From assembly GCF_007859865.1 (NCBI RefSeq), contig NZ_SJPI01000001.1, forward strand, positions 1,550,001 to 1,614,000: DNA of 64,000 nt, written 5' to 3'. Under the pieces are notes generated by a model, which searched no databases, had not been told where the DNA came from, and saw only the letters and a program-made list of their open reading frames with translations. This DNA is from Rubripirellula amarantea (lineage in GTDB: Bacteria; Planctomycetota; Planctomycetia; Pirellulales; Pirellulaceae). The first letter of the stretch is position 1. Every line of letters begins with the position of its first letter. The position numbers were made by a program, and so were the translations under genes. Shown piece by piece: positions 1 to 64,000 of the stretch.

Positions 1-48
1 GCCAGAAATCGATTCGCCACTCTCGAAAGACTCGTGAGCAACGAGTAG
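1..48 (+). CDS. 3' end of an unidentified gene (partial)
   Basis: Reading from base 1, frame 1 is open for 15 codons and ends in TAG at 46-48. The tail reads ARNRFATLERLVSNE. It lies on the same strand as tyrA, 41 bases upstream of it, so it is probably the last part of the preceding gene. The fragment is too short to name, and a chance open frame of this size is possible. Confidence 0.35.
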   Translation, partial: ARNRFATLERLVSNE

Positions 49-89
49 GTTCCCATGGCACACGTTTCACCTCGACAAGTTCACCTTTT

Positions 90-962
90 ATGAACAAGCC
101 GCACGACGATCAGCAGTGGCCGCAACGAATCACCATTGCCGGTGTCGGATTGCTTGGCGGCAGTGTTGCGTTGGCAATCCGGCGGGCGCGACCGTCCATT
201 CATATCACCGGCGTGGTTCGCGATCTGACCAAGGGCGAACAATGGATCCAGGCGGGGATCCTAGACGTGGCTACGGACTCGCTTAAGGAAGCATGTCGCG
301 ATTGCGATTGTGTGGTCGTGGCAACGCCAGTGGATCGGCTGGCTCAGATCGTGATCGCGTCAGCCCAGGCTTCCCCCGAAGCTTGTTTGATAACCGATGT
401 CGGCAGCACGAAGCGTGAGATCGTCGCGGCGGTTGGCAAAGTGCCCACGGCGGCCAAAAAATTTGTCGCTGCGCACCCCATTGCGGGCAGCGAAAAGTCG
501 GGGGCAGAACATTCAACTGCCTCATTATTTGACCAAAAAACCATTGTCATTACGCCCAGCGAAGCCAATGACGAGGAATTCCTCCGACGGGCAAGCGAGT
601 TTTGGACGCTCACCGGCGGCAGAATCCTGACGATGAGCCCCGACGAGCATGATGTCCACTTGGCATCGGTCAGTCATGTGCCACACTTGTTGTCTGCTTT
701 GGTTGCCAAAATGGTCGAGGGTCCTGCCCAAGAACTGGTTGGTAGCGGGTGGCAAGACATCACGCGAGTGGCGGCGGGCGATCCAGAAATGTGGACCGCG
801 ATTTGCGCAGCCAATCGAGTTGCGATCATTCGCGAGTTGGACCGATACATCACGGAAGCCAGCGAACTTCGCGAGATCATCGAGTCTGCCGCCGACGATG
901 CCTTGCAAACATGGTTGACCAAAGCAAAAAACGCAAAGGAACAATCACGCGAACTCAGGTGA
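90..962 (+). CDS. tyrA: Prephenate dehydrogenase (TyrA)
   Basis: This cytoplasmic enzyme of tyrosine synthesis oxidatively decarboxylates prephenate to 4-hydroxyphenylpyruvate using NAD(P)+. The 290-residue protein opens with a Rossmann fold whose dinucleotide loop is GVGLLGGS (residues 18-25). The family motif HPIAGSEKSG lies at 129-138, and the SHVPH segment carrying the conserved histidine at 195-199. The length is normal for a monofunctional TyrA: no chorismate mutase domain precedes it and no ACT domain follows. The ATG at 90 is the first Met in frame. The gene ends 6 bases before purL, so the two are probably cotranscribed. Confidence 0.93.
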   Translation: MNKPHDDQQWPQRITIAGVGLLGGSVALAIRRARPSIHITGVVRDLTKGEQWIQAGILDVATDSLKEACRDCDCVVVATPVDRLAQIVIASAQASPEACLITDVGSTKREIVAAVGKVPTAAKKFVAAHPIAGSEKSGAEHSTASLFDQKTIVITPSEANDEEFLRRASEFWTLTGGRILTMSPDEHDVHLASVSHVPHLLSALVAKMVEGPAQELVGSGWQDITRVAAGDPEMWTAICAANRVAIIRELDRYITEASELREIIESAADDALQTWLTKAKNAKEQSRELR

Positions 963-968
963 CACAAC

Positions 969-3905
969 ATGCCGCTTTGGCAAATTGACATTTATCCCGC
1001 CGATGGCCAAGTCGACCGCGAGGCTCAACGCACCGCCGAAGAAATCGCAGAACTCGGTCTGGGCGAAAACATTTCGGTCGCGTTCGCGCGAGGATTTCTC
1101 GTGCAAGGCGAGTTTGCGAAAGACGAAGCCGTTCGCTTGGCGACAACTCTGCTGTCGGACAGCGTCACGGAATCTTCGGTCGTGGCAATCGCTGGCCAGG
1201 ACGACCTGAACGAACCACCAGGTTCGCAAACCACACTCGTCAATGTGCTTCCAAAGCCAGGCGTGATGGACCCCGTCGCTGCCAGCACACTGGGCGCTGC
1301 TCGCGATGCAGGTTTTGACGTCGCAGCGGTGCGGACGATGCGTAAGTATTGGCTGAGCGAACTTGATGACGATTCGCTTCAAACGGTTTGTCGTCGAGCG
1401 CTATCGAACGATGCAATCGAGCAAGTCATTGTTGGTCCGCTAGAGATGGATGAACTTGACGTCGGTTCGGATTACGAATTCAAACTCGTCACCGTACCCA
1501 TTCGCAGTCTCGACGACGCCGGACTCGAGAAACTCTCCAAGGACGGGCAACTGTATCTGACGCTCGTCGAAATGCAGACCATCCAGAATCATTTTCAATC
1601 GATCGGTCGCGACCCAACCGACATCGAACTTGAATCGGTCGCCCAAACGTGGTCCGAACACTGCAGCCACAAGACCTTGGCGGGTCGCATTCACTACCGC
1701 GGCCCGGCGATCGGTGCGGAAGGTGTAGACGAACGTCAGTACGACAATATGTTGAAGGAAACGATCTTCGCGGCGACTGTCCAGATTCGCGAAACGTTGG
1801 GTGACGACGATTGGTGTGTAAGCGTCTTCAAAGACAATGCTGGGGTGGTCAAGTTTGATGACGACTTCCACGCATGCTTTAAGGTCGAAACTCACAATCA
1901 CCCCTCGGCGTTGGAACCATACGGTGGCGCTAACACGGGCATTGGTGGGGTGATTCGTGATCCCATGGGAACCGGTTTGGGTGCAAAGCCAGTTTGTAAT
2001 ACCGATGTGTTTTGCTTTGCTCCGCCGGACATGCCCGCGGATGAATTGCCACCCGGCGTTTTGCATCCTCGACGGGTCATGAAGGGTGTGGTCTCCGGCG
2101 TTCGTGACTACGGCAACCGCATGGGAATTCCCACCGTGAACGGTGCCGTGTACTTCGACAAACGATACCTGGGCAATCCGCTGGTTTACTGCGGCAACGC
2201 CGGCATGATTCCAGTTGGGATGGAAGAAAAAGAAGTCATGCCCGACGATTTGATCGTGGCGATCGGTGGCCGCACCGGTCGTGATGGGATCCACGGTGCG
2301 ACGTTTAGCTCGGCGGAACTAACCAGCGAATCGGAATCGCTTTCCGGCGGCGCAGTTCAAATTGGAAATGCGATCACCGAAAAGATGGTGCTCGATGTAT
2401 TGTTGCAAGCTCGTGATCGAGGTCTCTTCACGGCGGTGACGGATTGCGGCGCTGGCGGATTCAGTAGTGCCGTTGGTGAAATGGGCGAAGACCTTGGCGC
2501 CGAAGTATGGCTCGACAAGGCACCGCTGAAGTATGACGGTCTGACTTACACCGAAATTTGGATCTCCGAAGCTCAGGAGCGAATGGTCTTTTCGGTGCCG
2601 CAGGATTGTTGGGATGAATTCCGTGAGCTTTGTGAAAGCGAAGGAGTCGAAGCTGCAGTTCTGGGACGCTTTACGGAATCCGGTCGATTGGTTTTGACCT
2701 ATCACGGTCATACCGTGGGTGATGTATCGATGCAGTTTTTGCACGATGGACGTCCGCCAATCATTCGTGATGCAGTCTACGAAGTGCCCCCGTCGAAGCC
2801 GCTCGATGTGCCAGCGATGACCGCTGATGAACATCACGATGCGCTGCTCAAAATCATGGGTAGTTTGAATGTCGCCAGCAAACATTGGGTGATTCGGCAG
2901 TACGATCACGAGGTCCAAGGCGGCAGCGTGATTAAACCTCTCGTCGGGCCTCAGTGCGATGGTCCTGGCGATGCGGCGGTCGTTCGTCCGCGGATCGAAT
3001 CCCAACGAGGCCTCGTGATCTCTTGCGGGATGAATCCTCACTACGGCGATTTTGACACTTATCACATGGCAGCCTCGTCGATTGACGAAGCGATGCGTAA
3101 TGCGGTCGCCGTCGGTGCGGACCCGAGCCAGATCGCAATCTTGGATAATTTTTGTTGGGGATATACCGACCGCGCTGAAACACTAGGGTCGCTTGTCCGC
3201 GCCGCGATTGCTTGCCAAGACATGGCGATCACGCTGGGGACTCCATTCATCAGCGGCAAAGACAGCTTGAATAACGAGTTCAGTTACAACGATGAATCAG
3301 GTACGAAGCAAACGATCTCGATTCCACCGAGTTTGTTGATTAGTGCAATGGGCCAGATTGACGACGTGTCCAAAGCGATCACGATGGACGCGAAGGAAGC
3401 CGGCAATGTTGTTTTCTTGATTGGCCAAACGCATTGCGAGCTGGGTGGGTCGCACTTCAGTTTGGTGCAAGAATTGACCGGTGGGAATGTTCCCGCAGTC
3501 AATGCCGAGAATGCAAAGCAAACCTTCAAGACCGTCCACCGTTCGATCATGGACCGTTTGGTTCGATCGTGTCACGACCTCAGCGAAGGTGGCTTAGCTG
3601 CGGCGGCCGTCGAAATGGCAATGGCAGGTGGCCTGGGAATGAAGCTGGACATCGACGCCGCGATTGGGCAATTGTCGGCTACGGAAATGTTGTTCAGTGA
3701 ATCGAATACGCGATTCCTGATCGAAACGACTCCTGAGAACGCGGATGCGTTTGAAAACATGTTCAAGGAATCAGGTGTTTCAGTCGCCCGTTTGGGTACA
3801 ATTGAAGCCTCTGGCGATCTGACGATCCATTGCGGCGACGAATGTGTTTTGCAAGTCGACGTCGCTACGGCAAAGTCGGCTTGGCAGTCACCATTGAACT
3901 GGTGA
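969..3905 (+). CDS. purL: FGAM synthase: PurS-like region fused to PurL, without a glutaminase domain
   Basis: This enzyme converts FGAR, ATP and ammonia to FGAM in purine synthesis. At 978 residues it is longer than small PurL (about 740) and shorter than the 1,300-residue enterobacterial form. The first ~170 residues look like two PurS-like halves; the second contains [14 protein letters not shown], typical of PurS. The synthase core follows, with the hallmark SEHCSHK near residue 227, ETHNHPS, and two AIRS-type halves. No class I glutaminase domain with a catalytic Cys is present, so a separate PurQ must supply ammonia, and none is encoded in this window. The gene starts 6 bases after tyrA. 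Confidence 0.92.
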
Positions 3906-3960
3906 TCTGACTGGTGCAATTACCGCTTTCGATCTTCGATTACCGCGTCTTTTAAGTTCT

Positions 3961-4995
3961 ATGATTACGACCGCCACGCAAGACACGACCAGCAAGACAA
4001 TCACGGTCGTGGTTTCGCGTGGCCAATCGCGGAATCCGGAAAAGCGCGGGCTTGAACAAGCAGTGGTGGAACTTGCGGGCAAGGTGGAAGGTGTGGACGT
4101 GATCGTCATTCCTCACCTTTACGATTTGCCGAAGTCCAGTGAATCGTTCGCAAAGCTCAAAGACATCGAAGGCGACTTGGTCGTCGTGTCTTGGATCTTT
4201 TCTCGGGCCGCGCACTGGGTTCTCGATCGCAACGGTATCTGCGGTAAGGTTGGAAAGACGCAGTGGACCGACGAAGATAAAGCTGACGATGACAGTGGCG
4301 AATCAGTCGCATCCGAGGCCCCATCAATCGAGGCCGAACCGACCGAGGTGGTGGATCGGGTCACGGATTTGTATCCCCGATCTGATCGCCAAGTTTATTG
4401 TTTGGATTTGAAGGCCCAAAACGATCCCAAAGTTTTCGTTAGCGAGCTTCGCCGGATCATGGGTTTGAAAGAGCCCTCTTCTGACACCGTGCATCTTCCC
4501 ATTGTGGGTGGGCAAGTGGTCCAGGTCGAAGAGAAGACTGGACGCCGTTGGTATCCCGTAATCGACTTCGATCGTTGCACGAACTGCATGGAGTGCATCG
4601 ACTTTTGTTTGTTCGGTGTTTACGGTGTCGATCACGGCGAGAATATTTTGGTCGAACAGCCCGACAATTGCCGCAAGGGATGCCCGGCATGCAGTCGGGT
4701 TTGTCCAGAGAATGCTATCATCTTTCCTCAGCACAAAGCTCCTGCCATCGCGGGGGCCGAGGTCGATGGCGATGAAGGATTTAAAATTGACCTGTCGCAA
4801 TTGTTCGGTGCACCAACTGGCAGCGACGATCCGATTGCCACCGCTGCACGAGAGCGAGATGAGCAATTGTTGCTTGCCGGTCGCGATGCAGTGGGCATTG
4901 ATGATCAGCTCAAAAAGCGTCAATCCGATCTGGCAGCCGGCCCGAAAGATCGGTTGGATAACTTGATTGATTCTCTGGAAGCATTCGATATTTAG
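3961..4995 (+). CDS. Ferredoxin-like protein with two 4Fe-4S motifs and an unassigned N-terminal domain
   Basis: This soluble 344-residue protein has eight cysteines in two clusters: C206, C209, C212 and C216 (CTNCMECIDFC) and C237, C241, C244 and C248 (CRKGCPACSRVCP). The second cluster has an extra residue in its first gap, as in several dicluster ferredoxins. Residues 10-95 form an alpha/beta region beginning ITVVVSRGQSRNPEKRG, faintly reminiscent of the chelatase/CbiX fold; I cannot assign it. An acidic linker (about 103-125) and a charged C-terminal tail flank the clusters. There is no signal peptide. It may follow purL in one transcript after 55 bases. The redox partner is unknown. Confidence 0.7.
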   Translation: MITTATQDTTSKTITVVVSRGQSRNPEKRGLEQAVVELAGKVEGVDVIVIPHLYDLPKSSESFAKLKDIEGDLVVVSWIFSRAAHWVLDRNGICGKVGKTQWTDEDKADDDSGESVASEAPSIEAEPTEVVDRVTDLYPRSDRQVYCLDLKAQNDPKVFVSELRRIMGLKEPSSDTVHLPIVGGQVVQVEEKTGRRWYPVIDFDRCTNCMECIDFCLFGVYGVDHGENILVEQPDNCRKGCPACSRVCPENAIIFPQHKAPAIAGAEVDGDEGFKIDLSQLFGAPTGSDDPIATAARERDEQLLLAGRDAVGIDDQLKKRQSDLAAGPKDRLDNLIDSLEAFDI

Positions 4996-5073
4996 TCACA
5001 AAATTTCGGTGACGAGTGTCTCTAGACGCAGGCATGTTTCACATCGAATTTCTAAGTCAATTTAGAAGCGATA

Positions 5074-6909
5074 ATGTCCGATACCGGTCATATGCTTTCT
5101 ATCGACAAAGAGAATTCGGTGCCTGTTTTGCGAACTTTCCAACCAACGCGTCAGAAACACAGGCGTAGACTTCTTCTGGTGGCACTCTTGGCAATTTCAG
5201 GCCAGGGGTACGCGCAGGAAGTCGTATCCAACGTCGACGATGGGGAACTCGTTCCCGCCAAGCTAATGGAAATCGAGAGCAGCGAGATTGAACTCGTGCC
5301 GCCGATGCAGAACTCGTTGCGCGATGAAGTTTCTGATGACGAATTGACTCCGGAAGAACGAATTGCCAAGCGACCTTGGTTACTCGAGAAACTTACCGGC
5401 GGCAATCGAGAAGAGTCGGTCAAAATGGACCCTCCTCATCCGCCTCTCGCTGACCCACCTTCACTTAGCAAGATCGCTCCACCGAATATTGTTGGCGATC
5501 TTCCTTTGGACGATAGATGGATGGAGCGTCAAAATGGCAACCATGTGGGGGTGAATCGCCCCCACACGTCAAAACGCCAAGCCAAAGCGGAGCCACTTCC
5601 GTTGACTGATGTTGTGGTTGAAGACCCCACTGCCGATCAGCTAAGGGACCCGCAACTTCGATCGCCCGAAGATGCAAGTGTGAAGGTTGCCCCACCCGAG
5701 TCCAGCGCTGCCAAGCCTCTCGCGACACCACCTCGCACAACACAACCTCGCACAACAAAGTCGCGTGATACTACCGCACGCACGACTCGCTCACGCACCG
5801 CTCAGCCTCTTGTCGAACAGAAGCCGCAGCCAACCGAAGAAGTAGAAGTAAACGAGCAAGAACCGGCCACCAGCAATTTTGACTACGCTGGTTATCCTCT
5901 GGATGAAATTCGGCTAACGCGATCGGTTTACCAGATGCGGAATGCAATGTACCGCACGCTACGTTCCTATTACGCGGACATGGAAGTAGCGCAAGATCGC
6001 AGCAACTGGGGCATGATGCACGCCATGATGGTGTACGGCATCGACACGAAAGTCATTGTCGGTCGCAGGACGTACAGCACAATCGCTTGGATCGCAGGAA
6101 ACAATGCATGTCGGGGTCAACGTTTGTTTGATCAGGATGAGCGGGGCATTGTGGTCAAGAGTGGCGTTGGGCTTCAGGGCCACCAAGCACAACTGCTAGC
6201 TGTGTTTTCGCTATGCGATGTTCCTGCTGACTATCCCGTGTATGCAGGTGACGCTCAGTATCTTGTCAAAGATGTGATTGAGCGAGAAAAAGAAGATTGC
6301 AAGAGCGGCGAAGAGCTAACGTTTACATTGATAGGACTGTCGCACTACCTGAGCACCGAAGAATCTTGGACCGCCAAAGACGGCGAGGTTTGGGACTTCG
6401 AGCGATTGATTCGTGAAGAGCTTGCGCAACCTGTGGTAGGCGCCGCATGTGGTGGAACGCACCGCTTAATGGGTTTCGGCCACGCCCTTCGCAAACGTCG
6501 TATGGAAGGCCTTCCCATCACGGGCCAATGGGCGAGAGCCGACAAGTTCACTCAGGACTTCATTCAGTATGCCTATCGATTGCAGAATCGTGATGGTTCG
6601 ATGAGCACGGATTGGTTTGAAGGCCGCGAGGATAACGGAGACATGGATCGCAAGATCCAAACGACTGGCCACATGGTCGAATGGTTGTTGACGGTCACGC
6701 CGGATTCCGAATTGCAAAATCCTCGCTTGGTGTCAGCAGTGCGATATCTGCTCGAAACGATGTCCGAGGAACGCAAACACGATTGGAGCATCGGGCCTAA
6801 GGGCCATGCTCTACGATCGCTCGCTATGTACTACGATCGTGTTTACAAGTCGGCTCCACCGTGGCGTAACGCAGGTGTGGCAACTCGAAGTCGGCAAAGC
6901 CACCGCTAA
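5074..6909 (+). CDS. Secreted protein with a low-complexity linker and a toroid-like C-terminal domain
   Basis: I do not recognise a named function. The N-terminus has a long basic n-region (QKHRRR) and a hydrophobic stretch LLLVALLAISGQGYAQ, a likely signal peptide for export. Residues ~50-265 are acidic and rich in Pro, Thr and Arg, with a short repetitive run of TTQPRTT/TTKSRDTT type. Residues ~275-595 are folded and helical, with elements such as QNRDGSMSTDWFEG and QTTGHMVEWLLTV that resemble alpha/alpha-toroid (terpenoid-cyclase-like) repeats. The ATG at 5074 lacks a clear RBS; a second Met lies six codons downstream. Probably a planctomycete-specific envelope protein. Confidence 0.6.
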   Translation: MSDTGHMLSIDKENSVPVLRTFQPTRQKHRRRLLLVALLAISGQGYAQEVVSNVDDGELVPAKLMEIESSEIELVPPMQNSLRDEVSDDELTPEERIAKRPWLLEKLTGGNREESVKMDPPHPPLADPPSLSKIAPPNIVGDLPLDDRWMERQNGNHVGVNRPHTSKRQAKAEPLPLTDVVVEDPTADQLRDPQLRSPEDASVKVAPPESSAAKPLATPPRTTQPRTTKSRDTTARTTRSRTAQPLVEQKPQPTEEVEVNEQEPATSNFDYAGYPLDEIRLTRSVYQMRNAMYRTLRSYYADMEVAQDRSNWGMMHAMMVYGIDTKVIVGRRTYSTIAWIAGNNACRGQRLFDQDERGIVVKSGVGLQGHQAQLLAVFSLCDVPADYPVYAGDAQYLVKDVIEREKEDCKSGEELTFTLIGLSHYLSTEESWTAKDGEVWDFERLIREELAQPVVGAACGGTHRLMGFGHALRKRRMEGLPITGQWARADKFTQDFIQYAYRLQNRDGSMSTDWFEGREDNGDMDRKIQTTGHMVEWLLTVTPDSELQNPRLVSAVRYLLETMSEERKHDWSIGPKGHALRSLAMYYDRVYKSAPPWRNAGVATRSRQSHR

Positions 6910-6934
6910 AAGTCGCTAACCGACTGTCCCTGAT

Positions 6935-8383
6935 CTAGGTAAGAATTTCACTTACCACGCGGCTCTCTTCGACACCGGTAAGCCTCTGGTCGAGTCCCTT
7001 GAACGGGTAGACAAATCGTTCGTGATCGATGCCCATCTGGTGCAGGATGGTCGCGTTGAGATCACGGATATGAACCGGATCTTTGGTGATGTTGTAGCTG
7101 AACTCATCCGTTTCGCCGTGTACGACTCCGTTCTTCACTCCACCGCCTGCCATCCAAACGGTAAAGCACTTGGGGTGGTGGTCGCGACCGTAGTTGTCTT
7201 TGGTTAAAGCTCCTTGGCAATAGATCGTACGGCCAAATTCGCCACCCCATACCACAAGCGTATCGTCCAACATTCCTCGTTGACGTAGATCGGTCAGTAG
7301 TCCGGCGGACGGTTGGTCAGTGTCTTTGCATTGGTTGGGCAGGTCCTTGGGAAGCGCGCCGTGTTGGTCCCACCCGCGATGGAAGATCTGAGTAAAACGG
7401 ACTCCTCGTTCGGCCATTCGCCGAGCCATCAAACAGCAATTCGCAAACGTGCCAGGATGGGTGACTTCCGGTCCATACAAATCCAAGACATGTTGAGGCT
7501 CGTCGCTGATGTCTGACAAGTCCGGCACCGAAGTCTGCATGCGAAACGCCATTTCGTATTGGGCGATTCGAGCGTTGGTCTCCGGGTCTCCAATGCGATC
7601 GAGCGTTTCTTGGTTGAGCCTGCCGAGCGAATCCAACATCCGGCGTCGCACATGAGGGTCAATGCCGTCTGGGTTGGAAAGGTAAAGCACCTTATCGCCA
7701 CTGCTTCTTAGCGCCACACCTTGATATTTACTGGGTAGGAAACCGCTTCCCCAAAGTCGATTATAAAGAGCCTGAGCTTCCTTTCGGCCCGACCACGACG
7801 CGGTCATCACCATGAATGCGGGCAGGTTCTCGTTCTCGGTACCAAGTCCATAGCTGAGCCAAGATCCTAATGAAGCTTTGCCCGGCAATTGGTCTCCCGT
7901 GCAAATGTACGTGATCGCGGGATCGTGATTGATCGCTTCGGTGTACATCGACTTGATCAACGATATCTCGTCGACTTTCTTGGCCATATGAGGAATCAAC
8001 TCGCTGGCCATCGTTCCATTGGCACCATGTGGCGAAAACTTATAGATGCTCGGCGCAATTGGAAAACGCGACTGACCGCTCGTCATTGTGGTTAGTCGTT
8101 GTCCCTGTCGAATGGATTCCGGCAAATCCTTATCGAACCAATCCGCCATTGCAGGCTTGTGATCCCACATGTCCATCTGACTTGGTGCGCCAGACATGAA
8201 TAGGTAGATCGCTCGTCGTGCTTTGGGTTCGTGATGAGGAACCTGGGGCAAACCGCCCACCCTAGCCGCAGCCAAAGCAGAGCCAGTATCAAGCGACGCA
8301 AGAGCAGCCGCACCCAAGCCAGCGGAGGTCTGGGAAAAGAACGCACGGCGCGTGAGGCGATTAAGAGTTTCGTCGTGATGCAT
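6935..8383 (-). CDS. DUF1501 protein with a twin-arginine signal
   Basis: DUF1501 proteins belong to the alkaline phosphatase/sulfatase superfamily and are abundant in planctomycetes; their substrate is unknown. The N-terminus has LTRRAFFSQ followed by an Ala-rich hydrophobic stretch, consistent with Tat export of a folded metalloprotein. Later family motifs include [19 protein letters not shown]-like text (here [18 protein letters not shown]) and GGEFGRT near the C-terminus. I place the start at ATG 8383, 10 bases after the upstream stop; an ATG at 8416 in the same frame would overlap the upstream gene by 23 bases. The gene follows a cytochrome/DUF1553 gene, the standard partner in this phylum. 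Confidence 0.88.
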
Positions 8384-8393
8384 TTGATTGGGG

Positions 8394-11300
8394 TTACTTG
8401 TTGACGACTTCATCAAGATTCAGCAGCGTGCTGGCGATGACGGTGAAGGCAGCTTGCCGAGAATCCGAGCTTTCGATGAATTGAGTGGTCAACGTCAGAT
8501 GGTTGTCGTAATAGATAATCATATCTTCAAGCAGCTTTACCAATTCTCGACGTTCGGAATCACTGGGCGGTCGGCACGTGACGAGCTCGAACATCCAACT
8601 CAAACGCTGAAGGTCGTCGCCGTCGCTTTCTCGTTCGGCCCGAAGAACCAAGTGGCGAGCCGCTTCCATGTACTGAGTTTCATTCATCAGCATCAACGCT
8701 TGCAGCGGAGTATTGGTTCGCTCGCGGCGAGCCGTGCACGATTCACGGCTTGGTGCATCAAGCGTGGTCATCTGCGGCGGCGGACTGGTGCGTTTCCAAA
8801 ACACATAAACACTTCGCCGATAGACCTTTTCGCCAACATCGGCGGTGAAGTTGACCGTGTTGCTGCCCGAGTAACCCACGGCCTTCCAAAGGCCATCGGG
8901 TTGAGGCGGTTTGACACTTGGCCCGCCCGAATCCTTAACCAGTTTGCCCGCGAGCGCTAGGGATTGATCACGCAAGATCTCGGCATCCAAACGGTATCTT
9001 GGTCCTCGAGCGAGTAGTCGATTGTTGGGGTCAATTTGTTTCATCGTTTCGGAAACCTTCGCGGACCGGCGATACGCTTTGGTCAACACGAGCGACTTCA
9101 TCAAACGACGCACGTCCCATCCATGGGCTTGGAAATCGACGGCCAAGAAATCAAGCAGCTTGGGATGACTCGGTGGTTCGCCTTGGCTGCCAAAGTCCTC
9201 ACTGGTTTTGACCAACCCCGTTCCGAATACTTGTTGCCAGAATCGGTTCGCCGCCACTCGCGACGTGAGAGGGTGTTCCGGCAGGGTCAACCATTTCGCC
9301 AGACCCAACCGGTCCTTCGGGAACTCTTTAGGGAAAGGTGGCAAGAAGCTGGGCGTCGCACGAGGCACTTCTTCACCAGGCTGATCGTACTGACCCCGCA
9401 CAAGCAGAAAAGCCTTGCGAGGCTCTTTGGTTTCTTTCCAAACCAGAGTCGTTGGAATCTGGGCCAACAAGTCTTCCTTCGCCTTGCGAGTACCTTTTTC
9501 AAGATCCACCAAGGCCATCCAATCAGGGTGTCGACAATAGACGCTGCGATAGTACTTTTGCAGCGATTGCTTGGTGGCATCGGTCCGTGTCTCGGGGTCG
9601 CTTTTCGCGAGTTGCATTAATTCCGAAGGCACTGGCAAGGCATACGAACGATACGCGTAGGTCAACGTCGAATCGCCCGAGTCGTTAACGAGCTTGATGT
9701 AGAGATCGTTGTTTCCCTTTTGAAGGGTAAGTTTGACTTCGGTTGACAACGCATTGATCGGTCCCGTGCGTTGAACCTTGCTGACTTCTTTGCCATTCAT
9801 GAAGATCACATGTCCATCATCCGAACCAATCAATAGCAGCAAGTCTTGTTCTTTGGGGGCTTCAATCGATTGGTGGATAATTAATGCCGACGAACGGTCG
9901 CGTACGGTAGGAACAGGAATCTCTTGGACCTGAGGGAAGTCGCCACGTTGCTGCCAGCGGTAGGGTCGGCCCTCATAGTGGAACACTTCGTCAGCTTTGA
10001 ATTCTTTGGCTTGAGAAGCAAAATGGCGGTAGTACCCTGCGCTTTCGTTTTCAATCTCAAACGGTCCCGCGGTATGGATTGGACCAAGCTTGATCTGTTG
10101 CTCGCTCGGTAGTGTCGGAGTTGTGTCCGACAAAATCAGGCGAACTCTCCTAAATACATGTTTCGCATACTGGGATTGATACTTCAGTCGCACGCGAACT
10201 TTAGCGTCGTCACCTTCAGCAATGAGTGTCGGGACTGCAAACCAAGCGTTTCGAGCCCCCGTTTGCTGGTGACCTTTAACGGCCCATCCGGTCGACTCAT
10301 CGACCTTTCCATCAATCGCGTTGGTGACAGCAAAATTGTTTTGATCTTGCTCAACATCCGCGACCGCGGACTCGATGGGAATCTCGGTCCATTCTCCGTT
10401 AGTTGAGTCATCGGCGATTTCGATTGAGATTTCTGATAGCACTGCATTGCCATTCGATGCAGCGCCCACACGATTCTCAGCGGTATCAGTCAGCGCCGTT
10501 TCTGTCAGCGCCGTATCAGTCAGCGCCGTTAGGTGCAGGGTTTGCCAAAGTACGCCGGCTGGGATGGCTGCCACAACCGTTGTGGTTTCTTTGTCTGATG
10601 GACTTTCTGCAAACTCAAAGGAATGATCGGTTCGAACACTCATTCTAGTTTCGCGATCCGACGTCACTTCGATGGGCGCTATCACGTGCACGTTTGCATC
10701 ACCACGATTGGACAACGTTCTTTCCCACGCGACTTGGGCCGCATCTACCGAAGCGATCGGCTCTGACATTTCCTTTTGAATGTCGGCGAGTTCCAAATCC
10801 AGTTTTCGTTTCAGCTCACTTTGCTCTTCACTAGGAACACTGATCACCGGTGGCGGGTCTTTTCGGTTTGAATCGAGGGCACTGCCTTCGAGACTGTTGA
10901 AAAAGGCCAACATCGAGAAGTAGTCCCGCTGCGAGATGGGGTCGAACTTGTGGTCGTGACAAACCGCGCATCCCGTCGTTAATCCCAAAAACACAGTGCC
11001 AAATGCGTCGGTACGATCAATGCAATTGCGGGCAAAGACTTCTTCGTAGATTGAACCGCCTTCGTTGGTGGTGACATTGAGTCGATTGAATCCACTTGCG
11101 ATTTTGTCGTCGACCGTCGAGCCGGGAAGCAAGTCACCGGCAATTTGCTTTGTGATGAATTCGTCAAATGGCATGTTGGCATTGAAAGCAGCGATGACCC
11201 AGTCGCGATAGTGCCACATTTCGCGATAGTTGTCCAAGTGCAAGCCGTGCGTGTCCGCGTACCGCACCAAGTCCAACCAATAACGACCCATGTGCTGGCC

Positions 11301-11987
11301 GTACGCTTCGCTGCTTGTTAAGCGATCAATCAGCTTCTCGTAGGCGTTGTCAGACGTGTCGTTAAGGAACGCATCAATCTGTTTAAGCGAAGGTGGAAGT
11401 CCGGTCAAATCCAAACACACGCGTCGCAACAATGTTCGGCGATCGGCTGGCTCATTCGCGGTTAGCCCCGATTTCGCGATTGCTGCGTCGAGGAACTCGT
11501 CGATTCTTGCGGCAGTTTCGGCGGCACGGGATTGCGATGCAACAGACTCTTCTGGGGTTTGTGCGTCTGCGTGGGAATCGTCTTTGAGTGATGCATGATC
11601 ACGTTCGGGCGGCACGAAAGCCCAATGTTGCTCGAATGATGCGCCTGAGCTGATCCAGTCCCGCAAAACTTGTTTTTGCTTTGCCGAGAGTGGTTTATGA
11701 AACTGTGGCGGTGGCATCATCGTGTCATCATCATCGGACACGAGCCTCGCCATCAGCTCGCTTGATTCGACTTCTTGGGGATTCACGACTGACGCCAGAC
11801 CGTCCGCGGTGTCGAGTCGCAAGCCCGATTCACGATGCCCCTCATCAGGTCCGTGACAGGCGAAACAATGATCCGACAGGATCGGTCGCACATCACGCCC
11901 AAATTCGAGCGGTTCCTGTGCCTGGCTCGAGCGAACCGAGAGGCTTAAGATCGCGATGGAAAGTGCCAAGAAGCGTAACAAGGGCAT
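8394..11987 (-). CDS. Exported cytochrome-c-like DUF1549/DUF1553 protein (PSCyt1/PSCyt2/PSD1)
   Basis: The protein is about 1,197 residues. The start is set at ATG 11987 because it gives a clean signal peptide ([18 protein letters not shown]...SQAQ); the frame remains open upstream to 12236. Right after the signal comes a planctomycete cytochrome module with C41-F-A-C44-H45, and a second CxxCH (C340-A-V-C343-H344) lies in the DUF1549 region. A central beta-rich insertion of several hundred residues separates DUF1549 from the C-terminal DUF1553 region ([18 protein letters not shown]). The central insertion contains a 5-residue tandem repeat. Probably periplasmic and redox-linked, working with the downstream DUF1501 protein; substrates are unknown. 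Confidence 0.87.
10486..10530. repeat. Three 15-bp in-frame tandem repeats
   Basis: Three adjacent 15-bp units, TCAGTCAGCGCCGTT with a two-base variant in the middle copy, lie inside the DUF1549/DUF1553 gene. On the coding strand they give the pentapeptide [10 protein letters not shown] in tandem. The reading frame is preserved, so the array extends a loop of the central insertion without breaking the gene. Confidence 0.9.
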
Positions 11988-12264
11988 GCGTGAACCATGC
12001 AAGCGAGGAAGAAGACCGAAATGATCAGAAAGGATCGGGGAGGGATTTTCAACATTCGTGAAAGCTGAATGCCGGCTCTCTAGTTTAACGTGCGAGGGGA
12101 GGTTCTCCAAACTGTCGCTAAATGCAAGCTTCGAAGAAAGGCACCGAAAATAGCCAATCTGAGATCGGATCCAGAGGCATCGCGATATCTGTAAAAAAGG
12201 TATTCTACAGTCGCCCTCTGCCAGAGGCCTTGTCATCTCTCGTTATCACTCGGAACTTGTGCCA

Positions 12265-14040
12265 ATGTCGTCCTCTCCTGAAGATCGGATTGTCGAATCC
12301 ATTCGAATGTACCGCGATGCGTTAAAAGAAACCCGGTTGCTCTATGTCGAAAGCGGCGAGCTGATTCGTGGATCCTACGGTTGGCTTCACGGCAGCGATA
12401 ACGGCAACGCCGCATCAGTGGCTGAGCAGATGGATGACCTGCATCAAGGGTTCCTGATGAAGGTGTTCGCGTCAGTCGTTCCCAACGCGGATTCTCGATC
12501 AATGGAGCAGCGTCAACTGGGCCGAGCATTGCTGGAGCACATCTGGGGTAAGTCCGTCATGGGCAACCAATTGCATGAAGCGGTCGACTGGTTGATCGGT
12601 GCTGCAGACGAATTTGAGTGGTCGGACCTTGTTCGCCCCTTCGCAGAAATTCCCGCCATTCGCGATCGTTGGGGTGAACTTGAAACACTTGCGATGCGGA
12701 TGGCAAATCTGTTGGCGTCGGTCGATGGAAAGGTCAGCCTCGAAGACAACCAAGCGATCGCTTCGATGCAACGTCAGTTTGATCAGTTACAAGGTGCGGC
12801 TCCCGAGAGCTTGGCCAACGAAGTTGACACGGACAACGCTCGCGATGCCCTCAAGTGGTTGCGCGACGAAGCTAAGAAACTGCGAGAGGGCGTAAGCGTT
12901 ACCGCTGCGGAAAAGCCCACACCGATGGCTGGGCCTGGACGCAGCGTCGCGGAAAAATCGAAGCCCACAAAAACTGAACCTGATCCGCCGGACGATCGGA
13001 CGCCTGAACAACGCCTCGCGGATGCTCGTGCCAAACTGAATCGGCTGGTGGGACTTGAATCGATCAAGGAGCAGATCGAAACGCTGACCAACTTTTTGAA
13101 GATGGAACGCTTGCGTGAGAAAGAGGGATTGCCAACGACTCGCCCTAGTTTGCACATGTCCTTTGTTGGCAATCCGGGAACCGGCAAGACAACCGTTGCA
13201 CGCATCGTTGCTGATATCTACGGCGCTTTGGGAATCCTCGAGAAAGGTCATCTGGTTGAAACCGACCGCAGTGGTTTGGTGGCTGAGTATGCAGGCCAAA
13301 CCGGACCCAAGACGAATGCGAAGATTGACGAAGCGCTCGATGGCGTTCTGTTTATCGACGAAGCCTACACGATGATCGACGAGAACGGACAAGATCAATA
13401 CGGGCGCGAGGCGATTCAAACATTGCTGAAGCGGATGGAAGATCAACGCGAACGACTTGTGGTGATCTTGGCTGGTTATCCCGTCGAGATGAATAAGATG
13501 ATCCGCAGCAATCCGGGGTTGAGTTCCCGCGTGGGGACAACGATGCACTTTGACGACTACGATCCCGAAGCCCTTTGCCGAATCTATGAACTGATCGCGG
13601 CGAAAGCAAAGTATACGATTCCTACCGAAGCCCGTCGGCGATTGTTGCGAGGGTTCACCTACTTGTATATCAAACGAGATCGTCACTTCGGAAATGGGCG
13701 TTGTAGTCGAAACAGTTTTGAACGCAGCGTACGACGTTTAGCCAATCGTTTGTCGAAACGAAGTGATGTTAATCGAGAATTGTTGACGACGCTTGAAGCT
13801 GAAGACATTGAAGTCGCCGGAGTTGATCATGAACATTTGATTGCCATGGCGGGTGAACCTGGCCACGTGCGGATAAAGTGCAAAGCCTGTGATGCTGGTC
13901 AAATCATTGACGACCAATTTCTGGGTACTGAAGTAACTTGCGAATCATGTGGCGAAAAAACATTTGCAGACTGGGGACAACCGGTGGCATCGCTTGCACC
14001 TCCGGTAAATGAAAGTAGTGAACCCGAAGCGGAAACGTAG
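12265..14040 (+). CDS. CbxX/CfqX (SpoVK-like) AAA+ ATPase with a C-terminal zinc ribbon
   Basis: The protein is about 591 residues and cytoplasmic. The AAA+ core has Walker A GNPGTGKTT (about 302-310), Walker B VLFIDEAYT (about 360), and an NPGLSSR segment matching the arginine-finger region of CbxX ATPases. The N-terminal 200 residues are helical, and LLASVDGKVSLED resembles the acidic loop of TerB-like domains (tentative). The C-terminus has two CxxC pairs (about C539/C542 and C559/C562) that form a probable zinc ribbon. Family members remodel protein complexes; no Rubisco or type VII secretion genes are nearby, so the client is unknown. ATG 12265 is preferred over GTG 12259. About 280 bases of divergent promoter region precede it. 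Confidence 0.82.
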   Translation: MSSSPEDRIVESIRMYRDALKETRLLYVESGELIRGSYGWLHGSDNGNAASVAEQMDDLHQGFLMKVFASVVPNADSRSMEQRQLGRALLEHIWGKSVMGNQLHEAVDWLIGAADEFEWSDLVRPFAEIPAIRDRWGELETLAMRMANLLASVDGKVSLEDNQAIASMQRQFDQLQGAAPESLANEVDTDNARDALKWLRDEAKKLREGVSVTAAEKPTPMAGPGRSVAEKSKPTKTEPDPPDDRTPEQRLADARAKLNRLVGLESIKEQIETLTNFLKMERLREKEGLPTTRPSLHMSFVGNPGTGKTTVARIVADIYGALGILEKGHLVETDRSGLVAEYAGQTGPKTNAKIDEALDGVLFIDEAYTMIDENGQDQYGREAIQTLLKRMEDQRERLVVILAGYPVEMNKMIRSNPGLSSRVGTTMHFDDYDPEALCRIYELIAAKAKYTIPTEARRRLLRGFTYLYIKRDRHFGNGRCSRNSFERSVRRLANRLSKRSDVNRELLTTLEAEDIEVAGVDHEHLIAMAGEPGHVRIKCKACDAGQIIDDQFLGTEVTCESCGEKTFADWGQPVASLAPPVNESSEPEAET

Positions 14041-14115
14041 GCGATGGATACGCTTGGCATAGACTCTTTATGAAGTTGGTTCAGTAAACTTGTCCTCGGT
14101 TCTTGAAATCTCTCG

Positions 14116-15042
14116 ATGAAATCGGATCACGACTTGAATCCCGTACCGATCGTCGGCATTGGTGTTAGTGTCCTTGATACGCTCCTGTCCGTTGACCAAT
14201 TTCCTCATGAAGAGCAAGTCGTCCAAGCGAAGTCACGTGCGGCGGGACTCGGCGGCGGCGTTGCGGTTGCCATGGCGACGGCGTCTTCATTAGGTGTCAA
14301 GACTTTGTTGGTCGATCGGTTGGGAACTGACGTTGCGTCTCGCGCGATCATCGAATCGCTCGCACAGGCCGGAGTTGATACGCGATTGATTGACCGATCC
14401 GAAGCCAGTACCGCATCGATCGCTAGCATCTGGGTGACGTCAAGCTCGGGATCGCGGACGATAGTTTTTTCGCCCGGCAATGATATCGAGGCAACGTGGG
14501 CGAGCGAGATTGAAACTGCGGTCGCTGACGCAACTGTGCTGCACCTCAATGGACGACACAGGGAAGTCGCCACCCGAGCGATTGAAGTGGCTAAAGCAAC
14601 GGGTACACGAGTTTCCTATGACGGTGGTGCGCATCGGTACCGCAGTGAAATTCGTCCGTTGGTTTGTCAGGCTGATATCTTGATCGTTGCCCGGCAATTC
14701 GCTCAGGCATACCTAGATGATTCATCGGCTGCGCCAATCGACCTGTGTCGCCGATTGCGGAAGCAAACGAATGCTGAACTTGCCGGGGTGACCTGCGGAA
14801 CCGAGGGCAGTTGGTTTGAAACAAAAGATGGCAGTTCATGGCATCAACCTGCGTTTCCCGTCGAAAACGTCGTCGACACGACGGGGTGCGGCGATGTTTT
14901 TCACGGTGCGTTCTTAGCAGGACTAGTGCGAGGGGATTCATTTCAATGCTGCGGCGAATTGGCTGCTCGAGCGGCCGCTTTGAACGCGAGTCAATGGGGA
15001 GCCTTCGGTCGAGCACTGTCGTTGCAACTTGGCGATGTCTAG
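14116..15042 (+). CDS. PfkB-family carbohydrate kinase
   Basis: This 308-residue cytoplasmic sugar or nucleoside kinase of the ribokinase fold transfers phosphate from ATP. The substrate-side glycine signature GLGGGVAVAMA is near residue 46. The C-terminal signature DTTGCGDVFHGAFLAG starts near residue 254 and contains the catalytic-base Asp and the anion-hole glycines. The substrate cannot be told from sequence, and no pathway genes flank it. It starts 75 bases after the AAA+ gene. The stop codon TAG abuts a tandem repeat array. Confidence 0.87.
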   Translation: MKSDHDLNPVPIVGIGVSVLDTLLSVDQFPHEEQVVQAKSRAAGLGGGVAVAMATASSLGVKTLLVDRLGTDVASRAIIESLAQAGVDTRLIDRSEASTASIASIWVTSSSGSRTIVFSPGNDIEATWASEIETAVADATVLHLNGRHREVATRAIEVAKATGTRVSYDGGAHRYRSEIRPLVCQADILIVARQFAQAYLDDSSAAPIDLCRRLRKQTNAELAGVTCGTEGSWFETKDGSSWHQPAFPVENVVDTTGCGDVFHGAFLAGLVRGDSFQCCGELAARAAALNASQWGAFGRALSLQLGDV

Positions 15043-15110
15043 GCACTGCGAACCTGCACTGCGAACCTGCACTACGAACCTGGGCACTGCGAACGTGGGC
15101 ACTGCGGAAA
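15043..15110. repeat. Tandem repeat array directly after the pfkB-type stop codon
   Basis: Nearly five imperfect head-to-tail copies of GCACTGCGAACCT begin at the base following the TAG stop. Unit lengths are 13, 13, 15 and 15 bp, followed by a partial copy. The array fills half of the gap before recG. It has no spacers and no obvious hairpin. Confidence 0.9.
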
Positions 15111-15187
15111 TGAACTTCAAACCGTTACGATGGACGACCGCGACTCGAGAACGCCGCATCCCATGATGGTCGGAACGTTTGCCTACT

Positions 15188-17371
15188 ATGCGTGAGAATT
15201 CCATGCCCTCATCCACCAACGATCCGCAAACGAACGCTTCATCGTCGTCGACCGGGCTCAGCACTCCTTTGGCTGACATAGGTGGTATCAGTCGACGCAA
15301 GCTCGATCGGCTTGGTCGATTGGGGATGAAGACTGCCCGCGATCTCATGTTCTTCTTTCCACGAGATTATGAGTTTCCGGCGCCCCCGAAGTCGGTGGAA
15401 GAACTTCGCGAAGGCGAACCGGCGGCATTGGTGGGCGTGATTACCGAGGCGGAAGTAGTGTCGCGGAATGCTGGAAAATCAGTCTTCGGCGCGTTGGTTG
15501 AAAACGAAACGGGTACGGTTCGGATTCTTTTCTTCAACCAAGCGTTTCGTGCAGAGCAATTAACCAACGGTCGTCGCGTGATGATCTCGGGAACCGCGAA
15601 GCTAAACGGTTTTCGAATGGAATTCACCCACCCCCAGGTCACCATTCTCGGTGACGATGACCAAGCCAGTTCGCCTCGAATTCTTCCCATCTATTCACTG
15701 ACCGAAGGTCTTAAGCAAATAGACTTGCGAGGTCTGATTCCACCGCTCGTTGATCAACTTGCCGATTCGTTGACCGAAGTGATGCCAGGTCCGTTGCGTG
15801 AGGCGGCTGCGGTTCGACTAGGCGAAATGCGAATCGACGTGGGGGATTCGCTTCCCGACATTGCCACCGCACTTCGTCACTTACACGCACCGCCGGACGA
15901 ACGCGGGATGTTGGCGGCGAGAACACGTTTGGTTTTTCAAGAATTGTTAGTGATGCAATTGGCCTTGGCCATGAAACGCCGAACACTCACAACCGAATTA
16001 CGAGCCCCTCCCCTGCCCTCGCCTGCGATGGTGGACGCTCGAATCACTAACCGTTTTCCATTTGAATTGACGGGCGACCAACGCCGAACGATCGACGAGA
16101 TCCGAGCGGACATGGCTTGCCAATTTCCGATGAATCGGATGCTGCAAGGCGACGTCGGAAGCGGAAAAACGCTTGTCGCAATCTACGCAATGATGTTGGC
16201 GGTTGCGAATGATCACCAAGCGGTACTGATGGCTCCGACGGAAGTTTTAGCTAGGCAACACTTTCAAACCCTCTCTGAAACGCTTGCGGAAAGCCGGGTT
16301 CAGATCGGGTTGTTGTGTGGTTCGCTTTCGGCGGCAGAGCGACGCGAGACTGTTGCCGCGACGGCTTCAGGCGAAATCAATCTGCTCGTCGGTACCCAAG
16401 CGTTGCTTTACGGTGACTTAGAATTCAAGCGTCTCGGTTTGGTCGTGATCGACGAACAACACAAGTTCGGTGTGGCCCAGCGAGTGAAGCTACGTTCCGG
16501 TGGCGTTGATCCGCACTACTTGGTGATGTCGGCCACTCCGATTCCCCGCAGCGTCGCGATGACCATGTTTGGCGACGTGGAACTAAGCACGCTTCGCGAG
16601 AAGCCTCCTGGTCGTGGTCAGGTCAATACGTACCTCGGACGCGGTGAGTGGAAATCGCGTTGGTGGTCGTTTGTGCGTGATCGCTTGGACGAGGGACGTC
16701 AAGGCTTCATCGTAGCGCCTCGCGTTACCGCCAGCGAGTCAGCCGACGATGAGTCCGAAGACATCGCATCGGTCGAGTCCGTCTTTGAAGAACTCACCAA
16801 GGAAGAACTGAAAGATTATCGCGTGGGGCTGTTGCATGGGCGAATGGCCAATGACGACAAGCAAGCAATCATGCAGCAATTCGCCAGAGGTGACTTGCAG
16901 GTCCTCGTTAGCACGACCGTCATCGAAGTTGGTATCAACGTGCCCAATGCCACCGTGATGACGATTCTGGGTGCTCAGCGATTTGGTCTTGCTCAGCTTC
17001 ATCAACTGCGTGGACGAGTTTCGCGAGGCTCGCACACCGGCCACGTTTGCCTATTTACCGACGGCGAATTGCCACCGGAAGAAAACGAGCGTTTAAAAAC
17101 CTTGGAAGAAACCGACGACGGATTCGAACTCGCAGAGGCAGATTTTCGCATGCGAGGTCCAGGCGATTTGCTCGGTCGCCGACAAAGCGGTATGCCGCCG
17201 ATGATGATCGCGGACCTGACTCGAGATGTCGAAATTTTGACACTCGCACGAATGATGGCTCAAGAGATGATCGAAGAAGATCCCGATCTCAGCGATCCAT
17301 CCTTTGCCCAACTCAAACAACAAATCGTTCGCCGTTATGCAAAGCGGCTCAGTCTTGGTGATGTGGCTTAA
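15188..17371 (+). CDS. recG: ATP-dependent DNA helicase RecG
   Basis: RecG remodels stalled replication forks and branched recombination intermediates. The order fits the family: an N-terminal wedge/OB-fold region (about 30-200, with DLMFFFPRDYE), helicase domain 1 with Walker A GDVGSGKT and the RecG-type DEQH box, the SATPIPRS motif, helicase domain 2 with STTVIEVGINVPNA and LRGRVSRG, and the C-terminal element FRMRGPGDLLGRRQSG. About 727 residues, a normal length. ATG 15188 is chosen; ATG 15203 is an equally good alternative, and an in-frame TTG at 15179 is less likely. Confidence 0.95.
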   Translation: MRENSMPSSTNDPQTNASSSSTGLSTPLADIGGISRRKLDRLGRLGMKTARDLMFFFPRDYEFPAPPKSVEELREGEPAALVGVITEAEVVSRNAGKSVFGALVENETGTVRILFFNQAFRAEQLTNGRRVMISGTAKLNGFRMEFTHPQVTILGDDDQASSPRILPIYSLTEGLKQIDLRGLIPPLVDQLADSLTEVMPGPLREAAAVRLGEMRIDVGDSLPDIATALRHLHAPPDERGMLAARTRLVFQELLVMQLALAMKRRTLTTELRAPPLPSPAMVDARITNRFPFELTGDQRRTIDEIRADMACQFPMNRMLQGDVGSGKTLVAIYAMMLAVANDHQAVLMAPTEVLARQHFQTLSETLAESRVQIGLLCGSLSAAERRETVAATASGEINLLVGTQALLYGDLEFKRLGLVVIDEQHKFGVAQRVKLRSGGVDPHYLVMSATPIPRSVAMTMFGDVELSTLREKPPGRGQVNTYLGRGEWKSRWWSFVRDRLDEGRQGFIVAPRVTASESADDESEDIASVESVFEELTKEELKDYRVGLLHGRMANDDKQAIMQQFARGDLQVLVSTTVIEVGINVPNATVMTILGAQRFGLAQLHQLRGRVSRGSHTGHVCLFTDGELPPEENERLKTLEETDDGFELAEADFRMRGPGDLLGRRQSGMPPMMIADLTRDVEILTLARMMAQEMIEEDPDLSDPSFAQLKQQIVRRYAKRLSLGDVA

Positions 17372-17392
17372 TAAGCGACAACGATCGAGTCG

Positions 17393-18715
17393 CTACTGCG
17401 TTGCTTTGGGATCGTCGGTGTGAACGTGAAATAACGACAACGCTATGTCATAGGCTTCTTGCGCGTCGATGCAGTCGGTTTGTTGCAGTCGAGCAAGGCC
17501 TTCGGCGAGCGATAATTCTTCACCCCAAAAGTAGCCTTTGGCGTGTGCGTCACTGCAAAAGATGTCTTCGAACACCAGACCGAACTCCTCGGGACCAAAC
17601 GTGTTCCAGGCAAACCAACTGACGTTGATACGTTCCATCGACTGCGAACTGAGGAAGTCATTGAAGTAACCAGGCGACTCGGGTTCCTCGTCGGAAATCC
17701 TGAGCGCATGAGGGAGGCCGAGTTCAGTATTGATCACCGCGTAGCGTCGCATTACTTCGCGTATCGGAACGGCACTATGAGGCAGATCAGAAATGTCGTA
17801 AGGATGGAAACCAATCGATGCATTTTCAAAATCAACGCCATTTTTTTCCGGATCAGCCGCACCATATCGTTCCATTTCATAAGCCACTCGTAACATCGAA
17901 CGCTCGTTAAATGATGCGGGCGTGGTGAAGGAACCAAGGACAATATGAGTGTCAGGCGCCAGGGCACGCACGAGGTGATACGTTTGAACGATGTCACGAA
18001 CATGCTGCCGCGAATAGTCGTTGGGATGGTAGCCCACCGGTTCGTTCATTAGCTCGTAGAAGACATGCGTTCGATGAGCATAACGCGGGGCTATGAGACT
18101 CCAGAATCGAAACAGATAGTCTTTTGAAGTCTTGTACGCGAATTGACTTTGGTGGCGATTCAGGCCCTCTTCGAAATCAGGGTCTTGGTATCCCGTCACG
18201 TCGTGATAATTGATCATCACATACATCTGCCGCTCCGCGGCTAATTCGACGATGGTGTCGAAGTCCGCCAGCAGAGCGTCACGATCCAAAACCGCTTGCC
18301 GCATCGCAGTTCGGCGATCCTCAATCCCTTGAACCATCGCGTCGGCAATCGAAAGCGATGTGAAAGGAAACGGCTGATTCGGGTGCACGTGAAAATCACC
18401 TCGGCTTCGCTGGAATGCATCAAAGAAAACCACGCGAACAGCATTCACTCCGGATGCTTTCATCTGGTCCCAGAAAGCGGGGTCGGTCGCATAGTCCACG
18501 GTCGGATTTCCAGGTTCACCGAGCGTATCGCGACGGAACTTGAACACCGCCACACTTGCACCCCGCAGCAATTCGCCTTGAGCACCCACGACTGATTTGC
18601 CGTGGTACATGTCACGCACGTGCACTCGCTGCGGTTCGCCCAAAGGCAAGCCCATGTTTGCCAAAGCGATCAACAGAATTATTTCGTCCACTAACGTCAT
18701 CACGGCAGAGATCAT
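17393..18715 (-). CDS. GH5-like glycoside hydrolase with an N-terminal hydrophobic segment
   Basis: This is a 440-residue (beta/alpha)8-type hydrolase. FYELMNEPVGY carries the Asn-Glu pair typical of the clan A acid/base, and VINTELGLPH, about 110 residues later, gives a plausible nucleophile Glu. SIGFHPYD and INYHDVTGY are further GH5-like strand ends. The N-terminus EIILLIALANMGLPLG is a possible signal anchor or uncleaved signal, suggesting action at or outside the membrane. The substrate is unknown (beta-linked glucan or mannan is likely for the family). ATG 18715 is used, with ATG 18700 as an alternative. Confidence 0.72.
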   Translation of the reverse strand: MISAVMTLVDEIILLIALANMGLPLGEPQRVHVRDMYHGKSVVGAQGELLRGASVAVFKFRRDTLGEPGNPTVDYATDPAFWDQMKASGVNAVRVVFFDAFQRSRGDFHVHPNQPFPFTSLSIADAMVQGIEDRRTAMRQAVLDRDALLADFDTIVELAAERQMYVMINYHDVTGYQDPDFEEGLNRHQSQFAYKTSKDYLFRFWSLIAPRYAHRTHVFYELMNEPVGYHPNDYSRQHVRDIVQTYHLVRALAPDTHIVLGSFTTPASFNERSMLRVAYEMERYGAADPEKNGVDFENASIGFHPYDISDLPHSAVPIREVMRRYAVINTELGLPHALRISDEEPESPGYFNDFLSSQSMERINVSWFAWNTFGPEEFGLVFEDIFCSDAHAKGYFWGEELSLAEGLARLQQTDCIDAQEAYDIALSLFHVHTDDPKATQ

Positions 18716-18823
18716 CGACGCGGTTGCCTTTTAGCTACTTAGTCAAAAAAGGGGGCACCCTAACGGGCTGTTCAGAGCTCGTTAGTTTGCCTTGAAACAA
18801 CTTGTTCGTCAAACTCGACGCAG

Positions 18824-19534
18824 CTAGGCTAGTTTGCCGTCAACCAATTCGCACTGTTTTCCCATCGCAGAGGCCAAATCCTCGCTGTGGGTAACCGTAA
18901 TCAAGATGCTGTGGGTGCTGTGTTGCAGATGCAGCATCAGTTCGGTCATCTCTTGAGCAGTGGTCCGGTCGAGATTTCCCGTTGGTTCATCGGCTAGGAT
19001 GATCGACGGAGACATCACCAAAGCGCGTGCGATGGCCACCCGTTCACGTTGCCCACCGGACAATTGCCCCGGCAGATGATCAACGCGGTCAGTGAGGCCC
19101 ACTGACTCTATCAACGCGAGGGCATGCTCGACATTGGCGTCACTTGAATTTCCAAACGCAAGGCAGGGCACCAAAACGTTTTCAAGCACCGTCAATTGAG
19201 GCAGCAAGTGATGATCCTGGAAAATGAAACCTACGGATTGATTGCGTAATTCAGCAAGCTGCTTGTCTTCAAGCGAGAACGGATTCACTTTGCGTGACTG
19301 TCCGTCGTTTGCCACGTTCTCGAAAATTACTGAACCGCTATCGGGGCGGTCGAGCGTGCCAATGATCTGCAACAGCGTACTTTTGCCGCTGCCGCTTGGA
19401 CCGACGATCGCAAGAGAATCGCCAGCGCATAGCGACAGCGAAACATCCGTCAGCACATTCAGACGATGATCGCCACTTACAAACGATTTGCAAACGCGGT
19501 CGACTTCGAGCGAAAACGATGAGAGTTCAGTCAT
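18824..19534 (-). CDS. ABC transporter ATP-binding protein of the LolD/MacB type
   Basis: This 236-residue ATPase has Walker [10 protein letters not shown], the Q-loop region [18 protein letters not shown], the signature [15 protein letters not shown] and Walker [12 protein letters not shown]. The text matches the LolD/MacB/FtsE branch, which powers mechanotransmission rather than bulk transport. No FtsX/LolC-type permease is encoded beside it or anywhere in the window, which is unusual, since the pair is normally adjacent. It lies downstream of the toroid protein on the same strand (66-base gap). Confidence 0.88.
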
Positions 19535-19600
19535 GGCAAGTGGACTAAGTAATCGTTGGTGATTTCGTACGGTAATGAAGTGAAGCTAGCGTCGTAGACG

Positions 19601-20533
19601 TTAGATCGTTTGGCACAGAGAGAGTGTGGCTAACCCATAAAACGAATATTCCACGTCGGCGGTTTGGTCGAGGGCGAACCCTGTAAAACCGCCACTAGGG
19701 GATTGCATGCCCAGCGCGTAACGTTGAATTCCGTCCACGTTGATTCTTTCTGCGTGACCGAGGTCAGCAAGTGTGAGCAGTCCCGTGAAGGTGCTAAGGA
19801 GGTCAGCAAACGGGATGCGAGTATTCGCAGTGAGTCCTCCCTCATCACTTTGCATCTCTGCCAAAAAATCAACCGTTGGTTGCTGTGTCGACAGGTCCAG
19901 TTTGTTCAGAACTTTCAGCGTGCCAATCGCTGCGGCGGTCGGATTCACTCCCGGACGTTTGGCGGCACGGATTTCTTGATAGCCACCATCGGGATGCGAT
20001 TGTGATTGAAGGAAAGACTCGATTCCCGCAATGTTAGAAACCGGCTGTTCAATAAGCTCTAGGCACAGCACCGAAAGGAAAGTCTGGTACGTGCTACCGG
20101 CTCGGCCTTCGGGAGTTTTTGCGAAGCCACCGTCTTCGGTTCGGAGCGTCTGCAGCAAGTCGGCGATGTTCGTTCGCCATTGAGCATCGTCGTCTGACAA
20201 TACCACCTCGCCGACTGACAATTCGCAGATCGCGGCAGCAAAAATCAGCGAGATCAGGTCAATGATCGAATCTCGCTGCGACATGCGTTTTCGAAGAAAA
20301 GCTGCAGCGGGCGCTACGATTGCTTGATCCAGCCGATCAAGGATCCATAACCCCCGCAGTGCGAATGCCGTGTAGTACGGATCGCTCTCGCCCTCACGAC
20401 CTGCAAAGCCTCCGTCGGGACGTTGTTGCGCGACCAGCCAGTCACCGTGCTTGGACTTCAAGGATGGGTCCAGCCCGCTTGCGCCGATGGCCAGTCGAAG
20501 GGTCAGTTCATGCAGGTACGGTGCTGAACTCAC
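19601..20533 (-). CDS. Prenyltransferase-beta-like alpha/alpha-toroid protein
   Basis: This 310-residue protein has repeated QxxDGGF-type elements (QRPDGGFAGREGESDPYY, RTEDGGFAKTPEGRAG, QSHPDGGYQEI, QSPSGGFTGF), as in protein prenyltransferase beta subunits and squalene/terpene cyclases. The repeats build a toroid of helical hairpins. The Asp, Cys and His zinc ligands of true prenyltransferases are not all evident to me, so enzymatic activity is uncertain. There is no signal peptide. Its ATG overlaps the stop of the redoxin gene by four bases (ATGA), indicating coupled translation. Confidence 0.75.
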   Translation of the reverse strand: MSSAPYLHELTLRLAIGASGLDPSLKSKHGDWLVAQQRPDGGFAGREGESDPYYTAFALRGLWILDRLDQAIVAPAAAFLRKRMSQRDSIIDLISLIFAAAICELSVGEVVLSDDDAQWRTNIADLLQTLRTEDGGFAKTPEGRAGSTYQTFLSVLCLELIEQPVSNIAGIESFLQSQSHPDGGYQEIRAAKRPGVNPTAAAIGTLKVLNKLDLSTQQPTVDFLAEMQSDEGGLTANTRIPFADLLSTFTGLLTLADLGHAERINVDGIQRYALGMQSPSGGFTGFALDQTADVEYSFYGLATLSLCQTI

Positions 20534-21123
20534 GCGTTGCCTTGCGGATTGAAGTAGGTTGGCTCATTGCCAGCCTTCCACTTGATGTTGCATCCGATCG
20601 AAGGTCGTTGGTCCGGCGATGGTGACGATCCAGCCAACACGGCGTCGATTGCAGCACGAAGATCGTCACCGGTAACCGGGATGTCAGTCTTGGGACGACT
20701 CGAATCGAGCTGTCCTCGATAAACAAGCTTCATGTCTTGATCAAACAGGAAGAAGTCCGGAGTGCAGGCGGCTGTGTAAGCCATCGCGACGCTTTGGTCT
20801 GCGTCGTATAGGTACTTAAACGAGTAACCACGGTCCGCCTTCTCTTTCACCATCGCTTCAAGCGAGTCGTCGGGATAGTTTTCGGCGTCGTTGCTGCTAA
20901 TTGCAACGACTCCAACCCCGTGTGACAGATAGTCGTCAGCCAACGATTTGAGTTGGTTGGCGACATGCTTTACATACGGGCAATGGTTGCACATGAAGAT
21001 GACCAGCAACGCTTTGGAATCGCGGTACGAATCCAGCGATACAATGTCACCTTCGGTGCTAGGAAGCGAAAAGTCAGGTGCAGATGTGCCCAAAGGCAGC
21101 ATTGTCGAAGCGGTACGAACCAT
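20530..21123 (-). CDS. AhpC/TSA-type redoxin
   Basis: This 197-residue thioredoxin-fold protein has PDFSLPSTEG near the N-terminus and the active-site pair C45-N-H-C48 in FMCNHCPYVKH. The TPDFFLF segment holds a cis-Pro-type loop. CNHCPYV is typical of a stand-alone redoxin subgroup, not of classical peroxiredoxins, so a thiol-disulphide or peroxidase role is open. No signal peptide is visible, so it is probably cytoplasmic. It overlaps the toroid gene by four bases and sits 52 bases downstream of fabI. Confidence 0.8.
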   Translation of the reverse strand: MVRTASTMLPLGTSAPDFSLPSTEGDIVSLDSYRDSKALLVIFMCNHCPYVKHVANQLKSLADDYLSHGVGVVAISSNDAENYPDDSLEAMVKEKADRGYSFKYLYDADQSVAMAYTAACTPDFFLFDQDMKLVYRGQLDSSRPKTDIPVTGDDLRAAIDAVLAGSSPSPDQRPSIGCNIKWKAGNEPTYFNPQGNA

Positions 21124-21175
21124 GGAAATCGGGATCGGGTGATAGGGTTCAGATACAGGTTTAAAAGACAGTAGG

Positions 21176-21988
21176 TTACTTCAATTGGTCAAGCAAACGT
21201 CCCGGACTGCCCATCGCGTGATAGCCACCATCGACGTGCAAGATCTCGCCAGAAATTCCGCTGCTAGCGTTCGACAACAGGAAAGCACCACTATTGCCGA
21301 CTTCTTCGTGAGTGGTGTTGTATCCCAACGGTGCAATGTGCTTGTACATCTCGAGCATCTCTTTGACGCCGGCTCCGACGCCAGCGAGCGTCTTGATAGG
21401 GCCCGCCGAGAGTGCGTTAACGCGGACGCCTTGTGCACCCATGTCAAACGCGAGGTAGCGTACCGTCGCGTCCAACGCCGCCTTGCAAATCCCCATGACG
21501 TTATAGCCTGGTACGCACTTTTCGCCGCCAAAGTAGGTCATCGTGGCGATCGCCCCGTTCTCGGCCATCACGTCACGAGCGGCGTTGCAGCACGAGATCA
21601 GCGAATAAACGCTAATATCCATCGCCATTTTAAAGCCGTCACGGCTGGTTTGGACCGTATCGTTCCGCAGATCGTTGATGTCGGCGTAAGCAATGGAATG
21701 TAGGAAAAAGTCGATTTTGCCAAAGGTTTCACCCGCTTTTTCGAAAACCATGCGGATATCTTCATCTTTCTGCGCATCCATTGGCAGAAGGAATTTGGCT
21801 TGCTCGTACTGGTCCGTTAATTTTGATACTCGTCTGCGATTGCGTTGCCTTTCGTCGTCGGGGCGGTCTGGAAGGTGCGTAAAGCCGCACTCTCCACCTG
21901 CTTCCATGATGGTTTTGGCGATGGCCCAAGCAATCGAGTTTTCGTTTGCAACCCCGATGATGAGGCCTTTTTTTCCGCTGAACTGCAT
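21176..21988 (-). CDS. fabI: Enoyl-[acyl-carrier-protein] reductase (NADH), FabI
   Basis: FabI catalyses the last reduction of each fatty-acid elongation cycle. The 270-residue SDR has the FabI-type nucleotide loop GVANENSIAWAIA (12-24) and the catalytic set Y152, Y162 and K169 (Tyr-x6-Lys). The C-terminal HVDGGYHAMG matches the family. It is probably the first gene of a minus-strand run followed by the redoxin and toroid genes. Its promoter lies in the 317-base divergent gap shared with the sigma-54 activator. Confidence 0.95.
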   Translation of the reverse strand: MQFSGKKGLIIGVANENSIAWAIAKTIMEAGGECGFTHLPDRPDDERQRNRRRVSKLTDQYEQAKFLLPMDAQKDEDIRMVFEKAGETFGKIDFFLHSIAYADINDLRNDTVQTSRDGFKMAMDISVYSLISCCNAARDVMAENGAIATMTYFGGEKCVPGYNVMGICKAALDATVRYLAFDMGAQGVRVNALSAGPIKTLAGVGAGVKEMLEMYKHIAPLGYNTTHEEVGNSGAFLLSNASSGISGEILHVDGGYHAMGSPGRLLDQLK

Positions 21989-22305
21989 TTGAAGCGATTC
22001 CTAATTGGCAATGTGAAGATTTTTAGGTTGAAAGACGCCTCAACATATAGCGAACCTACGTAACGCAAACCCCGGGTTTAACACGAATCCTTGGTTTCAA
22101 CGATTCAGGCGGATCCGCCGGTGATTAGTCGAACTCGGCTTCTTCACCCGCAATCGCCTGCTGAACCCGCCAGGGATCAGACCAACGCTATGGTTGAAAA
22201 ATCTAGGAAATCGCAGCAGGTGCACCGAAGCAAGCAGTGACCTTTCATTCCTTTCGAAGTGAACTTTTCATCCGATCTACTGTTCGGATGTCGATCCGCA
22301 GATGC
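21989..22305. other. Divergent promoter region between fabI and the sigma-54 activator
   Basis: This 317-base gap must carry the promoters of both divergent genes. I see no convincing -35/-10 or -24/-12 pair. The only clear structure is a 13-base palindrome at 22067. In-frame GTG (22237) and ATG (22288) codons of the activator fall within this interval, so it may shrink if translation starts earlier. Confidence 0.5.
22067..22079. promoter_or_regulatory. 13-base palindrome, possible operator
   Basis: The sequence AAACCC-C-GGGTTT has perfect 6-base arms around one central base. It lies 79-91 bases upstream of the fabI start, in a divergent promoter region. The position suits a dimeric repressor or activator, but there is no direct evidence for one. 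Confidence 0.3.
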
Positions 22306-24300
22306 ATGATGAGAGAATCCAAAGTGACGAACCTAGTCTCCGGCAACGATAGCGACCCCACTGCGGTCCGCATTGCACTGAAGATCGCGAAGAGACTTGT
22401 TCAAGAGTCTTCCAAAGAAGGCTTCCTGCAGCAAACTCTTCCCGATCTACTGAACACCCTTGGAAGTCAGTTCGGAGGCTTGGTTTCGCAGCGAAATGGC
22501 ACATGGGATTGTGATTACTGGGTCGGGCCGCAGCAGCCTTTGCCTGTCGGTTTGATCGGCGAAGCAATCGACCAATCTAGCATCCGGACATCTTCGCAGT
22601 GGTGTGTGGCGCCTCTGCCGATTCATTCTCGAATTGGCAGTATTCCTATCGAAGGCGTTCGAACGGCATCGGCACTCGTTATCGAAATGACCGATTCCCA
22701 GGGACACGATCCGCACAACGAGGAATTGATTCAAGCCACGACGAGTCTTCTAGCCGGTGCTTTGCAGCGGATTCATATTCAACAGCAACAGGGGCGTCGA
22801 ATCGAACAGCTCGCCGCTGTGCTTTCCGCGGCTGCCGAGTGGCAACAACTCGACGACGACGAAGCTCTGCTTCATAAGATTGCCGACACGGCGACTGCGA
22901 TTTTGAAATGCGAACGCGCCAGTATCTTTCTTTGGGATCGTCGGCGTCGAATGTTGATCGGCCGACCGGCTCTTGGGATCGAGGGTGGAGTTTTAGAGGT
23001 GGATGACGACGCGGGTGTCGTTGGCGAAGTCTTGGCAACCGGCGAGTGGAAAGTGTGGAATGGCGGAAGCGACGATGAGTCGCGAGTTAACCGCAAGGTT
23101 GACGAGAAGCTTGAATTCCAAACGCGATCCCTTGTCGCCGTTCCGATGTCGAGCGGTCGAGGGGACCTGATCGGGGTCTTCGAAGCGATCAACGCCAAAG
23201 ACGATGATTTCGAACACGAAGACGCCGTTGTGTTGGCGGACCTTGCCAAGCATGCCGCGGTGGCAATCGAGTCGCTGCGGACGCGAAAGCGATTGACCGC
23301 AGATCGCGACCGTTTGGTGGACGACGCCGCGGCTACCGCTTCCCTGATCGGCGAACATTCCTCGGTAGAGAACGTCCGCAAGCAGGCCGCGAAAGTCGCC
23401 CGAACAGAATTGAGCGTGTTGGTGCTCGGCAAGAACGGTACGGGCAAAGAAGTTTTGGCTCGAATGATCCACTATCAAAGCGACCGGCGAAACGGTCCGT
23501 TCATCGCCGTCAACTGCGCTGCTCTGGTCGAAACTTTGCTCGAGAGTGAATTGTTCGGGCACGAAAAAGGTGCTTTTACCGATGCCAACCAATCACGCAG
23601 CGGCAAGTTTGAACTCGCTAGTGGCGGAACGCTATTTCTGGATGAAGTTGGCGACATGAGTCCCGGTGGACAAGCCAAATTGCTCCGCGTTTTGGAAGAC
23701 AAAGTCGTCGTTCGCGTAGGCGGTTCAAAAACCATTCCCGTTGATGTGCGAGTGATCGCGGCAACCAATCAACCACTCGAATCCATGATTGCCGAGAAGC
23801 GGTTTCGCGAAGATTTGTTTTTCCGCTTGAATGTGGTTTCGTTGACGCTGCCACCGCTTGCCGAGCGTGGGAACGATGTGCTGTTGTTGGCCAACCATTT
23901 CACAGAACAATTTTGCTACCAGATCGGTCGGCAAGTACCCCAATACAGTGAATCGGCCAAGGACGCTTTGCTGACTCACGCATGGCCCGGCAATATCCGT
24001 GAACTGCGGAACACAATCGAACGCGTTTGCTATCTCTGCAGCGAAGATGTTGTGGGTGTCGAAGACTTGATGTTGGGTGGAACCACGACGGGATCAACGG
24101 CAGCGGTGACAGGTCATATCAAGTCACCGGCCCTGACCGAAGCCACCAAGGAATTTCAGGTCGAGCATATTCAAAGAGCGATTGCATCTTGCGGCGGTAA
24201 CATGACTGATGCCGCGTCGCGACTTGGTCTGCACCGTTCAAACCTATATCGCAAGATGCGACAACTCGGGATGGCGACGTCCAGCAGCGACGACGATTGA
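22306..24300 (+). CDS. Sigma-54-dependent transcriptional activator with GAF domain and Fis-type HTH
   Basis: This enhancer-binding protein is about 664 residues. Residues ~185-345 form a GAF sensor (KCERASIFLWD, RSLVAVPM, LIGVFEAINAK). The AAA+ domain has Walker A GKNGTGKE (about 375-382), Walker B GTLFLDEVGDM, and a sigma-54 contact loop reading GAFTDA (about 422-427) where the consensus is GAFTGA. The C-terminus (GGNMTDAASRLGLHRSNLYR) is a Fis-type DNA-binding helix pair. There is no receiver domain, so a ligand or redox signal at the GAF domain probably replaces phosphorylation. The start is uncertain: ATG codons at 22288, 22306 and 22309 and a GTG at 22237 are all in frame. Confidence 0.9.
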   Translation: MMRESKVTNLVSGNDSDPTAVRIALKIAKRLVQESSKEGFLQQTLPDLLNTLGSQFGGLVSQRNGTWDCDYWVGPQQPLPVGLIGEAIDQSSIRTSSQWCVAPLPIHSRIGSIPIEGVRTASALVIEMTDSQGHDPHNEELIQATTSLLAGALQRIHIQQQQGRRIEQLAAVLSAAAEWQQLDDDEALLHKIADTATAILKCERASIFLWDRRRRMLIGRPALGIEGGVLEVDDDAGVVGEVLATGEWKVWNGGSDDESRVNRKVDEKLEFQTRSLVAVPMSSGRGDLIGVFEAINAKDDDFEHEDAVVLADLAKHAAVAIESLRTRKRLTADRDRLVDDAAATASLIGEHSSVENVRKQAAKVARTELSVLVLGKNGTGKEVLARMIHYQSDRRNGPFIAVNCAALVETLLESELFGHEKGAFTDANQSRSGKFELASGGTLFLDEVGDMSPGGQAKLLRVLEDKVVVRVGGSKTIPVDVRVIAATNQPLESMIAEKRFREDLFFRLNVVSLTLPPLAERGNDVLLLANHFTEQFCYQIGRQVPQYSESAKDALLTHAWPGNIRELRNTIERVCYLCSEDVVGVEDLMLGGTTTGSTAAVTGHIKSPALTEATKEFQVEHIQRAIASCGGNMTDAASRLGLHRSNLYRKMRQLGMATSSSDDD

Positions 24301-24333
24301 GTCGGCGGAAGTCCATTCAATCGCCATTCGTCG

Positions 24334-24365
24334 TTTTAGGACCCGCAGAATTTTAGGACCCGCAG
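24334..24365. repeat. 15-bp direct repeat carrying a stop codon
   Basis: TTTTAGGACCCGCAG occurs at 24334-24348 and again at 24351-24365 (period 17). On the minus strand each copy contains GGTCCTAA; the first copy read supplies the stop of the M20 gene and the second repeats that stop just beyond it. This is a recent-looking tandem duplication of the gene end. Confidence 0.88.
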
Positions 24366-25528
24366 TACTTTTGAATTAGTTCGGTAAACAGCTTGGTACC
24401 ACGATCGAGTTCGTCAAGGCTGATCCATTCATCATTCGTGTGAGCCTGTTCGATGCTACCCGGTCCAAGCACCACGCGGTGATTCAGCTCGTGGTATTCG
24501 CTGCCGTCGGTGCCGTAACAAACCACGCTCGGTTGGCTATGCGTAATTTCGCTAAGTTCCTTTAAGAACGGTTCGTCTGGTTCAACCCACACGGGCAAGC
24601 CGCCCTGGAAACGCTGAAACTCCAATCCCAGTTCGTTGGCCTTTGTCCTGACACGCTCGATCAAGTCTTCTCCATCGACACCCGGCATCGTTCTTAAATT
24701 TGCCCAAGCGACGCAGCGAGGCGGCGTGATATTGACGGCCGTCATGAAATCACTGCAGCCGTAGTTCCAAGACAAATGCGGCGGGTCAAAGGCCGCGTTG
24801 TGGTAAGCCTTTTCTTGTCGTGTTTGCGCAGCGATATCGCGTAGAAGAGACAACATCGGCACCATCGCGTCGTTCGCATTGATCCCTTCGTCGGTACTAC
24901 TGTGTGCTGCGCGACCATGACTGGTGATACGTAAGGTGGCGATTCCCTTGTGTCCGTGAACGACTTGTCTTGATGTCGGTTCGCCGATGATGGCGAGAGG
25001 TTGCGCGGCTACGATATCGCGATAGTAGTTAGACTTTGCAACCATTTGCCGAGCCCCACAGAAGGCAACTTCTTCATCCGCAGTACAGACAATCCATAGA
25101 GGTTGAGTTTGACTTTCGATCGGAATACTCGCTGCGGCTGCGATCATCGCCGCGATAGATCCCTTCATGTCGCAGGCCCCTCGCCCATACAAGCGACCAT
25201 TGTGAATCAGCGGCTTGAATGCGTCATTGTCCTCATCGGTTGCAACAATCGGCGGGCCTACCCAATCATTGACGGGAACAACGTCGGTGTGCCCAAAATA
25301 GGCTAAGCCGCCAATCTGGCGTGGTTCGTGTTTGGTCTTGGGAAGCCGACGCCCAATGACGTTGCACTTCAACGTGCCCGCCAGATCGTAGTAGTTCGTC
25401 CACTCAACTTCAAAGCCCATCGCTTCGAGTTGGTCTGCGACCTCGCGAGATACCGCTTCGTTACTGACGTTGCTGACCGAAGGGAATTCGATCAGTCGTT
25501 GCAAACGGTGGATAGCATCTTCAATCAT
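24353..25528 (-). CDS. M20-family metallopeptidase/deacylase (ArgE/DapE-like)
   Basis: This cytoplasmic hydrolase is about 391 residues. Conserved metal-site text includes YFGHTDVVPV (H80), GRGACDMKG (D120) and the general-base pair TADEEVAF (E152/E153), with HGRAAHSS in the dimerisation domain. The family removes acyl groups from amino acids (N-acetylornithine, succinyl-diaminopimelate) or cleaves small peptides; EPTSRQVVHGHKG and the C-terminal GPGSIEQAHT look ArgE-like, but the substrate is not certain. ATG 25528 overlaps the upstream stop in an ATGA, so it is preferred over TTG 25546. Confidence 0.85.
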   Translation of the reverse strand: MIEDAIHRLQRLIEFPSVSNVSNEAVSREVADQLEAMGFEVEWTNYYDLAGTLKCNVIGRRLPKTKHEPRQIGGLAYFGHTDVVPVNDWVGPPIVATDEDNDAFKPLIHNGRLYGRGACDMKGSIAAMIAAAASIPIESQTQPLWIVCTADEEVAFCGARQMVAKSNYYRDIVAAQPLAIIGEPTSRQVVHGHKGIATLRITSHGRAAHSSTDEGINANDAMVPMLSLLRDIAAQTRQEKAYHNAAFDPPHLSWNYGCSDFMTAVNITPPRCVAWANLRTMPGVDGEDLIERVRTKANELGLEFQRFQGGLPVWVEPDEPFLKELSEITHSQPSVVCYGTDGSEYHELNHRVVLGPGSIEQAHTNDEWISLDELDRGTKLFTELIQKYCGS

Positions 25529-27117
25529 TCTGGTGAGCCAAACCAAATGGATTCGATCATATCGGCCATTTGTTGAGTATCGGTGCCTTCGGGTGACTCG
25601 GGCATCTGCCGCAGTTTCTCAATTCCAATCCTGCGTTCACCTATCGTCGCCTTCGCGCACACGGCTTGATAGATTGCCCGACATGCGGTCAACAACACGC
25701 CTTCATCAAACTTGAAGGCAGCAATTTTATGTGCCAGCCCCATCGGCAACTCATCAATGGAAAACGATTTTTGTCCGCCGTCGGCTTGCACCGTCAGTAT
25801 GCCGTTTCGTTTTCCCACGACGACGTAGCGATTGTTTTCCGTAACCGCCAAGTCCTCTCCGGTGTTGAGATTGGGAATCGCCATCTCGATCGCTCCGCGA
25901 TAGAACGTCGATAACTCACACACGTTGTGCAGCGTTCTGGCAGCCTCCTTTTGCTGATTGGTCATCGGAATTTCGATGTCCTGATCAGCGATGGATTTCA
26001 TCGCCTCCCAATTCGCCGTCTTGATGATCGACCGAATCTCGGCAAGTCGCTGTTCGGCCTGCTGCCTCATTTCTTCGGTGACTTCAGCGGCAACCGGCAT
26101 TGGTGAATCAACTGGCATCGGTTGGATTGCGACGTTGGATTCGGTCGGCGGGGTGGCGTTGCTCGAATCGCCCATGCTGGGTGACGGTTGTGTGGGTCGA
26201 GGTGGAAGTGGAACGTTCCCGGCCAAATTACCCATGACGGGATCTCGCGGTTTCGCCGGAGCAGGCCGAACGTCCGTCGCAGGTGACACACTTGAGCCCA
26301 ACGGTTGATTCACCACAGTGGGAACTTCGCTTGGTGGCGGAGTTGTTGAGATCGTGATGCCCTTCTCGCTACGCGAAATCGCTAACGTTCCATCGCTGAA
26401 GTACATGAAGTGAACTAAGACAGCCACGATCGCCAACAATGCGAGGGTAAAGATTCCCATCACCATGGGACCGAGCCTAGACTTTCGCCGTCGGATTTTT
26501 GGCTTACCCGCTCGAAGTTTGGGAACCACAGGGTCATTGCCAGCGGCTGTTGTGGCGATTGCTGGTTGCGGCTCGAAGGTACCAGCCGTTTCGGGTTCGT
26601 CCACGTTTCGCATGATCGGCGATCCGTCGGGCGTCACCGCTGGACCTTGAAACAATCCAGGCGGCATGCTGCTTTCGGATTCGACAGGCGACTTGGGTGT
26701 TGAACCAGCGGCCGTGGGCGATTGTGGTCGAGGTGGGGTTGGCGGCAACACGGACGCAAGCGGATCCGTCACGGGTAAAAGACTGGCCAGCGGATCGGTG
26801 GAACCCGAGGTCGGCGTCGGGGCTGATCTTGCGATTCCCAACTGAGCGTCCAAAGCCGCCTTCTTCTCTTTATCTAGAAGTATCACTCGGCTTGCTTGGA
26901 CCAGTTTAGCCGCCGTCGCCCAAACCGATGGTTCGCTCTCGGACTTTACTGCCTTCAATTTCGCGATCAACGCGTTGATGCTTGTCGTGATCTTCGTCGT
27001 GTCGGATTCACCCATTTCCAACCCGAACACTTCATAGGCGTTGTAACTCGACGACGAGCTTCCATGATTGTCCCGGCTTTTAACGGGCAGCAGTTCCGAG
27101 AGCTTGCGGTAGGCCAT
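25525..27117 (-). CDS. Single-pass membrane protein with an N-terminal J-like domain
   Basis: No named family is recognised. The protein is about 530 residues from ATG 27117. Residues ~20-95 (YNAYEVFGLE ... VILLDKEKKAALDAQL) resemble the J-like modules common in planctomycete signalling proteins, without a canonical HPD. A Pro/Ser/Thr-rich linker leads to a basic stop (KIRRRKSR) and a transmembrane helix (PMVMGIFTLALLAIVAVLVH). A second Pro-rich linker and a helical C-terminal domain of about 170 residues follow. It sits between coaX and the M20 gene; the latter overlaps it by four bases. The frame is open upstream to 27225, overlapping coaX, but that start is less likely. Confidence 0.65.
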   Translation of the reverse strand: MAYRKLSELLPVKSRDNHGSSSSSYNAYEVFGLEMGESDTTKITTSINALIAKLKAVKSESEPSVWATAAKLVQASRVILLDKEKKAALDAQLGIARSAPTPTSGSTDPLASLLPVTDPLASVLPPTPPRPQSPTAAGSTPKSPVESESSMPPGLFQGPAVTPDGSPIMRNVDEPETAGTFEPQPAIATTAAGNDPVVPKLRAGKPKIRRRKSRLGPMVMGIFTLALLAIVAVLVHFMYFSDGTLAISRSEKGITISTTPPPSEVPTVVNQPLGSSVSPATDVRPAPAKPRDPVMGNLAGNVPLPPRPTQPSPSMGDSSNATPPTESNVAIQPMPVDSPMPVAAEVTEEMRQQAEQRLAEIRSIIKTANWEAMKSIADQDIEIPMTNQQKEAARTLHNVCELSTFYRGAIEMAIPNLNTGEDLAVTENNRYVVVGKRNGILTVQADGGQKSFSIDELPMGLAHKIAAFKFDEGVLLTACRAIYQAVCAKATIGERRIGIEKLRQMPESPEGTDTQQMADMIESIWFGSPE

Positions 27118-27188
27118 GGATTTGTCTGGCACTTGAAAAGGAAGAAAGAACTGGTTGTCCTGAATGACAATCGAAACGATGGGATGGG

Positions 27189-27977
27189 CTACTGACTTAC
27201 CGGCAATTCTAATAAACCACGGCAAACCAAGTGAGCGTGAGTTTGATGCGGGCTTTGCAAGTGAGGCGACAACGTGTTCGCGTCTCCACCGGTAAGAATC
27301 ACGATACCTGGGGACGTAAGGGGCTCGTCCTGGCCACTGAAATAGCGACTGACAAGCGAGTCGATAGCTCCGGCCACTCCGATCAATATACCGCCGTGAA
27401 TGGCATCGTTAGTGTTCGTTGCTGGCAACCGGAGCGGTCGGTCGGTATTCCAAAGGATTTCAGGCAATGCATCGGTTCCCATCGCCAAAGCGCGTGATTG
27501 CAACGACAATCCAGGCAGGATCGCACCGCCGCAAAAGTGGCCCGCGTGGTTGATCCAGTCGACCGTAATCGCTGAACCCGCATCAACGACAGCCATTCCC
27601 GACCTTCGCGATTGAAGGGGAACCAAGCGGCTTGCCGCAAAGGCACTTAAGAGACGATCGATGCCTAACTTTGAAGGTGAATCGACTGCGACCTCAATGG
27701 GAACATCATCAAACGTGATGCAATCGATCGTTGATGCATCCACTTCATTCTCAATCGCCTCAATCAGAGTTTCCGCTGCATGGCGATGCACACTTGATAT
27801 CCGCCAACGCGTTTCTTGACAGGCCACGACCGTTTGCACCCAATGAATGGCTTCGAGGTGCCAATGGGAATGGTCGTGTTTGATAGTGTGATCAACCACT
27901 TGGTCACCCTCACGGAGCGCCAGTTTTACAGCAGTGTTTCCAACATCAACAGCAACAGTACAAACACCGCTGCTCAC
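27189..27977 (-). CDS. coaX: Type III pantothenate kinase
   Basis: CoaX phosphorylates pantothenate, the first step of CoA synthesis. The 262-residue acetate/sugar-kinase-fold protein has the phosphate-1 loop DVGNTAVK (11-18), [17 protein letters not shown] and [14 protein letters not shown], all diagnostic of type III enzymes. Its ATG overlaps the obg stop in ATGA, so the two are translationally coupled. Confidence 0.93.
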
Positions 27978-29116
27978 GGTTGGACGTCCTTCGCTTGCCG
28001 ATCGTTGGACATGTCCGCCGTTGGACCGCTGAGGTGAGGAGGAAGACGCTTGGTCTTGGTTTCGATGTTCGCCTTCAGATCGGATGTCCTTAGAGGTGTG
28101 ACTTCCTCGCCAGCCTGGATCATCAACTCGCGGCGTTTTTCGACAACGTCCATGATCTCGGCAACGAGTTCATCGATGCCTTCGCCCGTTGCCGCACTGA
28201 TCAACGAAACCGGTCGTCCTGAAATGGTTTCGAGGGCCGCTCGCACGTCCGATGCCGATTCGTGTTCGCACTTAGTGACCACAATCATCTCGTCTCGCTG
28301 AGCCAATTGTTCGTCGTACTGCTTTAACTCATCACGAATAGCACGGTAGTTTTCAATCGGGTCTGTGGCGTCCGTCGGTTCAGGTTCGATTAGGTGAACC
28401 AGCAATCCTGCTCTTTCGATGTGCTTGAGGAACTCGTGTCCCAGACCGACTCCTTCACTTGCACCTTCGATCAACCCGGGAATATCCGCCAGCACAAAAG
28501 AGCGTTCGCCGAGATCGACGATTCCAAGGTTGGGATGTTTGGTGGTGAATGGGTAGTCGGCGATTTCGGGTCGAGCACTGCTGATTCGGGCGAGCAAGGT
28601 ACTCTTGCCAGCGTTTGGTTTTCCAACCAAGCCAACGTCCGCGATGGATTTCAGCTCCAAAATCACGTCACGAGCCTCGCCTTCCTCGCCGGGGGTGCAT
28701 TCGCGTGGGGCTCGGTTGGCGCTGTTTTTAAACGATGCGTTTCCACGACCACCTTTACCACCTCGGGCGATAACGAACTCCTCACCCGGCTGTTTCAAGT
28801 CGCGAATGACAAATCCACCTTTGGCATCAATCACCGTGGTGCCTGGCGGAACCAGGACTCGTAGATCCTTACCGCGTTGCCCGGTTCGCATCGAGCCTTG
28901 ACCCTGACCGCCATTCTTGGCTCGATAGACGCGGCGATTGGCAAACGCGGCCAAACTGTTAACGCCCAATTGGGCTTCTAGGATGATGCTTGCTCCATGC
29001 CCGCCGTCGCCACCATCGGGGCCACCTCGGGGCACGTACTTTTCGCGACGCATGCTGCTGCAGCCATCGCCGCCTTTTCCAGCCACCAATTCAATTTGGA
29101 TTCGATCGACAAACAT
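27974..29116 (-). CDS. obg: GTPase Obg/CgtA
   Basis: Obg is a ribosome-associated GTPase needed for 50S maturation. The 380-residue protein opens with the Gly-rich Obg fold ([20 protein letters not shown]) and continues with a G domain: G1 GKPNAGKST (165-173), the TTKHPNLG switch I region, DIPGLIEGA, and the NKxD equivalent VTKCE. The C-terminal OCT domain of some relatives is absent, and a short charged tail replaces it. The usual NKxD Asp is replaced by Glu (TKCE), which is worth checking. It is the first gene of a minus-strand run with coaX, the J-like gene and the M20 gene. Confidence 0.93.
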
Positions 29117-29263
29117 GGCTGGGGAACACCGCTAACAACGAAACGAGGAAACAAAATTCAGCCATCTCAAACGGATCAGCCAGAGTTTCCTTATTGTAGC
29201 AGAGATCAGCAGTTTTCTAGAGGTTGGCTCAGCAGAACCTGGATTCGACGGTCCGCAGATCGA

Positions 29264-30292
29264 CTAGCGAAACAGCCAACGATAATCGAGGCGTTCATCA
29301 AGGCCATACTGGTCCAGGATGTACTTTTGCTCGGTCGGATTGGTGTAAGCGGGAACGCCGAACCGAATCTCATCATCGGTCTGGTTGATCTTGTCGCCTG
29401 GTCGGTAAAAGTTGAGCTGCAGGATTTTGCGACGATAGGGAGCTTCATCGCCTTCGCCATCCTGTTGAAAGGCATTGGTCAAACCTGATACTTCAACAGA
29501 TACAAAGTCCATGTCTGGATCAACGTCTACCCATGTCGCGACGCCCCAGACACCGTCGGAAGCCGAATCGCCAGCGTACGGAACTGGCACCCGAGTGATC
29601 TCAACCGAGTTGTACAGGGGCGCACTAATCTGTTCGCGAGCCCTGATCTTTGCAGTTGCCGTTGGCAAGATGCGATCAAGGTACTCCTTGCCGGTGGCAT
29701 TATTGTTGAGCACCAACATGGGGAAGAATCGTCGGTTGTCGTAGCGAACCTTCTCGACGCGTTTGTAAATCTGTACCCCGGCAACCGTATCCGCTGCCGG
29801 ACGCAGGTCACCGCCTCGATATCGCACTCGATAGACCATGTACCACACCAACTTCCGTTGCAGCCGTCCGTTAGGCCCGGGAACATCGATGAAGGCATGA
29901 CGCAGCGGTTTGAACGCAAATTCAAAGCAATAGATTTCGCGACGCAAGATTACCTGCTTCGCCATCTCCACCAGCGTTCGTGAGCGAGGATCAAAATGGG
30001 GTTCGCCGTTTTCGTGGGTATCGCCACCAAATTGGATTTCCGGATAGGTATCCAGGAAGGTCTTTAGCGTCAGCGGTCCGTCAAACGTTTCGTCCGGTTC
30101 CGGCGAAGGCGGAATAACGCGAACCACACCGGGGGCAAACCGAGTTTCCTCGACGCTCGATGGATCTCTCTTGGAAGCGGGATCTTGCCCTTGAGATTGC
30201 GCACCGCTGGCGAGTGCCATTGCGGCGATCAAACCAAGCAGCGTGAAGGTGCGAGCCATAGACGATGAGCGAACGGGCATCAAATTTTCCAT
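29264..30292 (-). CDS. Secreted protein of unknown function
   Basis: I recognise no named family. A signal peptide is clear: MARTFTLLGLIAAMALASGAQSQ, counted from the third Met (30259), although the frame begins at 30292. The mature part is about 315 residues, predicted globular, mixed alpha/beta, with few cysteines. Distinct text such as CFEFAFKPLRHAFIDVPG and WGVATWVDVDPDMDFV suggests a compact domain conserved among planctomycetes. It lies 39 bases downstream of another secreted protein gene on the same strand. Confidence 0.6.
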   Translation of the reverse strand: MENLMPVRSSSMARTFTLLGLIAAMALASGAQSQGQDPASKRDPSSVEETRFAPGVVRVIPPSPEPDETFDGPLTLKTFLDTYPEIQFGGDTHENGEPHFDPRSRTLVEMAKQVILRREIYCFEFAFKPLRHAFIDVPGPNGRLQRKLVWYMVYRVRYRGGDLRPAADTVAGVQIYKRVEKVRYDNRRFFPMLVLNNNATGKEYLDRILPTATAKIRAREQISAPLYNSVEITRVPVPYAGDSASDGVWGVATWVDVDPDMDFVSVEVSGLTNAFQQDGEGDEAPYRRKILQLNFYRPGDKINQTDDEIRFGVPAYTNPTEQKYILDQYGLDERLDYRWLFR

Positions 30293-30331
30293 CGAGTTTC
30301 GACGTCAATACTAATCAAGCGAGTGAGGAAC

Positions 30332-31888
30332 CTATTTGAGGTCACTCGCTGATTGTACTTCGTTTCCTGGAGAATCGTTAGAAATTGCGTCGGCGATTCG
30401 CGTGGACTTTGGCTGAGATTCGTCGTCTGCGACCTCCTTGGCGGCCTTGGCAGATCGCTCAATCAGACGCATCGAGTCGGCCAATTGCAGGTCTGAGCCC
30501 GCAAATCGCTTCATGTTTTCCTCTTCCAGGGTGAATGTCGCCAACATTCGCCGCCCGGCATCATCTGAAAAGTGCATCAAGACCCACTGAATCGGAACAC
30601 CCTCGACGGACCCGGTAGCCGACACGCGAAGGACCCGTAGATCAGTGGCCGAGACGCGTTCCTCAGCCTCGACGATCTCCACCAGTTGGTCGCCAAGAGT
30701 CCGTTTGACGTCCTCTGCAAAGGCCTCTAGCGTCCATTGCTTGCCCGCCTCTAAGGAGGGAAGAGGTCGGAAATCGCACTGAGCCACACTGCGGTCATCA
30801 CGGGTCATCCGCATCATCGCCGCGCCCGGTACATCCGTCATCATTCGCCACTGGCGATTCATCAAGGTAGCAAAGCCGATGTAGTCGCTCTGCAAATCAA
30901 CGAACATTCGGTCTGCGGGGATGTCGCCCATCACGTCGACGTCCTCAAGATCTTGGCTAAGTCCCATTGACATCGTTGTCGGTTTACGCAACAAGCGGAT
31001 GGTGGCGGCGACGTCAAAGCCGGGTTCGGCAATCCCGATGTCGCGCGTTTCATGTAGCGCCATCGCAAGCCATGTGCAGGTGCCCAATTGACGATCAAAC
31101 GTCAGCTTGCCGACCGCGCGAACCACGGTGGGAACACCATCCACACTGCCATCAATTTGGCCTTTGAATTGAATCTTCGCTTCACTCTCATCCAACGAAA
31201 CCACTTCGGCTTCGATGTCACTAACATCCGCCGACGTCAAATTCAGCACCGAGGCGAGCGATTCGCGATCAGGACGATATTTCGAACCGATGGTGACCTT
31301 CTCGCTCGGCAACAGGCTATCCAGCCCGACGCTTGAGGCTGGTAATCGCAACAGGTCTAGTTCGTCGCGAGTGAAATAGTCGTCGACCGAATAAATAACC
31401 TCAGGCATCGTTTCGCGACGAACGATCGCCTGCCGAACCGATTCCCGCAACTCGGATTTAAACGTCGTCTTGTTTAACGAGCTTTCGACCGACGCCTTGT
31501 GGTAATAACGCTCGGCACAGGTAACGTAGTCACCAGCGGAATACTTGCTGCCTTGATCATCCGCAAAACGAAAACGTTCTTCGTAGTCGAAGGTCGCGTT
31601 GCTCGTGATGGGCAACTTCGCGCTAATTTTACGCGACACCAGCGGATTGCTTGCGATGTCGACGTTGCCTTTCACGTCCAGCTCAACGCGTACGCGAAAC
31701 AACTGGTGCTTTGGATTGGGCTTTAGCTCGACCCCATCGCGAGTGTCAGCCGTTGCTTCTTGCGCGATGATTCCTGCACTCGCGATCACAGCGGCGATCA
31801 AGAATTGACGGCGGTCTGCTTTTGGGGTCTTGGCAGCAAGCGTTTTGGTGCGGGTGGTCGTGTGGTTAGACGGTTTCCGTGCAGACAT
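30332..31888 (-). CDS. Secreted protein of unknown function with a Tat-like signal
   Basis: This 518-residue protein is not assigned to a family. The N-terminus has a basic region with ADRRQFLIAAVIASAGIIA, a twin-arginine pattern without a strict SRRxFLK match, then a probable cleavage site near AQEATA. The mature protein is rich in beta strands and acidic residues, with an internal segment VRVSATGSVEGVPIQWVLM. A single Cys-containing segment, VTCAERYYHK, lies near residue 120. It precedes the 29264 gene by 39 bases on the same strand, so the two may work together in the envelope. A 7-bp inverted repeat lies 43 bases upstream of its start. Confidence 0.6.
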   Translation of the reverse strand: MSARKPSNHTTTRTKTLAAKTPKADRRQFLIAAVIASAGIIAQEATADTRDGVELKPNPKHQLFRVRVELDVKGNVDIASNPLVSRKISAKLPITSNATFDYEERFRFADDQGSKYSAGDYVTCAERYYHKASVESSLNKTTFKSELRESVRQAIVRRETMPEVIYSVDDYFTRDELDLLRLPASSVGLDSLLPSEKVTIGSKYRPDRESLASVLNLTSADVSDIEAEVVSLDESEAKIQFKGQIDGSVDGVPTVVRAVGKLTFDRQLGTCTWLAMALHETRDIGIAEPGFDVAATIRLLRKPTTMSMGLSQDLEDVDVMGDIPADRMFVDLQSDYIGFATLMNRQWRMMTDVPGAAMMRMTRDDRSVAQCDFRPLPSLEAGKQWTLEAFAEDVKRTLGDQLVEIVEAEERVSATDLRVLRVSATGSVEGVPIQWVLMHFSDDAGRRMLATFTLEEENMKRFAGSDLQLADSMRLIERSAKAAKEVADDESQPKSTRIADAISNDSPGNEVQSASDLK

Positions 31889-31930
31889 TTTGAATCCGAA
31901 TCCTGTGGCGAATCATCAGGTGAAAAAGCA

Positions 31931-31953
31931 TGGACCCTAAAGCCGTGGGTCCA
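31931..31953. promoter_or_regulatory. 7-bp inverted repeat upstream of the Tat-like secreted protein gene
   Basis: TGGACCC and GGGTCCA face each other across a 9-base loop. Read on the minus strand, the hairpin lies 43-65 bases before the gene start, so it would fall in its promoter or 5' untranslated region. Confidence 0.4.
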
Positions 31954-32061
31954 CCTTCGTCTTTGATCGACTCCTACACCCGATCGGATTCAGCGTAAAT
32001 TCGTCAGAATTCCTACGATCGGAGACTGCACCGTAGTCGTGAAACAAGCTGCCTGTGAAAC

Positions 32062-32077
32062 TGGCACTACGCTAGCT
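32062..32077 (+). promoter_or_regulatory. Possible sigma-54 promoter (-24/-12)
   Basis: TGGCAC-N5-TAGCT matches the sigma-54 consensus TGGCAC-N5-TTGCW except for one base, with the GG and GC dinucleotides at the required 10-base spacing. It points toward the sigma factor gene but lies about 630 bases upstream of its start. A chance match is quite possible. Confidence 0.25.
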
Positions 32078-32195
32078 ATGTGTGCCTTGGACAATGGCAA
32101 GCGTTCTCAGGACGCGACGGTATAACCTTCAAAGTCAGGAAGGATTTACAAGTGTCTCACCGGCACAGGCTAAAGCCGAGGGAAGATTGAAAACC

Positions 32196-32225
32196 TTTGC
32201 GAAGCAGTAACTTGTTGTTCGCAAA
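32196..32225. promoter_or_regulatory. 8-bp inverted repeat in the sigma factor leader
   Basis: TTTGCGAA at 32196-32203 and TTCGCAAA at 32218-32225 are perfect inverted copies separated by 14 bases. This could form a hairpin in a long leader RNA or be a protein-binding site. Confidence 0.4.
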
Positions 32226-32539
32226 CGAGTTAGCGATTTGGCGGATTAGATTCACCGAAAAATGAATGGTTTTGGTCCGGAATTTCCTCTAGTCGTCACT
32301 GGTCAGTTGGGAATTCCCAACGTTCGCATCCTATTTCACATGATGGCAAACTGGGGCGCAACTTCGATGAAGATTGATTGTCCCAGTTCAAATGATAAAA
32401 AACTGCGAACTTCGGTAAAATTTAGCTGGTCAGAAGGATGTTCACGCGGATGTTTTACGCGTAGTACACAATGGAAGTGCAGGCAAGGAGTTCGGCAGGA
32501 CCAATGTGTAGATAACCACGGCAAGTTGAACAGGGAATC

Positions 32540-32564
32540 AAGTGTGACCAATCTTGTCACACTT
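32540..32564. promoter_or_regulatory. 9-bp inverted repeat, operator-like, upstream of the sigma factor gene
   Basis: AAGTGTGAC-N7-GTCACACTT is a perfect 9-bp inverted repeat with a 7-base spacer, centred about 160 bases upstream of the ATG. The half-site spacing is about one and a half helical turns, as for dimeric HTH regulators; TGTGA/TCACA half-sites also resemble CRP/FNR-type sites. It may be an operator, possibly autoregulatory. Confidence 0.5.
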
Positions 32565-32695
32565 CCCTTCGATACTTTCCGTGTCCCACCAAGGTCGCTT
32601 ACGGAATGGGCGACAACCGGGAAATTAATTCGGTACGAGAGTTGTGCGATCCGCCGGGGCCGCAGGGACAATAAAACGACTACGAGTACCAACAC

Positions 32696-32701
32696 AGGGA
32701 G
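32696..32701 (+). promoter_or_regulatory. Ribosome binding site fixing the sigma factor start
   Basis: AGGGAG lies nine bases before ATG 32711, one of the better Shine-Dalgarno matches in the window. It supports ATG 32711 over the in-frame GTG at 32708. Confidence 0.65.
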
Positions 32702-32710
32702 TAACTGGTG

Positions 32711-34384
32711 ATGCACGAAGATTATCGTAACGGACAACTGAAGGAACTTCGCGATCAACTCACACGCTTTGCCCCCAAGGGCAAGAAGATTGAACAAGCA
32801 GACTTAGCTGAGAATCTCTATCACGAGATCGACACCCATCGGTCCTACGCACTTGATTACGTCTGTTTCCGTGTTACCAACTATCGACGCGAGCAATCGA
32901 GTCGGTCAAACATCGCTGGTGTGGACGTCAAGCATGACCTGCGATTGCTCATTGAAGACCTTAGCGATTCAGCCGATATCGCGATCGAAGAAATTCCAGA
33001 GCAAGTTCATACGATGGAGGATCTAAGCAAGTCCTTCCGTGTATCGACCAAGACGATTTCACGATGGCGTGATGCTGGCTTGGTTTCTCGTCGGTTTCTT
33101 TTCGGTGGTCGCAAGCGAGTGGGTTTCTTGCATTCAAGCGTTGAGCGATTTGCCGCTGAAAACCGCGACAAGATCCGCCGAGGCGAACGCTTCAGCCAGC
33201 TTACCGATGAAGAAAAAGGTGAGATGATTGAACGAGCCCGCCAAATGGTTGAAGGCGGGGCGAGTCTTGCCGAAGTCACCCGTGAACTGGCTGCCCAAAT
33301 GGGACGCAGTCCAGAGACGATTCGTTACACGCTGAAGAACTTTGATTCCGTTCACCAGTCGGTCGCGATCTTCCCTGATCATCGAGGCGCACTTACCGAT
33401 GACGACAAGCGAGCGATCTTCAAGCTGCATACGCATGGACACACGGTTTCGAGCTTGTGCAAACGGTTCAAGCGAACTCGAACAAGCATCCATCGCATCC
33501 TGCTGGATATGCGCATCGAGCAAGTAATGGAATTGCCACTCGATTACATCTACAACGAAGAGTTCGAAGTCGCTGCTCGCAAAGATGAATTTCTTGGCGA
33601 GTTGCCGGAACCGGCTAAGGCCCCTCGGAAAACTCGCACGCCAGCCGGTTTGCCGAGTTACCTCGCTGCCCTCTACGACGTCGCGCTGCTGACTCGTGAA
33701 CAGGAATACCATCTGTTCCGCAAGATGAATTACTTGAAGCATTGTGCTAGCCGACTTCGTGAGCAACTTGATTCGGCCGATGCGGATCGTTCGTCTTTGA
33801 TGAACCAAATTGATGGTTTGTACGAGCAAGCCGTGCTAGTTAAGAACAAGATTGTGCAAAGCAACTTGCGATTGGTGGTTTCGATCGCCAAACGGCACGT
33901 CAAGAGTAGTGACGATTTCTTCGCTCTCATTAGCGATGGCAACATGTCGCTCATCCGGGCGGCTGAGAAGTTTGACTACTCGCGTGGTAACAAGTTCAGT
34001 ACCTATGCTTCATGGGCAATTATGAAGAACTTTGCTCGCACCATTCCCAGCGAGTTCAAGCATCGCGATCGTTTCCGCACCACTACTGAGGAACTCTTTG
34101 TTTCGCGTCAAGACAACCGTTTGGATCCGTACATCGAAGAAACGGTTCAAAAGACTCGTCAACGTGAACTGTCGAAGATCCTCAACCGCTTAGATGATCG
34201 CGAACAAAAGATTATCGTGGCTCGGTTCGGTTTGGGTCGAGATAAGGAACCTTTGACGTTGAAGGAAGTTGGCGAAGAAATGGGTGTCACCAAAGAACGT
34301 ATCCGTCAACTTGAAGCTCGTGCGTTGTCAAAACTTCGTGACGCTGCCGATGAAGCCAAGATCGATGTCGAATTGGGTGCCTAG
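32711..34384 (+). CDS. Sigma-70-family RNA polymerase sigma factor with multiple N-terminal HTH-like modules
   Basis: The protein is about 557 residues. The C-terminal 240 residues carry sigma region 1.2 (LTREQEYHLFRKMN), region 2 (QSNLRLVVSIAKRHV, NKFSTYASWAIMKNFAR) and region 4 (LTLKEVGEEMGVTKERIRQL), with little between 2 and 4. The first ~310 residues are not sigma-like. They include a MerR/excisionase-like HTH (about 102-150, FRVSTKTISRWRDAGL), a second HTH-like stretch (about 185-212, AAQMGRSPETIRYTLKNFD) and a third resolvase-like one (about 228-268, SLCKRFKRTRTSIHRILLD). It probably directs RNA polymerase to a dedicated regulon; the HTH modules could bind DNA or an anti-sigma factor. 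An intrinsic terminator follows. Confidence 0.85.
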   Translation: MHEDYRNGQLKELRDQLTRFAPKGKKIEQADLAENLYHEIDTHRSYALDYVCFRVTNYRREQSSRSNIAGVDVKHDLRLLIEDLSDSADIAIEEIPEQVHTMEDLSKSFRVSTKTISRWRDAGLVSRRFLFGGRKRVGFLHSSVERFAAENRDKIRRGERFSQLTDEEKGEMIERARQMVEGGASLAEVTRELAAQMGRSPETIRYTLKNFDSVHQSVAIFPDHRGALTDDDKRAIFKLHTHGHTVSSLCKRFKRTRTSIHRILLDMRIEQVMELPLDYIYNEEFEVAARKDEFLGELPEPAKAPRKTRTPAGLPSYLAALYDVALLTREQEYHLFRKMNYLKHCASRLREQLDSADADRSSLMNQIDGLYEQAVLVKNKIVQSNLRLVVSIAKRHVKSSDDFFALISDGNMSLIRAAEKFDYSRGNKFSTYASWAIMKNFARTIPSEFKHRDRFRTTTEELFVSRQDNRLDPYIEETVQKTRQRELSKILNRLDDREQKIIVARFGLGRDKEPLTLKEVGEEMGVTKERIRQLEARALSKLRDAADEAKIDVELGA

Positions 34385-34465
34385 GCGGTCTTGCTCCTGC
34401 GGCACAACCCGCAAGGTTCCCATCAAGCATCAAGGTTGTGTGCAGTAATGCTCAACTAACTCACC

Positions 34466-34498
34466 AAGCCGAGGCAGGCAATCTGCTTCGGCTTTTTT
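34466..34498 (+). terminator. Rho-independent terminator of the sigma factor gene
   Basis: A 12-bp stem, AAGCCGAGGCAG paired with CTGCTTCGGCTT (one G-T wobble), closes a 5-base loop and runs into six T residues. It lies 82 bases after the sigma factor stop and 74 bases before pncB, separating the two transcripts. Confidence 0.92.
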
Positions 34499-34571
34499 GT
34501 TGGTTTGTTGAACCTGCACCACAGACGACGCGTCGATATCCTTAGCAGTTCCTCATTGAAGAAAGAAAGAC

Positions 34572-36074
34572 ATGGACGACGATGGACTAGCCGGGCCTAC
34601 GCCAACCGGTGCACTCCTTACCGATCTCTATCAATTGACGATGGGATACGGATATTGGAAGTCGGCACGTCATAATCGTCGCAGCGTGTTCCATCTCTTC
34701 TTTCGCAAAACACCATTCGGCGGTGGGTTTGCAGTCGCTGCAGGGATCGGACCAGCACTCGATTGGCTTGCGAACTTCCAAGTCACCAGCAGCGACATCG
34801 CCTATCTCGCTACGCTGAGCGGCAACGACGGAAAGCCACTCTTTGACCAACCGTTCTTGAACGCGATTGGTGACATGCGATTGGAAGTGGATGTCGATGC
34901 GGTGGACGAGGGAAGCGTTGTGTTCGCCCACGAACCCTTGATGCGGATATCGGGGCCGCTATGGCAGTGTCAGTGGATCGAAACGGCTTTGTTGGCGATC
35001 GTGAACTTTCAGACGCTGATTGCAACCAAGGCAGCAAGGATCTGCCACGCTGCAGGCGGTGAAGACGTGTTGGAGTTTGGACTTCGACGAGCTCAAGGGG
35101 TCGATGGCGGTTTGTCGGCCTCACGGGCTGCCTACATTGGTGGCTGCGCCGCTACCAGCAATGTACTAGCGGGAAAGCTCTATGGAATTCCTGTACGTGG
35201 AACTCATGCCCATAGCTGGGTGATGTCGTTTGACACTGAACTCGAAGCCTTCGAACATTACGCTGCGGCGATGCCCAACAACTGCGTATTCCTTGTGGAC
35301 ACGTACAACACGATCGTTGGAGTCCACAACGCCATCAAAATTGGTCGCAAGCTCGAAAAGCTGGGGCGTCGAATGGTTGGTGTCCGGTTGGACTCGGGCG
35401 ACTTAGCCGCACTGAGCATTCAAGCTCGGCAACTGCTTGATGCGAGCGGTTTTCAAGACGCAAGAATTGTGGCCAGCAATGACTTAGATGAGTACAGGAT
35501 CCAAACGCTGAAGCACGAGGGAGCGAAAATTTCGCTTTGGGGAGTGGGGACCCGATTGGTGACCGGAGGCGATCAAGGCGCCCTCGGCGGAGTCTACAAG
35601 TTGGCGTCTATCGAAGACGGACAAGGGAAAATGCAGCCCTGTATCAAGCTCTCGCAAGACGCAGTCAAAACGTCGACGCCGGGAGTTCAGCAAGTTCGAC
35701 GCTACTTTCATGGTGATCAGATTTCGCACGATGTGATCTATGATCCGTCGCTCGCGATTCCGTTCGTAAATGACGCTTGTTGCGTGACCTTGATGGGATC
35801 ATCCAGTGATCAATCGCCAACCGATCATCATGTTGAACTTTTGTCTCCGGTAATGCGAAACGGAACGCGGTTGGGCAACCAACCAAGTCTCATTCAGGTT
35901 CGACAGGCAGCGATCGACCAAGTCGGGAAACTGCCAGTTACCTTTCGTCAGCTAAGCTGTGACCGAGCATTTGACGTCTTACTGGAACCGCAACTCTGGC
36001 AGCTCAAGCAAAGTTTGATCGAGGAAGCTAAGGCCGATTCTACTTCCGTCATTCATGGACCGGCAACGCGATGA
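34572..36074 (+). CDS. pncB: Nicotinate phosphoribosyltransferase
   Basis: The enzyme joins nicotinate to PRPP to give nicotinate mononucleotide for NAD salvage. The 500-residue protein begins with the family motif LLTDLYQLTMGYGYW, contains EFGLRRAQG, and carries GTHAHSWVMSF, where the conserved His is phosphorylated in the ATP-coupled reaction. VDTYNT and VRLDSGDL form the PRPP-binding region. A purine-rich GAAGAAAGAAAG run precedes ATG 34572. Its stop overlaps the pncA start in ATGA. Confidence 0.95.
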   Translation: MDDDGLAGPTPTGALLTDLYQLTMGYGYWKSARHNRRSVFHLFFRKTPFGGGFAVAAGIGPALDWLANFQVTSSDIAYLATLSGNDGKPLFDQPFLNAIGDMRLEVDVDAVDEGSVVFAHEPLMRISGPLWQCQWIETALLAIVNFQTLIATKAARICHAAGGEDVLEFGLRRAQGVDGGLSASRAAYIGGCAATSNVLAGKLYGIPVRGTHAHSWVMSFDTELEAFEHYAAAMPNNCVFLVDTYNTIVGVHNAIKIGRKLEKLGRRMVGVRLDSGDLAALSIQARQLLDASGFQDARIVASNDLDEYRIQTLKHEGAKISLWGVGTRLVTGGDQGALGGVYKLASIEDGQGKMQPCIKLSQDAVKTSTPGVQQVRRYFHGDQISHDVIYDPSLAIPFVNDACCVTLMGSSSDQSPTDHHVELLSPVMRNGTRLGNQPSLIQVRQAAIDQVGKLPVTFRQLSCDRAFDVLLEPQLWQLKQSLIEEAKADSTSVIHGPATR

Positions 36075-36670
36075 ACGTTTTGCTACTGATCGACCTGCAG
36101 AACGATTTCATGCCGGGCGGATCGCTCGCGGTGTCGGACGCTGACGAAGTGATCCCGATCGCCAACGCAATGATGAAACGAGTTGATCTTGTCGTGGCAA
36201 CTCAAGACTGGCATCCCGCCAATCACGGTAGTTTCGCTAGCCAACATGCTGATTGCAAAGTCGGCGACCTCATCGAACTTGCGGGGTTGCCTCAGATCGC
36301 GTGGCCCGATCACTGCATCGAAAGCACTATGGGGGCAAGTTTTCATCCCGCTTTGAATGTTGACGATATACATCACATCATCCACAAAGGCACGGATCCA
36401 AAGATCGACAGCTACAGCGGCTTCTTCGACAATGGCCGTCGGGCGGCCACCGGCCTGCATCACTACTTGCAAACCCAAGGTGCAATTCATCTGCATGTCA
36501 TGGGTATTGCTAGTGACTACTGCGTTAAGTTCACCGTCCTGGACGCGTTGAGCCTCGGCTATCAAGTCACCGTCGACCTAGACGGTTGTCGCGGAGTCGA
36601 ACTCACACCCGGCGATATAGATCTAGCCGTCCAGGAAATGTCTAAAGCAGGAGCCTCGGTTCAAACGTGA
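36071..36670 (+). CDS. pncA: Nicotinamidase
   Basis: PncA deamidates nicotinamide to nicotinate, feeding the coupled pncB enzyme. The 199-residue isochorismatase-fold protein shows the catalytic triad D8 (LLIDLQNDF), K106 and C151 (ASDYCVKFT), and the metal-site residues D46 and H48 (TQDWHP) and H81 (WPDHCI). The four-base overlap with pncB makes this a compact two-gene NAD salvage operon. It ends 81 bases before the convergent kinase gene. Confidence 0.95.
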   Translation: MNVLLLIDLQNDFMPGGSLAVSDADEVIPIANAMMKRVDLVVATQDWHPANHGSFASQHADCKVGDLIELAGLPQIAWPDHCIESTMGASFHPALNVDDIHHIIHKGTDPKIDSYSGFFDNGRRAATGLHHYLQTQGAIHLHVMGIASDYCVKFTVLDALSLGYQVTVDLDGCRGVELTPGDIDLAVQEMSKAGASVQT

Positions 36671-36751
36671 TAGTTCTCATTGCCGAAGCCGAAGGGTTAA
36701 ATCGCAAATAGTGTGATTGATCCCTATCATTACGAAGACGGTTCGAGCGAG

Positions 36752-39700
36752 TTATTCAAGCCGTATCAGTTTGGGGCGGTGGGATTTGGGTCGGGACGTT
36801 GGGTCTTCGACATGACGTTCGAGGTAGCTAATCCACTGGTTGTCTGCTGCAATCTCGATTCTACGTATCGGTGCTTGTTCGTCATGCGTGGGAATGTGAC
36901 CGAGGTACTGCAAGGTCTCTGCATCCCAAAGCGAAAGATGACCGGTGTAGTTTCCCGCAACGAGATATCGACCCGTAGCATCGACCGATAGCGCGGTGAT
37001 AGCGCTGTCTATTCCAACATGCAACGTAGGACGCGGCCAACGATCGCTAGTCATCGTTACTTTTCCAGCTAAATCATGCCGTCGAATCCGCCCATCCCTC
37101 GCACCGGAGTAGACCGAATCGCCGACTGGTTCTTTGATCACAGCGGTTAGCCCACCGATGCCGGAATCAACGGTTTGGCTAATCGCCTTGGATCGAACCC
37201 ATTGCTTCACAAGGTCACCAAGCAAAACGAGGTCTTGGGAATCGGAAAACCACGCTGCATCAACCGAACTTGTCAGTTGATGTTCGGAAACGAGCGATAC
37301 AGAGGGTTGGTTGCCGTTGTTGCCAAGCTCGAGAACAAGCAGTGAGAATCCAGCCACACATATCGCGACCTCCGTTCCTTCGCTATTCATCGTGATGAAG
37401 TCAACAGAATTTCGCGTTGAATTCTCGTCGACGACATGGGGAATGCGGTGGAATATCTTTCGCGAATCAAAGTCTAGGAAATCCACCGAGCCGTTAACTC
37501 GACCGATGACCAACACTCGTCCGTGCGGGTCGAGACATAGTTCCGATACAGTGGATTTTCCGGCGGAAACAATGATTTCGGAATGTCCTGTGAACGCATT
37601 GGACAACCTAACGCTACCGTCGGTGTGACCACTAACGATCGTTTCTTTACCATGACGAACGATCGTTGCCGCTGGCGGAACCGACTGGATCGATCGGTCA
37701 ATAGTCGAGCGATCTAGAACAGTGACTCGCCCATCTTCGCCACCGGAAATGATGCGGCCAAGTGAATCGACCGCGAGTTGATTCACGGGACCTTGATGGA
37801 TAACGCGGCGATCCGAGCAAGTCGGTTCCGTTGGCGGCACATTTTGGCTAGCCGCCAGGATGTCGACCATGTCGTAACAAATGACGTCACCCGCTGCGCT
37901 ACCGATGAACAACTGGGAATTGTCTTTTGAAAAAACGACGGAATCAGCATACGAACTCGATGAATCCAGGAGAATCGACCAGATGACTTCGCGACGATGC
38001 TGCGATTCGGGATCGAATGATCCTGGAAACTCATGCGGACTGCCGGCCGATAAATCGGCAACCACCACGCGACCACCATCCGAATAGGAAACGGTTACCG
38101 CCACATAGCGTTGATCATGAGAAACCGAAATGCGGTGAATGTTGTAGCACATGTCCGTCAATTTCATGGCGCGATTTTGAATTTTCAGTTCGCGCAGAAC
38201 TTCATGGGTAGCCGAATCGAACTGCAAGAATAGATCGGCCTCGTGGATGAATGTGATCGTCGATCCATCAACCGAGGTGTGGAGCTCTCGGTGACGTCGA
38301 TGCGAGGGAAAGACTTTCTTGTAAGACTGGTCGGCCAATGATATTAGGCTGACCGGGCTATACCGACAGCCGATTGCCAACTGGTCGGGATCCGCCAAAA
38401 ACGTCAGCGACTCAATCGTGGTGGGAAACCCCCAACGAGTGAAGATTGGTTTGTCATCATTGTTTTCAAAGACGTGAACTTCGTTGGCAGCGAAAACACT
38501 ACGAGTGCCCGGTTGATCGCATAAGCCGACCGCAATTCGTTCAGCATTCTCGCTGACCGCCAAGGCGCAAATATTCTTGCCCTCGGGCATGACCAGTTCG
38601 CGAACTACTTTGCCGCTTTGGTCATCGACCATACGTAAGGTTCCGTCGACGTATCCGATGCAGGTTTGACCTTTGCTGTTAACCGGAGCAATTTCAGCAA
38701 CCGGTGCGGGGCCCTCGGGCCACTGAGTCGTTCCTTCGCCAACGAGATTGCCAAGCATGGCGACGGCAAAATCGTTGTCGGCGTCGGAGTCCACATACTC
38801 TTTGATACGATTGACGGTAGCGGCGGCATCGGGTGCATCGCCACGACTTAGCGAGGCAAGTGCGAGCTTGATATCTGAAAGCATCGCAATTCGTTTCGCT
38901 TTCGCCCGGCTTTCAAGAGCCAACTCGCGCTGTCGACGTTCACCATCCAAAGATTCTTCGGCCAAAGCTTCGGCATCCAACGCACGCGAAACAGCGACCT
39001 GAAGCACGTGCTGTTGTTCTCTTAGCGCACGATTGTGTGACATCGAAATCACTGCAGTGGATGAGATCGCTATCAGCATCAAGGTCAGTAAGGCGGACTC
39101 AACGGGATGTCCACCAACGAAGGTCAAGGACCGTTCAATAATCCCGCGTGGCCTTGCTTTCACTTCAAGGCCCTGTTGAAATCGCCGCAAGTCATCAATC
39201 AGATGGGAAACGGATGGATAGCGTTGATCAGGTTCGAGCTCGAGACATCGTAGGCAAATAGCTTCAGCGTCGAGAGGAACCGACGCCTTGACGCTTCGCA
39301 ATTTTGCTGGTGGACCAGTACAGACGGCTTCCACCATCTCGATGCCGGACTTTTCGGCATGAGGAAGACGACCGGTGAGCAAGCGATAAAACAGCACGCC
39401 CAACGCGTATTGATCACAGGCTTCGTTGTGGTCCAACTGCGAATGGAGAAACTGCTCGGGTGCCATGTACTGGAACGTACCCACCAAGCGCCTAGCCGTC
39501 TGTTCGTCGATCGTCTGACTGAGATCGCGAACCAAACCGAAATCGGTCAATCTAGGTTCAAACGGCAACTTGGAATCGTTCGTGGTCATAGCCAGGATAA
39601 TGTTGGCCGGTTTGATATCGCGATGCACAAGTGACCGACCATGAGCATGCTCGATCGCACTTGCCAAACGCACCATGATCTCGACGGAATCAGCTACCGA

Positions 39701-40240
39701 AAGACGGTCAGCATTGTCCCGAAGCCACGACGCCAAGGTCGGGCCATCGCAGAACTCGGCAACCAAATACAACCTTCCATCGATGTCTAAGACTTCGTAG
39801 ATAGGTACTAAGTTAGGATGGCTCAATCTGGCGACCGCGCGAGCTTCACGCAACCGTTGTTCATCGGGTAGATTCGGCGACGAATTCCTACGCAGTGCTT
39901 TGATCGCAACATCACGCTGCAGCACTTCATCGAAACCTCGATAAACCGTTGCGAAGCCACCGCTGCCTAAAATTCCCCGGATTGCGAATCGCTCGATTTG
40001 CTCGGGCATGGCACCATCGGCAGGATCCTTTGCGTCGCAGGAAATGCTTACGGTGGCGTCATCGAGACTACGCTCTTTAAAAAGAGCATGCAGCAATTTG
40101 ATTGTCTCTACTAACTTTGGGTCGAGCGAATTCGCATTGCTGGGACCATCCTGTTCGGACGCCAGGTGATCATCATAGGCAGTCGCTTTCTCAATCAACC
40201 GCCGGTATGAAGTATTGGATTGAGTCGTTCGGAAACTCAT
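36752..40240 (-). CDS. Transmembrane Ser/Thr protein kinase with C-terminal WD40-like repeats
   Basis: This 1,162-residue protein has an N-terminal Hanks-type kinase domain (about 86-355): the Gly loop GSGGFATVY, K114 (VAIKAL), HRDIKPAN (206-213), D233FG and APEQF. One membrane helix follows (about 380-400), then a short coiled-coil-like Glu/Arg-rich stretch (about 405-450). The remaining ~650 residues are WD40/beta-propeller-like repeats (VISGHTDGSVRLSN, ISGGEDGRVTVLD, VYSGARDGRIRRHD). The kinase is cytoplasmic and the propeller probably extracytoplasmic. Its start overlaps the stop of the ECF sigma gene in ATGA, a strong sign that the two form one signalling unit. Confidence 0.92.
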   Translation of the reverse strand: MSFRTTQSNTSYRRLIEKATAYDDHLASEQDGPSNANSLDPKLVETIKLLHALFKERSLDDATVSISCDAKDPADGAMPEQIERFAIRGILGSGGFATVYRGFDEVLQRDVAIKALRRNSSPNLPDEQRLREARAVARLSHPNLVPIYEVLDIDGRLYLVAEFCDGPTLASWLRDNADRLSVADSVEIMVRLASAIEHAHGRSLVHRDIKPANIILAMTTNDSKLPFEPRLTDFGLVRDLSQTIDEQTARRLVGTFQYMAPEQFLHSQLDHNEACDQYALGVLFYRLLTGRLPHAEKSGIEMVEAVCTGPPAKLRSVKASVPLDAEAICLRCLELEPDQRYPSVSHLIDDLRRFQQGLEVKARPRGIIERSLTFVGGHPVESALLTLMLIAISSTAVISMSHNRALREQQHVLQVAVSRALDAEALAEESLDGERRQRELALESRAKAKRIAMLSDIKLALASLSRGDAPDAAATVNRIKEYVDSDADNDFAVAMLGNLVGEGTTQWPEGPAPVAEIAPVNSKGQTCIGYVDGTLRMVDDQSGKVVRELVMPEGKNICALAVSENAERIAVGLCDQPGTRSVFAANEVHVFENNDDKPIFTRWGFPTTIESLTFLADPDQLAIGCRYSPVSLISLADQSYKKVFPSHRRHRELHTSVDGSTITFIHEADLFLQFDSATHEVLRELKIQNRAMKLTDMCYNIHRISVSHDQRYVAVTVSYSDGGRVVVADLSAGSPHEFPGSFDPESQHRREVIWSILLDSSSSYADSVVFSKDNSQLFIGSAAGDVICYDMVDILAASQNVPPTEPTCSDRRVIHQGPVNQLAVDSLGRIISGGEDGRVTVLDRSTIDRSIQSVPPAATIVRHGKETIVSGHTDGSVRLSNAFTGHSEIIVSAGKSTVSELCLDPHGRVLVIGRVNGSVDFLDFDSRKIFHRIPHVVDENSTRNSVDFITMNSEGTEVAICVAGFSLLVLELGNNGNQPSVSLVSEHQLTSSVDAAWFSDSQDLVLLGDLVKQWVRSKAISQTVDSGIGGLTAVIKEPVGDSVYSGARDGRIRRHDLAGKVTMTSDRWPRPTLHVGIDSAITALSVDATGRYLVAGNYTGHLSLWDAETLQYLGHIPTHDEQAPIRRIEIAADNQWISYLERHVEDPTSRPKSHRPKLIRLE

Positions 40241-40851
40241 GGGCGATCAGAATTCAATTGAGTACTGATCCGGGTAATCGCATGCATCCAGCGGCGACGG
40301 CATGTCGTCGTTGAGATCTCTAGTTCTGCGGCGATCTGTTCGAACGTCATGTTTTTGAGGTAACGCAACTCGACGATCTGACGTAGTTGTTCAGGCAAAC
40401 CGCCTAATTCTGCAAGCATTTGATGTACCTGTTCTTGAGCTTCAATTTGCTCGCTCGGTGCAATTCCATTCGTAGCACCAGAGGTCGGTAACGGGTAGGC
40501 CTTGCCTTCGTGGTCGTCAAGAGAAACCATGCTACGACGATGTCGCCGAATGCTGTCGACAACCTTTCGTTCGGCAATTCGCATGACCCAGCTACGGAAC
40601 TCTGCTTGGGTGTTGCCACGAAACTGGCTTCGTTTAGCTTGAACTAGGCACAACACACTTTGCACCACGTCGGAAACGCCCAGATGACGGCGGATGGATC
40701 TGGGCAATCGGTTGTCCACGATCTTCATAACGAATTGACCACACTGTTCCCAACAAAAATCCTCGGTGGAGTATTCGCCATCAGCAAAGAATGGCATCGA
40801 GGATTCGCTGGCTGTTTTGGATGGCTCGGTGGGGTCATTGGAGTGAGTGTT
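40237..40851 (-). CDS. ECF-type RNA polymerase sigma factor
   Basis: The protein is about 204 residues and shows sigma region 2 (DVVQSVLCLVQAKRSQFRG, FRSWVMRIAERKVVDSIRRH) and region 4 (LPEQLRQIVELRYLKNMTFE, then IAAELEISTTTCRRRW). There is no region 3 and no C-terminal extension. Planctomycete ECF sigma factors of this sort are known to be linked to Ser/Thr kinases. Translation is coupled to the kinase by ATGA. The start is uncertain: GTG 40851 has a weak purine-rich RBS (AGAAAG), ATG 40797 is the first ATG, and a TTG at 40929 is unlikely. Confidence 0.85.
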   Translation of the reverse strand, partial: NTHSNDPTEPSKTASESSMPFFADGEYSTEDFCWEQCGQFVMKIVDNRLPRSIRRHLGVSDVVQSVLCLVQAKRSQFRGNTQAEFRSWVMRIAERKVVDSIRRHRRSMVSLDDHEGKAYPLPTSGATNGIAPSEQIEAQEQVHQMLAELGGLPEQLRQIVELRYLKNMTFEQIAAELEISTTTCRRRWMHAITRISTQLNSDRP

Positions 40852-41265
40852 CACGAGAATCTTTCTACCGTGCCTCGAAGTGCCGTGCTTCAGCGGACCA
40901 CGCCCCTGAAAACTCGAATGAGTCGTCAATGGCCGACGTTCAATGATCTCATCATCGGAATGATCTTACTTACAATCAAACTTTCAACGGTCTTCTAGGC
41001 AACATAGTGCTCGAGCCATCAAAAACATTGTCGAATTTTCGATAGATTATTGGCGAATCGCCCATCGGCATCCGTCTCTCTATCTAAGCGACATTGTTTT
41101 TTCGCAAGCCATCATTTTGGGGGATGGACTGCATCTTGAATGGTGAGTGCATTTCCCAAGTGCTTCCTTGCCGGTTAAAGTCGCTAAGTCACGGCTGGGC
41201 TTGGAACGCAACTTTAGCAGCTTTGAACGTGATTGATGATCGATGCTCGTAGAAGGTGATTGGAA
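40852..41265. other. Divergent intergenic region
   Basis: About 410 bases separate the ECF sigma gene (-) from the first DUF1559 gene (+). I see no gene, no strong hairpin and no clear promoter. The only definite element is AGAAGG at 41251-41256, a good RBS nine bases before ATG 41266. Confidence 0.5.
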
Positions 41266-42276
41266 ATGGGTGATGCAAATTCCTTTCGACAACGTCGTGA
41301 TCGCGGATTCACGATTGTCGAATTGTTGGTGACGATCACAGTCATCGGAATTCTGGTCGGTTTACTATTGCCCGCCGTGCAAGCCGCTCGCGAGGCTGCC
41401 CGACGGATGGACTGCAGCAATCGATCTCGGCAGATTGGGCTGGCCTTTCACAACTATCACTCCGCATACAAACAACTTCCGCGAGCTTGGTGGCTCGAGA
41501 CGCCTCCTTCACGATCTTTCAACGGCAGCAACTGGTCCATGGATCTCTTGCCATTCCTTGAACTGGACATGGTTTGGCTTCGGATTGACCAAAGTCGCTT
41601 GAAGGCGGACCAAACCAGTCCGTCGAGTGTGGCTGCATTGCAGCAACCCATTGGTGTTTTTACCTGTCCTTCGGCACCGGGCGAACCAGAAACTCGCCGT
41701 TATCGATTCGATGCGACACAGGCTGGCCTGCCATTCACGGCAACCAATTTGGCTCCATCGGATTTCAGTCCGACGACAGGCGTGCGAGGTTTGATCGCCA
41801 ATCATGCGTTTGGCTCTCAACTGGCAAGTAATCGCGAAGGAGCACTGCAGGTTGTCAGCGAAATCTTTGGAGGCGACAACGATGGACACTTTCGTGACAT
41901 CCTCGATGGTCTTTCCCACACATTCTTGGTGGGCGAACGTACCGGGGGAAACCAGATTTACAACGGCAACCAATATGATCCGGTAGCGACCATGTTCTTG
42001 AGCGAACTTGATGGTGGAGGTTGGGGAGACCTACTTAACGGCGAACATTGGATTCAAGGTTCGCTCAAAGGTGGAATCGGTTGGCCGCCTCAAGGTGGCC
42101 CGTGCGCAGTCAATTGCACAAACGCCCGCGGTTTTGGGTTTCACAGCTTTCACGTCGGTGGGTGCCACTTTGTGATGGCGGATGGTTCGGTTCAGTTCTT
42201 TAATTCGGAAGTTGATGCTCGATTGTTTGCATCGCATGTAACACGTCGCGGGGGCGAAACCATTGCTTCACAATAG
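41266..42276 (+). CDS. DUF1559 protein with a type IV prepilin-like N-terminus (copy 1)
   Basis: The protein is about 336 residues. The N-terminus [19 protein letters not shown] is a class III prepilin signal with cleavage expected between Gly and Phe and Glu at +5; the hydrophobic helix continues to [14 protein letters not shown]. The C-terminus has the family's H-x-G-G...F-x-x-ADGS pattern ([17 protein letters not shown]). DUF1559 proteins are massively expanded in planctomycetes and are probably pseudopilin-like surface or secretion components. The RBS AGAAGG supports ATG 41266. A lipoprotein gene follows after 7 bases. Confidence 0.88.
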
Positions 42277-42283
42277 GGCAACC

Positions 42284-42712
42284 ATGATGGGGCGGCGTAT
42301 GCCGATGTTCGTTATGACTCTTGCGGTTCTAACGATCGGATGTGGTAGCCCGAAACGGAATGGTGACTACGTCAAGATTACAGGAACCGTTCATGTGGAT
42401 GGGGCGCCCGCTGAGGGTGTTGTGGTCCGACTTTATTCGGATTCGCAAGGCACTTCCTTATCCAATGGCGTCAGCGGGCCCGATGGAAGGCTAACCATAT
42501 CGACTCATGAGCTAGGCGATGGAGCGTTGCCAGGGCGCTACGAAGTCACATGCACCTGGAGCGATTTCGATCCTCTTTCGCGATCATGGACCGGCGACCA
42601 ATTAGAGGGGCGGTACGCGACCAAGGGCGAATCAGGAATTGTGTGGGACGTCGATGCCGAGGACAGCTTTGATGCTGGCATCCTCGATCTTCGCAATCCC
42701 GCAGCGAAGTAG
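42284..42712 (+). CDS. Small lipoprotein with a transthyretin/carboxypeptidase-regulatory-like domain (copy 1)
   Basis: The protein is about 142 residues. A lipobox LTIGC ends the signal peptide, so the mature protein is membrane-anchored. The remainder reads as a small beta sandwich: ITGTVHVDGAPAEGVVVRLY is typical of Ig-like regulatory domains, followed by LGDGALPGRYEVTCTW and LEGRYAT. It starts 7 bases after the DUF1559 stop, so the two are cotranscribed. The same family pairing recurs at 55.8-57.3 kb. Confidence 0.75.
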   Translation: MMGRRMPMFVMTLAVLTIGCGSPKRNGDYVKITGTVHVDGAPAEGVVVRLYSDSQGTSLSNGVSGPDGRLTISTHELGDGALPGRYEVTCTWSDFDPLSRSWTGDQLEGRYATKGESGIVWDVDAEDSFDAGILDLRNPAAK

Positions 42713-42767
42713 AATCTCAGCCGAATAAAAGAGTACCGAACCAACATCACCACTCGGAACGAAGTAA

Positions 42768-42807
42768 CCTGCAGAACGACGTCCCCTGCAGAAAGTTCCC
42801 TGCGGAA
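42768..42807. repeat. Three degenerate tandem copies of CCTGCAGAA
   Basis: CCTGCAGAA, CCTGCAGAA and CCTGCGGAA occur with spacings of 17 and 14 bases in the 102-base convergent gap between the lipoprotein and esterase genes. The flanks of each copy are also partly alike, so this is a degenerate short tandem array. Confidence 0.6.
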
Positions 42808-42814
42808 GCACTGT

Positions 42815-43771
42815 TTAACGCGGTCGATAGATGTCAAACGTCCGTTGGTGATGTTGCATGATTCTATCTCCCTCAACTTCGTAGCTACCGGCGGCGGTGT
42901 GCGAGACGTTTGGGATCGATAAGAATTCGTGCGAGATACCAAGTTCGTTGAGGTATGCGGAATACTTCAGATTGAATTCGTAGTTGAAGCACTTTGTTCC
43001 GTCCCAAACCAAAATGCTTAGGTCGGGCTTATCGGATCGAGAGGAATACACTTTGGCTAAATCCCAGGCGTTGTACCCGAGTGGCATGAAACGCAATTTC
43101 TCAGACTCGTAGCCATTGTTTTCCTGGATTCTCTTTTCTGGACCGTAACCCGATCCGCCGGGTGCGACCGAAAGAAACAAGTCGGGATGTTTGAACATGA
43201 TACGCGTTACACCGCGTCCGCCTTGCGAGTAGCCTTCCAGCGCCCGTCCTTCGCGGGTGCCCCACGTTCGATACGTTGAATCGATGTGCGGAATGAGTTC
43301 GTCGATAAACACGGACTCACCCATGCCATGTTCCAACTCTGGCATGTCGTACCAACTAATTGGGCCACCGTTGGGAAAAACATAGATTGTTGGTTTGATG
43401 GTTCCCTTTTGAATGGCTGCGTCGATAAAGCGAGACAATCGGATAGCCTTGTTCTCTCCACCGGGACGACCGCCGTGAAGGTGATAAACGACGGGATAGC
43501 GATCTTCTGACGTATCGTAGCCGGGCGGAAGATAAACGTAGTACCCGACATCAAATCCCATCGACGCACTTGTGAAGGTGGCGTGCCTCAACGTCTTGGC
43601 TAACGATTTGTTCTTTGATTGTGATCTTGCCGGTGGCGATGACCATGCAAATGGTTTTGCAGGCTTCGCTGCTTGATCCTTTGGCTTTGGATTGGATGTT
43701 TGAGCGAATGTAGAGTTTGCCAAAACGAAAAGGGTTAGCGTGGCGGTTGTTGTAAATATCGCTCGGTTCAT
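42815..43771 (-). CDS. Secreted esterase-like alpha/beta hydrolase (CE1-type)
   Basis: The protein is about 318 residues, starting at ATG 43771 to place the signal peptide (AIFTTTATLTLFVLANSTFAQ) at the N-terminus; the frame is open to 43816. The oxyanion region YHLHGGRPGG, nucleophile elbow GYSQGG and late His in IPNVSHTAAG outline a Ser-Asp-His esterase. YYVYLPPGYD is typical of feruloyl/acetyl-xylan esterases of the carbohydrate esterase 1 group and related esterase D proteins. The substrate is not determined; a role in polysaccharide de-esterification fits the nearby hydrolases and sulfatase. Confidence 0.8.
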   Translation of the reverse strand: MNRAIFTTTATLTLFVLANSTFAQTSNPKPKDQAAKPAKPFAWSSPPARSQSKNKSLAKTLRHATFTSASMGFDVGYYVYLPPGYDTSEDRYPVVYHLHGGRPGGENKAIRLSRFIDAAIQKGTIKPTIYVFPNGGPISWYDMPELEHGMGESVFIDELIPHIDSTYRTWGTREGRALEGYSQGGRGVTRIMFKHPDLFLSVAPGGSGYGPEKRIQENNGYESEKLRFMPLGYNAWDLAKVYSSRSDKPDLSILVWDGTKCFNYEFNLKYSAYLNELGISHEFLSIPNVSHTAAGSYEVEGDRIMQHHQRTFDIYRPR

Positions 43772-43867
43772 GTCGCTGTTATCGCTTTGTACATAATTAA
43801 AATCGAACTCCGGCAACCGCGACGATCTTTCGGCTTCAAAGTATCGTGCTGGTGATCGCGAACGAGT

Positions 43868-44569
43868 CTAACGGATTCTGGGTGAATGATGGGTTCGCGT
43901 TGTTATCCATTCCGAGGTATCGGGTTTCGCATTTGAACGGTTCACTTCTTGGACAGCTAGAACAAGGTTCGTCGTTAGCTGAACCAATCCACCAAGAATC
44001 AAGACCACATAGCAAGTGGTCGCAAAGGGGGTTGCTGCTGAGGACAGCGCAGGAACGCCCATTGCAACACTCAACGATGACCCAAAAACTGCTAGCAGCG
44101 TCTTGAACTCCGTCGGCCCGAACTTCGCGAGCGTGAATTCACCGATAAGCTTCGCCTTAATATTGGTTAGCACAGCGGTCGCGAACAAACAAACCACCGC
44201 AACGATGGCGAGGTCCAAACGGTTGATGGCGACACCGATCCCGATAAGCCAGTAAGCGAACGAAAGCGGATCCGTGAAATGATCGAGCAGTTCGCCACCG
44301 TTGCGGCATTGTCCCGTTTCGCGTGCGTGAGTGCCGTCGATACAGTCAGCCAAGTGATTGCCAACCACGCCGATCGATCCCAGGATCCCGCACCACCAGA
44401 ACTGTAGTGCGAACGCAAAGCCAATCGCCCCGGCGATGGCGCTAAGATGGCCAATCAAAACGATTCCTTCGGGCGGAAACCATGCTGGAATAGACAATCG
44501 AGGATATAGCTTCTTAAAAAGTGGGCCGATCCAGGGATCGAGAAGGCTGTAAGAGATGCGTTTCGACAT
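43868..44569 (-). CDS. CDP-alcohol phosphatidyltransferase
   Basis: This 233-residue membrane enzyme transfers a phosphatidyl or similar group from CDP-activated lipid to an alcohol. The full family signature is present: D-x2-D-G-x2-A-R-x8-G-x3-D-x3-D within CIDGTHARETGQ and GGELLDHFTD. About six hydrophobic helices follow the pattern of the family. The alcohol substrate cannot be read from sequence. It stands alone, 172 bases downstream of the large cytochrome gene. Confidence 0.88.
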   Translation of the reverse strand: MSKRISYSLLDPWIGPLFKKLYPRLSIPAWFPPEGIVLIGHLSAIAGAIGFAFALQFWWCGILGSIGVVGNHLADCIDGTHARETGQCRNGGELLDHFTDPLSFAYWLIGIGVAINRLDLAIVAVVCLFATAVLTNIKAKLIGEFTLAKFGPTEFKTLLAVFGSSLSVAMGVPALSSAATPFATTCYVVLILGGLVQLTTNLVLAVQEVNRSNAKPDTSEWITTRTHHSPRIR

Positions 44570-44741
44570 GACTGTAACTCGCTAGCGACAACAGAACCGT
44601 TGTTCCACTAGAGCCCATCTTGCTACTTCGGTAGCGCAAGAAAATCACAAATCGATTCATAGCTGAACTTGATGGTTCTTATGCGAAGCTTGATCTGCAA
44701 TTTATGCATGCGGACCACGATGGCTCGACGATCGATTGCAT

Positions 44742-47700
44742 CTAATTCGAAGTTTGCGAAGGCGTGAACTCGATCCGGTCGATTCCCACCATGTAGCCAG
44801 CGACTGCTTGATCATTCTTTCCAACGATCGTGATTTTCAGTGGTAGTAAGCGTTCCGAGCTAATCGAGACATCTGCAAATGTCATCGGGGGACCCATCGT
44901 GACCTCGCCAGAGTAAAAGTCTTGCTGCTTAACTTCCTGATCATCGAGCCCAACGGAAATGATCGCGTAGTCTCGCGCTTGGGTGAAGAAAATCGAGACA
45001 TCGAAATTGCCGTCGGAAGTTGGCACTACGACGTTCAGCGTGAGCGTTTGAGACGGGTCGGCACCGGTCCACCAAAGTTGTTGATCGCCCGACCAATCGT
45101 TACCGAAGTGTTTCATTGCTTGTGAGCGAACTTGGCCGCCGCTCGCCTCGACATTCTTAATGGTTTCGGCTTCCACAATCGTAGTATTCGGGTTTTTTGG
45201 GCGTGATGCGGAAGTTGGGTGATCGTTTGGCCGCTTAACTTGATGGGGCGACATCAAGTACTTGAAAAGACTACGGACTTGGTCGTCACTCATGGGTTGG
45301 AGCTGACCCTCGGGCATCATCGAAACTTCAGACAACGATCGTTCTTCGATTTCATCAACGGGCAACACGATCTTTTCGGTTGCCGTTTGTACCGTGATGG
45401 CATCTTCATTTTCCTCGTTAACGATTCCTGCGATCACGCGTCCGTCCGTGGTCAAGAATTTCGTCATTTGATAGGCACGTCCAATCAACGCGTTCGGTTC
45501 CAGAATATTCTCGAGCCAATAGTCAACACTTGTCCGGTTGGCACCGGTGATGTCGGGACCAATCATGCCCCCTTCGCCGAACAACCGATGGCATGTTCCG
45601 CAGTTAGCTTCGAAGATGGATCGGCCTGCCGAGGCGTTTGCTTTGGCAATCATTGGTGGCGTCAGGACGCTTCGATACTTTTTGTATGCGGATTGCTTTT
45701 CTTGACTCGACGAGGCAATGCGTCCCCAGCTTCTTTCGATTCGAACTAGCAAGTCGGGATCACCCCATGAAACCGCTTGCCGAACGATGTATGCAGGAAC
45801 GGATTTCGGTTCGATAACTTGCGACTCCATCGCATGGACGAGTCGCTCAGTGGTTGCTTTCCGCGATGACAGCCAGTTCATCGCAGCAAGTTTTGCGGCA
45901 GGGGTTAGATGCGGGAAAGACTGCAGCAACTTGTCCGCAATTGCTGGGTCGTCGAAGCTTGCTAGTGCAGCGACCGCTTCCGTTGAAACCGAGGCATCGT
46001 CCAAGAGAGCGAACACTTGCTTGGGCAACATCGCGTCACCGGCGGATCGTAGCGATGAAAGTGCGGAAAGACGTTCCGATTTGGGCAATGAGCGATCGGC
46101 CAAGCGTTCCCGCAGATACGGAAACACCGACTCGTCGCCATACTGGATTGCAAGTTCGCGCGCGAGGTTTGAAATACCCTGTTCGTGGACCAGTGAAAGT
46201 TGTTTCATTCTTTCCGGCCAACGATCAGGCATTGTCACACCTCCGCGGCGTTTCGCATCGTCGATTAATTCGGTTAAGACGAGTGCACGAGTGGCTGTCG
46301 ACTTCGTTTCGCTCAACCAGCTCATCAGCGTATCGCGACCTACTCGGCTTCCGACAACCCGCCGCACCGCGAACCGAAACAAACTCGGTAATCCTGAGGT
46401 CTCGGCCAATTCCATTGCACGTGCAGGATCCTCGACAGCCATGGGTTCTAGTGCGTACCAGACCAAGAAAGGTAAATTACGGTCGTTCGGATTGATGCCG
46501 TTGGCAAGCAACGGTTTCACGATCTGCCACCTCTGCGAGACTGGTATCCGCTGCAATAGGGATACGATGTATCGCTGAACGACTAGGCTTTTGTCAGATT
46601 TGCTAAGTTTCGCTACTTCGTCGAGTAGTGGTGACAACAACGGTTTCATCGCTTCGCCAGCCAATTGAACTGCCCAGCCCCGTACATACGGATCCCGGTC
46701 GTTCATCCAAGCGATCAATTGCGGATCGTTTGCGGCACCGATGCCCGCGTAGGTCCATACGGCTCGCAAGCGGTCGCGTGGCAAACTCGAGTCGTCGATA
46801 ATTCTTGCTAATTGGCCGGCAACGCTGTCGACGAGTAAACTCGCAGCGGCTCGTTCGCTAAGAACTCGTTGAGCTTGGCGAGCAAAAAATCCGTTGTTGC
46901 TGCGTAGACGCTCGACTAGTTGATCGGTCGATTCGCTCCACAAGTCAAACGACTGCGGACGAATGTCGCCATATCGAATTCGGTACAACCGACCGTCGGT
47001 GCGATCCCAAACCTCTTGATCGCGATTGTGGCAGGTTTGAATGTCGTACCAATCTGACGTATAGAGCGCGCCATCGGGGCCGACCATGATGCCAACTCCG
47101 ATCTGTTTGTGATCACGCGCGAGGGCAAAATCGGGTTGGTGAAGTCCCACATAGCCTGAACCGTCACGAACGAGAGTCTCTTGCACAACACGATGGCCGT
47201 GTAAGTTGTGAAAGAATAGGTTTTGGCGGTAGTTCAGCGGAAACACGTCTGCGTTATAGATCGCTAGTCCGCAATGAGCATGGCCTCCGCCAAGCACCGA
47301 CGTGTCGAGCGGCGTGGACCGCTGTTCGATAGGCATGTCGCCCCAATACGCGTGCTCGGAAACGCGGCCAGCAAAGTGAGCGTGGTCAGCGATCGTCTTG
47401 ATGTCATCGTACGTTGCTGCATTGAAGTGTTGGCCACCTTGCCGTTGGTATCGCCCGCCTTGGATCATGTGATACAGATGCGGAATGACACAGGCGCTGA
47501 TAAACCAATCGCCTTGATCATTGAAGTCGACGCCCCACGGGTTGCTGGTTCCGTGCGCGTACACTTCAAAGCGATGCTGTGTCGGATGATACCGCCATAC
47601 TCCCGCGTTCATCTTTACGCGTTCACTCGGTGGTGAACCCGGTTTGCCGACTTCGCTGTGCGTGAACACACCATGGCATCCGTACAACCAACCATCGGGA

Positions 47701-49373
47701 CCCCATGTAAAACTATTAAGTGTTTCGTGCGTGTCCTGATAGCCCCACCCATTGAGCAGCACTTGCGGCGGCCCATCCGGTTTCCCATCGTGATCGGCAT
47801 CGGGGATGAAGAGTAACTCCGGTGCAGCTCCGATCCATACTCCGCCGAATCCAACTTCGATGCCGCTTGCCAAATTAATGCCTTCGATAAACGTGGTCTT
47901 GGTTTCGAACGCGCCATCGGAATCGGTGTCCTCAAGAATAATGACGCGATCGCGACCTTGGCCTTCTGGCGCCTTCGTCGGATAGGTGTGCCCTTCGATA
48001 ACCCAAATTCTTCCGCGGGCATCAAAGCACATCGCGATCGGCTGAGTTAATTCGGGCTCGGCGGCAACAACATCTACGGTAAATCCGTCATCAGTCAACA
48101 TTTGTTCGGCCGCTTGTTCGGGCGACAAACCATTGGCGTACTTCGATTGATCGCGGCCTTCGGATTGTCGCCACGCCGTGGGTGCAGCTTGACTGGCTAG
48201 ATCGTTTTGCAGATGAACGGTCAGCCCACGTTTGCTGGCTGAAACGACGTCAAGCCTTTGATCGCCGTCCAGGTCGGCGACTAATATATCGGTGCCCACG
48301 CCCGAGTCATTGTCGATCAAATGCGGAACAAAATGAGTTTGGTCCGCTTTGACGTTTTCGAACCAGTACAGAACCGGCTCTTGTAAGCCGCCCACATCGT
48401 GACCATTGTGCGCCATCCAGCGCTTGCCGGTGACGATGTCTTTGCGACCATCGGAGTTCACGTCAGCCAACACAACCGCGTGCAGTTGGCTGAAGACGAC
48501 TCCGTAGTCATTGTCAGTCGAGGAGTCACCCATGATGTCGTGCTGAACAAACTCACCGTCGCCGATTTGTTCAAACCACGCTAGACCGTGACCGTGCGCT
48601 GAAAGCGACGAAACAATGTCGGCATCGCCATCGTCGTCTAAGTCATCAACGCAGATCTGTGCACCGCCGGGCAATCCCGGTTGAGGTGCCCATCGATGTG
48701 GCTGCCAAAGTTCGTCGCTACTTGCCTCGGAAGGTTGCTCCCACCAAAACGTTTTATTGAGCAGGTCCATGCGGCCGTCGGAATTAACATCACCGACACC
48801 CATTCCATGCTCAAATCGACCGGAGCACGCTCCCGCTCGCGTGATGCCGTGCCATGTCCAGGGCAACGTCGGGTCAGTACCCGCTTCGTAATATCCGTAG
48901 CGAGATTCACGACCGCAAACAATTTCGGGAAGTCCGCCCGGAACCAAGTCGACGATCGATGGTGATTCATTGTCAACAACATCCGCGACTTCATGTAATG
49001 CCCAAGCTTGGTCGAGAGATTGAGGACCAGGATTAAGATACAGTCGTGCTGCTTGGCCAGGAAACCCAATCACGAGCACATCGTTATGTCCATCAGCGTT
49101 GGCGTCAAAGACGTGGCTAAAGAATTGATCGCTGTAGCTGGATATCGGGAACTGGCGGGCGGGTGCAATTTCAAACGATTCTTCGAAGCTGGGACCACGA
49201 AACCATAATGGGCCTGCGACCAAGTCCGTGATACCGTCGCCGTCGATGTCGCCCGCAGACGCACCTTCGCTGTAGAAAGTCTGATGGACCGGCTTTCGAT
49301 TCCACGCTTGTGCATACGTGGAAACTGATACGACCAACGTTAGTAGCAGTGCATGAATGCCGGTTTTAGTCAT
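44742..49373 (-). CDS. Giant PVC-type CxxCH heme protein with FG-GAP, dehydrogenase-like, HEAT and carbohydrate-binding-like domains
   Basis: This exported protein has 1,543 residues (signal MTKTGIHALLLTLVVSVSTYAQA). In order: FG-GAP/VCBS repeats with Asp-rich Ca-binding loops (AGDIDGDGITDLVAG, DVNSDGRMD; about 30-400), a PVC-type dehydrogenase-like propeller (EPELTQPIAMCFDARGRIWV; about 430-830), a helical HEAT-like region (about 840-1230), a cytochrome c module C1258-G-T-C1261-H1262 with a downstream Met-rich segment, and a beta-rich C-terminus (about 1420-1543) resembling a carbohydrate-binding module. Probably periplasmic oxidation of a sugar-derived substrate; no partner oxidase is adjacent. 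Confidence 0.85.
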   Translation of the reverse strand: MTKTGIHALLLTLVVSVSTYAQAWNRKPVHQTFYSEGASAGDIDGDGITDLVAGPLWFRGPSFEESFEIAPARQFPISSYSDQFFSHVFDANADGHNDVLVIGFPGQAARLYLNPGPQSLDQAWALHEVADVVDNESPSIVDLVPGGLPEIVCGRESRYGYYEAGTDPTLPWTWHGITRAGACSGRFEHGMGVGDVNSDGRMDLLNKTFWWEQPSEASSDELWQPHRWAPQPGLPGGAQICVDDLDDDGDADIVSSLSAHGHGLAWFEQIGDGEFVQHDIMGDSSTDNDYGVVFSQLHAVVLADVNSDGRKDIVTGKRWMAHNGHDVGGLQEPVLYWFENVKADQTHFVPHLIDNDSGVGTDILVADLDGDQRLDVVSASKRGLTVHLQNDLASQAAPTAWRQSEGRDQSKYANGLSPEQAAEQMLTDDGFTVDVVAAEPELTQPIAMCFDARGRIWVIEGHTYPTKAPEGQGRDRVIILEDTDSDGAFETKTTFIEGINLASGIEVGFGGVWIGAAPELLFIPDADHDGKPDGPPQVLLNGWGYQDTHETLNSFTWGPDGWLYGCHGVFTHSEVGKPGSPPSERVKMNAGVWRYHPTQHRFEVYAHGTSNPWGVDFNDQGDWFISACVIPHLYHMIQGGRYQRQGGQHFNAATYDDIKTIADHAHFAGRVSEHAYWGDMPIEQRSTPLDTSVLGGGHAHCGLAIYNADVFPLNYRQNLFFHNLHGHRVVQETLVRDGSGYVGLHQPDFALARDHKQIGVGIMVGPDGALYTSDWYDIQTCHNRDQEVWDRTDGRLYRIRYGDIRPQSFDLWSESTDQLVERLRSNNGFFARQAQRVLSERAAASLLVDSVAGQLARIIDDSSLPRDRLRAVWTYAGIGAANDPQLIAWMNDRDPYVRGWAVQLAGEAMKPLLSPLLDEVAKLSKSDKSLVVQRYIVSLLQRIPVSQRWQIVKPLLANGINPNDRNLPFLVWYALEPMAVEDPARAMELAETSGLPSLFRFAVRRVVGSRVGRDTLMSWLSETKSTATRALVLTELIDDAKRRGGVTMPDRWPERMKQLSLVHEQGISNLARELAIQYGDESVFPYLRERLADRSLPKSERLSALSSLRSAGDAMLPKQVFALLDDASVSTEAVAALASFDDPAIADKLLQSFPHLTPAAKLAAMNWLSSRKATTERLVHAMESQVIEPKSVPAYIVRQAVSWGDPDLLVRIERSWGRIASSSQEKQSAYKKYRSVLTPPMIAKANASAGRSIFEANCGTCHRLFGEGGMIGPDITGANRTSVDYWLENILEPNALIGRAYQMTKFLTTDGRVIAGIVNEENEDAITVQTATEKIVLPVDEIEERSLSEVSMMPEGQLQPMSDDQVRSLFKYLMSPHQVKRPNDHPTSASRPKNPNTTIVEAETIKNVEASGGQVRSQAMKHFGNDWSGDQQLWWTGADPSQTLTLNVVVPTSDGNFDVSIFFTQARDYAIISVGLDDQEVKQQDFYSGEVTMGPPMTFADVSISSERLLPLKITIVGKNDQAVAGYMVGIDRIEFTPSQTSN

Positions 49374-49597
49374 GGGCGTGAGCTCTAAGGGCTAGAAGGC
49401 AGGGCACGTGAGGTGGGAACCAACAAGTTTAAACCACTCCATTGGCCCAGGTTGGGTGAACGTCAATAAATCGCATCGCTTAGGTCTCAAGCGGCTCAGG
49501 GCGATACCTCCTCCGAAGCTGAGTCATTTTTTGTTACCCTAACTTCGCGGTTGGTCGGACTCTTAACTTTCCCTTCACACTTGATTTTTCACTCATC

Positions 49598-50533
49598 ATG
49601 CAAAAACGTCATCTCCGCGGCACGGACATCGAGCTTTCTCTACTCGGTTTCGGAGCCTCCTCAATTGGGGCTGAGTTTCGGAAAATCGACATTCAAGAAG
49701 CATTTCGTAGCGTCCGAACGGCACTTGATCGTGGAATGAATTACGTCGACACCGCGGCCTACTATGGTCGTGGGATGAGCGAATGTTTACTCGGCCAAGT
49801 GCTTCCCGACATTCCGCGAGACTCTTATGTCATCAGCACAAAGTTGGGGCGTTTTGCGCCAACGCACTTCGACTTTAGCGCTAAGCGAGTAGCCGAGAGT
49901 GTGGATCTTTCGTTGCAGCGAATGCAGCTCGACCATCTCGACATGGTGTTCTGTCACGACATCGAGTTCGTTGACTTGGATTTAATCATCAATGAAACGT
50001 TGCCCGCCCTTCGCAAGGAAGTCGAGAAAGGCAAGGTTCTTTACATCGGTGTGAGCGGTTACCCGATGAAGATATTTACTGAATCAATCAAACGCAGCGA
50101 TCTAGATGTTGTGCTGACCTACAACCACTACACTCTTCAGAACGACATGGCACTTTCACTGGTTGAGCCATGCAAAGAACACAATGTCGGCTTAATTAAC
50201 GCAGCCCCGTTTTCAGCGAGACTGTTGACCAACGCGACGTTACCGGAGTGGCACAAGTCAACGCCCGAAGTTCGGGAGTGCGCTGCGAAGGCTGCGAAGC
50301 ATTGTGCCGAAGCGGGTTCCGACATCGCAAAGTTAGCGCTGCAGTACAGTGTTGCAAACGAAGACTTTGCTAGTTGCGTCACCGGTTCGGCAAACCCTGA
50401 TCGCGTTTCGCAGTGGTGCGATTGGATCGACGAACCACTCGATGAGAAACTGGTCGCCGAAATAAAAGAGATCCTCGCCCCTATTCATAATTGGGTGTAT
50501 GTCGAGGGTCGACCTGAAAACAATGATTCATAA
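49598..50533 (+). CDS. Aldo/keto reductase
   Basis: This 311-residue TIM-barrel NAD(P)H oxidoreductase resembles the L-galactose/L-fucose dehydrogenase branch. Family text: SLLGFGASSIGAEF near the N-terminus, NYVDTAAYYGRG (catalytic Asp and Tyr), STKLGRF (Lys) and MVFCHDIE (His), giving the usual D-Y-K-H tetrad. It lies 77 bases upstream of a TIM-barrel isomerase on the same strand, so the two probably act on one sugar pathway. Confidence 0.87.
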   Translation: MQKRHLRGTDIELSLLGFGASSIGAEFRKIDIQEAFRSVRTALDRGMNYVDTAAYYGRGMSECLLGQVLPDIPRDSYVISTKLGRFAPTHFDFSAKRVAESVDLSLQRMQLDHLDMVFCHDIEFVDLDLIINETLPALRKEVEKGKVLYIGVSGYPMKIFTESIKRSDLDVVLTYNHYTLQNDMALSLVEPCKEHNVGLINAAPFSARLLTNATLPEWHKSTPEVRECAAKAAKHCAEAGSDIAKLALQYSVANEDFASCVTGSANPDRVSQWCDWIDEPLDEKLVAEIKEILAPIHNWVYVEGRPENNDS

Positions 50534-50610
50534 TTAGCAATCGGTGCACTGCCATTCTTGCGCGCTCATTGAATTGCCTCCCTACCTTATAACCTCTTGA
50601 ACAATCTCCC

Positions 50611-51426
50611 ATGAAATCCTGCATCACCATTAGTCTCGTAGAAGAAGCCCGTGGCGGGCCGTTTGTACTATGGGATGGACTCGAAGCATCCGTCAATTAT
50701 GCGGCCGAGTTGGGTTACGATGCAGTCGAGATTTTTGCGCCAGGGGTGGAAGCTATCGACGCCGACTCACTCGGCAAACTATTGGACAAGACTGGGTTAA
50801 AGTTGGCCGCTCTCGGGACTGGCGCAGGATGGGTCAAGCACAAGTTGCAACTGGCGGACGCGGACGCAGGTCGACGCGAACAGGCAAGGTCGTTTGTGCG
50901 ATCGATCATTGATTGCGCAGGAGCATTTGGTGCAGCAGCGATTATTGGTTCAATGCAGGGACCTAGCGGTCATACCGGCGACGCCGAAACCGCGAGAGGA
51001 TACTTGGCCGAGGCACTTGAGGATGGGGGTGCCCATGCGGCGCAGTACAAAGTCCCGTTAATCTACGAACCGCTCAATCGCTATGAGACAAAGCAGTGTT
51101 GCACGGTCGCCGACGGGGTCGCACTGCTTGAATCGCTATCCACCGATAACGTGCGACTGCTGTGTGACTTGTTCCACATGAACATTGAAGAAACAGACAT
51201 TGCCCAAGCACTCCTTAGCGGCGGGAAGTGGGTGGGACACATTCACTTTGTCGATAGCAATCGTCGTCCGGTGGGACTTGGTCACATGAACTACACACCG
51301 ATCATCGCAGCCCTGCGGGAGATCGGTTACGACGGCTATTTGTGTGCCGAAGCATTCCCCTACCCTGATCCGCACGAGGCCGCACGTCAGACCAAACGCG
51401 CCTTCGACTATTGGACACAGTCGTAG
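50611..51426 (+). CDS. Sugar phosphate isomerase/epimerase (xylose-isomerase-like TIM barrel)
   Basis: This 271-residue AP-endonuclease-2-fold protein has barrel metal-site elements including DAVEIFAP, LIYEPLNRYE, LLCDLFHMNIEE, HIHFVDSNRR and LCAEAFPYPD, consistent with a divalent-metal isomerase or epimerase. Families of this fold act on hydroxypyruvate, myo-inosose and ketohexoses, so the substrate is open. The aldo/keto reductase just upstream suggests a small sugar-catabolic pair. Confidence 0.82.
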   Translation: MKSCITISLVEEARGGPFVLWDGLEASVNYAAELGYDAVEIFAPGVEAIDADSLGKLLDKTGLKLAALGTGAGWVKHKLQLADADAGRREQARSFVRSIIDCAGAFGAAAIIGSMQGPSGHTGDAETARGYLAEALEDGGAHAAQYKVPLIYEPLNRYETKQCCTVADGVALLESLSTDNVRLLCDLFHMNIEETDIAQALLSGGKWVGHIHFVDSNRRPVGLGHMNYTPIIAALREIGYDGYLCAEAFPYPDPHEAARQTKRAFDYWTQS

Positions 51427-51539
51427 AAGCATCAGTGAACGGTTTGAAACCACTTTCCTGCCGCTGCGAAGCTCTACGTCGCCTTCGGCTTAGTGCATCT
51501 GCGCGGTGAAAGCAAAAAGACGTGGCTAGCGAACGGTGG

Positions 51540-51821
51540 CTAAGAAGCTTTGCGAACGAGGACTTCACGGATGCGAAGCCCAAACTTATCGCCAATCTTG
51601 ACGGTTTCGCCGGTCGCGATTGATTTTCCACCGGCCTCTAATACCAGCGGTTCATCGCAATGGTTGTCAAAGGTCAACATGGATCCCGGCACCAGATCGA
51701 CGATTCGGTTTAGCGGCACGTTTTTGCGAGCCAAGGTGACGCTGACCACTGTCTCGATAGTCAAAACAGCCTTTGAGTAGCCACTGAAGGTGCCCTCGGT
51801 CCCTTGCGAAGGACTAGTCAT
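51540..51821 (-). CDS. Small FliN/SpoA-domain protein
   Basis: This 93-residue protein is almost entirely one SpoA (surface presentation of antigens) domain as in FliN/FliY: VLTIETVVSVTLARKNVPLN, ILDL-type VDLVPGSMLTFD, then LVLEAGGKSIATGETVKIGD and FGLRIREVL. FliN forms the flagellar C-ring. No other flagellar or type III secretion gene is in the window, and the neighbours are metabolic. A normal FliN has an N-terminal extension of similar length, which is missing here. Confidence 0.8.
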   Translation of the reverse strand: MTSPSQGTEGTFSGYSKAVLTIETVVSVTLARKNVPLNRIVDLVPGSMLTFDNHCDEPLVLEAGGKSIATGETVKIGDKFGLRIREVLVRKAS

Positions 51822-52188
51822 TGAGTCGGCTCCTTGGGGTAGGTGTCAGTGGTTAGCAGGGGGTGGTACAGAAAACGAAACGCCTCGGTGTGGCGTGCCG
51901 AGATAAGCGCAGCAGGCACCGGAGTGCTTTAGGTATCGGCCAGACAAGCCCGTAAAGATTGCCCAGAGTCCGCTAAACTCATGGAAAAACTCACTCATCA
52001 CGCTAATTTTCGATGCTTTCCCCCCGCCAGGGGGTGTGGAGTAGCGTGGGCCGTAGATACATTGGGCGAGGTCAGAAGTGAGTTCCCTTCCCCCGCCGCT
52101 CCTTTGAAGGAACCGGTGGAGTAAGGCGAGATCTCGTTTCTGCTCACCGTTTTTTCAACCACTGATCTTTGAAAAAGAAAGCTGCGCG
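51822..52188. other. Intergenic region with GC-rich hairpins
   Basis: This 367-base divergent gap separates the FliN-like gene (-) and the TANGO2-like gene (+). It includes a CCCCC-GCCA-GGGGG hairpin (about 52021-52034), a TCCTT-TG-AAGGA motif near 52100-52111 and a 10-base palindrome CGAGATCTCG (52127-52136). It has no gene I can support. The GC-rich block looks like dispersed non-coding sequence. Confidence 0.5.
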
Positions 52189-52968
52189 ATGTGCTTACTG
52201 GCTGTTCAATACCGCCTGGTTCCCGAGAGTCCGATTTTGGTCGCAGCCAATCGTGAAGAATACGTCGACCGACCGAGTCTCTCGCCTTCGATTCAATCTG
52301 GCAAACCAAGGGTATTATGCGGTGTTGACCAAAAGGGTGGGGGAACTTGGCTTGGAGTCAACCAGAATGGGTTGTTTGTCGGCTTATGCAATCGTGCGAC
52401 GACGATGCCATTATTCGGGCAGCGTTCACGAGGCCTGTTGGCACTAGACCTGCTTCGATGCACCTCAGCGGTTCGTGCGCTTGAAAAGGCAGAAACCGAG
52501 TTCGCTAAGACTCGTTACGAAGGCTGCAATATCATTGTCGCCGATGCGAAGAATGGCTACGCGATTCACGCTGATGAACGCCAAGAAGTGGTAGAGCTAA
52601 AAGACGGGCTCAACATCATCGGATCACGAAACCTGAACGATCCCGACGACCAACGCGTTCAGATGGCTCGCCGATTGCTAACGCTTCAGACCCTTGATTC
52701 GCCGGTGAAGTTCTTGGCTGTCGCCAGCAAAGTTTTTGCTCGCAGTCCGGTTGGTCCAGGCCGTCCCAGCATGGTGGTACGCCACGGCGATTACGCCACC
52801 GTCAGCAGTACGTTGATTGCTTTGGGCGTAAAACCTCGCGATGCAATTTATCAGTTCAGCAACGGCGCACCCGACCAATCCAAGTACGAGGACTTCTCGC
52901 CGATGTTGCGAGATATCCTTAGTCGGGGACTGCGTGAAGCTCGAACCAAGGCAAAGGCTCAAAGCTAG
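52189..52968 (+). CDS. TANGO2/NRDE-family protein
   Basis: This 259-residue protein starts Met-Cys and has the NRDE-equivalent motif ANREEY (20-25), where the third residue is Glu instead of Asp. GGTWLGVNQNGLFVGLCNR and an internal GSRNLNDP segment are family features. The N-terminal Cys and fold suggest an Ntn-type active site, but bacterial function is unknown; heme or lipid handling has been proposed for eukaryotic relatives. Likely cytoplasmic. Confidence 0.85.
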   Translation: MCLLAVQYRLVPESPILVAANREEYVDRPSLSPSIQSGKPRVLCGVDQKGGGTWLGVNQNGLFVGLCNRATTMPLFGQRSRGLLALDLLRCTSAVRALEKAETEFAKTRYEGCNIIVADAKNGYAIHADERQEVVELKDGLNIIGSRNLNDPDDQRVQMARRLLTLQTLDSPVKFLAVASKVFARSPVGPGRPSMVVRHGDYATVSSTLIALGVKPRDAIYQFSNGAPDQSKYEDFSPMLRDILSRGLREARTKAKAQS

Positions 52969-53069
52969 AGTTCGATCACCAATCAAAGCGGCAGGATTCC
53001 AGTGCACTTTCGCGTGAACGATTCCTGCCGCGTTGTCATTCAGCTTTGTCATGAAGGAACTCACAGGCG

Positions 53070-54059
53070 ATGGTAGCTGCATCTTCACTTTCTGCATTGA
53101 AAGGCGCGTCCTGCCTCGTAACCGGCGGCGCGGGTTTCATTGGCTCGCACCTTGTTGATACGTTGCTCGCTGCTGGTGCAAGCGTTCGTGTACTTGATAA
53201 TTTCAGTACCGGATATGAACAGAACCTTGTCCACTTGGCAGGCAAGTCCGAGGTGAGTGTCCTTCATGGTGATGCGGCTGATCGCGATACCGTGAAAGAT
53301 GCAGTCGCCGGCATCGACTTTATCTTTCACCATTCGGCGATGGCCAGCGTTCCGCGTAGCATGCGTGAACCTTTACTGTGTCACGATTGGTGCGCCACCA
53401 GTACCGTGAATCTGCTTGCCGAGGCATCTGCTGCGAACGTCAAGCGACTCGTGCTTGCTTCCACCAGCGCAGCGTACGGCGATTCCTCGTTTGTGTCGAA
53501 ACGTGAAACGGATCCTACGATTCCGCTTTCCCCCTATGCAGCGTCCAAGTTGGCGGCTGAGGGTTATTGCCGTGCGTTCAATACTGGCTTTGGGCTCGAA
53601 ACGGTCGTGCTGCGATATTTCAACGTATTCGGTCCGCGTCAGGATCCCCAAAGTGAATACAGCGCCGTGATTCCTCGGTTCGTTTCGATGATTCTTTCTG
53701 GTGATCGTCCAGTGATCTACGGTGATGGGGAACAATCTCGCGACTTTGTCTATGTCACGGATGTTGCTCGCGCGAACATGTTGGCGGCAACGCAGCCCAA
53801 GGCGGCCGGCATGACATTCAACATCGGCCGCGGGCAGCGAACGTCGCTGTTAGAGCTGCTTTCCACACTTCGCACGTTACTCGGTCAAGACATTGAACCG
53901 ATCCACGAACCACCGCGGGCGGGCGACGTTCGTGATTCGCTTGCCGACGTCAGCGAAGCCAGGAATCACCTTGGATTTGATGCTGAGGTCTCGATAGCCC
54001 AAGGACTCAAGCAAAGCATTGAGTACTACCGAACGGTTGCAACGATGGCTACCTCTTAG
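53070..54059 (+). CDS. Nucleotide-sugar 4-epimerase/dehydratase-type extended SDR
   Basis: This 329-residue enzyme has the NAD-binding loop GGAGFIGSH (19-27), the catalytic STS motif near 131, and Y156-x3-K160 (SPYAASK). NVFGPRQDP and the C-terminal GRGQRTSLLELL match UDP-glucose/UDP-GlcNAc 4-epimerase relatives of the WbpP/GalE type. Such enzymes make sugars for cell-surface polysaccharides. It starts 102 bases after the TANGO2-like gene. Confidence 0.88.
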   Translation: MVAASSLSALKGASCLVTGGAGFIGSHLVDTLLAAGASVRVLDNFSTGYEQNLVHLAGKSEVSVLHGDAADRDTVKDAVAGIDFIFHHSAMASVPRSMREPLLCHDWCATSTVNLLAEASAANVKRLVLASTSAAYGDSSFVSKRETDPTIPLSPYAASKLAAEGYCRAFNTGFGLETVVLRYFNVFGPRQDPQSEYSAVIPRFVSMILSGDRPVIYGDGEQSRDFVYVTDVARANMLAATQPKAAGMTFNIGRGQRTSLLELLSTLRTLLGQDIEPIHEPPRAGDVRDSLADVSEARNHLGFDAEVSIAQGLKQSIEYYRTVATMATS

Positions 54060-54071
54060 CAATCGCTGGAC

Positions 54072-55544
54072 TCAGCGAATGGTCGGCATCCACGCTTTGC
54101 TGCCGATGCCCAAGTAAACCAACGATCCATCGCGGCTGAATACCAGCTTCAGTTCTTGATAGCGGATTAGGTTGGCATCCGTTAAACGTTCCGCTTCCGA
54201 ATTTTCCAATGTGGGAATTTCGTAAGGGAGTAAAGGTCTCGCCTCGTCGGGCACGCCATACCGATCAAGCAGCCATGCGATCGTAACGACCTTCGAGTAT
54301 GCCGGGCTTTGACGAAGAGTGACTGTTTTCCCATTGAACTCAACTTCGTAACCTTCCTCTGCCACCGCGATCGCATCTGCGACGTGACGCGGTCGAGGTG
54401 AACTACCATCCGCATCGAGAACGACTTGCTGATCCATGCCAGCCAAATCGCTCATCAAGCCCGAGTGAACGTTCTCTTTCCGCATCAATCGGATCCAGGC
54501 AACCTCGGTGTTCGACCCGTCACTATCAAAGTGGACGGCCAAGGGATATCCGACCAGCAAGTGTTCATCATCGCGACGGACAAAAAAGTCGCGGACTGCG
54601 TGGCCCGCTAGGTTAGGTGGATCCTTCACAAAGCCGCTCAATCGAATGTGCCCATCCGATCGAAGCACGTTTCCTCGAAGGTGATTGGAACTGGACTGAT
54701 CGATTGTGCTGGTGATCGGTTCATCGGTACCAATACCTTGATTGTCAATTTGGAAGTCGCTCAGTTCATAACGGCCGGTCCACGAAGGGCCGGTTGCGTT
54801 ACAAGCGACAAAGTCACCAGCTTGGCTGAATCGGATTCCAAGGGTAGCAATGTCATCGTCACCTGCGGATTCGTAGGCGACCCATTGACCGATGATCTGG
54901 TCTTGCGAGATCACTGTGTTCGAATTGCTCCAAATGACGAACACGAGAGCAAGCAATGCGATCAACCCACACGCGATTCCAATCCTGGCTTGAGGCCGGG
55001 CGAGGAAACGTTTGAGGCGAGTCCACTTTGATGCCTTGACCATGAACGCCGCTGGAACGTTATCACTGTCTTGCGGCTGAGTTTGAGTTGCTTTGGCAAA
55101 CCCCAAGCTCTGGTCGGGTTGCGTGGTGTCTCCACTATGCTTGTCCGTCAATCGAAGCCAGTTCGTTAGGCAAGCCTGAAGAATCAACAAGCGATGAACC
55201 GATTGCCATTGATTCGAATCTCGTATCTGCAGTTCCGCAGTGTGGGGAAGACGCTGGCGGGCAGCCAATAAAATCAACTCGTTCAGTTGGTATGCAGATT
55301 CACGCGAACCGGGCACATTACGAACAAAGTACTCGGGCACAAAGGTGCCTGGTGGATGCGGCAGTACGGTTTTGCTTTCTTTGTCAAACAGCCCGATATC
55401 GGATGCACGGTACCATGGACCATCGGGACCGGCACCGATGACGTCGCCCCAGTTCACAACCCCGGCAAGCGCCGCTTCACGCAGCTCGACGCCGGTGAAT
55501 GGGCCAATCGCCGTCTCTTCGATAAGGATGTAAAGCTGATGCAC
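54072..55544 (-). CDS. Membrane protein with an N-terminal GYF-like domain
   Basis: This 490-residue protein is not assigned to a named family. The first ~50 residues (LYILIEETAIGPFTGVELRE, then WYRASDIGLF) resemble the GYF_2 domain frequent in planctomycete membrane proteins, which binds short peptides. A Gln/Thr-rich linker precedes one membrane helix (about 190-207, GIACGLIALLALVFVIW). The C-terminal ~280 residues are beta-rich and predicted extracytoplasmic. The start is GTG (55544), with no nearby ATG. It converges on the epimerase gene with only 12 bases between stops. Confidence 0.65.
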   Translation of the reverse strand: MHQLYILIEETAIGPFTGVELREAALAGVVNWGDVIGAGPDGPWYRASDIGLFDKESKTVLPHPPGTFVPEYFVRNVPGSRESAYQLNELILLAARQRLPHTAELQIRDSNQWQSVHRLLILQACLTNWLRLTDKHSGDTTQPDQSLGFAKATQTQPQDSDNVPAAFMVKASKWTRLKRFLARPQARIGIACGLIALLALVFVIWSNSNTVISQDQIIGQWVAYESAGDDDIATLGIRFSQAGDFVACNATGPSWTGRYELSDFQIDNQGIGTDEPITSTIDQSSSNHLRGNVLRSDGHIRLSGFVKDPPNLAGHAVRDFFVRRDDEHLLVGYPLAVHFDSDGSNTEVAWIRLMRKENVHSGLMSDLAGMDQQVVLDADGSSPRPRHVADAIAVAEEGYEVEFNGKTVTLRQSPAYSKVVTIAWLLDRYGVPDEARPLLPYEIPTLENSEAERLTDANLIRYQELKLVFSRDGSLVYLGIGSKAWMPTIR

Positions 55545-55754
55545 GATGAAGAAAAAAGGTAAAAATGGAAACGGACTGAACGCTTGCCCATGCTGCGGGC
55601 TATAGAATCATGCGAGTCGTTGCTTAAAACAATTTAGGTGATCACGGCATCGAAGTGTTCGCAGTACTCGTACGGATACCTGAGTTTTGCAAGTCAGTGA
55701 TACGTTTGCACGAGTGCATCTTCCGATGTACTGACTCGGGGACAACACACCGAA

Positions 55755-56696
55755 ATGAAAACGCAGACCCAACGCCACGCTGCCTTCACCATCGTCGAGT
55801 TGATGGTTGTGATCGCGATAATCTCGATCTTAGTCGGCCTTCTTTTACCCGCGGTTCAAGCGTCGCGTGAATCGGCTCGGCAGACTCACTGTCTCAATAA
55901 CTTGAAGCAAATCGGGTTAGCCGTTCAGAACTTTGAAAGTCAAAGAAAGGAATTACCGCCCAGTCGAAACTACGACCACTTCACGAGTTGGGCATTCTTG
56001 ATTTTGCCTCATATGGAATCCACAGCCTTACCCGAGCAATGGAATGATCGGCTGAAGTACTATTATCAAAGCGACAAAGCTCGTCTAACTCGCATCCCGC
56101 ATTATTATTGTCCCACTCGCCGCGACGGAGGCGTCTTTAGCATTGAGGGGGACGACATCCTATCGCCCTTTGAAACCAGTTCGCATGTCCCCGGGACCGT
56201 CGCGGATTACGCTTGTTCGGCTGGTTACGGTGAACCGGGGGTTTGGAATTGGATCTCATCTCGCGGTGCGTTCATCATCGGCGATGGTGTTACCGATCCA
56301 CCGACGGTGCCCCAGGGCGATTTCCCGCCGCCGCTCGCAGAGCTGGTCACTTGGAAAAGCCGAACCACCTTCGCAAGTATCTTTGACGGGGCCAGTCACA
56401 CCGTCATCGTGGGTGAAAAGCACGTGCGTCCGTTACGGCAAGGAATCGCACCGGAGGATGGAGCGATTTACAACGGTGATCACCCTGGGAATTTTTCGAG
56501 GTGTGGTGGCCCAGGTTACCCATTGGCACGATTTCCTGACGACGAGTATCAAACCAATTTCGGCAGCTACCACACAGGCGGTGTGAACTTTGTTTTCGCC
56601 GATGGTAGTGTTCGCGTGTTCGACGTTAATATGTCGACCGAGCTACTTGGCCGACTCACATCCCGAAACGATGGCGAGTTCGCCAAAGACAACTGA
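55755..56696 (+). CDS. DUF1559 protein with a prepilin-like N-terminus (copy 2)
   Basis: This 313-residue protein has the N-terminus [20 protein letters not shown], followed by [15 protein letters not shown]. This is a prepilin-type helix with Glu at +5, but the residue before the cleavage site is Ala instead of Gly. The C-terminus [18 protein letters not shown] matches the family tail. A paralogue of the 41.3-kb protein, likewise paired with a small lipoprotein gene, here convergent rather than downstream. Confidence 0.88.
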
Positions 56697-56755
56697 ACCG
56701 GCCAGCGCTTCTGCCAGCATTGATCCTCATAGCGTGGCATCGCTAAGTCGAAGCG

Positions 56756-57331
56756 TTAGTCTTTCCGGCCCGAGGTATCGCTGACATCGACGCGTGAACT
56801 GGCGTATTCGACTTCGATGATTATTCCGTTGTCATTCGGTTGAACAGTCTGTCGAAGGGGACTGGTGCGATAGCTGGAATAACGTCGATCCAACGTCGCG
56901 GTTGGGATCATCCCAGGTCGTTCGGCACCGTTGCCGATATCGTGATAAGCAATGACGACGACTCGATGTTCGCCCGCCAACGCACCATCATCAGCAGCGT
57001 AAGTCCCAAGAAGGAAGCTCCCATCAGGTTGAATCTTACCCCTTGCCGTGACTGGGTTTTCCAAACCGAACTTTTGGTACTCCAGGCTTTCAAATTCAAC
57101 TGTTCCGTCACGCAACACAACGCCGTCGGGGAAACGAACGATTCCACGGACGTAGTGCAGTGGTGGAGCGGACGATCGGTTGCAGCCAGCAGGGCTGACG
57201 AAGAGGATCACTAAAAGCAGCGCGCTTTTATCAAGCAGCGCAATCTTATCAAACAGCGCACGTTTATTAAGTGGATGCCAACGATCAAGCGGATGCCAAC
57301 CCAATCGCCTTGCTGCACTTAATTTCCACAT
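56756..57331 (-). CDS. Lipoprotein with a transthyretin-like domain (copy 2) and a hexapeptide-repeat n-region
   Basis: The protein is about 191 residues from ATG 57331 (the open frame reaches a TTG at 57367). The lipobox VSPAGC follows a hydrophobic core SALLLVILFV. The n-region before it is made of five six-residue repeats related to DKIALL and DRWHPL, far longer than a normal signal. The mature domain resembles copy 1: DDGALAGEHRVVV and LDRRYSSYRT align with its DGALPGRYEV and LEGRYAT elements. It faces the DUF1559 copy 2 gene across 59 bases. Confidence 0.72.
   Translation of the reverse strand: MWKLSAARRLGWHPLDRWHPLNKRALFDKIALLDKSALLLVILFVSPAGCNRSSAPPLHYVRGIVRFPDGVVLRDGTVEFESLEYQKFGLENPVTARGKIQPDGSFLLGTYAADDGALAGEHRVVVIAYHDIGNGAERPGMIPTATLDRRYSSYRTSPLRQTVQPNDNGIIIEVEYASSRVDVSDTSGRKD
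57215..57304. repeat. Five 18-bp tandem repeats coding for hexapeptides in a lipoprotein signal region
   Basis: Five contiguous 18-bp units fall into two subtypes: three AAGCAGCGCGCTTTTATC-like units (57215-57268) and two AAGCGGATGCCAACCCAA-like units (57269-57304). The array is in frame with the lipoprotein gene on the minus strand and encodes two WHPL-type and three ALL/ALF-type hexapeptides. Confidence 0.9.
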
Positions 57332-57392
57332 GAAGGTCGCTTCACTTTTGCCAGGAAGGGTTGGCAACGGCAGGCTCTGTTCCGATCGTCCC

Positions 57393-57440
57393 GACTATTA
57401 GATAGCCCAGACTTCTAGTTGGCCCCGGCTTTTAGTTTGG
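57393..57440. repeat. Degenerate 17-18-bp tandem repeat at the stop codon of the thioredoxin-like gene
   Basis: Three related units, GACTATTAGATAGCCCA, GACTTCTAGTTGGCCCCG and GCTTTTAGTTTGG, run head to tail. On the minus strand the first contains the stop codon TAA of the 57432 gene, and the next two contain further TAG/TAA triplets. Confidence 0.5.
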
Positions 57441-58052
57441 TTCGCTCAACATTGCCTTGATCGAATCAACGACCTTCTTTGCATCGATTGAATCTTCTGA
57501 AAACACAAGCGTCCCCACCACTTGGCTGTCCTGAGCAATGATCACGGTCACTGCATCCGAACTGGAAAGTTGATATTCCAACGGACCAGTTTTGGAATCT
57601 TCGGCGACAACGATCGGCAGCAACGTTTCGCCAAGTTCACCCGCCAGGGAAGCGGCATGTTCCTTAAGCGTCGGGACTTCGTCACCAAGAAACGTGACGA
57701 GACCCTTAAGCTTTTCGTCCGAATTCTTGCGAAGCGACTGATCAAGTTGCTTCGCAAGATTCACTAAACCGTCGGATGGTTTGCGAGCGAAAACCAAAAC
57801 CATGGGGCTCGACCCGTATCGACATCGATAACACAGCGTATCACCCGGTTCGATCGTATCATCGACCGCGCCAGCGACTTTGATAACGCGAAACGCACCC
57901 AAAGGATCACCCGCTTGCAAGCCTTTCGCTGAGCTATTTGAAGCAGCCTTCGCCTCAGCAGCGTTGGAAGAATTGGTCCAGAAGCTGGTGTCGAACGAGG
58001 TCAACAAAACAATGACACTCATTGCGAACAGAAAAGGTTTGCTGCGGGGCAT
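57432..58052 (-). CDS. Secreted thioredoxin-like protein
   Basis: This 206-residue protein has a signal peptide SKPFLFAMSVIVLLTSF and a mature domain containing C74-Y-R-C77 before VLVFARKPSD, a CxxC placed at the start of a helix after a beta strand as in thioredoxins. Later strands (VTFLGDEVPT, TVIIAQDSQVVGTLVF) complete a plausible fold. The typical WCGPC is absent, so it may be a binding or structural redox protein. It lies 87 bases downstream of the DUF1080 gene, with a strong hairpin between. Confidence 0.62.
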   Translation of the reverse strand: MPRSKPFLFAMSVIVLLTSFDTSFWTNSSNAAEAKAASNSSAKGLQAGDPLGAFRVIKVAGAVDDTIEPGDTLCYRCRYGSSPMVLVFARKPSDGLVNLAKQLDQSLRKNSDEKLKGLVTFLGDEVPTLKEHAASLAGELGETLLPIVVAEDSKTGPLEYQLSSSDAVTVIIAQDSQVVGTLVFSEDSIDAKKVVDSIKAMLSEPN

Positions 58053-58098
58053 CTTGAGTTCCTACGTTTTTGATGGAATAAGGCCGGCGGGTTCATTA

Positions 58099-58138
58099 TC
58101 GGCTTGTCGCGGGATTATGAAAGCCCCGCGTCAGCCGA
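58099..58138 (-). terminator. Strong intercistronic hairpin after the DUF1080 gene
   Basis: On the minus strand TCGGCT-GA-CGCGGG pairs with CCCGCG-ACA-AGCCGA around an 11-base loop, giving two 6-bp helices with a small internal loop. It begins one base after the DUF1080 stop. There is no T tract, so this is either a Rho-independent terminator of the U-less kind or an mRNA-stabilising structure between two cotranscribed genes. Confidence 0.5.
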
Positions 58139-58139
58139 C

Positions 58140-58883
58140 CTACTTCAGGTCACGGATTCGGATATCTCGAAATTTGGTCCACATGGGTTTTCCGGCATGC
58201 AATTGCAACGCGAGGACTCCTTCAAGCAGTTTCTTTTCGGAGTGTTCATCTGTGAAGTCCAACACCAAGCGACCATTCAGGTAATGCTGGATATGGTTTC
58301 CTTTCGCAATGATCACGACCTCATTCCAGTCGTCGACCTTCATCAGATCTTTGAACTCATTTTCGGAAATTAGGTCGTCACGCACGACGGTCTTTCCATC
58401 CAATGTCCAAACCGCTTGCTCACCCACCATGCAAATTCTTCCTCGCGATCCGCCTTCGTCATAAATGAAACTGGAGACGTTAGGGAAGATTTCCTCGTTG
58501 CGAACTTCATGTTGGTAACCACGGACAACCCAGTCATTCTTCGCCGAATCGTCTGTAATATGCTTTGAACGGTATTGAATCCCTGAATTATTGGTTGCAT
58601 TGCATTGAAACGACAAACGCAATTCAAAATCCTTCAGCGTGCCGCCTTTCCAAATCAGAAAAGTATTGCCTTTTGCAACATTTTCGGGAGTCGTTTCGCC
58701 ATAGATAACACCGTCCTTCACGGACCAAAGTCGCGGGTCGCCATCCCATCCGGTAAGGTCCTCGCCGTTGAAAAGCTGGGTCATCCCCGCAGCTTCAGTC
58801 GGTACTGTTGTGACCAAGTCTTCCGCCGACAAAGAAGGAGTGAATAGGAACGCAATCAATAGAAGCTGAAGGGATCGTTTCAT
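58140..58883 (-). CDS. Secreted DUF1080 protein (3-keto-disaccharide hydrolase-type)
   Basis: The protein is about 247 residues from ATG 58883, which places a clean signal peptide (SLQLLLIAFLFTPSLSA) at the start; the frame is open to 58967. The DUF1080 jelly-roll signature is clear: MTQLFNGEDLTGWDGDP, LWSVKDGVIYGET, DFELRLSFQ, NSGIQYRS and the C-terminal LQLHAGKPMWTKFRDI. Family members act on or bind glycans, and some hydrolyse 3-keto-glycosides. Consistent with the sulfatase and esterase nearby. Confidence 0.88.
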   Translation of the reverse strand: MKRSLQLLLIAFLFTPSLSAEDLVTTVPTEAAGMTQLFNGEDLTGWDGDPRLWSVKDGVIYGETTPENVAKGNTFLIWKGGTLKDFELRLSFQCNATNNSGIQYRSKHITDDSAKNDWVVRGYQHEVRNEEIFPNVSSFIYDEGGSRGRICMVGEQAVWTLDGKTVVRDDLISENEFKDLMKVDDWNEVVIIAKGNHIQHYLNGRLVLDFTDEHSEKKLLEGVLALQLHAGKPMWTKFRDIRIRDLK

Positions 58884-59473
58884 TGGAAAAATCACCGAGG
58901 GATTGTGAGGAAGGAGAGAATGTGTGGGAGAGAGACTTAGGTAGGCGACTGAAGTGAGTCGGAACACTAATTCAAGTATGCCCCATCATGGCGGGCAGCT
59001 CAAATGATAGTGAGAAACAATCCTGAAGACGCAAACCGAGGCGGAAATCCTCGAGAAATTGCCCAGCTTTGGCTGGTGAAGTCATACCACGTAGCCGTTT
59101 CACTTCGCTTGAAGTCTGACCTATTCGTTGCAAGTGTCCAAATCAGCCTGATCCATCCAATTGATGGGTCGACCCACCCGATTGACGGCGGTAGTGCAAT
59201 GGATTGCATCGTCCCCCGTTGGATTGCACCGTCCCCCGTTTCGAAAATCGCTCACCAGAGTTTGGTCTGCTGACTCTTGCTAGTTGGGGCGATTTGGCGG
59301 TCTTGTTAGCGTGGGCTTAGCTGCAATTTTCTCGTGCATGCTGAAAGATGCCGTCTTTGTTCCCAGCGGTAACGATGCTTCGTTGATTCCGATCTATCCT
59401 GCACTGCAATTGACGAATTGAAGCGAGTCATCTTCTACACGCGCTCGGGTGGTCGCAGTGATCAACGCAAACG
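58884..59473. other. 590-base intergenic region
   Basis: No gene is supported. Its notable content is a 20-bp tandem duplication at 59201 and a degenerate period-21 repeat just before it (about 59149-59185, two copies of a CCAATTGATGG/CCGATTGACGG motif). Confidence 0.5.
59201..59240. repeat. 20-bp tandem duplication
   Basis: GGATTGCATCGTCCCCCGTT is followed immediately by a second copy differing at one base (C for T at position 9). It lies in non-coding DNA between the DUF1080 gene and the polytopic membrane protein gene. Confidence 0.92.
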
Positions 59474-60754
59474 TCAGAACGAGTAAAACCACGACTCGCG
59501 AAGACGCTTGGCGATCTCGTTGTTACCGACCAACCATCGTTGCTCCCTTTGGCCTGTCCAGCGATCCGAAGCGCTTCGTTCGATCACTCGTATGCCTCGA
59601 TCGATCTGGTAGCGGCGAGCGAGATCGTCCGCGACTGCAATTTGGTACCGAGCTTGCGGGTAAATCGGTGCCCAGCATGTTTCGATTGACCATCGTTGCA
59701 GAGAAACAAAATGCCAACCATCGCCGTCTTGGTCGTCTTCGACAAACCTTTGAGTCTGCTCAGGTAATTTATCGACGACTGACTGATGAATTTCGATGTC
59801 CGCGCCGCTGGTATGAGGCGAATATAGCGACCACGACAACCAGTGATCCCAATAACCGGCTCTTTCAGCAAGCGGAGCCACGCATGCGACGATGATTAGG
59901 ATCCGAGCAATGGACCATAATCGCGAACGGGGGCGTGGAACGTCATTGGGTTGAATCCCGACGTGGTCTTGCATTTCATTACGGTGCAACGTCATCAGGA
60001 AGATCAACGCTTGAATCAACAGCGCGACATTCCACACGACGACACCCCAACTGTGTCCGAGACTCCATGGCCCGAGTAATCCGATCAACGTGGCATGCAT
60101 GAAGATGACAATCACTAGTGCGAAACGCTGTGTCCTCTTAGGCAGCAGCATCACCGCCGCCAGAAACTCAGTGACCGGAAGCGCAAAGCAGAGCCTCGTC
60201 GCAATTTCGTCAACGGCGAGTCCATCGAACCACCCCACGCCAAGTACGTCCTTTGGGAGTTTGAGCATGTGAAGGACGAAATCGTGGCCGACCGTATGAA
60301 CGAACTGATAGTCAAACTTTCCCAGGGAGCTATACAGATAAACGCTCGTCATCAAAACCAAGATCCAGTGTCGAGCAATCTGGCACGTCGGAGCAAACGC
60401 AAAGATGATCGCGTAAAAGAAAGATTGGTAAGCCCAAGGTTGGAGTCGATGTTGATCCAATGCAAACAGCAAGGTCAGGCAAATAGCCACGCACGCCCAC
60501 GCTTTGCGACGCCATGCATTCTTGATGTAGTTTCCGAGGATCCCGATCGCCATCAGTGTCCCCGACATGACAAAGGTTGCGATTCGAGAGGCCACCTGTC
60601 CATCGACTTTGCGTACGATGTCAAGCAATGGTAGGGAAGGAAGCGATCCTGGCTGCGACGTAACCCACCACAGTGGCCAAGTAGCGATCAACAAAGCCAT
60701 CAACGCCAAGGCCCAGAAGCGAGATAGAAGCGGTGCGTCTTCCTGTGAATTCAC
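59474..60754 (-). CDS. Polytopic membrane protein (HTTM/DoxX-like)
   Basis: This 426-residue protein has about eight to nine hydrophobic helices over the first 310 residues, among them FWALALMALLIATWPLWWV, VYLYSSLGKFDYQFV, LPVTEFLAAVMLLP and ILIIVACVAPLAERAGYW. The arrangement recalls HTTM (vitamin K-carboxylase-like) and MauE/DoxX membrane proteins; I see no catalytic signature. The C-terminal ~110 residues are soluble and charged. The start is GTG 60754. No partner gene is obvious. Confidence 0.65.
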   Translation of the reverse strand: MNSQEDAPLLSRFWALALMALLIATWPLWWVTSQPGSLPSLPLLDIVRKVDGQVASRIATFVMSGTLMAIGILGNYIKNAWRRKAWACVAICLTLLFALDQHRLQPWAYQSFFYAIIFAFAPTCQIARHWILVLMTSVYLYSSLGKFDYQFVHTVGHDFVLHMLKLPKDVLGVGWFDGLAVDEIATRLCFALPVTEFLAAVMLLPKRTQRFALVIVIFMHATLIGLLGPWSLGHSWGVVVWNVALLIQALIFLMTLHRNEMQDHVGIQPNDVPRPRSRLWSIARILIIVACVAPLAERAGYWDHWLSWSLYSPHTSGADIEIHQSVVDKLPEQTQRFVEDDQDGDGWHFVSLQRWSIETCWAPIYPQARYQIAVADDLARRYQIDRGIRVIERSASDRWTGQREQRWLVGNNEIAKRLRESWFYSF

Positions 60755-60916
60755 GATTGCAAAGGACTTTGAATAAGTAAAACGGGTAAACGGCTTGGGC
60801 TACTTTAGTATCCTGTTATCAGAACTCTATTTTTTATCTGCGGCAATCATGGCCTACTTTGGGGCACTCCGGTGAACCCACCCCGGTCTACTCGTTGGAA
60901 TACATGAGGCAATTGC

Positions 60917-62437
60917 ATGGTCTGCTCTCACTCACGCTTGGCTGATACAAGGCTTCTCGGTAGCAAAGTTGCGTATCTTTTCTCGCTCTGCGTCGTAGTC
61001 ATCGGATTAGCCACCACGGCAAAACGCGCAGTTGCAGATTTGCTGATCTATTCACCTCCGGGAACGGACATGACCGTTCAGTTGATGGGGAACGTTGACG
61101 TGAACGTAGGCGGAACAATCTCGTACCGCCATCCTCGAGGCACCCTGCACTTTTCGGCGCAAGACTGCAAAATCGTACGCACGACCAGCACGAAAAAGCT
61201 TTACGCCAACGAACGACTTGAAGCAAAGCGAGGGGGGACGGCCGACGCTTACCTGAAGCTCGCTTTATGGTGCGTAGAGCATGCCTTGATCAAGCAGGCG
61301 GATGAAGCGATCAAAGAGGCTTGGAAGGTCGATCCTGACAATCGTAGGGTCAAGCTTATGCTTGCGTTGACTCGCTATCGCCGGGGAACCGTTCCTTCAT
61401 CGCCGAACATCGAAGAAGAAATAAGAGCGTTCGTTAAGAACGAGGACATGAAGGTCGCTCGTAGTCGTCATTTTATTCTATTGCACGACACACCGGAAAA
61501 CGACGACCCGATTTTAAAGATGCCTGTCTCAAGATACCGGCTTCAGTTGCTTGAAAAGGTTTATGACAGCTTTTACATGAAGTACGCCTTGGAAGGTTAC
61601 CCATTGAAGGTTCCTCGTGAACCGATGCGAGTCGTGCTGTTCAACAACCATGGCGACTATTTGAATTTCGTTAGATTGCTTGATCCATCGCTAAAAATGG
61701 CATCGGGGTTCTATTCACCTAAGGAAAACATCGCGATCTACTACCAGCAGCGATCGGACCATGCCTTTGCCGGTTTAAGTGAAACGAGCAAGATGCTCAG
61801 CCAGTCTCGAGAGAGTCTTAAGCGAGCTCAATTACGTGGCGAAGTCAGTGGGGCTGGTGAGTTCATCCGATTTGCCAAGACGCTCGAACTGATCATGGAT
61901 ATTATCGTCGAGGACGAAGAGATTGAAGTCGTCACTCATGAGGCCACACACCAACTGGCAGCGAACAGCGATCTATTGAGTCGCGAACGATTCCAAGTGC
62001 GTTGGGCTCACGAAGGATTGGCGAGCTATTTTGAGGCACCGAAAGATGCGACGTGGTCTGGTATCGGTGCGGTCAATGAAACGCGTTTGGGTTACTACCG
62101 AATCTTGGCACTCGATCCAGAGCGTTCCTCGATTGAGTATGTCGTCACCGACAGGATTTTTGACGAGGCAGGCGATCACTTTTCGCAGTTGGCAGCCTAC
62201 GGACAAGCTTGGGCGTTGACTCACTTCTTGATGGAAAAGCACCTGGACAAACTCATTGAGTTTTATCGCAAGATGGCCGTCGATGATTTTGAAACCACTC
62301 GCGACGAAGTCTGGCAAGCGAAAGTACTCAAAACGTTCAAGCAGTGTTTCGGCGACTTAGAAAAGCTCGATTTGGAATGGCGATCTTATATGCAAGGACT
62401 TCGAACTGACGCCGAAAAGCTAGCCGCCCAACCGTAA
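60917..62437 (+). CDS. DUF1570 secreted metalloprotease-like protein
   Basis: This 506-residue protein has a signal-like segment (LFSLCVVVIGLATTAKRAVA) and a helical region with TPR-like character (about 95-170, LKLALWCVEHALIKQADEAI). The metal site H341-E-A-T-H345 is followed by E366 in HEGLASYFE, the spacing expected for a gluzincin zinc peptidase. DUF1570 is common in planctomycetes with unknown substrates. GAGG eight bases before ATG 60917 is a fair RBS. Confidence 0.82.
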   Translation: MVCSHSRLADTRLLGSKVAYLFSLCVVVIGLATTAKRAVADLLIYSPPGTDMTVQLMGNVDVNVGGTISYRHPRGTLHFSAQDCKIVRTTSTKKLYANERLEAKRGGTADAYLKLALWCVEHALIKQADEAIKEAWKVDPDNRRVKLMLALTRYRRGTVPSSPNIEEEIRAFVKNEDMKVARSRHFILLHDTPENDDPILKMPVSRYRLQLLEKVYDSFYMKYALEGYPLKVPREPMRVVLFNNHGDYLNFVRLLDPSLKMASGFYSPKENIAIYYQQRSDHAFAGLSETSKMLSQSRESLKRAQLRGEVSGAGEFIRFAKTLELIMDIIVEDEEIEVVTHEATHQLAANSDLLSRERFQVRWAHEGLASYFEAPKDATWSGIGAVNETRLGYYRILALDPERSSIEYVVTDRIFDEAGDHFSQLAAYGQAWALTHFLMEKHLDKLIEFYRKMAVDDFETTRDEVWQAKVLKTFKQCFGDLEKLDLEWRSYMQGLRTDAEKLAAQP

Positions 62438-62513
62438 CGATTTAGTCGCCAGACTCATTTCCGGCAATCCAACAAGAAGGCCGTGTCCAACACCACAGGC
62501 TAAAAGATCCCAA

Positions 62514-62599
62514 TGCCCAGGGCGGGACTTGAACCCGCATAGCCGTTACCAGCCGGGGGATTTTAAATCCCCTGTGTCTGCCAATTCCACCACCTGGGC
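62514..62599 (-). tRNA. tRNA-Leu (anticodon UAA)
   Basis: On the minus strand, GCCCAGG begins the acceptor stem and pairs with CCTGGGC near the 3' end, followed by discriminator A. GGTGGAATTGGCAGACAC forms the D arm, GGGGA-TTTAAAA-TCCCC the anticodon arm with TAA, and GCGGGTTCAAGTCCCGC the T arm. A long variable arm sits between, as expected for a class II Leu tRNA. CCA is not encoded. The total is 86 bases. Confidence 0.96.
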
Positions 62600-63152
62600 A
62601 GGTGCCGCTTATCGCGGGTTGGTGCATTTCTTCATGCGGACATTGGCTAGGCCGCTGCCGTCGATTCTTGAAACGGACGACGGTACGAATCGTTTGGTTC
62701 GCACCCGAACATTAGAATAATGCTCCTTCGGGCTGGCAACCGCCTATCAGCATCGAAAGACAGAGCAACTTTGTTGGTTCGTGCCCTGTATTTATCGCCC
62801 TTTGTTTTATCGACTGCGACGATCGTGACCGGCCATTGCTGGCTACGTAGCGACAAAACGTTTCAATTCCGACGCTCTTGAGACCGCTTGGCTACCCAAG
62901 TTCTCAGCAACCCAGTCGTCCGCAATTACAGCCCTCTGTAAAACCAGTCCACAGCAAAACCGCGGCTTCTGCTGGTCCTGGACCTCTGCCATCTTCGTCG
63001 GCCTGCCATCTCATCGGCCTGCCATCTCAGTGTCTCGTCACCACGGTACCCCAAGCCGTGGGCCGGTGGCGGAAAGTCTGCAACACCGACACGCGACGAC
63101 AGTATGATGGGAGCTCGCAATTTTGCTATTCGCTCCTATGGGCAACTGATAA
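62600..63152. other. 553-base intergenic region upstream of the sulfatase
   Basis: No gene is supported between the tRNA and the sulfatase start. It carries a perfect 16-bp tandem duplication at 62998-63029 and otherwise no clear promoter, terminator or hairpin. Confidence 0.5.
62998..63029. repeat. Perfect 16-bp tandem duplication
   Basis: TCGGCCTGCCATCTCA occurs twice with no gap, with a partial third match (CTGCCATCT) about 12 bases upstream. It lies about 125 bases before the sulfatase start. Confidence 0.92.
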
Positions 63153-64000
63153 ATGATGACTCGGTTTACCGTTCTCCTGCTCGCTGCTTTGACTGCTACT
63201 GCGGCCGTCGCATCGGATCGCAACTTCGTTTTCTTCCTCGTTGATGATCTAGGTTGCAAGGACCTAGGGTTCGAAGGAAGTTCGTTTCATGAAACGCCCA
63301 ATATTGATGCATTGGCCGATGCGGGAATGCGATTCGATCAAGGCTACGCCGCATGCCAAGTTTGCAGTCCATCGCGAGCGAGTATTTTGCTTGGAAAGGC
63401 TACGCCTCGTCACGGCATCACGGATTGGATTGGTGCAGCGTCGGGAATGAAGTGGAACCGAGACGACCGCGTGTTACCGGCGGAGTACGTACATAACCTG
63501 CCGCATGAAGACGTCACTCTCGCTGAAGCCTTCCGTGATGGCGGCTACACGACATTCTTTGCCGGTAAGTGGCATCTTGGGGCTGAGGGTTCATGGCCAG
63601 AAGATCATGGCTTTGACATTAACAAGGGTGGCTGGAATGTTGGCAGTCCGGGCGGCGGGTACTTTGCGCCGTGGAAGAATCCTCGGCTTGAGAGCGGTCC
63701 CGACGGCGAATCGCTTACAATTCGTTTGGCCAACGAAACGGCGTCTTTCATTGACGAGCATCAAGATAAACCATTCTTGGCTTACCTTTCGTTCTATACG
63801 GTTCACGGACCGATCCAGACACGCGAAGCGTTGTGTAACAAGTACCGCGACAAGGCAAAGCAAATGGGCTTATTGGGCAATCAATCCCGCTTCGAATTGC
63901 AACGCCGGTTGCCTGTCCGTCAAGTGCAAGACAATCCGATCTACGCTGGAATGGTCGAGACGCTTGATACTGCGGTCGGCATCGTGATGGAAAAACTTAA
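63153..64000 (+). CDS. Sulfatase, 5' part (cut by the window end)
   Basis: The visible 282 residues start with a signal peptide (RFTVLLLAALTATAAVA). FLVDDLG provides metal-binding Asp residues, and C71-S-P-S-R is the sulfatase signature in which the Cys becomes formylglycine. FAGKWHLG holds the conserved Lys and His. An exported arylsulfatase-type enzyme that removes sulfate esters from polysaccharides, an abundant class in marine planctomycetes. The C-terminus lies outside the window. No maturase is nearby. Confidence 0.92.
   Translation, partial: MMTRFTVLLLAALTATAAVASDRNFVFFLVDDLGCKDLGFEGSSFHETPNIDALADAGMRFDQGYAACQVCSPSRASILLGKATPRHGITDWIGAASGMKWNRDDRVLPAEYVHNLPHEDVTLAEAFRDGGYTTFFAGKWHLGAEGSWPEDHGFDINKGGWNVGSPGGGYFAPWKNPRLESGPDGESLTIRLANETASFIDEHQDKPFLAYLSFYTVHGPIQTREALCNKYRDKAKQMGLLGNQSRFELQRRLPVRQVQDNPIYAGMVETLDTAVGIVMEKL

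Follow-up and report, generated by a model that had tools for sequence, protein, structure and literature searches.

The gene at 32711..34384 on the plus strand encodes a sigma-70 factor in which regions 1.2, 2 and 4 are present, sigma-3 is absent, and an extension of approximately 276 residues carrying helix-turn-helix (HTH) domains is found at the N-terminus. The window, the whole stretch of 64,000 nucleotides that was analysed, represents C1:1550001-1614000 of the 6.9 Mb genome of Rubripirellula amarantea. Considered as a whole, the protein is best explained as an alternative sigma-70 factor with built-in upstream DNA recognition, a reading to which slightly better than even chances are given. 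Rather than a local fusion, it is a member of an old family that spans nearly the whole class. No description of this combination of sigma and HTH domains was found in the available text of the open-licence literature, including PMC10632474, PMC2754498, PMC8567305, PMC4598750 and PMC7652899. The gene and the domains of its product are as follows, all on the plus strand.

32711..34384, plus strand: whole gene, 557-residue sigma-70 factor with N-terminal HTH domains (open reading frame, Pfam, ortholog starts)
32711..32995, plus strand: N1, residues 1-95, acidic alpha/beta domain (AlphaFold2 model; pLDDT 88-96 per ten-residue block)
32996..33196, plus strand: HTH1, residues 96-162, winged HTH of the MerR/excisionase/terminase type (Pfam, AlphaFold2, structure comparison, conservation)
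33197..33361, plus strand: HTH2, residues 163-217, HTH_28/HTH_38 type (Pfam, AlphaFold2, structure comparison, conservation)
33377..33538, plus strand: HTH3, residues 223-276, homeodomain-like, HTH_23/resolvase type (Pfam, AlphaFold2, structure comparison)
33539..33640, plus strand: residues 277-310, DYIYNEEF-type motif and linker (alignment; likeness to short sigma-3-less paralogs seen by eye)
33641..33835, plus strand: sigma region 1.2 and the following helix, residues 311-375 (alignments)
33836..34048, plus strand: sigma region 2, residues 376-446 (Pfam, alignments)
34049..34159, plus strand: short linker replacing sigma-3, residues 447-483 (alignment with paralogs)
34160..34354, plus strand: sigma region 4, residues 484-548 (Pfam, alignments)

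The start codon is the ATG at 32711, since the orthologs begin at the same residue; a GTG at 32708 lies one codon 5' of it. Pfam identifies both sigma domains (Sigma70_r2, 6e-13; Sigma70_r4, 2e-19), and regions 1.2 (proper, about residues 311-345), 2 and 4 align to solved SigA/HrdB chains. Regions 2 and 4 are separated by about 40 residues, as compared to about 100 in the RpoD-like proteins of the same genome. Therefore sigma-3 is absent, and the description in the earlier note, of regions 1.2, 2 and 4 with almost no region 3, is correct. In region 2.3, KFSTYA and a Trp are still present, as is E-R-x-R-Q in sigma-4; region 4.2 reads V-T-K-E-R-I-R-Q, against V-T-R-E-R-V/I-R-Q in 3 of the 4 RpoD-like proteins. 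The helix that reads the -10 element is WAIMKNFA here and WWIRQAIT in the RpoD-like proteins of the genome. These positions of regions 2.3/2.4 and 4.2 are presumably the ones that contact DNA in E. coli sigma-70. From the residues present, we infer a -35 preference that would be near that of RpoD and a -10 preference that would be altered.

The different -10-reading helix and the missing sigma-3 are also consistent with a non-initiating regulator bound to core polymerase, whose sigma-like domains would recruit RNA polymerase to sites selected by the HTH domains, or pause it. However, the key residues of regions 2.3 and 4.2 are retained, and region 2.3-2.4 is near-invariant across the family (0.99 in 57 sequences); this explanation is considered improbable. 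An initiating, alternative sigma factor remains the preferred reading. A role as the primary sigma factor of the organism is unlikely, since four RpoD-like paralogs with sigma-3 exist in the same genome, together with one RpoS-like protein. In Planctopirus limnophila the housekeeping sigma factor is essential, according to the available part of PMC10632474.

Three HTH-like modules had been proposed in the N-terminal 310 residues by the earlier note, and this is borne out by Pfam, by an AlphaFold2 model of residues 1-302 and by structure comparison. The accompanying inventory was incomplete, as the domain at residues 1-95 had been overlooked; no Pfam stretch is found there. Above the Pfam cut-off are HTH_23 (3.5e-8, 33.5 bits against 24.6) and HTH_28 (1.1e-6), while MerR_1 (2e-4) is just over and HTH_38 (1e-5) just under it; HTH_7 matches HTH3 with 20.4 bits, under the cut-off of 23.8. 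In 23 diverse members of the family, searched at E 0.01, HTH_23 was found in 21, HTH_17 in 20, HTH_28 in 19, MerR_1 in 17 and both sigma domains in all 23. In the model of residues 1-302 (pLDDT 87.6, pTM 0.60), residues 102-160 form a winged HTH and residues 166-214 and 230-273 each a three-helix unit, so that the N-terminal segments are predicted as HTH folds with good confidence. HTH1 shows an HTH followed by a beta wing, as in the MerR/excisionase type, and HTH3 matches the HTH_23 profile of the resolvase/transposase type. The structure comparison bears almost entirely on residues 163-276. The full-chain model has a pTM of 0.43; therefore the mutual placement of the domains is not fixed by it.

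No known sigma-associated family was matched in the N-terminus by Pfam, either with the query or with the 23 diverse members, which supports the earlier note. It was also considered whether HTH2 and HTH3 represent a displaced or duplicated sigma-3/sigma-4 pair. Structure rows do pair HTH2-HTH3 with sigma-3/sigma-4 of RpoD chains, at an rmsd of about 20, but the profile comparison gave a probability of 1.6 %, and the idea is unsupported.

The phyletic spread, for which the earlier note had called, proved to be wide. An ortholog exists in 39 of 40 close genomes (the window's own included), two of those being partial; the exception, G015, is 74 % complete and shows paralogs only. With the N-terminus as a single-sequence query, 51 of 294 phylum genomes were matched, once each. 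A profile built from 16 N-termini matched 209 of 393 phylum genomes of at least 90 % completeness and 293 of 297 class genomes, mostly once per genome in the class, with two or three matches in a minority. The four class genomes without a match (G610, G649, G704, G713) consist of 790 to 1430 contigs. A scan of named genomes yielded at least 588 confirmed relatives; the 80 examined bear planctomycete names (two just 'bacterium'), and the nearest named ones among them are recorded as Rhodopirellula and Rubripirellula. RB12251 of Rhodopirellula baltica, which stands in a stress-repressed gene list in the available part of PMC2754498, was tried as an ortholog. It has 567 residues and a pI of 9.4, against 556 residues (569 from the next start codon) and a pI of 8.2 for the R. 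baltica ortholog in L088, and the link was dropped. No match was found in a plasmid search, and 20 viral-contig stretches with the pattern gave one match, which was weak and confined to HTH1.

Seven of the 293 class genomes, all of genus g258, gave weak profile matches (3e-10 to 6e-4). All 7 orthologs of this genus (L223-L229) consist of HTH3 and the sigma part, with N1, HTH1 and HTH2 missing; they are 43-45 % identical, match from query residue 235-242 onward and lie in open frames of 354-426 codons. Therefore N1, HTH1 and HTH2 can be lost. This genus, in which HTH3 alone is kept, constitutes a natural experiment on the role of the other domains.

Whether the N-terminus reads DNA can be approached through conservation and charge. 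Among 57 close sequences, the HTH1 recognition helix has a mean majority frequency of 0.89 and its wing one of 0.85; HTH2 has 0.80 and HTH3 0.70, compared to 0.89 for the sigma-4 helix. Among 23 more distant sequences the values are 0.71, 0.73, 0.63 and 0.62, with 0.79 for sigma-4. HTH1 is thus the best conserved of the N-terminal domains. HTH1 (net charge +8) and HTH3 (+4) are basic, while HTH2 (-3) and N1 (-5) are acidic. The conservation of HTH1 in close relatives, similar to that of the sigma-4 helix, and its basic charge favour binding of DNA by HTH1 at least. Since its helix and wing come close in these relatives to the conservation of the recognition helix of sigma-4, the suggestion of the earlier note that activator and sigma roles are merged in one chain, through upstream binding by the HTH domains, is plausible on sequence grounds. 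The acidic HTH2 and N1, the less conserved HTH3 and the genus with HTH3 only indicate that not all three HTH domains need read DNA.

Masking of sigma domains and docking of partners are known roles of region 1.1 or of anti-sigma factors, and HTH folds can act as protein-binding units. The N-terminal HTH domains may accordingly be mainly regulatory or protein-binding, masking the sigma domains or docking a partner, with upstream DNA binding of minor importance. Such a role would suit the acidic N1 and HTH2, the shorter sigma-3-less paralogs that lack the entire N-terminus, and the result that no DNA target, promoter or operator was found for the sigma factor. The loss of N1, HTH1 and HTH2 in genus g258 slightly strengthens it and weakens the explanation by upstream DNA recognition. 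Nevertheless, the near sigma-4 level of conservation of the HTH1 helix and wing in close relatives, the strongly basic HTH1, and an N-terminus that matched no sigma-associated family argue against it, and we regard it as unlikely, though deserving of serious weight. Built-in upstream DNA recognition therefore remains the preferred reading.

A shared sigma promoter, GTGTGA-N15-WTTCG, was also considered. The expression was found in 14 rows among 137 upstream regions, which represent 11 distinct loci when L024/L079, L027/L080 and L028/L082 are each counted once; 9 of the 11 come from a pair of small clades, and the number is too low to establish such a promoter. In L024, L025, L027, L028 and L043-L047 the motif, possibly a promoter, stands upstream of the sigma gene, near -120 or -170.

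The genomic position of the gene was compared in the 84 loci that extend 3 kb or more downstream of it. In 22 of these, the sigma gene is located directly 5' of a tRNA-tuf-secE-nusG-rplKAJL cluster on the same strand, in the order tRNA-Thr, Tyr, Gly, Thr, tuf, tRNA-Trp, secE, nusG, rplK, rplA (and rplJ, rplL where the locus is long enough). Linkage was seen in 17 named loci (L101-L103, L105-L107, L109, L110, L126, L128, L129, L131, L137-L139, L141, L146) and in 5 of 20 additional stretches (L204, L207, L209, L213, L221). L110 (G022) belongs to the family of the window, while those five belong to its class and not to its order; the linkage, occurring in two orders, is therefore taken as old in the class. 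It is absent in 62 of the 84 loci, among them 15 of the additional stretches, of which eight are in the class (L206 from the order of the window) and seven outside it (L214-L220). The window's own genome lacks it as well: a nicotinate phosphoribosyltransferase gene and an isochorismatase-type gene lie downstream instead. Upstream, a divergent gene (window 30332-31888, minus strand) encodes a 518-residue protein with no Pfam match, kept in 58 of 80 loci; its N-terminus looks Tat-like by eye. Ahead of the tRNA-Thr of the tuf cluster, a promoter-like stretch, TTGC...TATATT, can be seen by eye in many of L101-L141. It looks RpoD-like and is not assignable to this sigma factor. Elsewhere in the window (36752-40929, minus strand), a Ser/Thr kinase-like gene with WD40-like repeats is seen by eye beside an ECF-type sigma gene.

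A conserved 5' leader precedes the gene in Pirellulales, at 32590-32710 of the window and at the same place in most of L068-L147. Its elements in the window are as follows.

32594..32614, plus strand: leader hairpin P1, with GGA in the loop
32646..32668, plus strand: leader hairpin P2 (32646-32663) followed by AGGGA (32664-32668)
32696..32701, plus strand: AGGGAG, likely Shine-Dalgarno sequence, also a GGA motif

A pattern of GYGN...YYGC followed directly by ANGGA was found in 72 of 78 distinct leaders, when -62 to -30 of the ATG was searched and the copy nearest -44 was taken. P2 is 12 to 20 nt long and lies at -50 to -40 in 69 of the 72. Counted in sequences rather than independent events, pair 4 of P2 is unpaired in 9 and otherwise A-U (37), G-C (19) or G-U (7), and pair 5 is unpaired in 15 and otherwise U-A (25), U-G (19), C-G (12) or G-U (1). 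When stems were sought without a fixed position, 68 of 79 leaders matched, whereas 50 shuffles gave 5.7 on average and 10 at most; the strict criteria of this search passed over P2 of the window's genome, which has one A-C mismatch. The leaders contain ANGGA 191 times, while 200 shuffles gave 83 (sd 8). The stems of P1 are very different between clades yet paired, and 46 of 72 leaders carry GGA in the loop or the closing pair, where 26 lack it. The folding of the window's leader is only slightly above that of shuffles (z -1.07), and RNAalifold on a MAFFT alignment gave two-sided change at 1 of 14 pairs; the case for the leader is therefore carried by comparison across clades. A loose hairpin search of 38 loci matched 11. 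Eight of these come from the window's order, of which 13 loci were included; the 3 loose matches among 25 loci of other orders (L042, L051, L058) are differently placed and unlike P2, so that P2-ANGGA was not found at its place there. Within the genome, the pattern occurs once without mismatch, at this gene, and once elsewhere with three mismatches. A search of window 31880-32900 against Rfam gave no match up to E 5; at gathering score, only tRNAs were matched in the window and in 8 of 80 loci.

The hairpin and ANGGA could also be a DNA operator for the protein's own HTH domains, serving autoregulation rather than acting as an RNA element. The strong conservation of the outer half-sites GYG and YGC, which is partly owed to the search pattern, would fit an operator. 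The variable hairpin length, the change on both sides of pairs 4 and 5 with pairing mostly kept, and the constant distance to the start codon, within a search that allowed a wider range, do not, and the chance of an operator is judged slim. As an RNA element, the leader resembles those controlled by CsrA/RsmA, such as glgC, in which GGA hairpin loops are combined with a Shine-Dalgarno GGA; CsrA binds GGA at both places, as described in the available part of PMC7652899. It differs from glgC-type leaders in that the conserved P2 carries ANGGA on its 3' side. Seven CsrA-family genes exist in the genome (L178-L184, on C2 and C1). CsrA-type control of the sigma gene leader is putative, though likely.

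Bacterial promoter choice is usually divided between the sigma factor and separate activators, and sigma-3 is the reader of the extended -10 element. In the preferred explanation, a branch of alternative sigma-70 factors in planctomycetes would have lost sigma-3. Regions 1.2, 2 and 4 would load the protein onto core RNA polymerase and read a promoter of the -35/-10 type, while the winged HTH and the two further HTH domains would bind DNA upstream of or around -35, adding promoter affinity and selectivity within one chain. In two orders, a shared location ties the gene to the tRNA-tuf-nusG-ribosomal-protein cluster. In Pirellulales its translation would be set by the structured leader with ANGGA, probably via a CsrA-type protein, and the output may be a growth- or nutrient-linked expression programme. 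A broader proposal is that these proteins form a class of one-chain sigma-activators, near class-wide, in which the protein's own upstream DNA readers replace sigma-3; that the gene heads the tuf-nusG-ribosomal-protein cluster in two orders and has a new CsrA-type leader in one; and that it serves growth-linked promoters with an upstream element unknown in other bacteria. Taken together, this proposal is doubtful. If the conserved sigma factor has its own upstream DNA readers, sigma and activator roles would be joined in one chain, a new class of planctomycete promoters would exist, and a handle on transcription control in large-genome planctomycetes would be obtained. The seven CsrA-family genes, together with the structured leader, point to a connection of this programme with nutrient state.

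By the definitions of sigma-70 Groups 1 to 4 in the available part of PMC4598750, the protein fits none of the groups, since sigma-3 is missing as in Group 4, region 1.2 is present as in Groups 1 and 2, and three HTH domains have been added. With Group 1/2 factors (RpoD, SigA, RpoS) it shares regions 1.2, 2 and 4, and its best sequence matches in the PDB are SigA/HrdB chains; unlike those factors, it has no sigma-3, and the three HTH domains stand where they have region 1.1. The RpoD equivalog model TIGR02393 gave 137 bits, well under the cut-off of 354. Group 4 (ECF) factors likewise have sigma-2 and sigma-4 without sigma-3, whereas region 1.2 is present here by alignment. Sigma70_r4 scores 69 bits and the ECF-type Sigma70_r4_2 only 21.5, below its cut-off of 25.7; the NCBIfam sigma70-ECF model is passed (107 against 42.9 bits), but is also passed by the RpoD-like proteins of the genome. 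MzaA, the sigma factor of the MZA anti-phage system, is the top NCBIfam match by E-value, over the sigma parts only; its model NF041931 gave 144 bits against a cut-off of 800, while the genome's four RpoD-like proteins reach 273-344 on it.

A close resemblance is seen to short sigma-3-less planctomycete sigma factors, which were found in 15 fetched loci (L187-L201) and in the same genome (L002, 360 residues). They also have regions 1.2, 2 and 4 without sigma-3, and a similar [FY]-[IM]-x-x-x-x-F motif is seen by eye ahead of region 1.2. Identity over the sigma part is 35-43 % in 15 of the 16 and 32 % in L198. They differ in having 308-397 residues and no three-HTH N-terminus. A 42-row tree, which has several long branches and an arbitrary root, sets apart the family with HTH domains, the short sigma factors and the rows of RpoD/RpoS, with support of 76/72, 97/86 and 100/99, respectively. 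Therefore the loss of sigma-3 is common to a wider planctomycete set, and it is the HTH N-terminus that marks this family.
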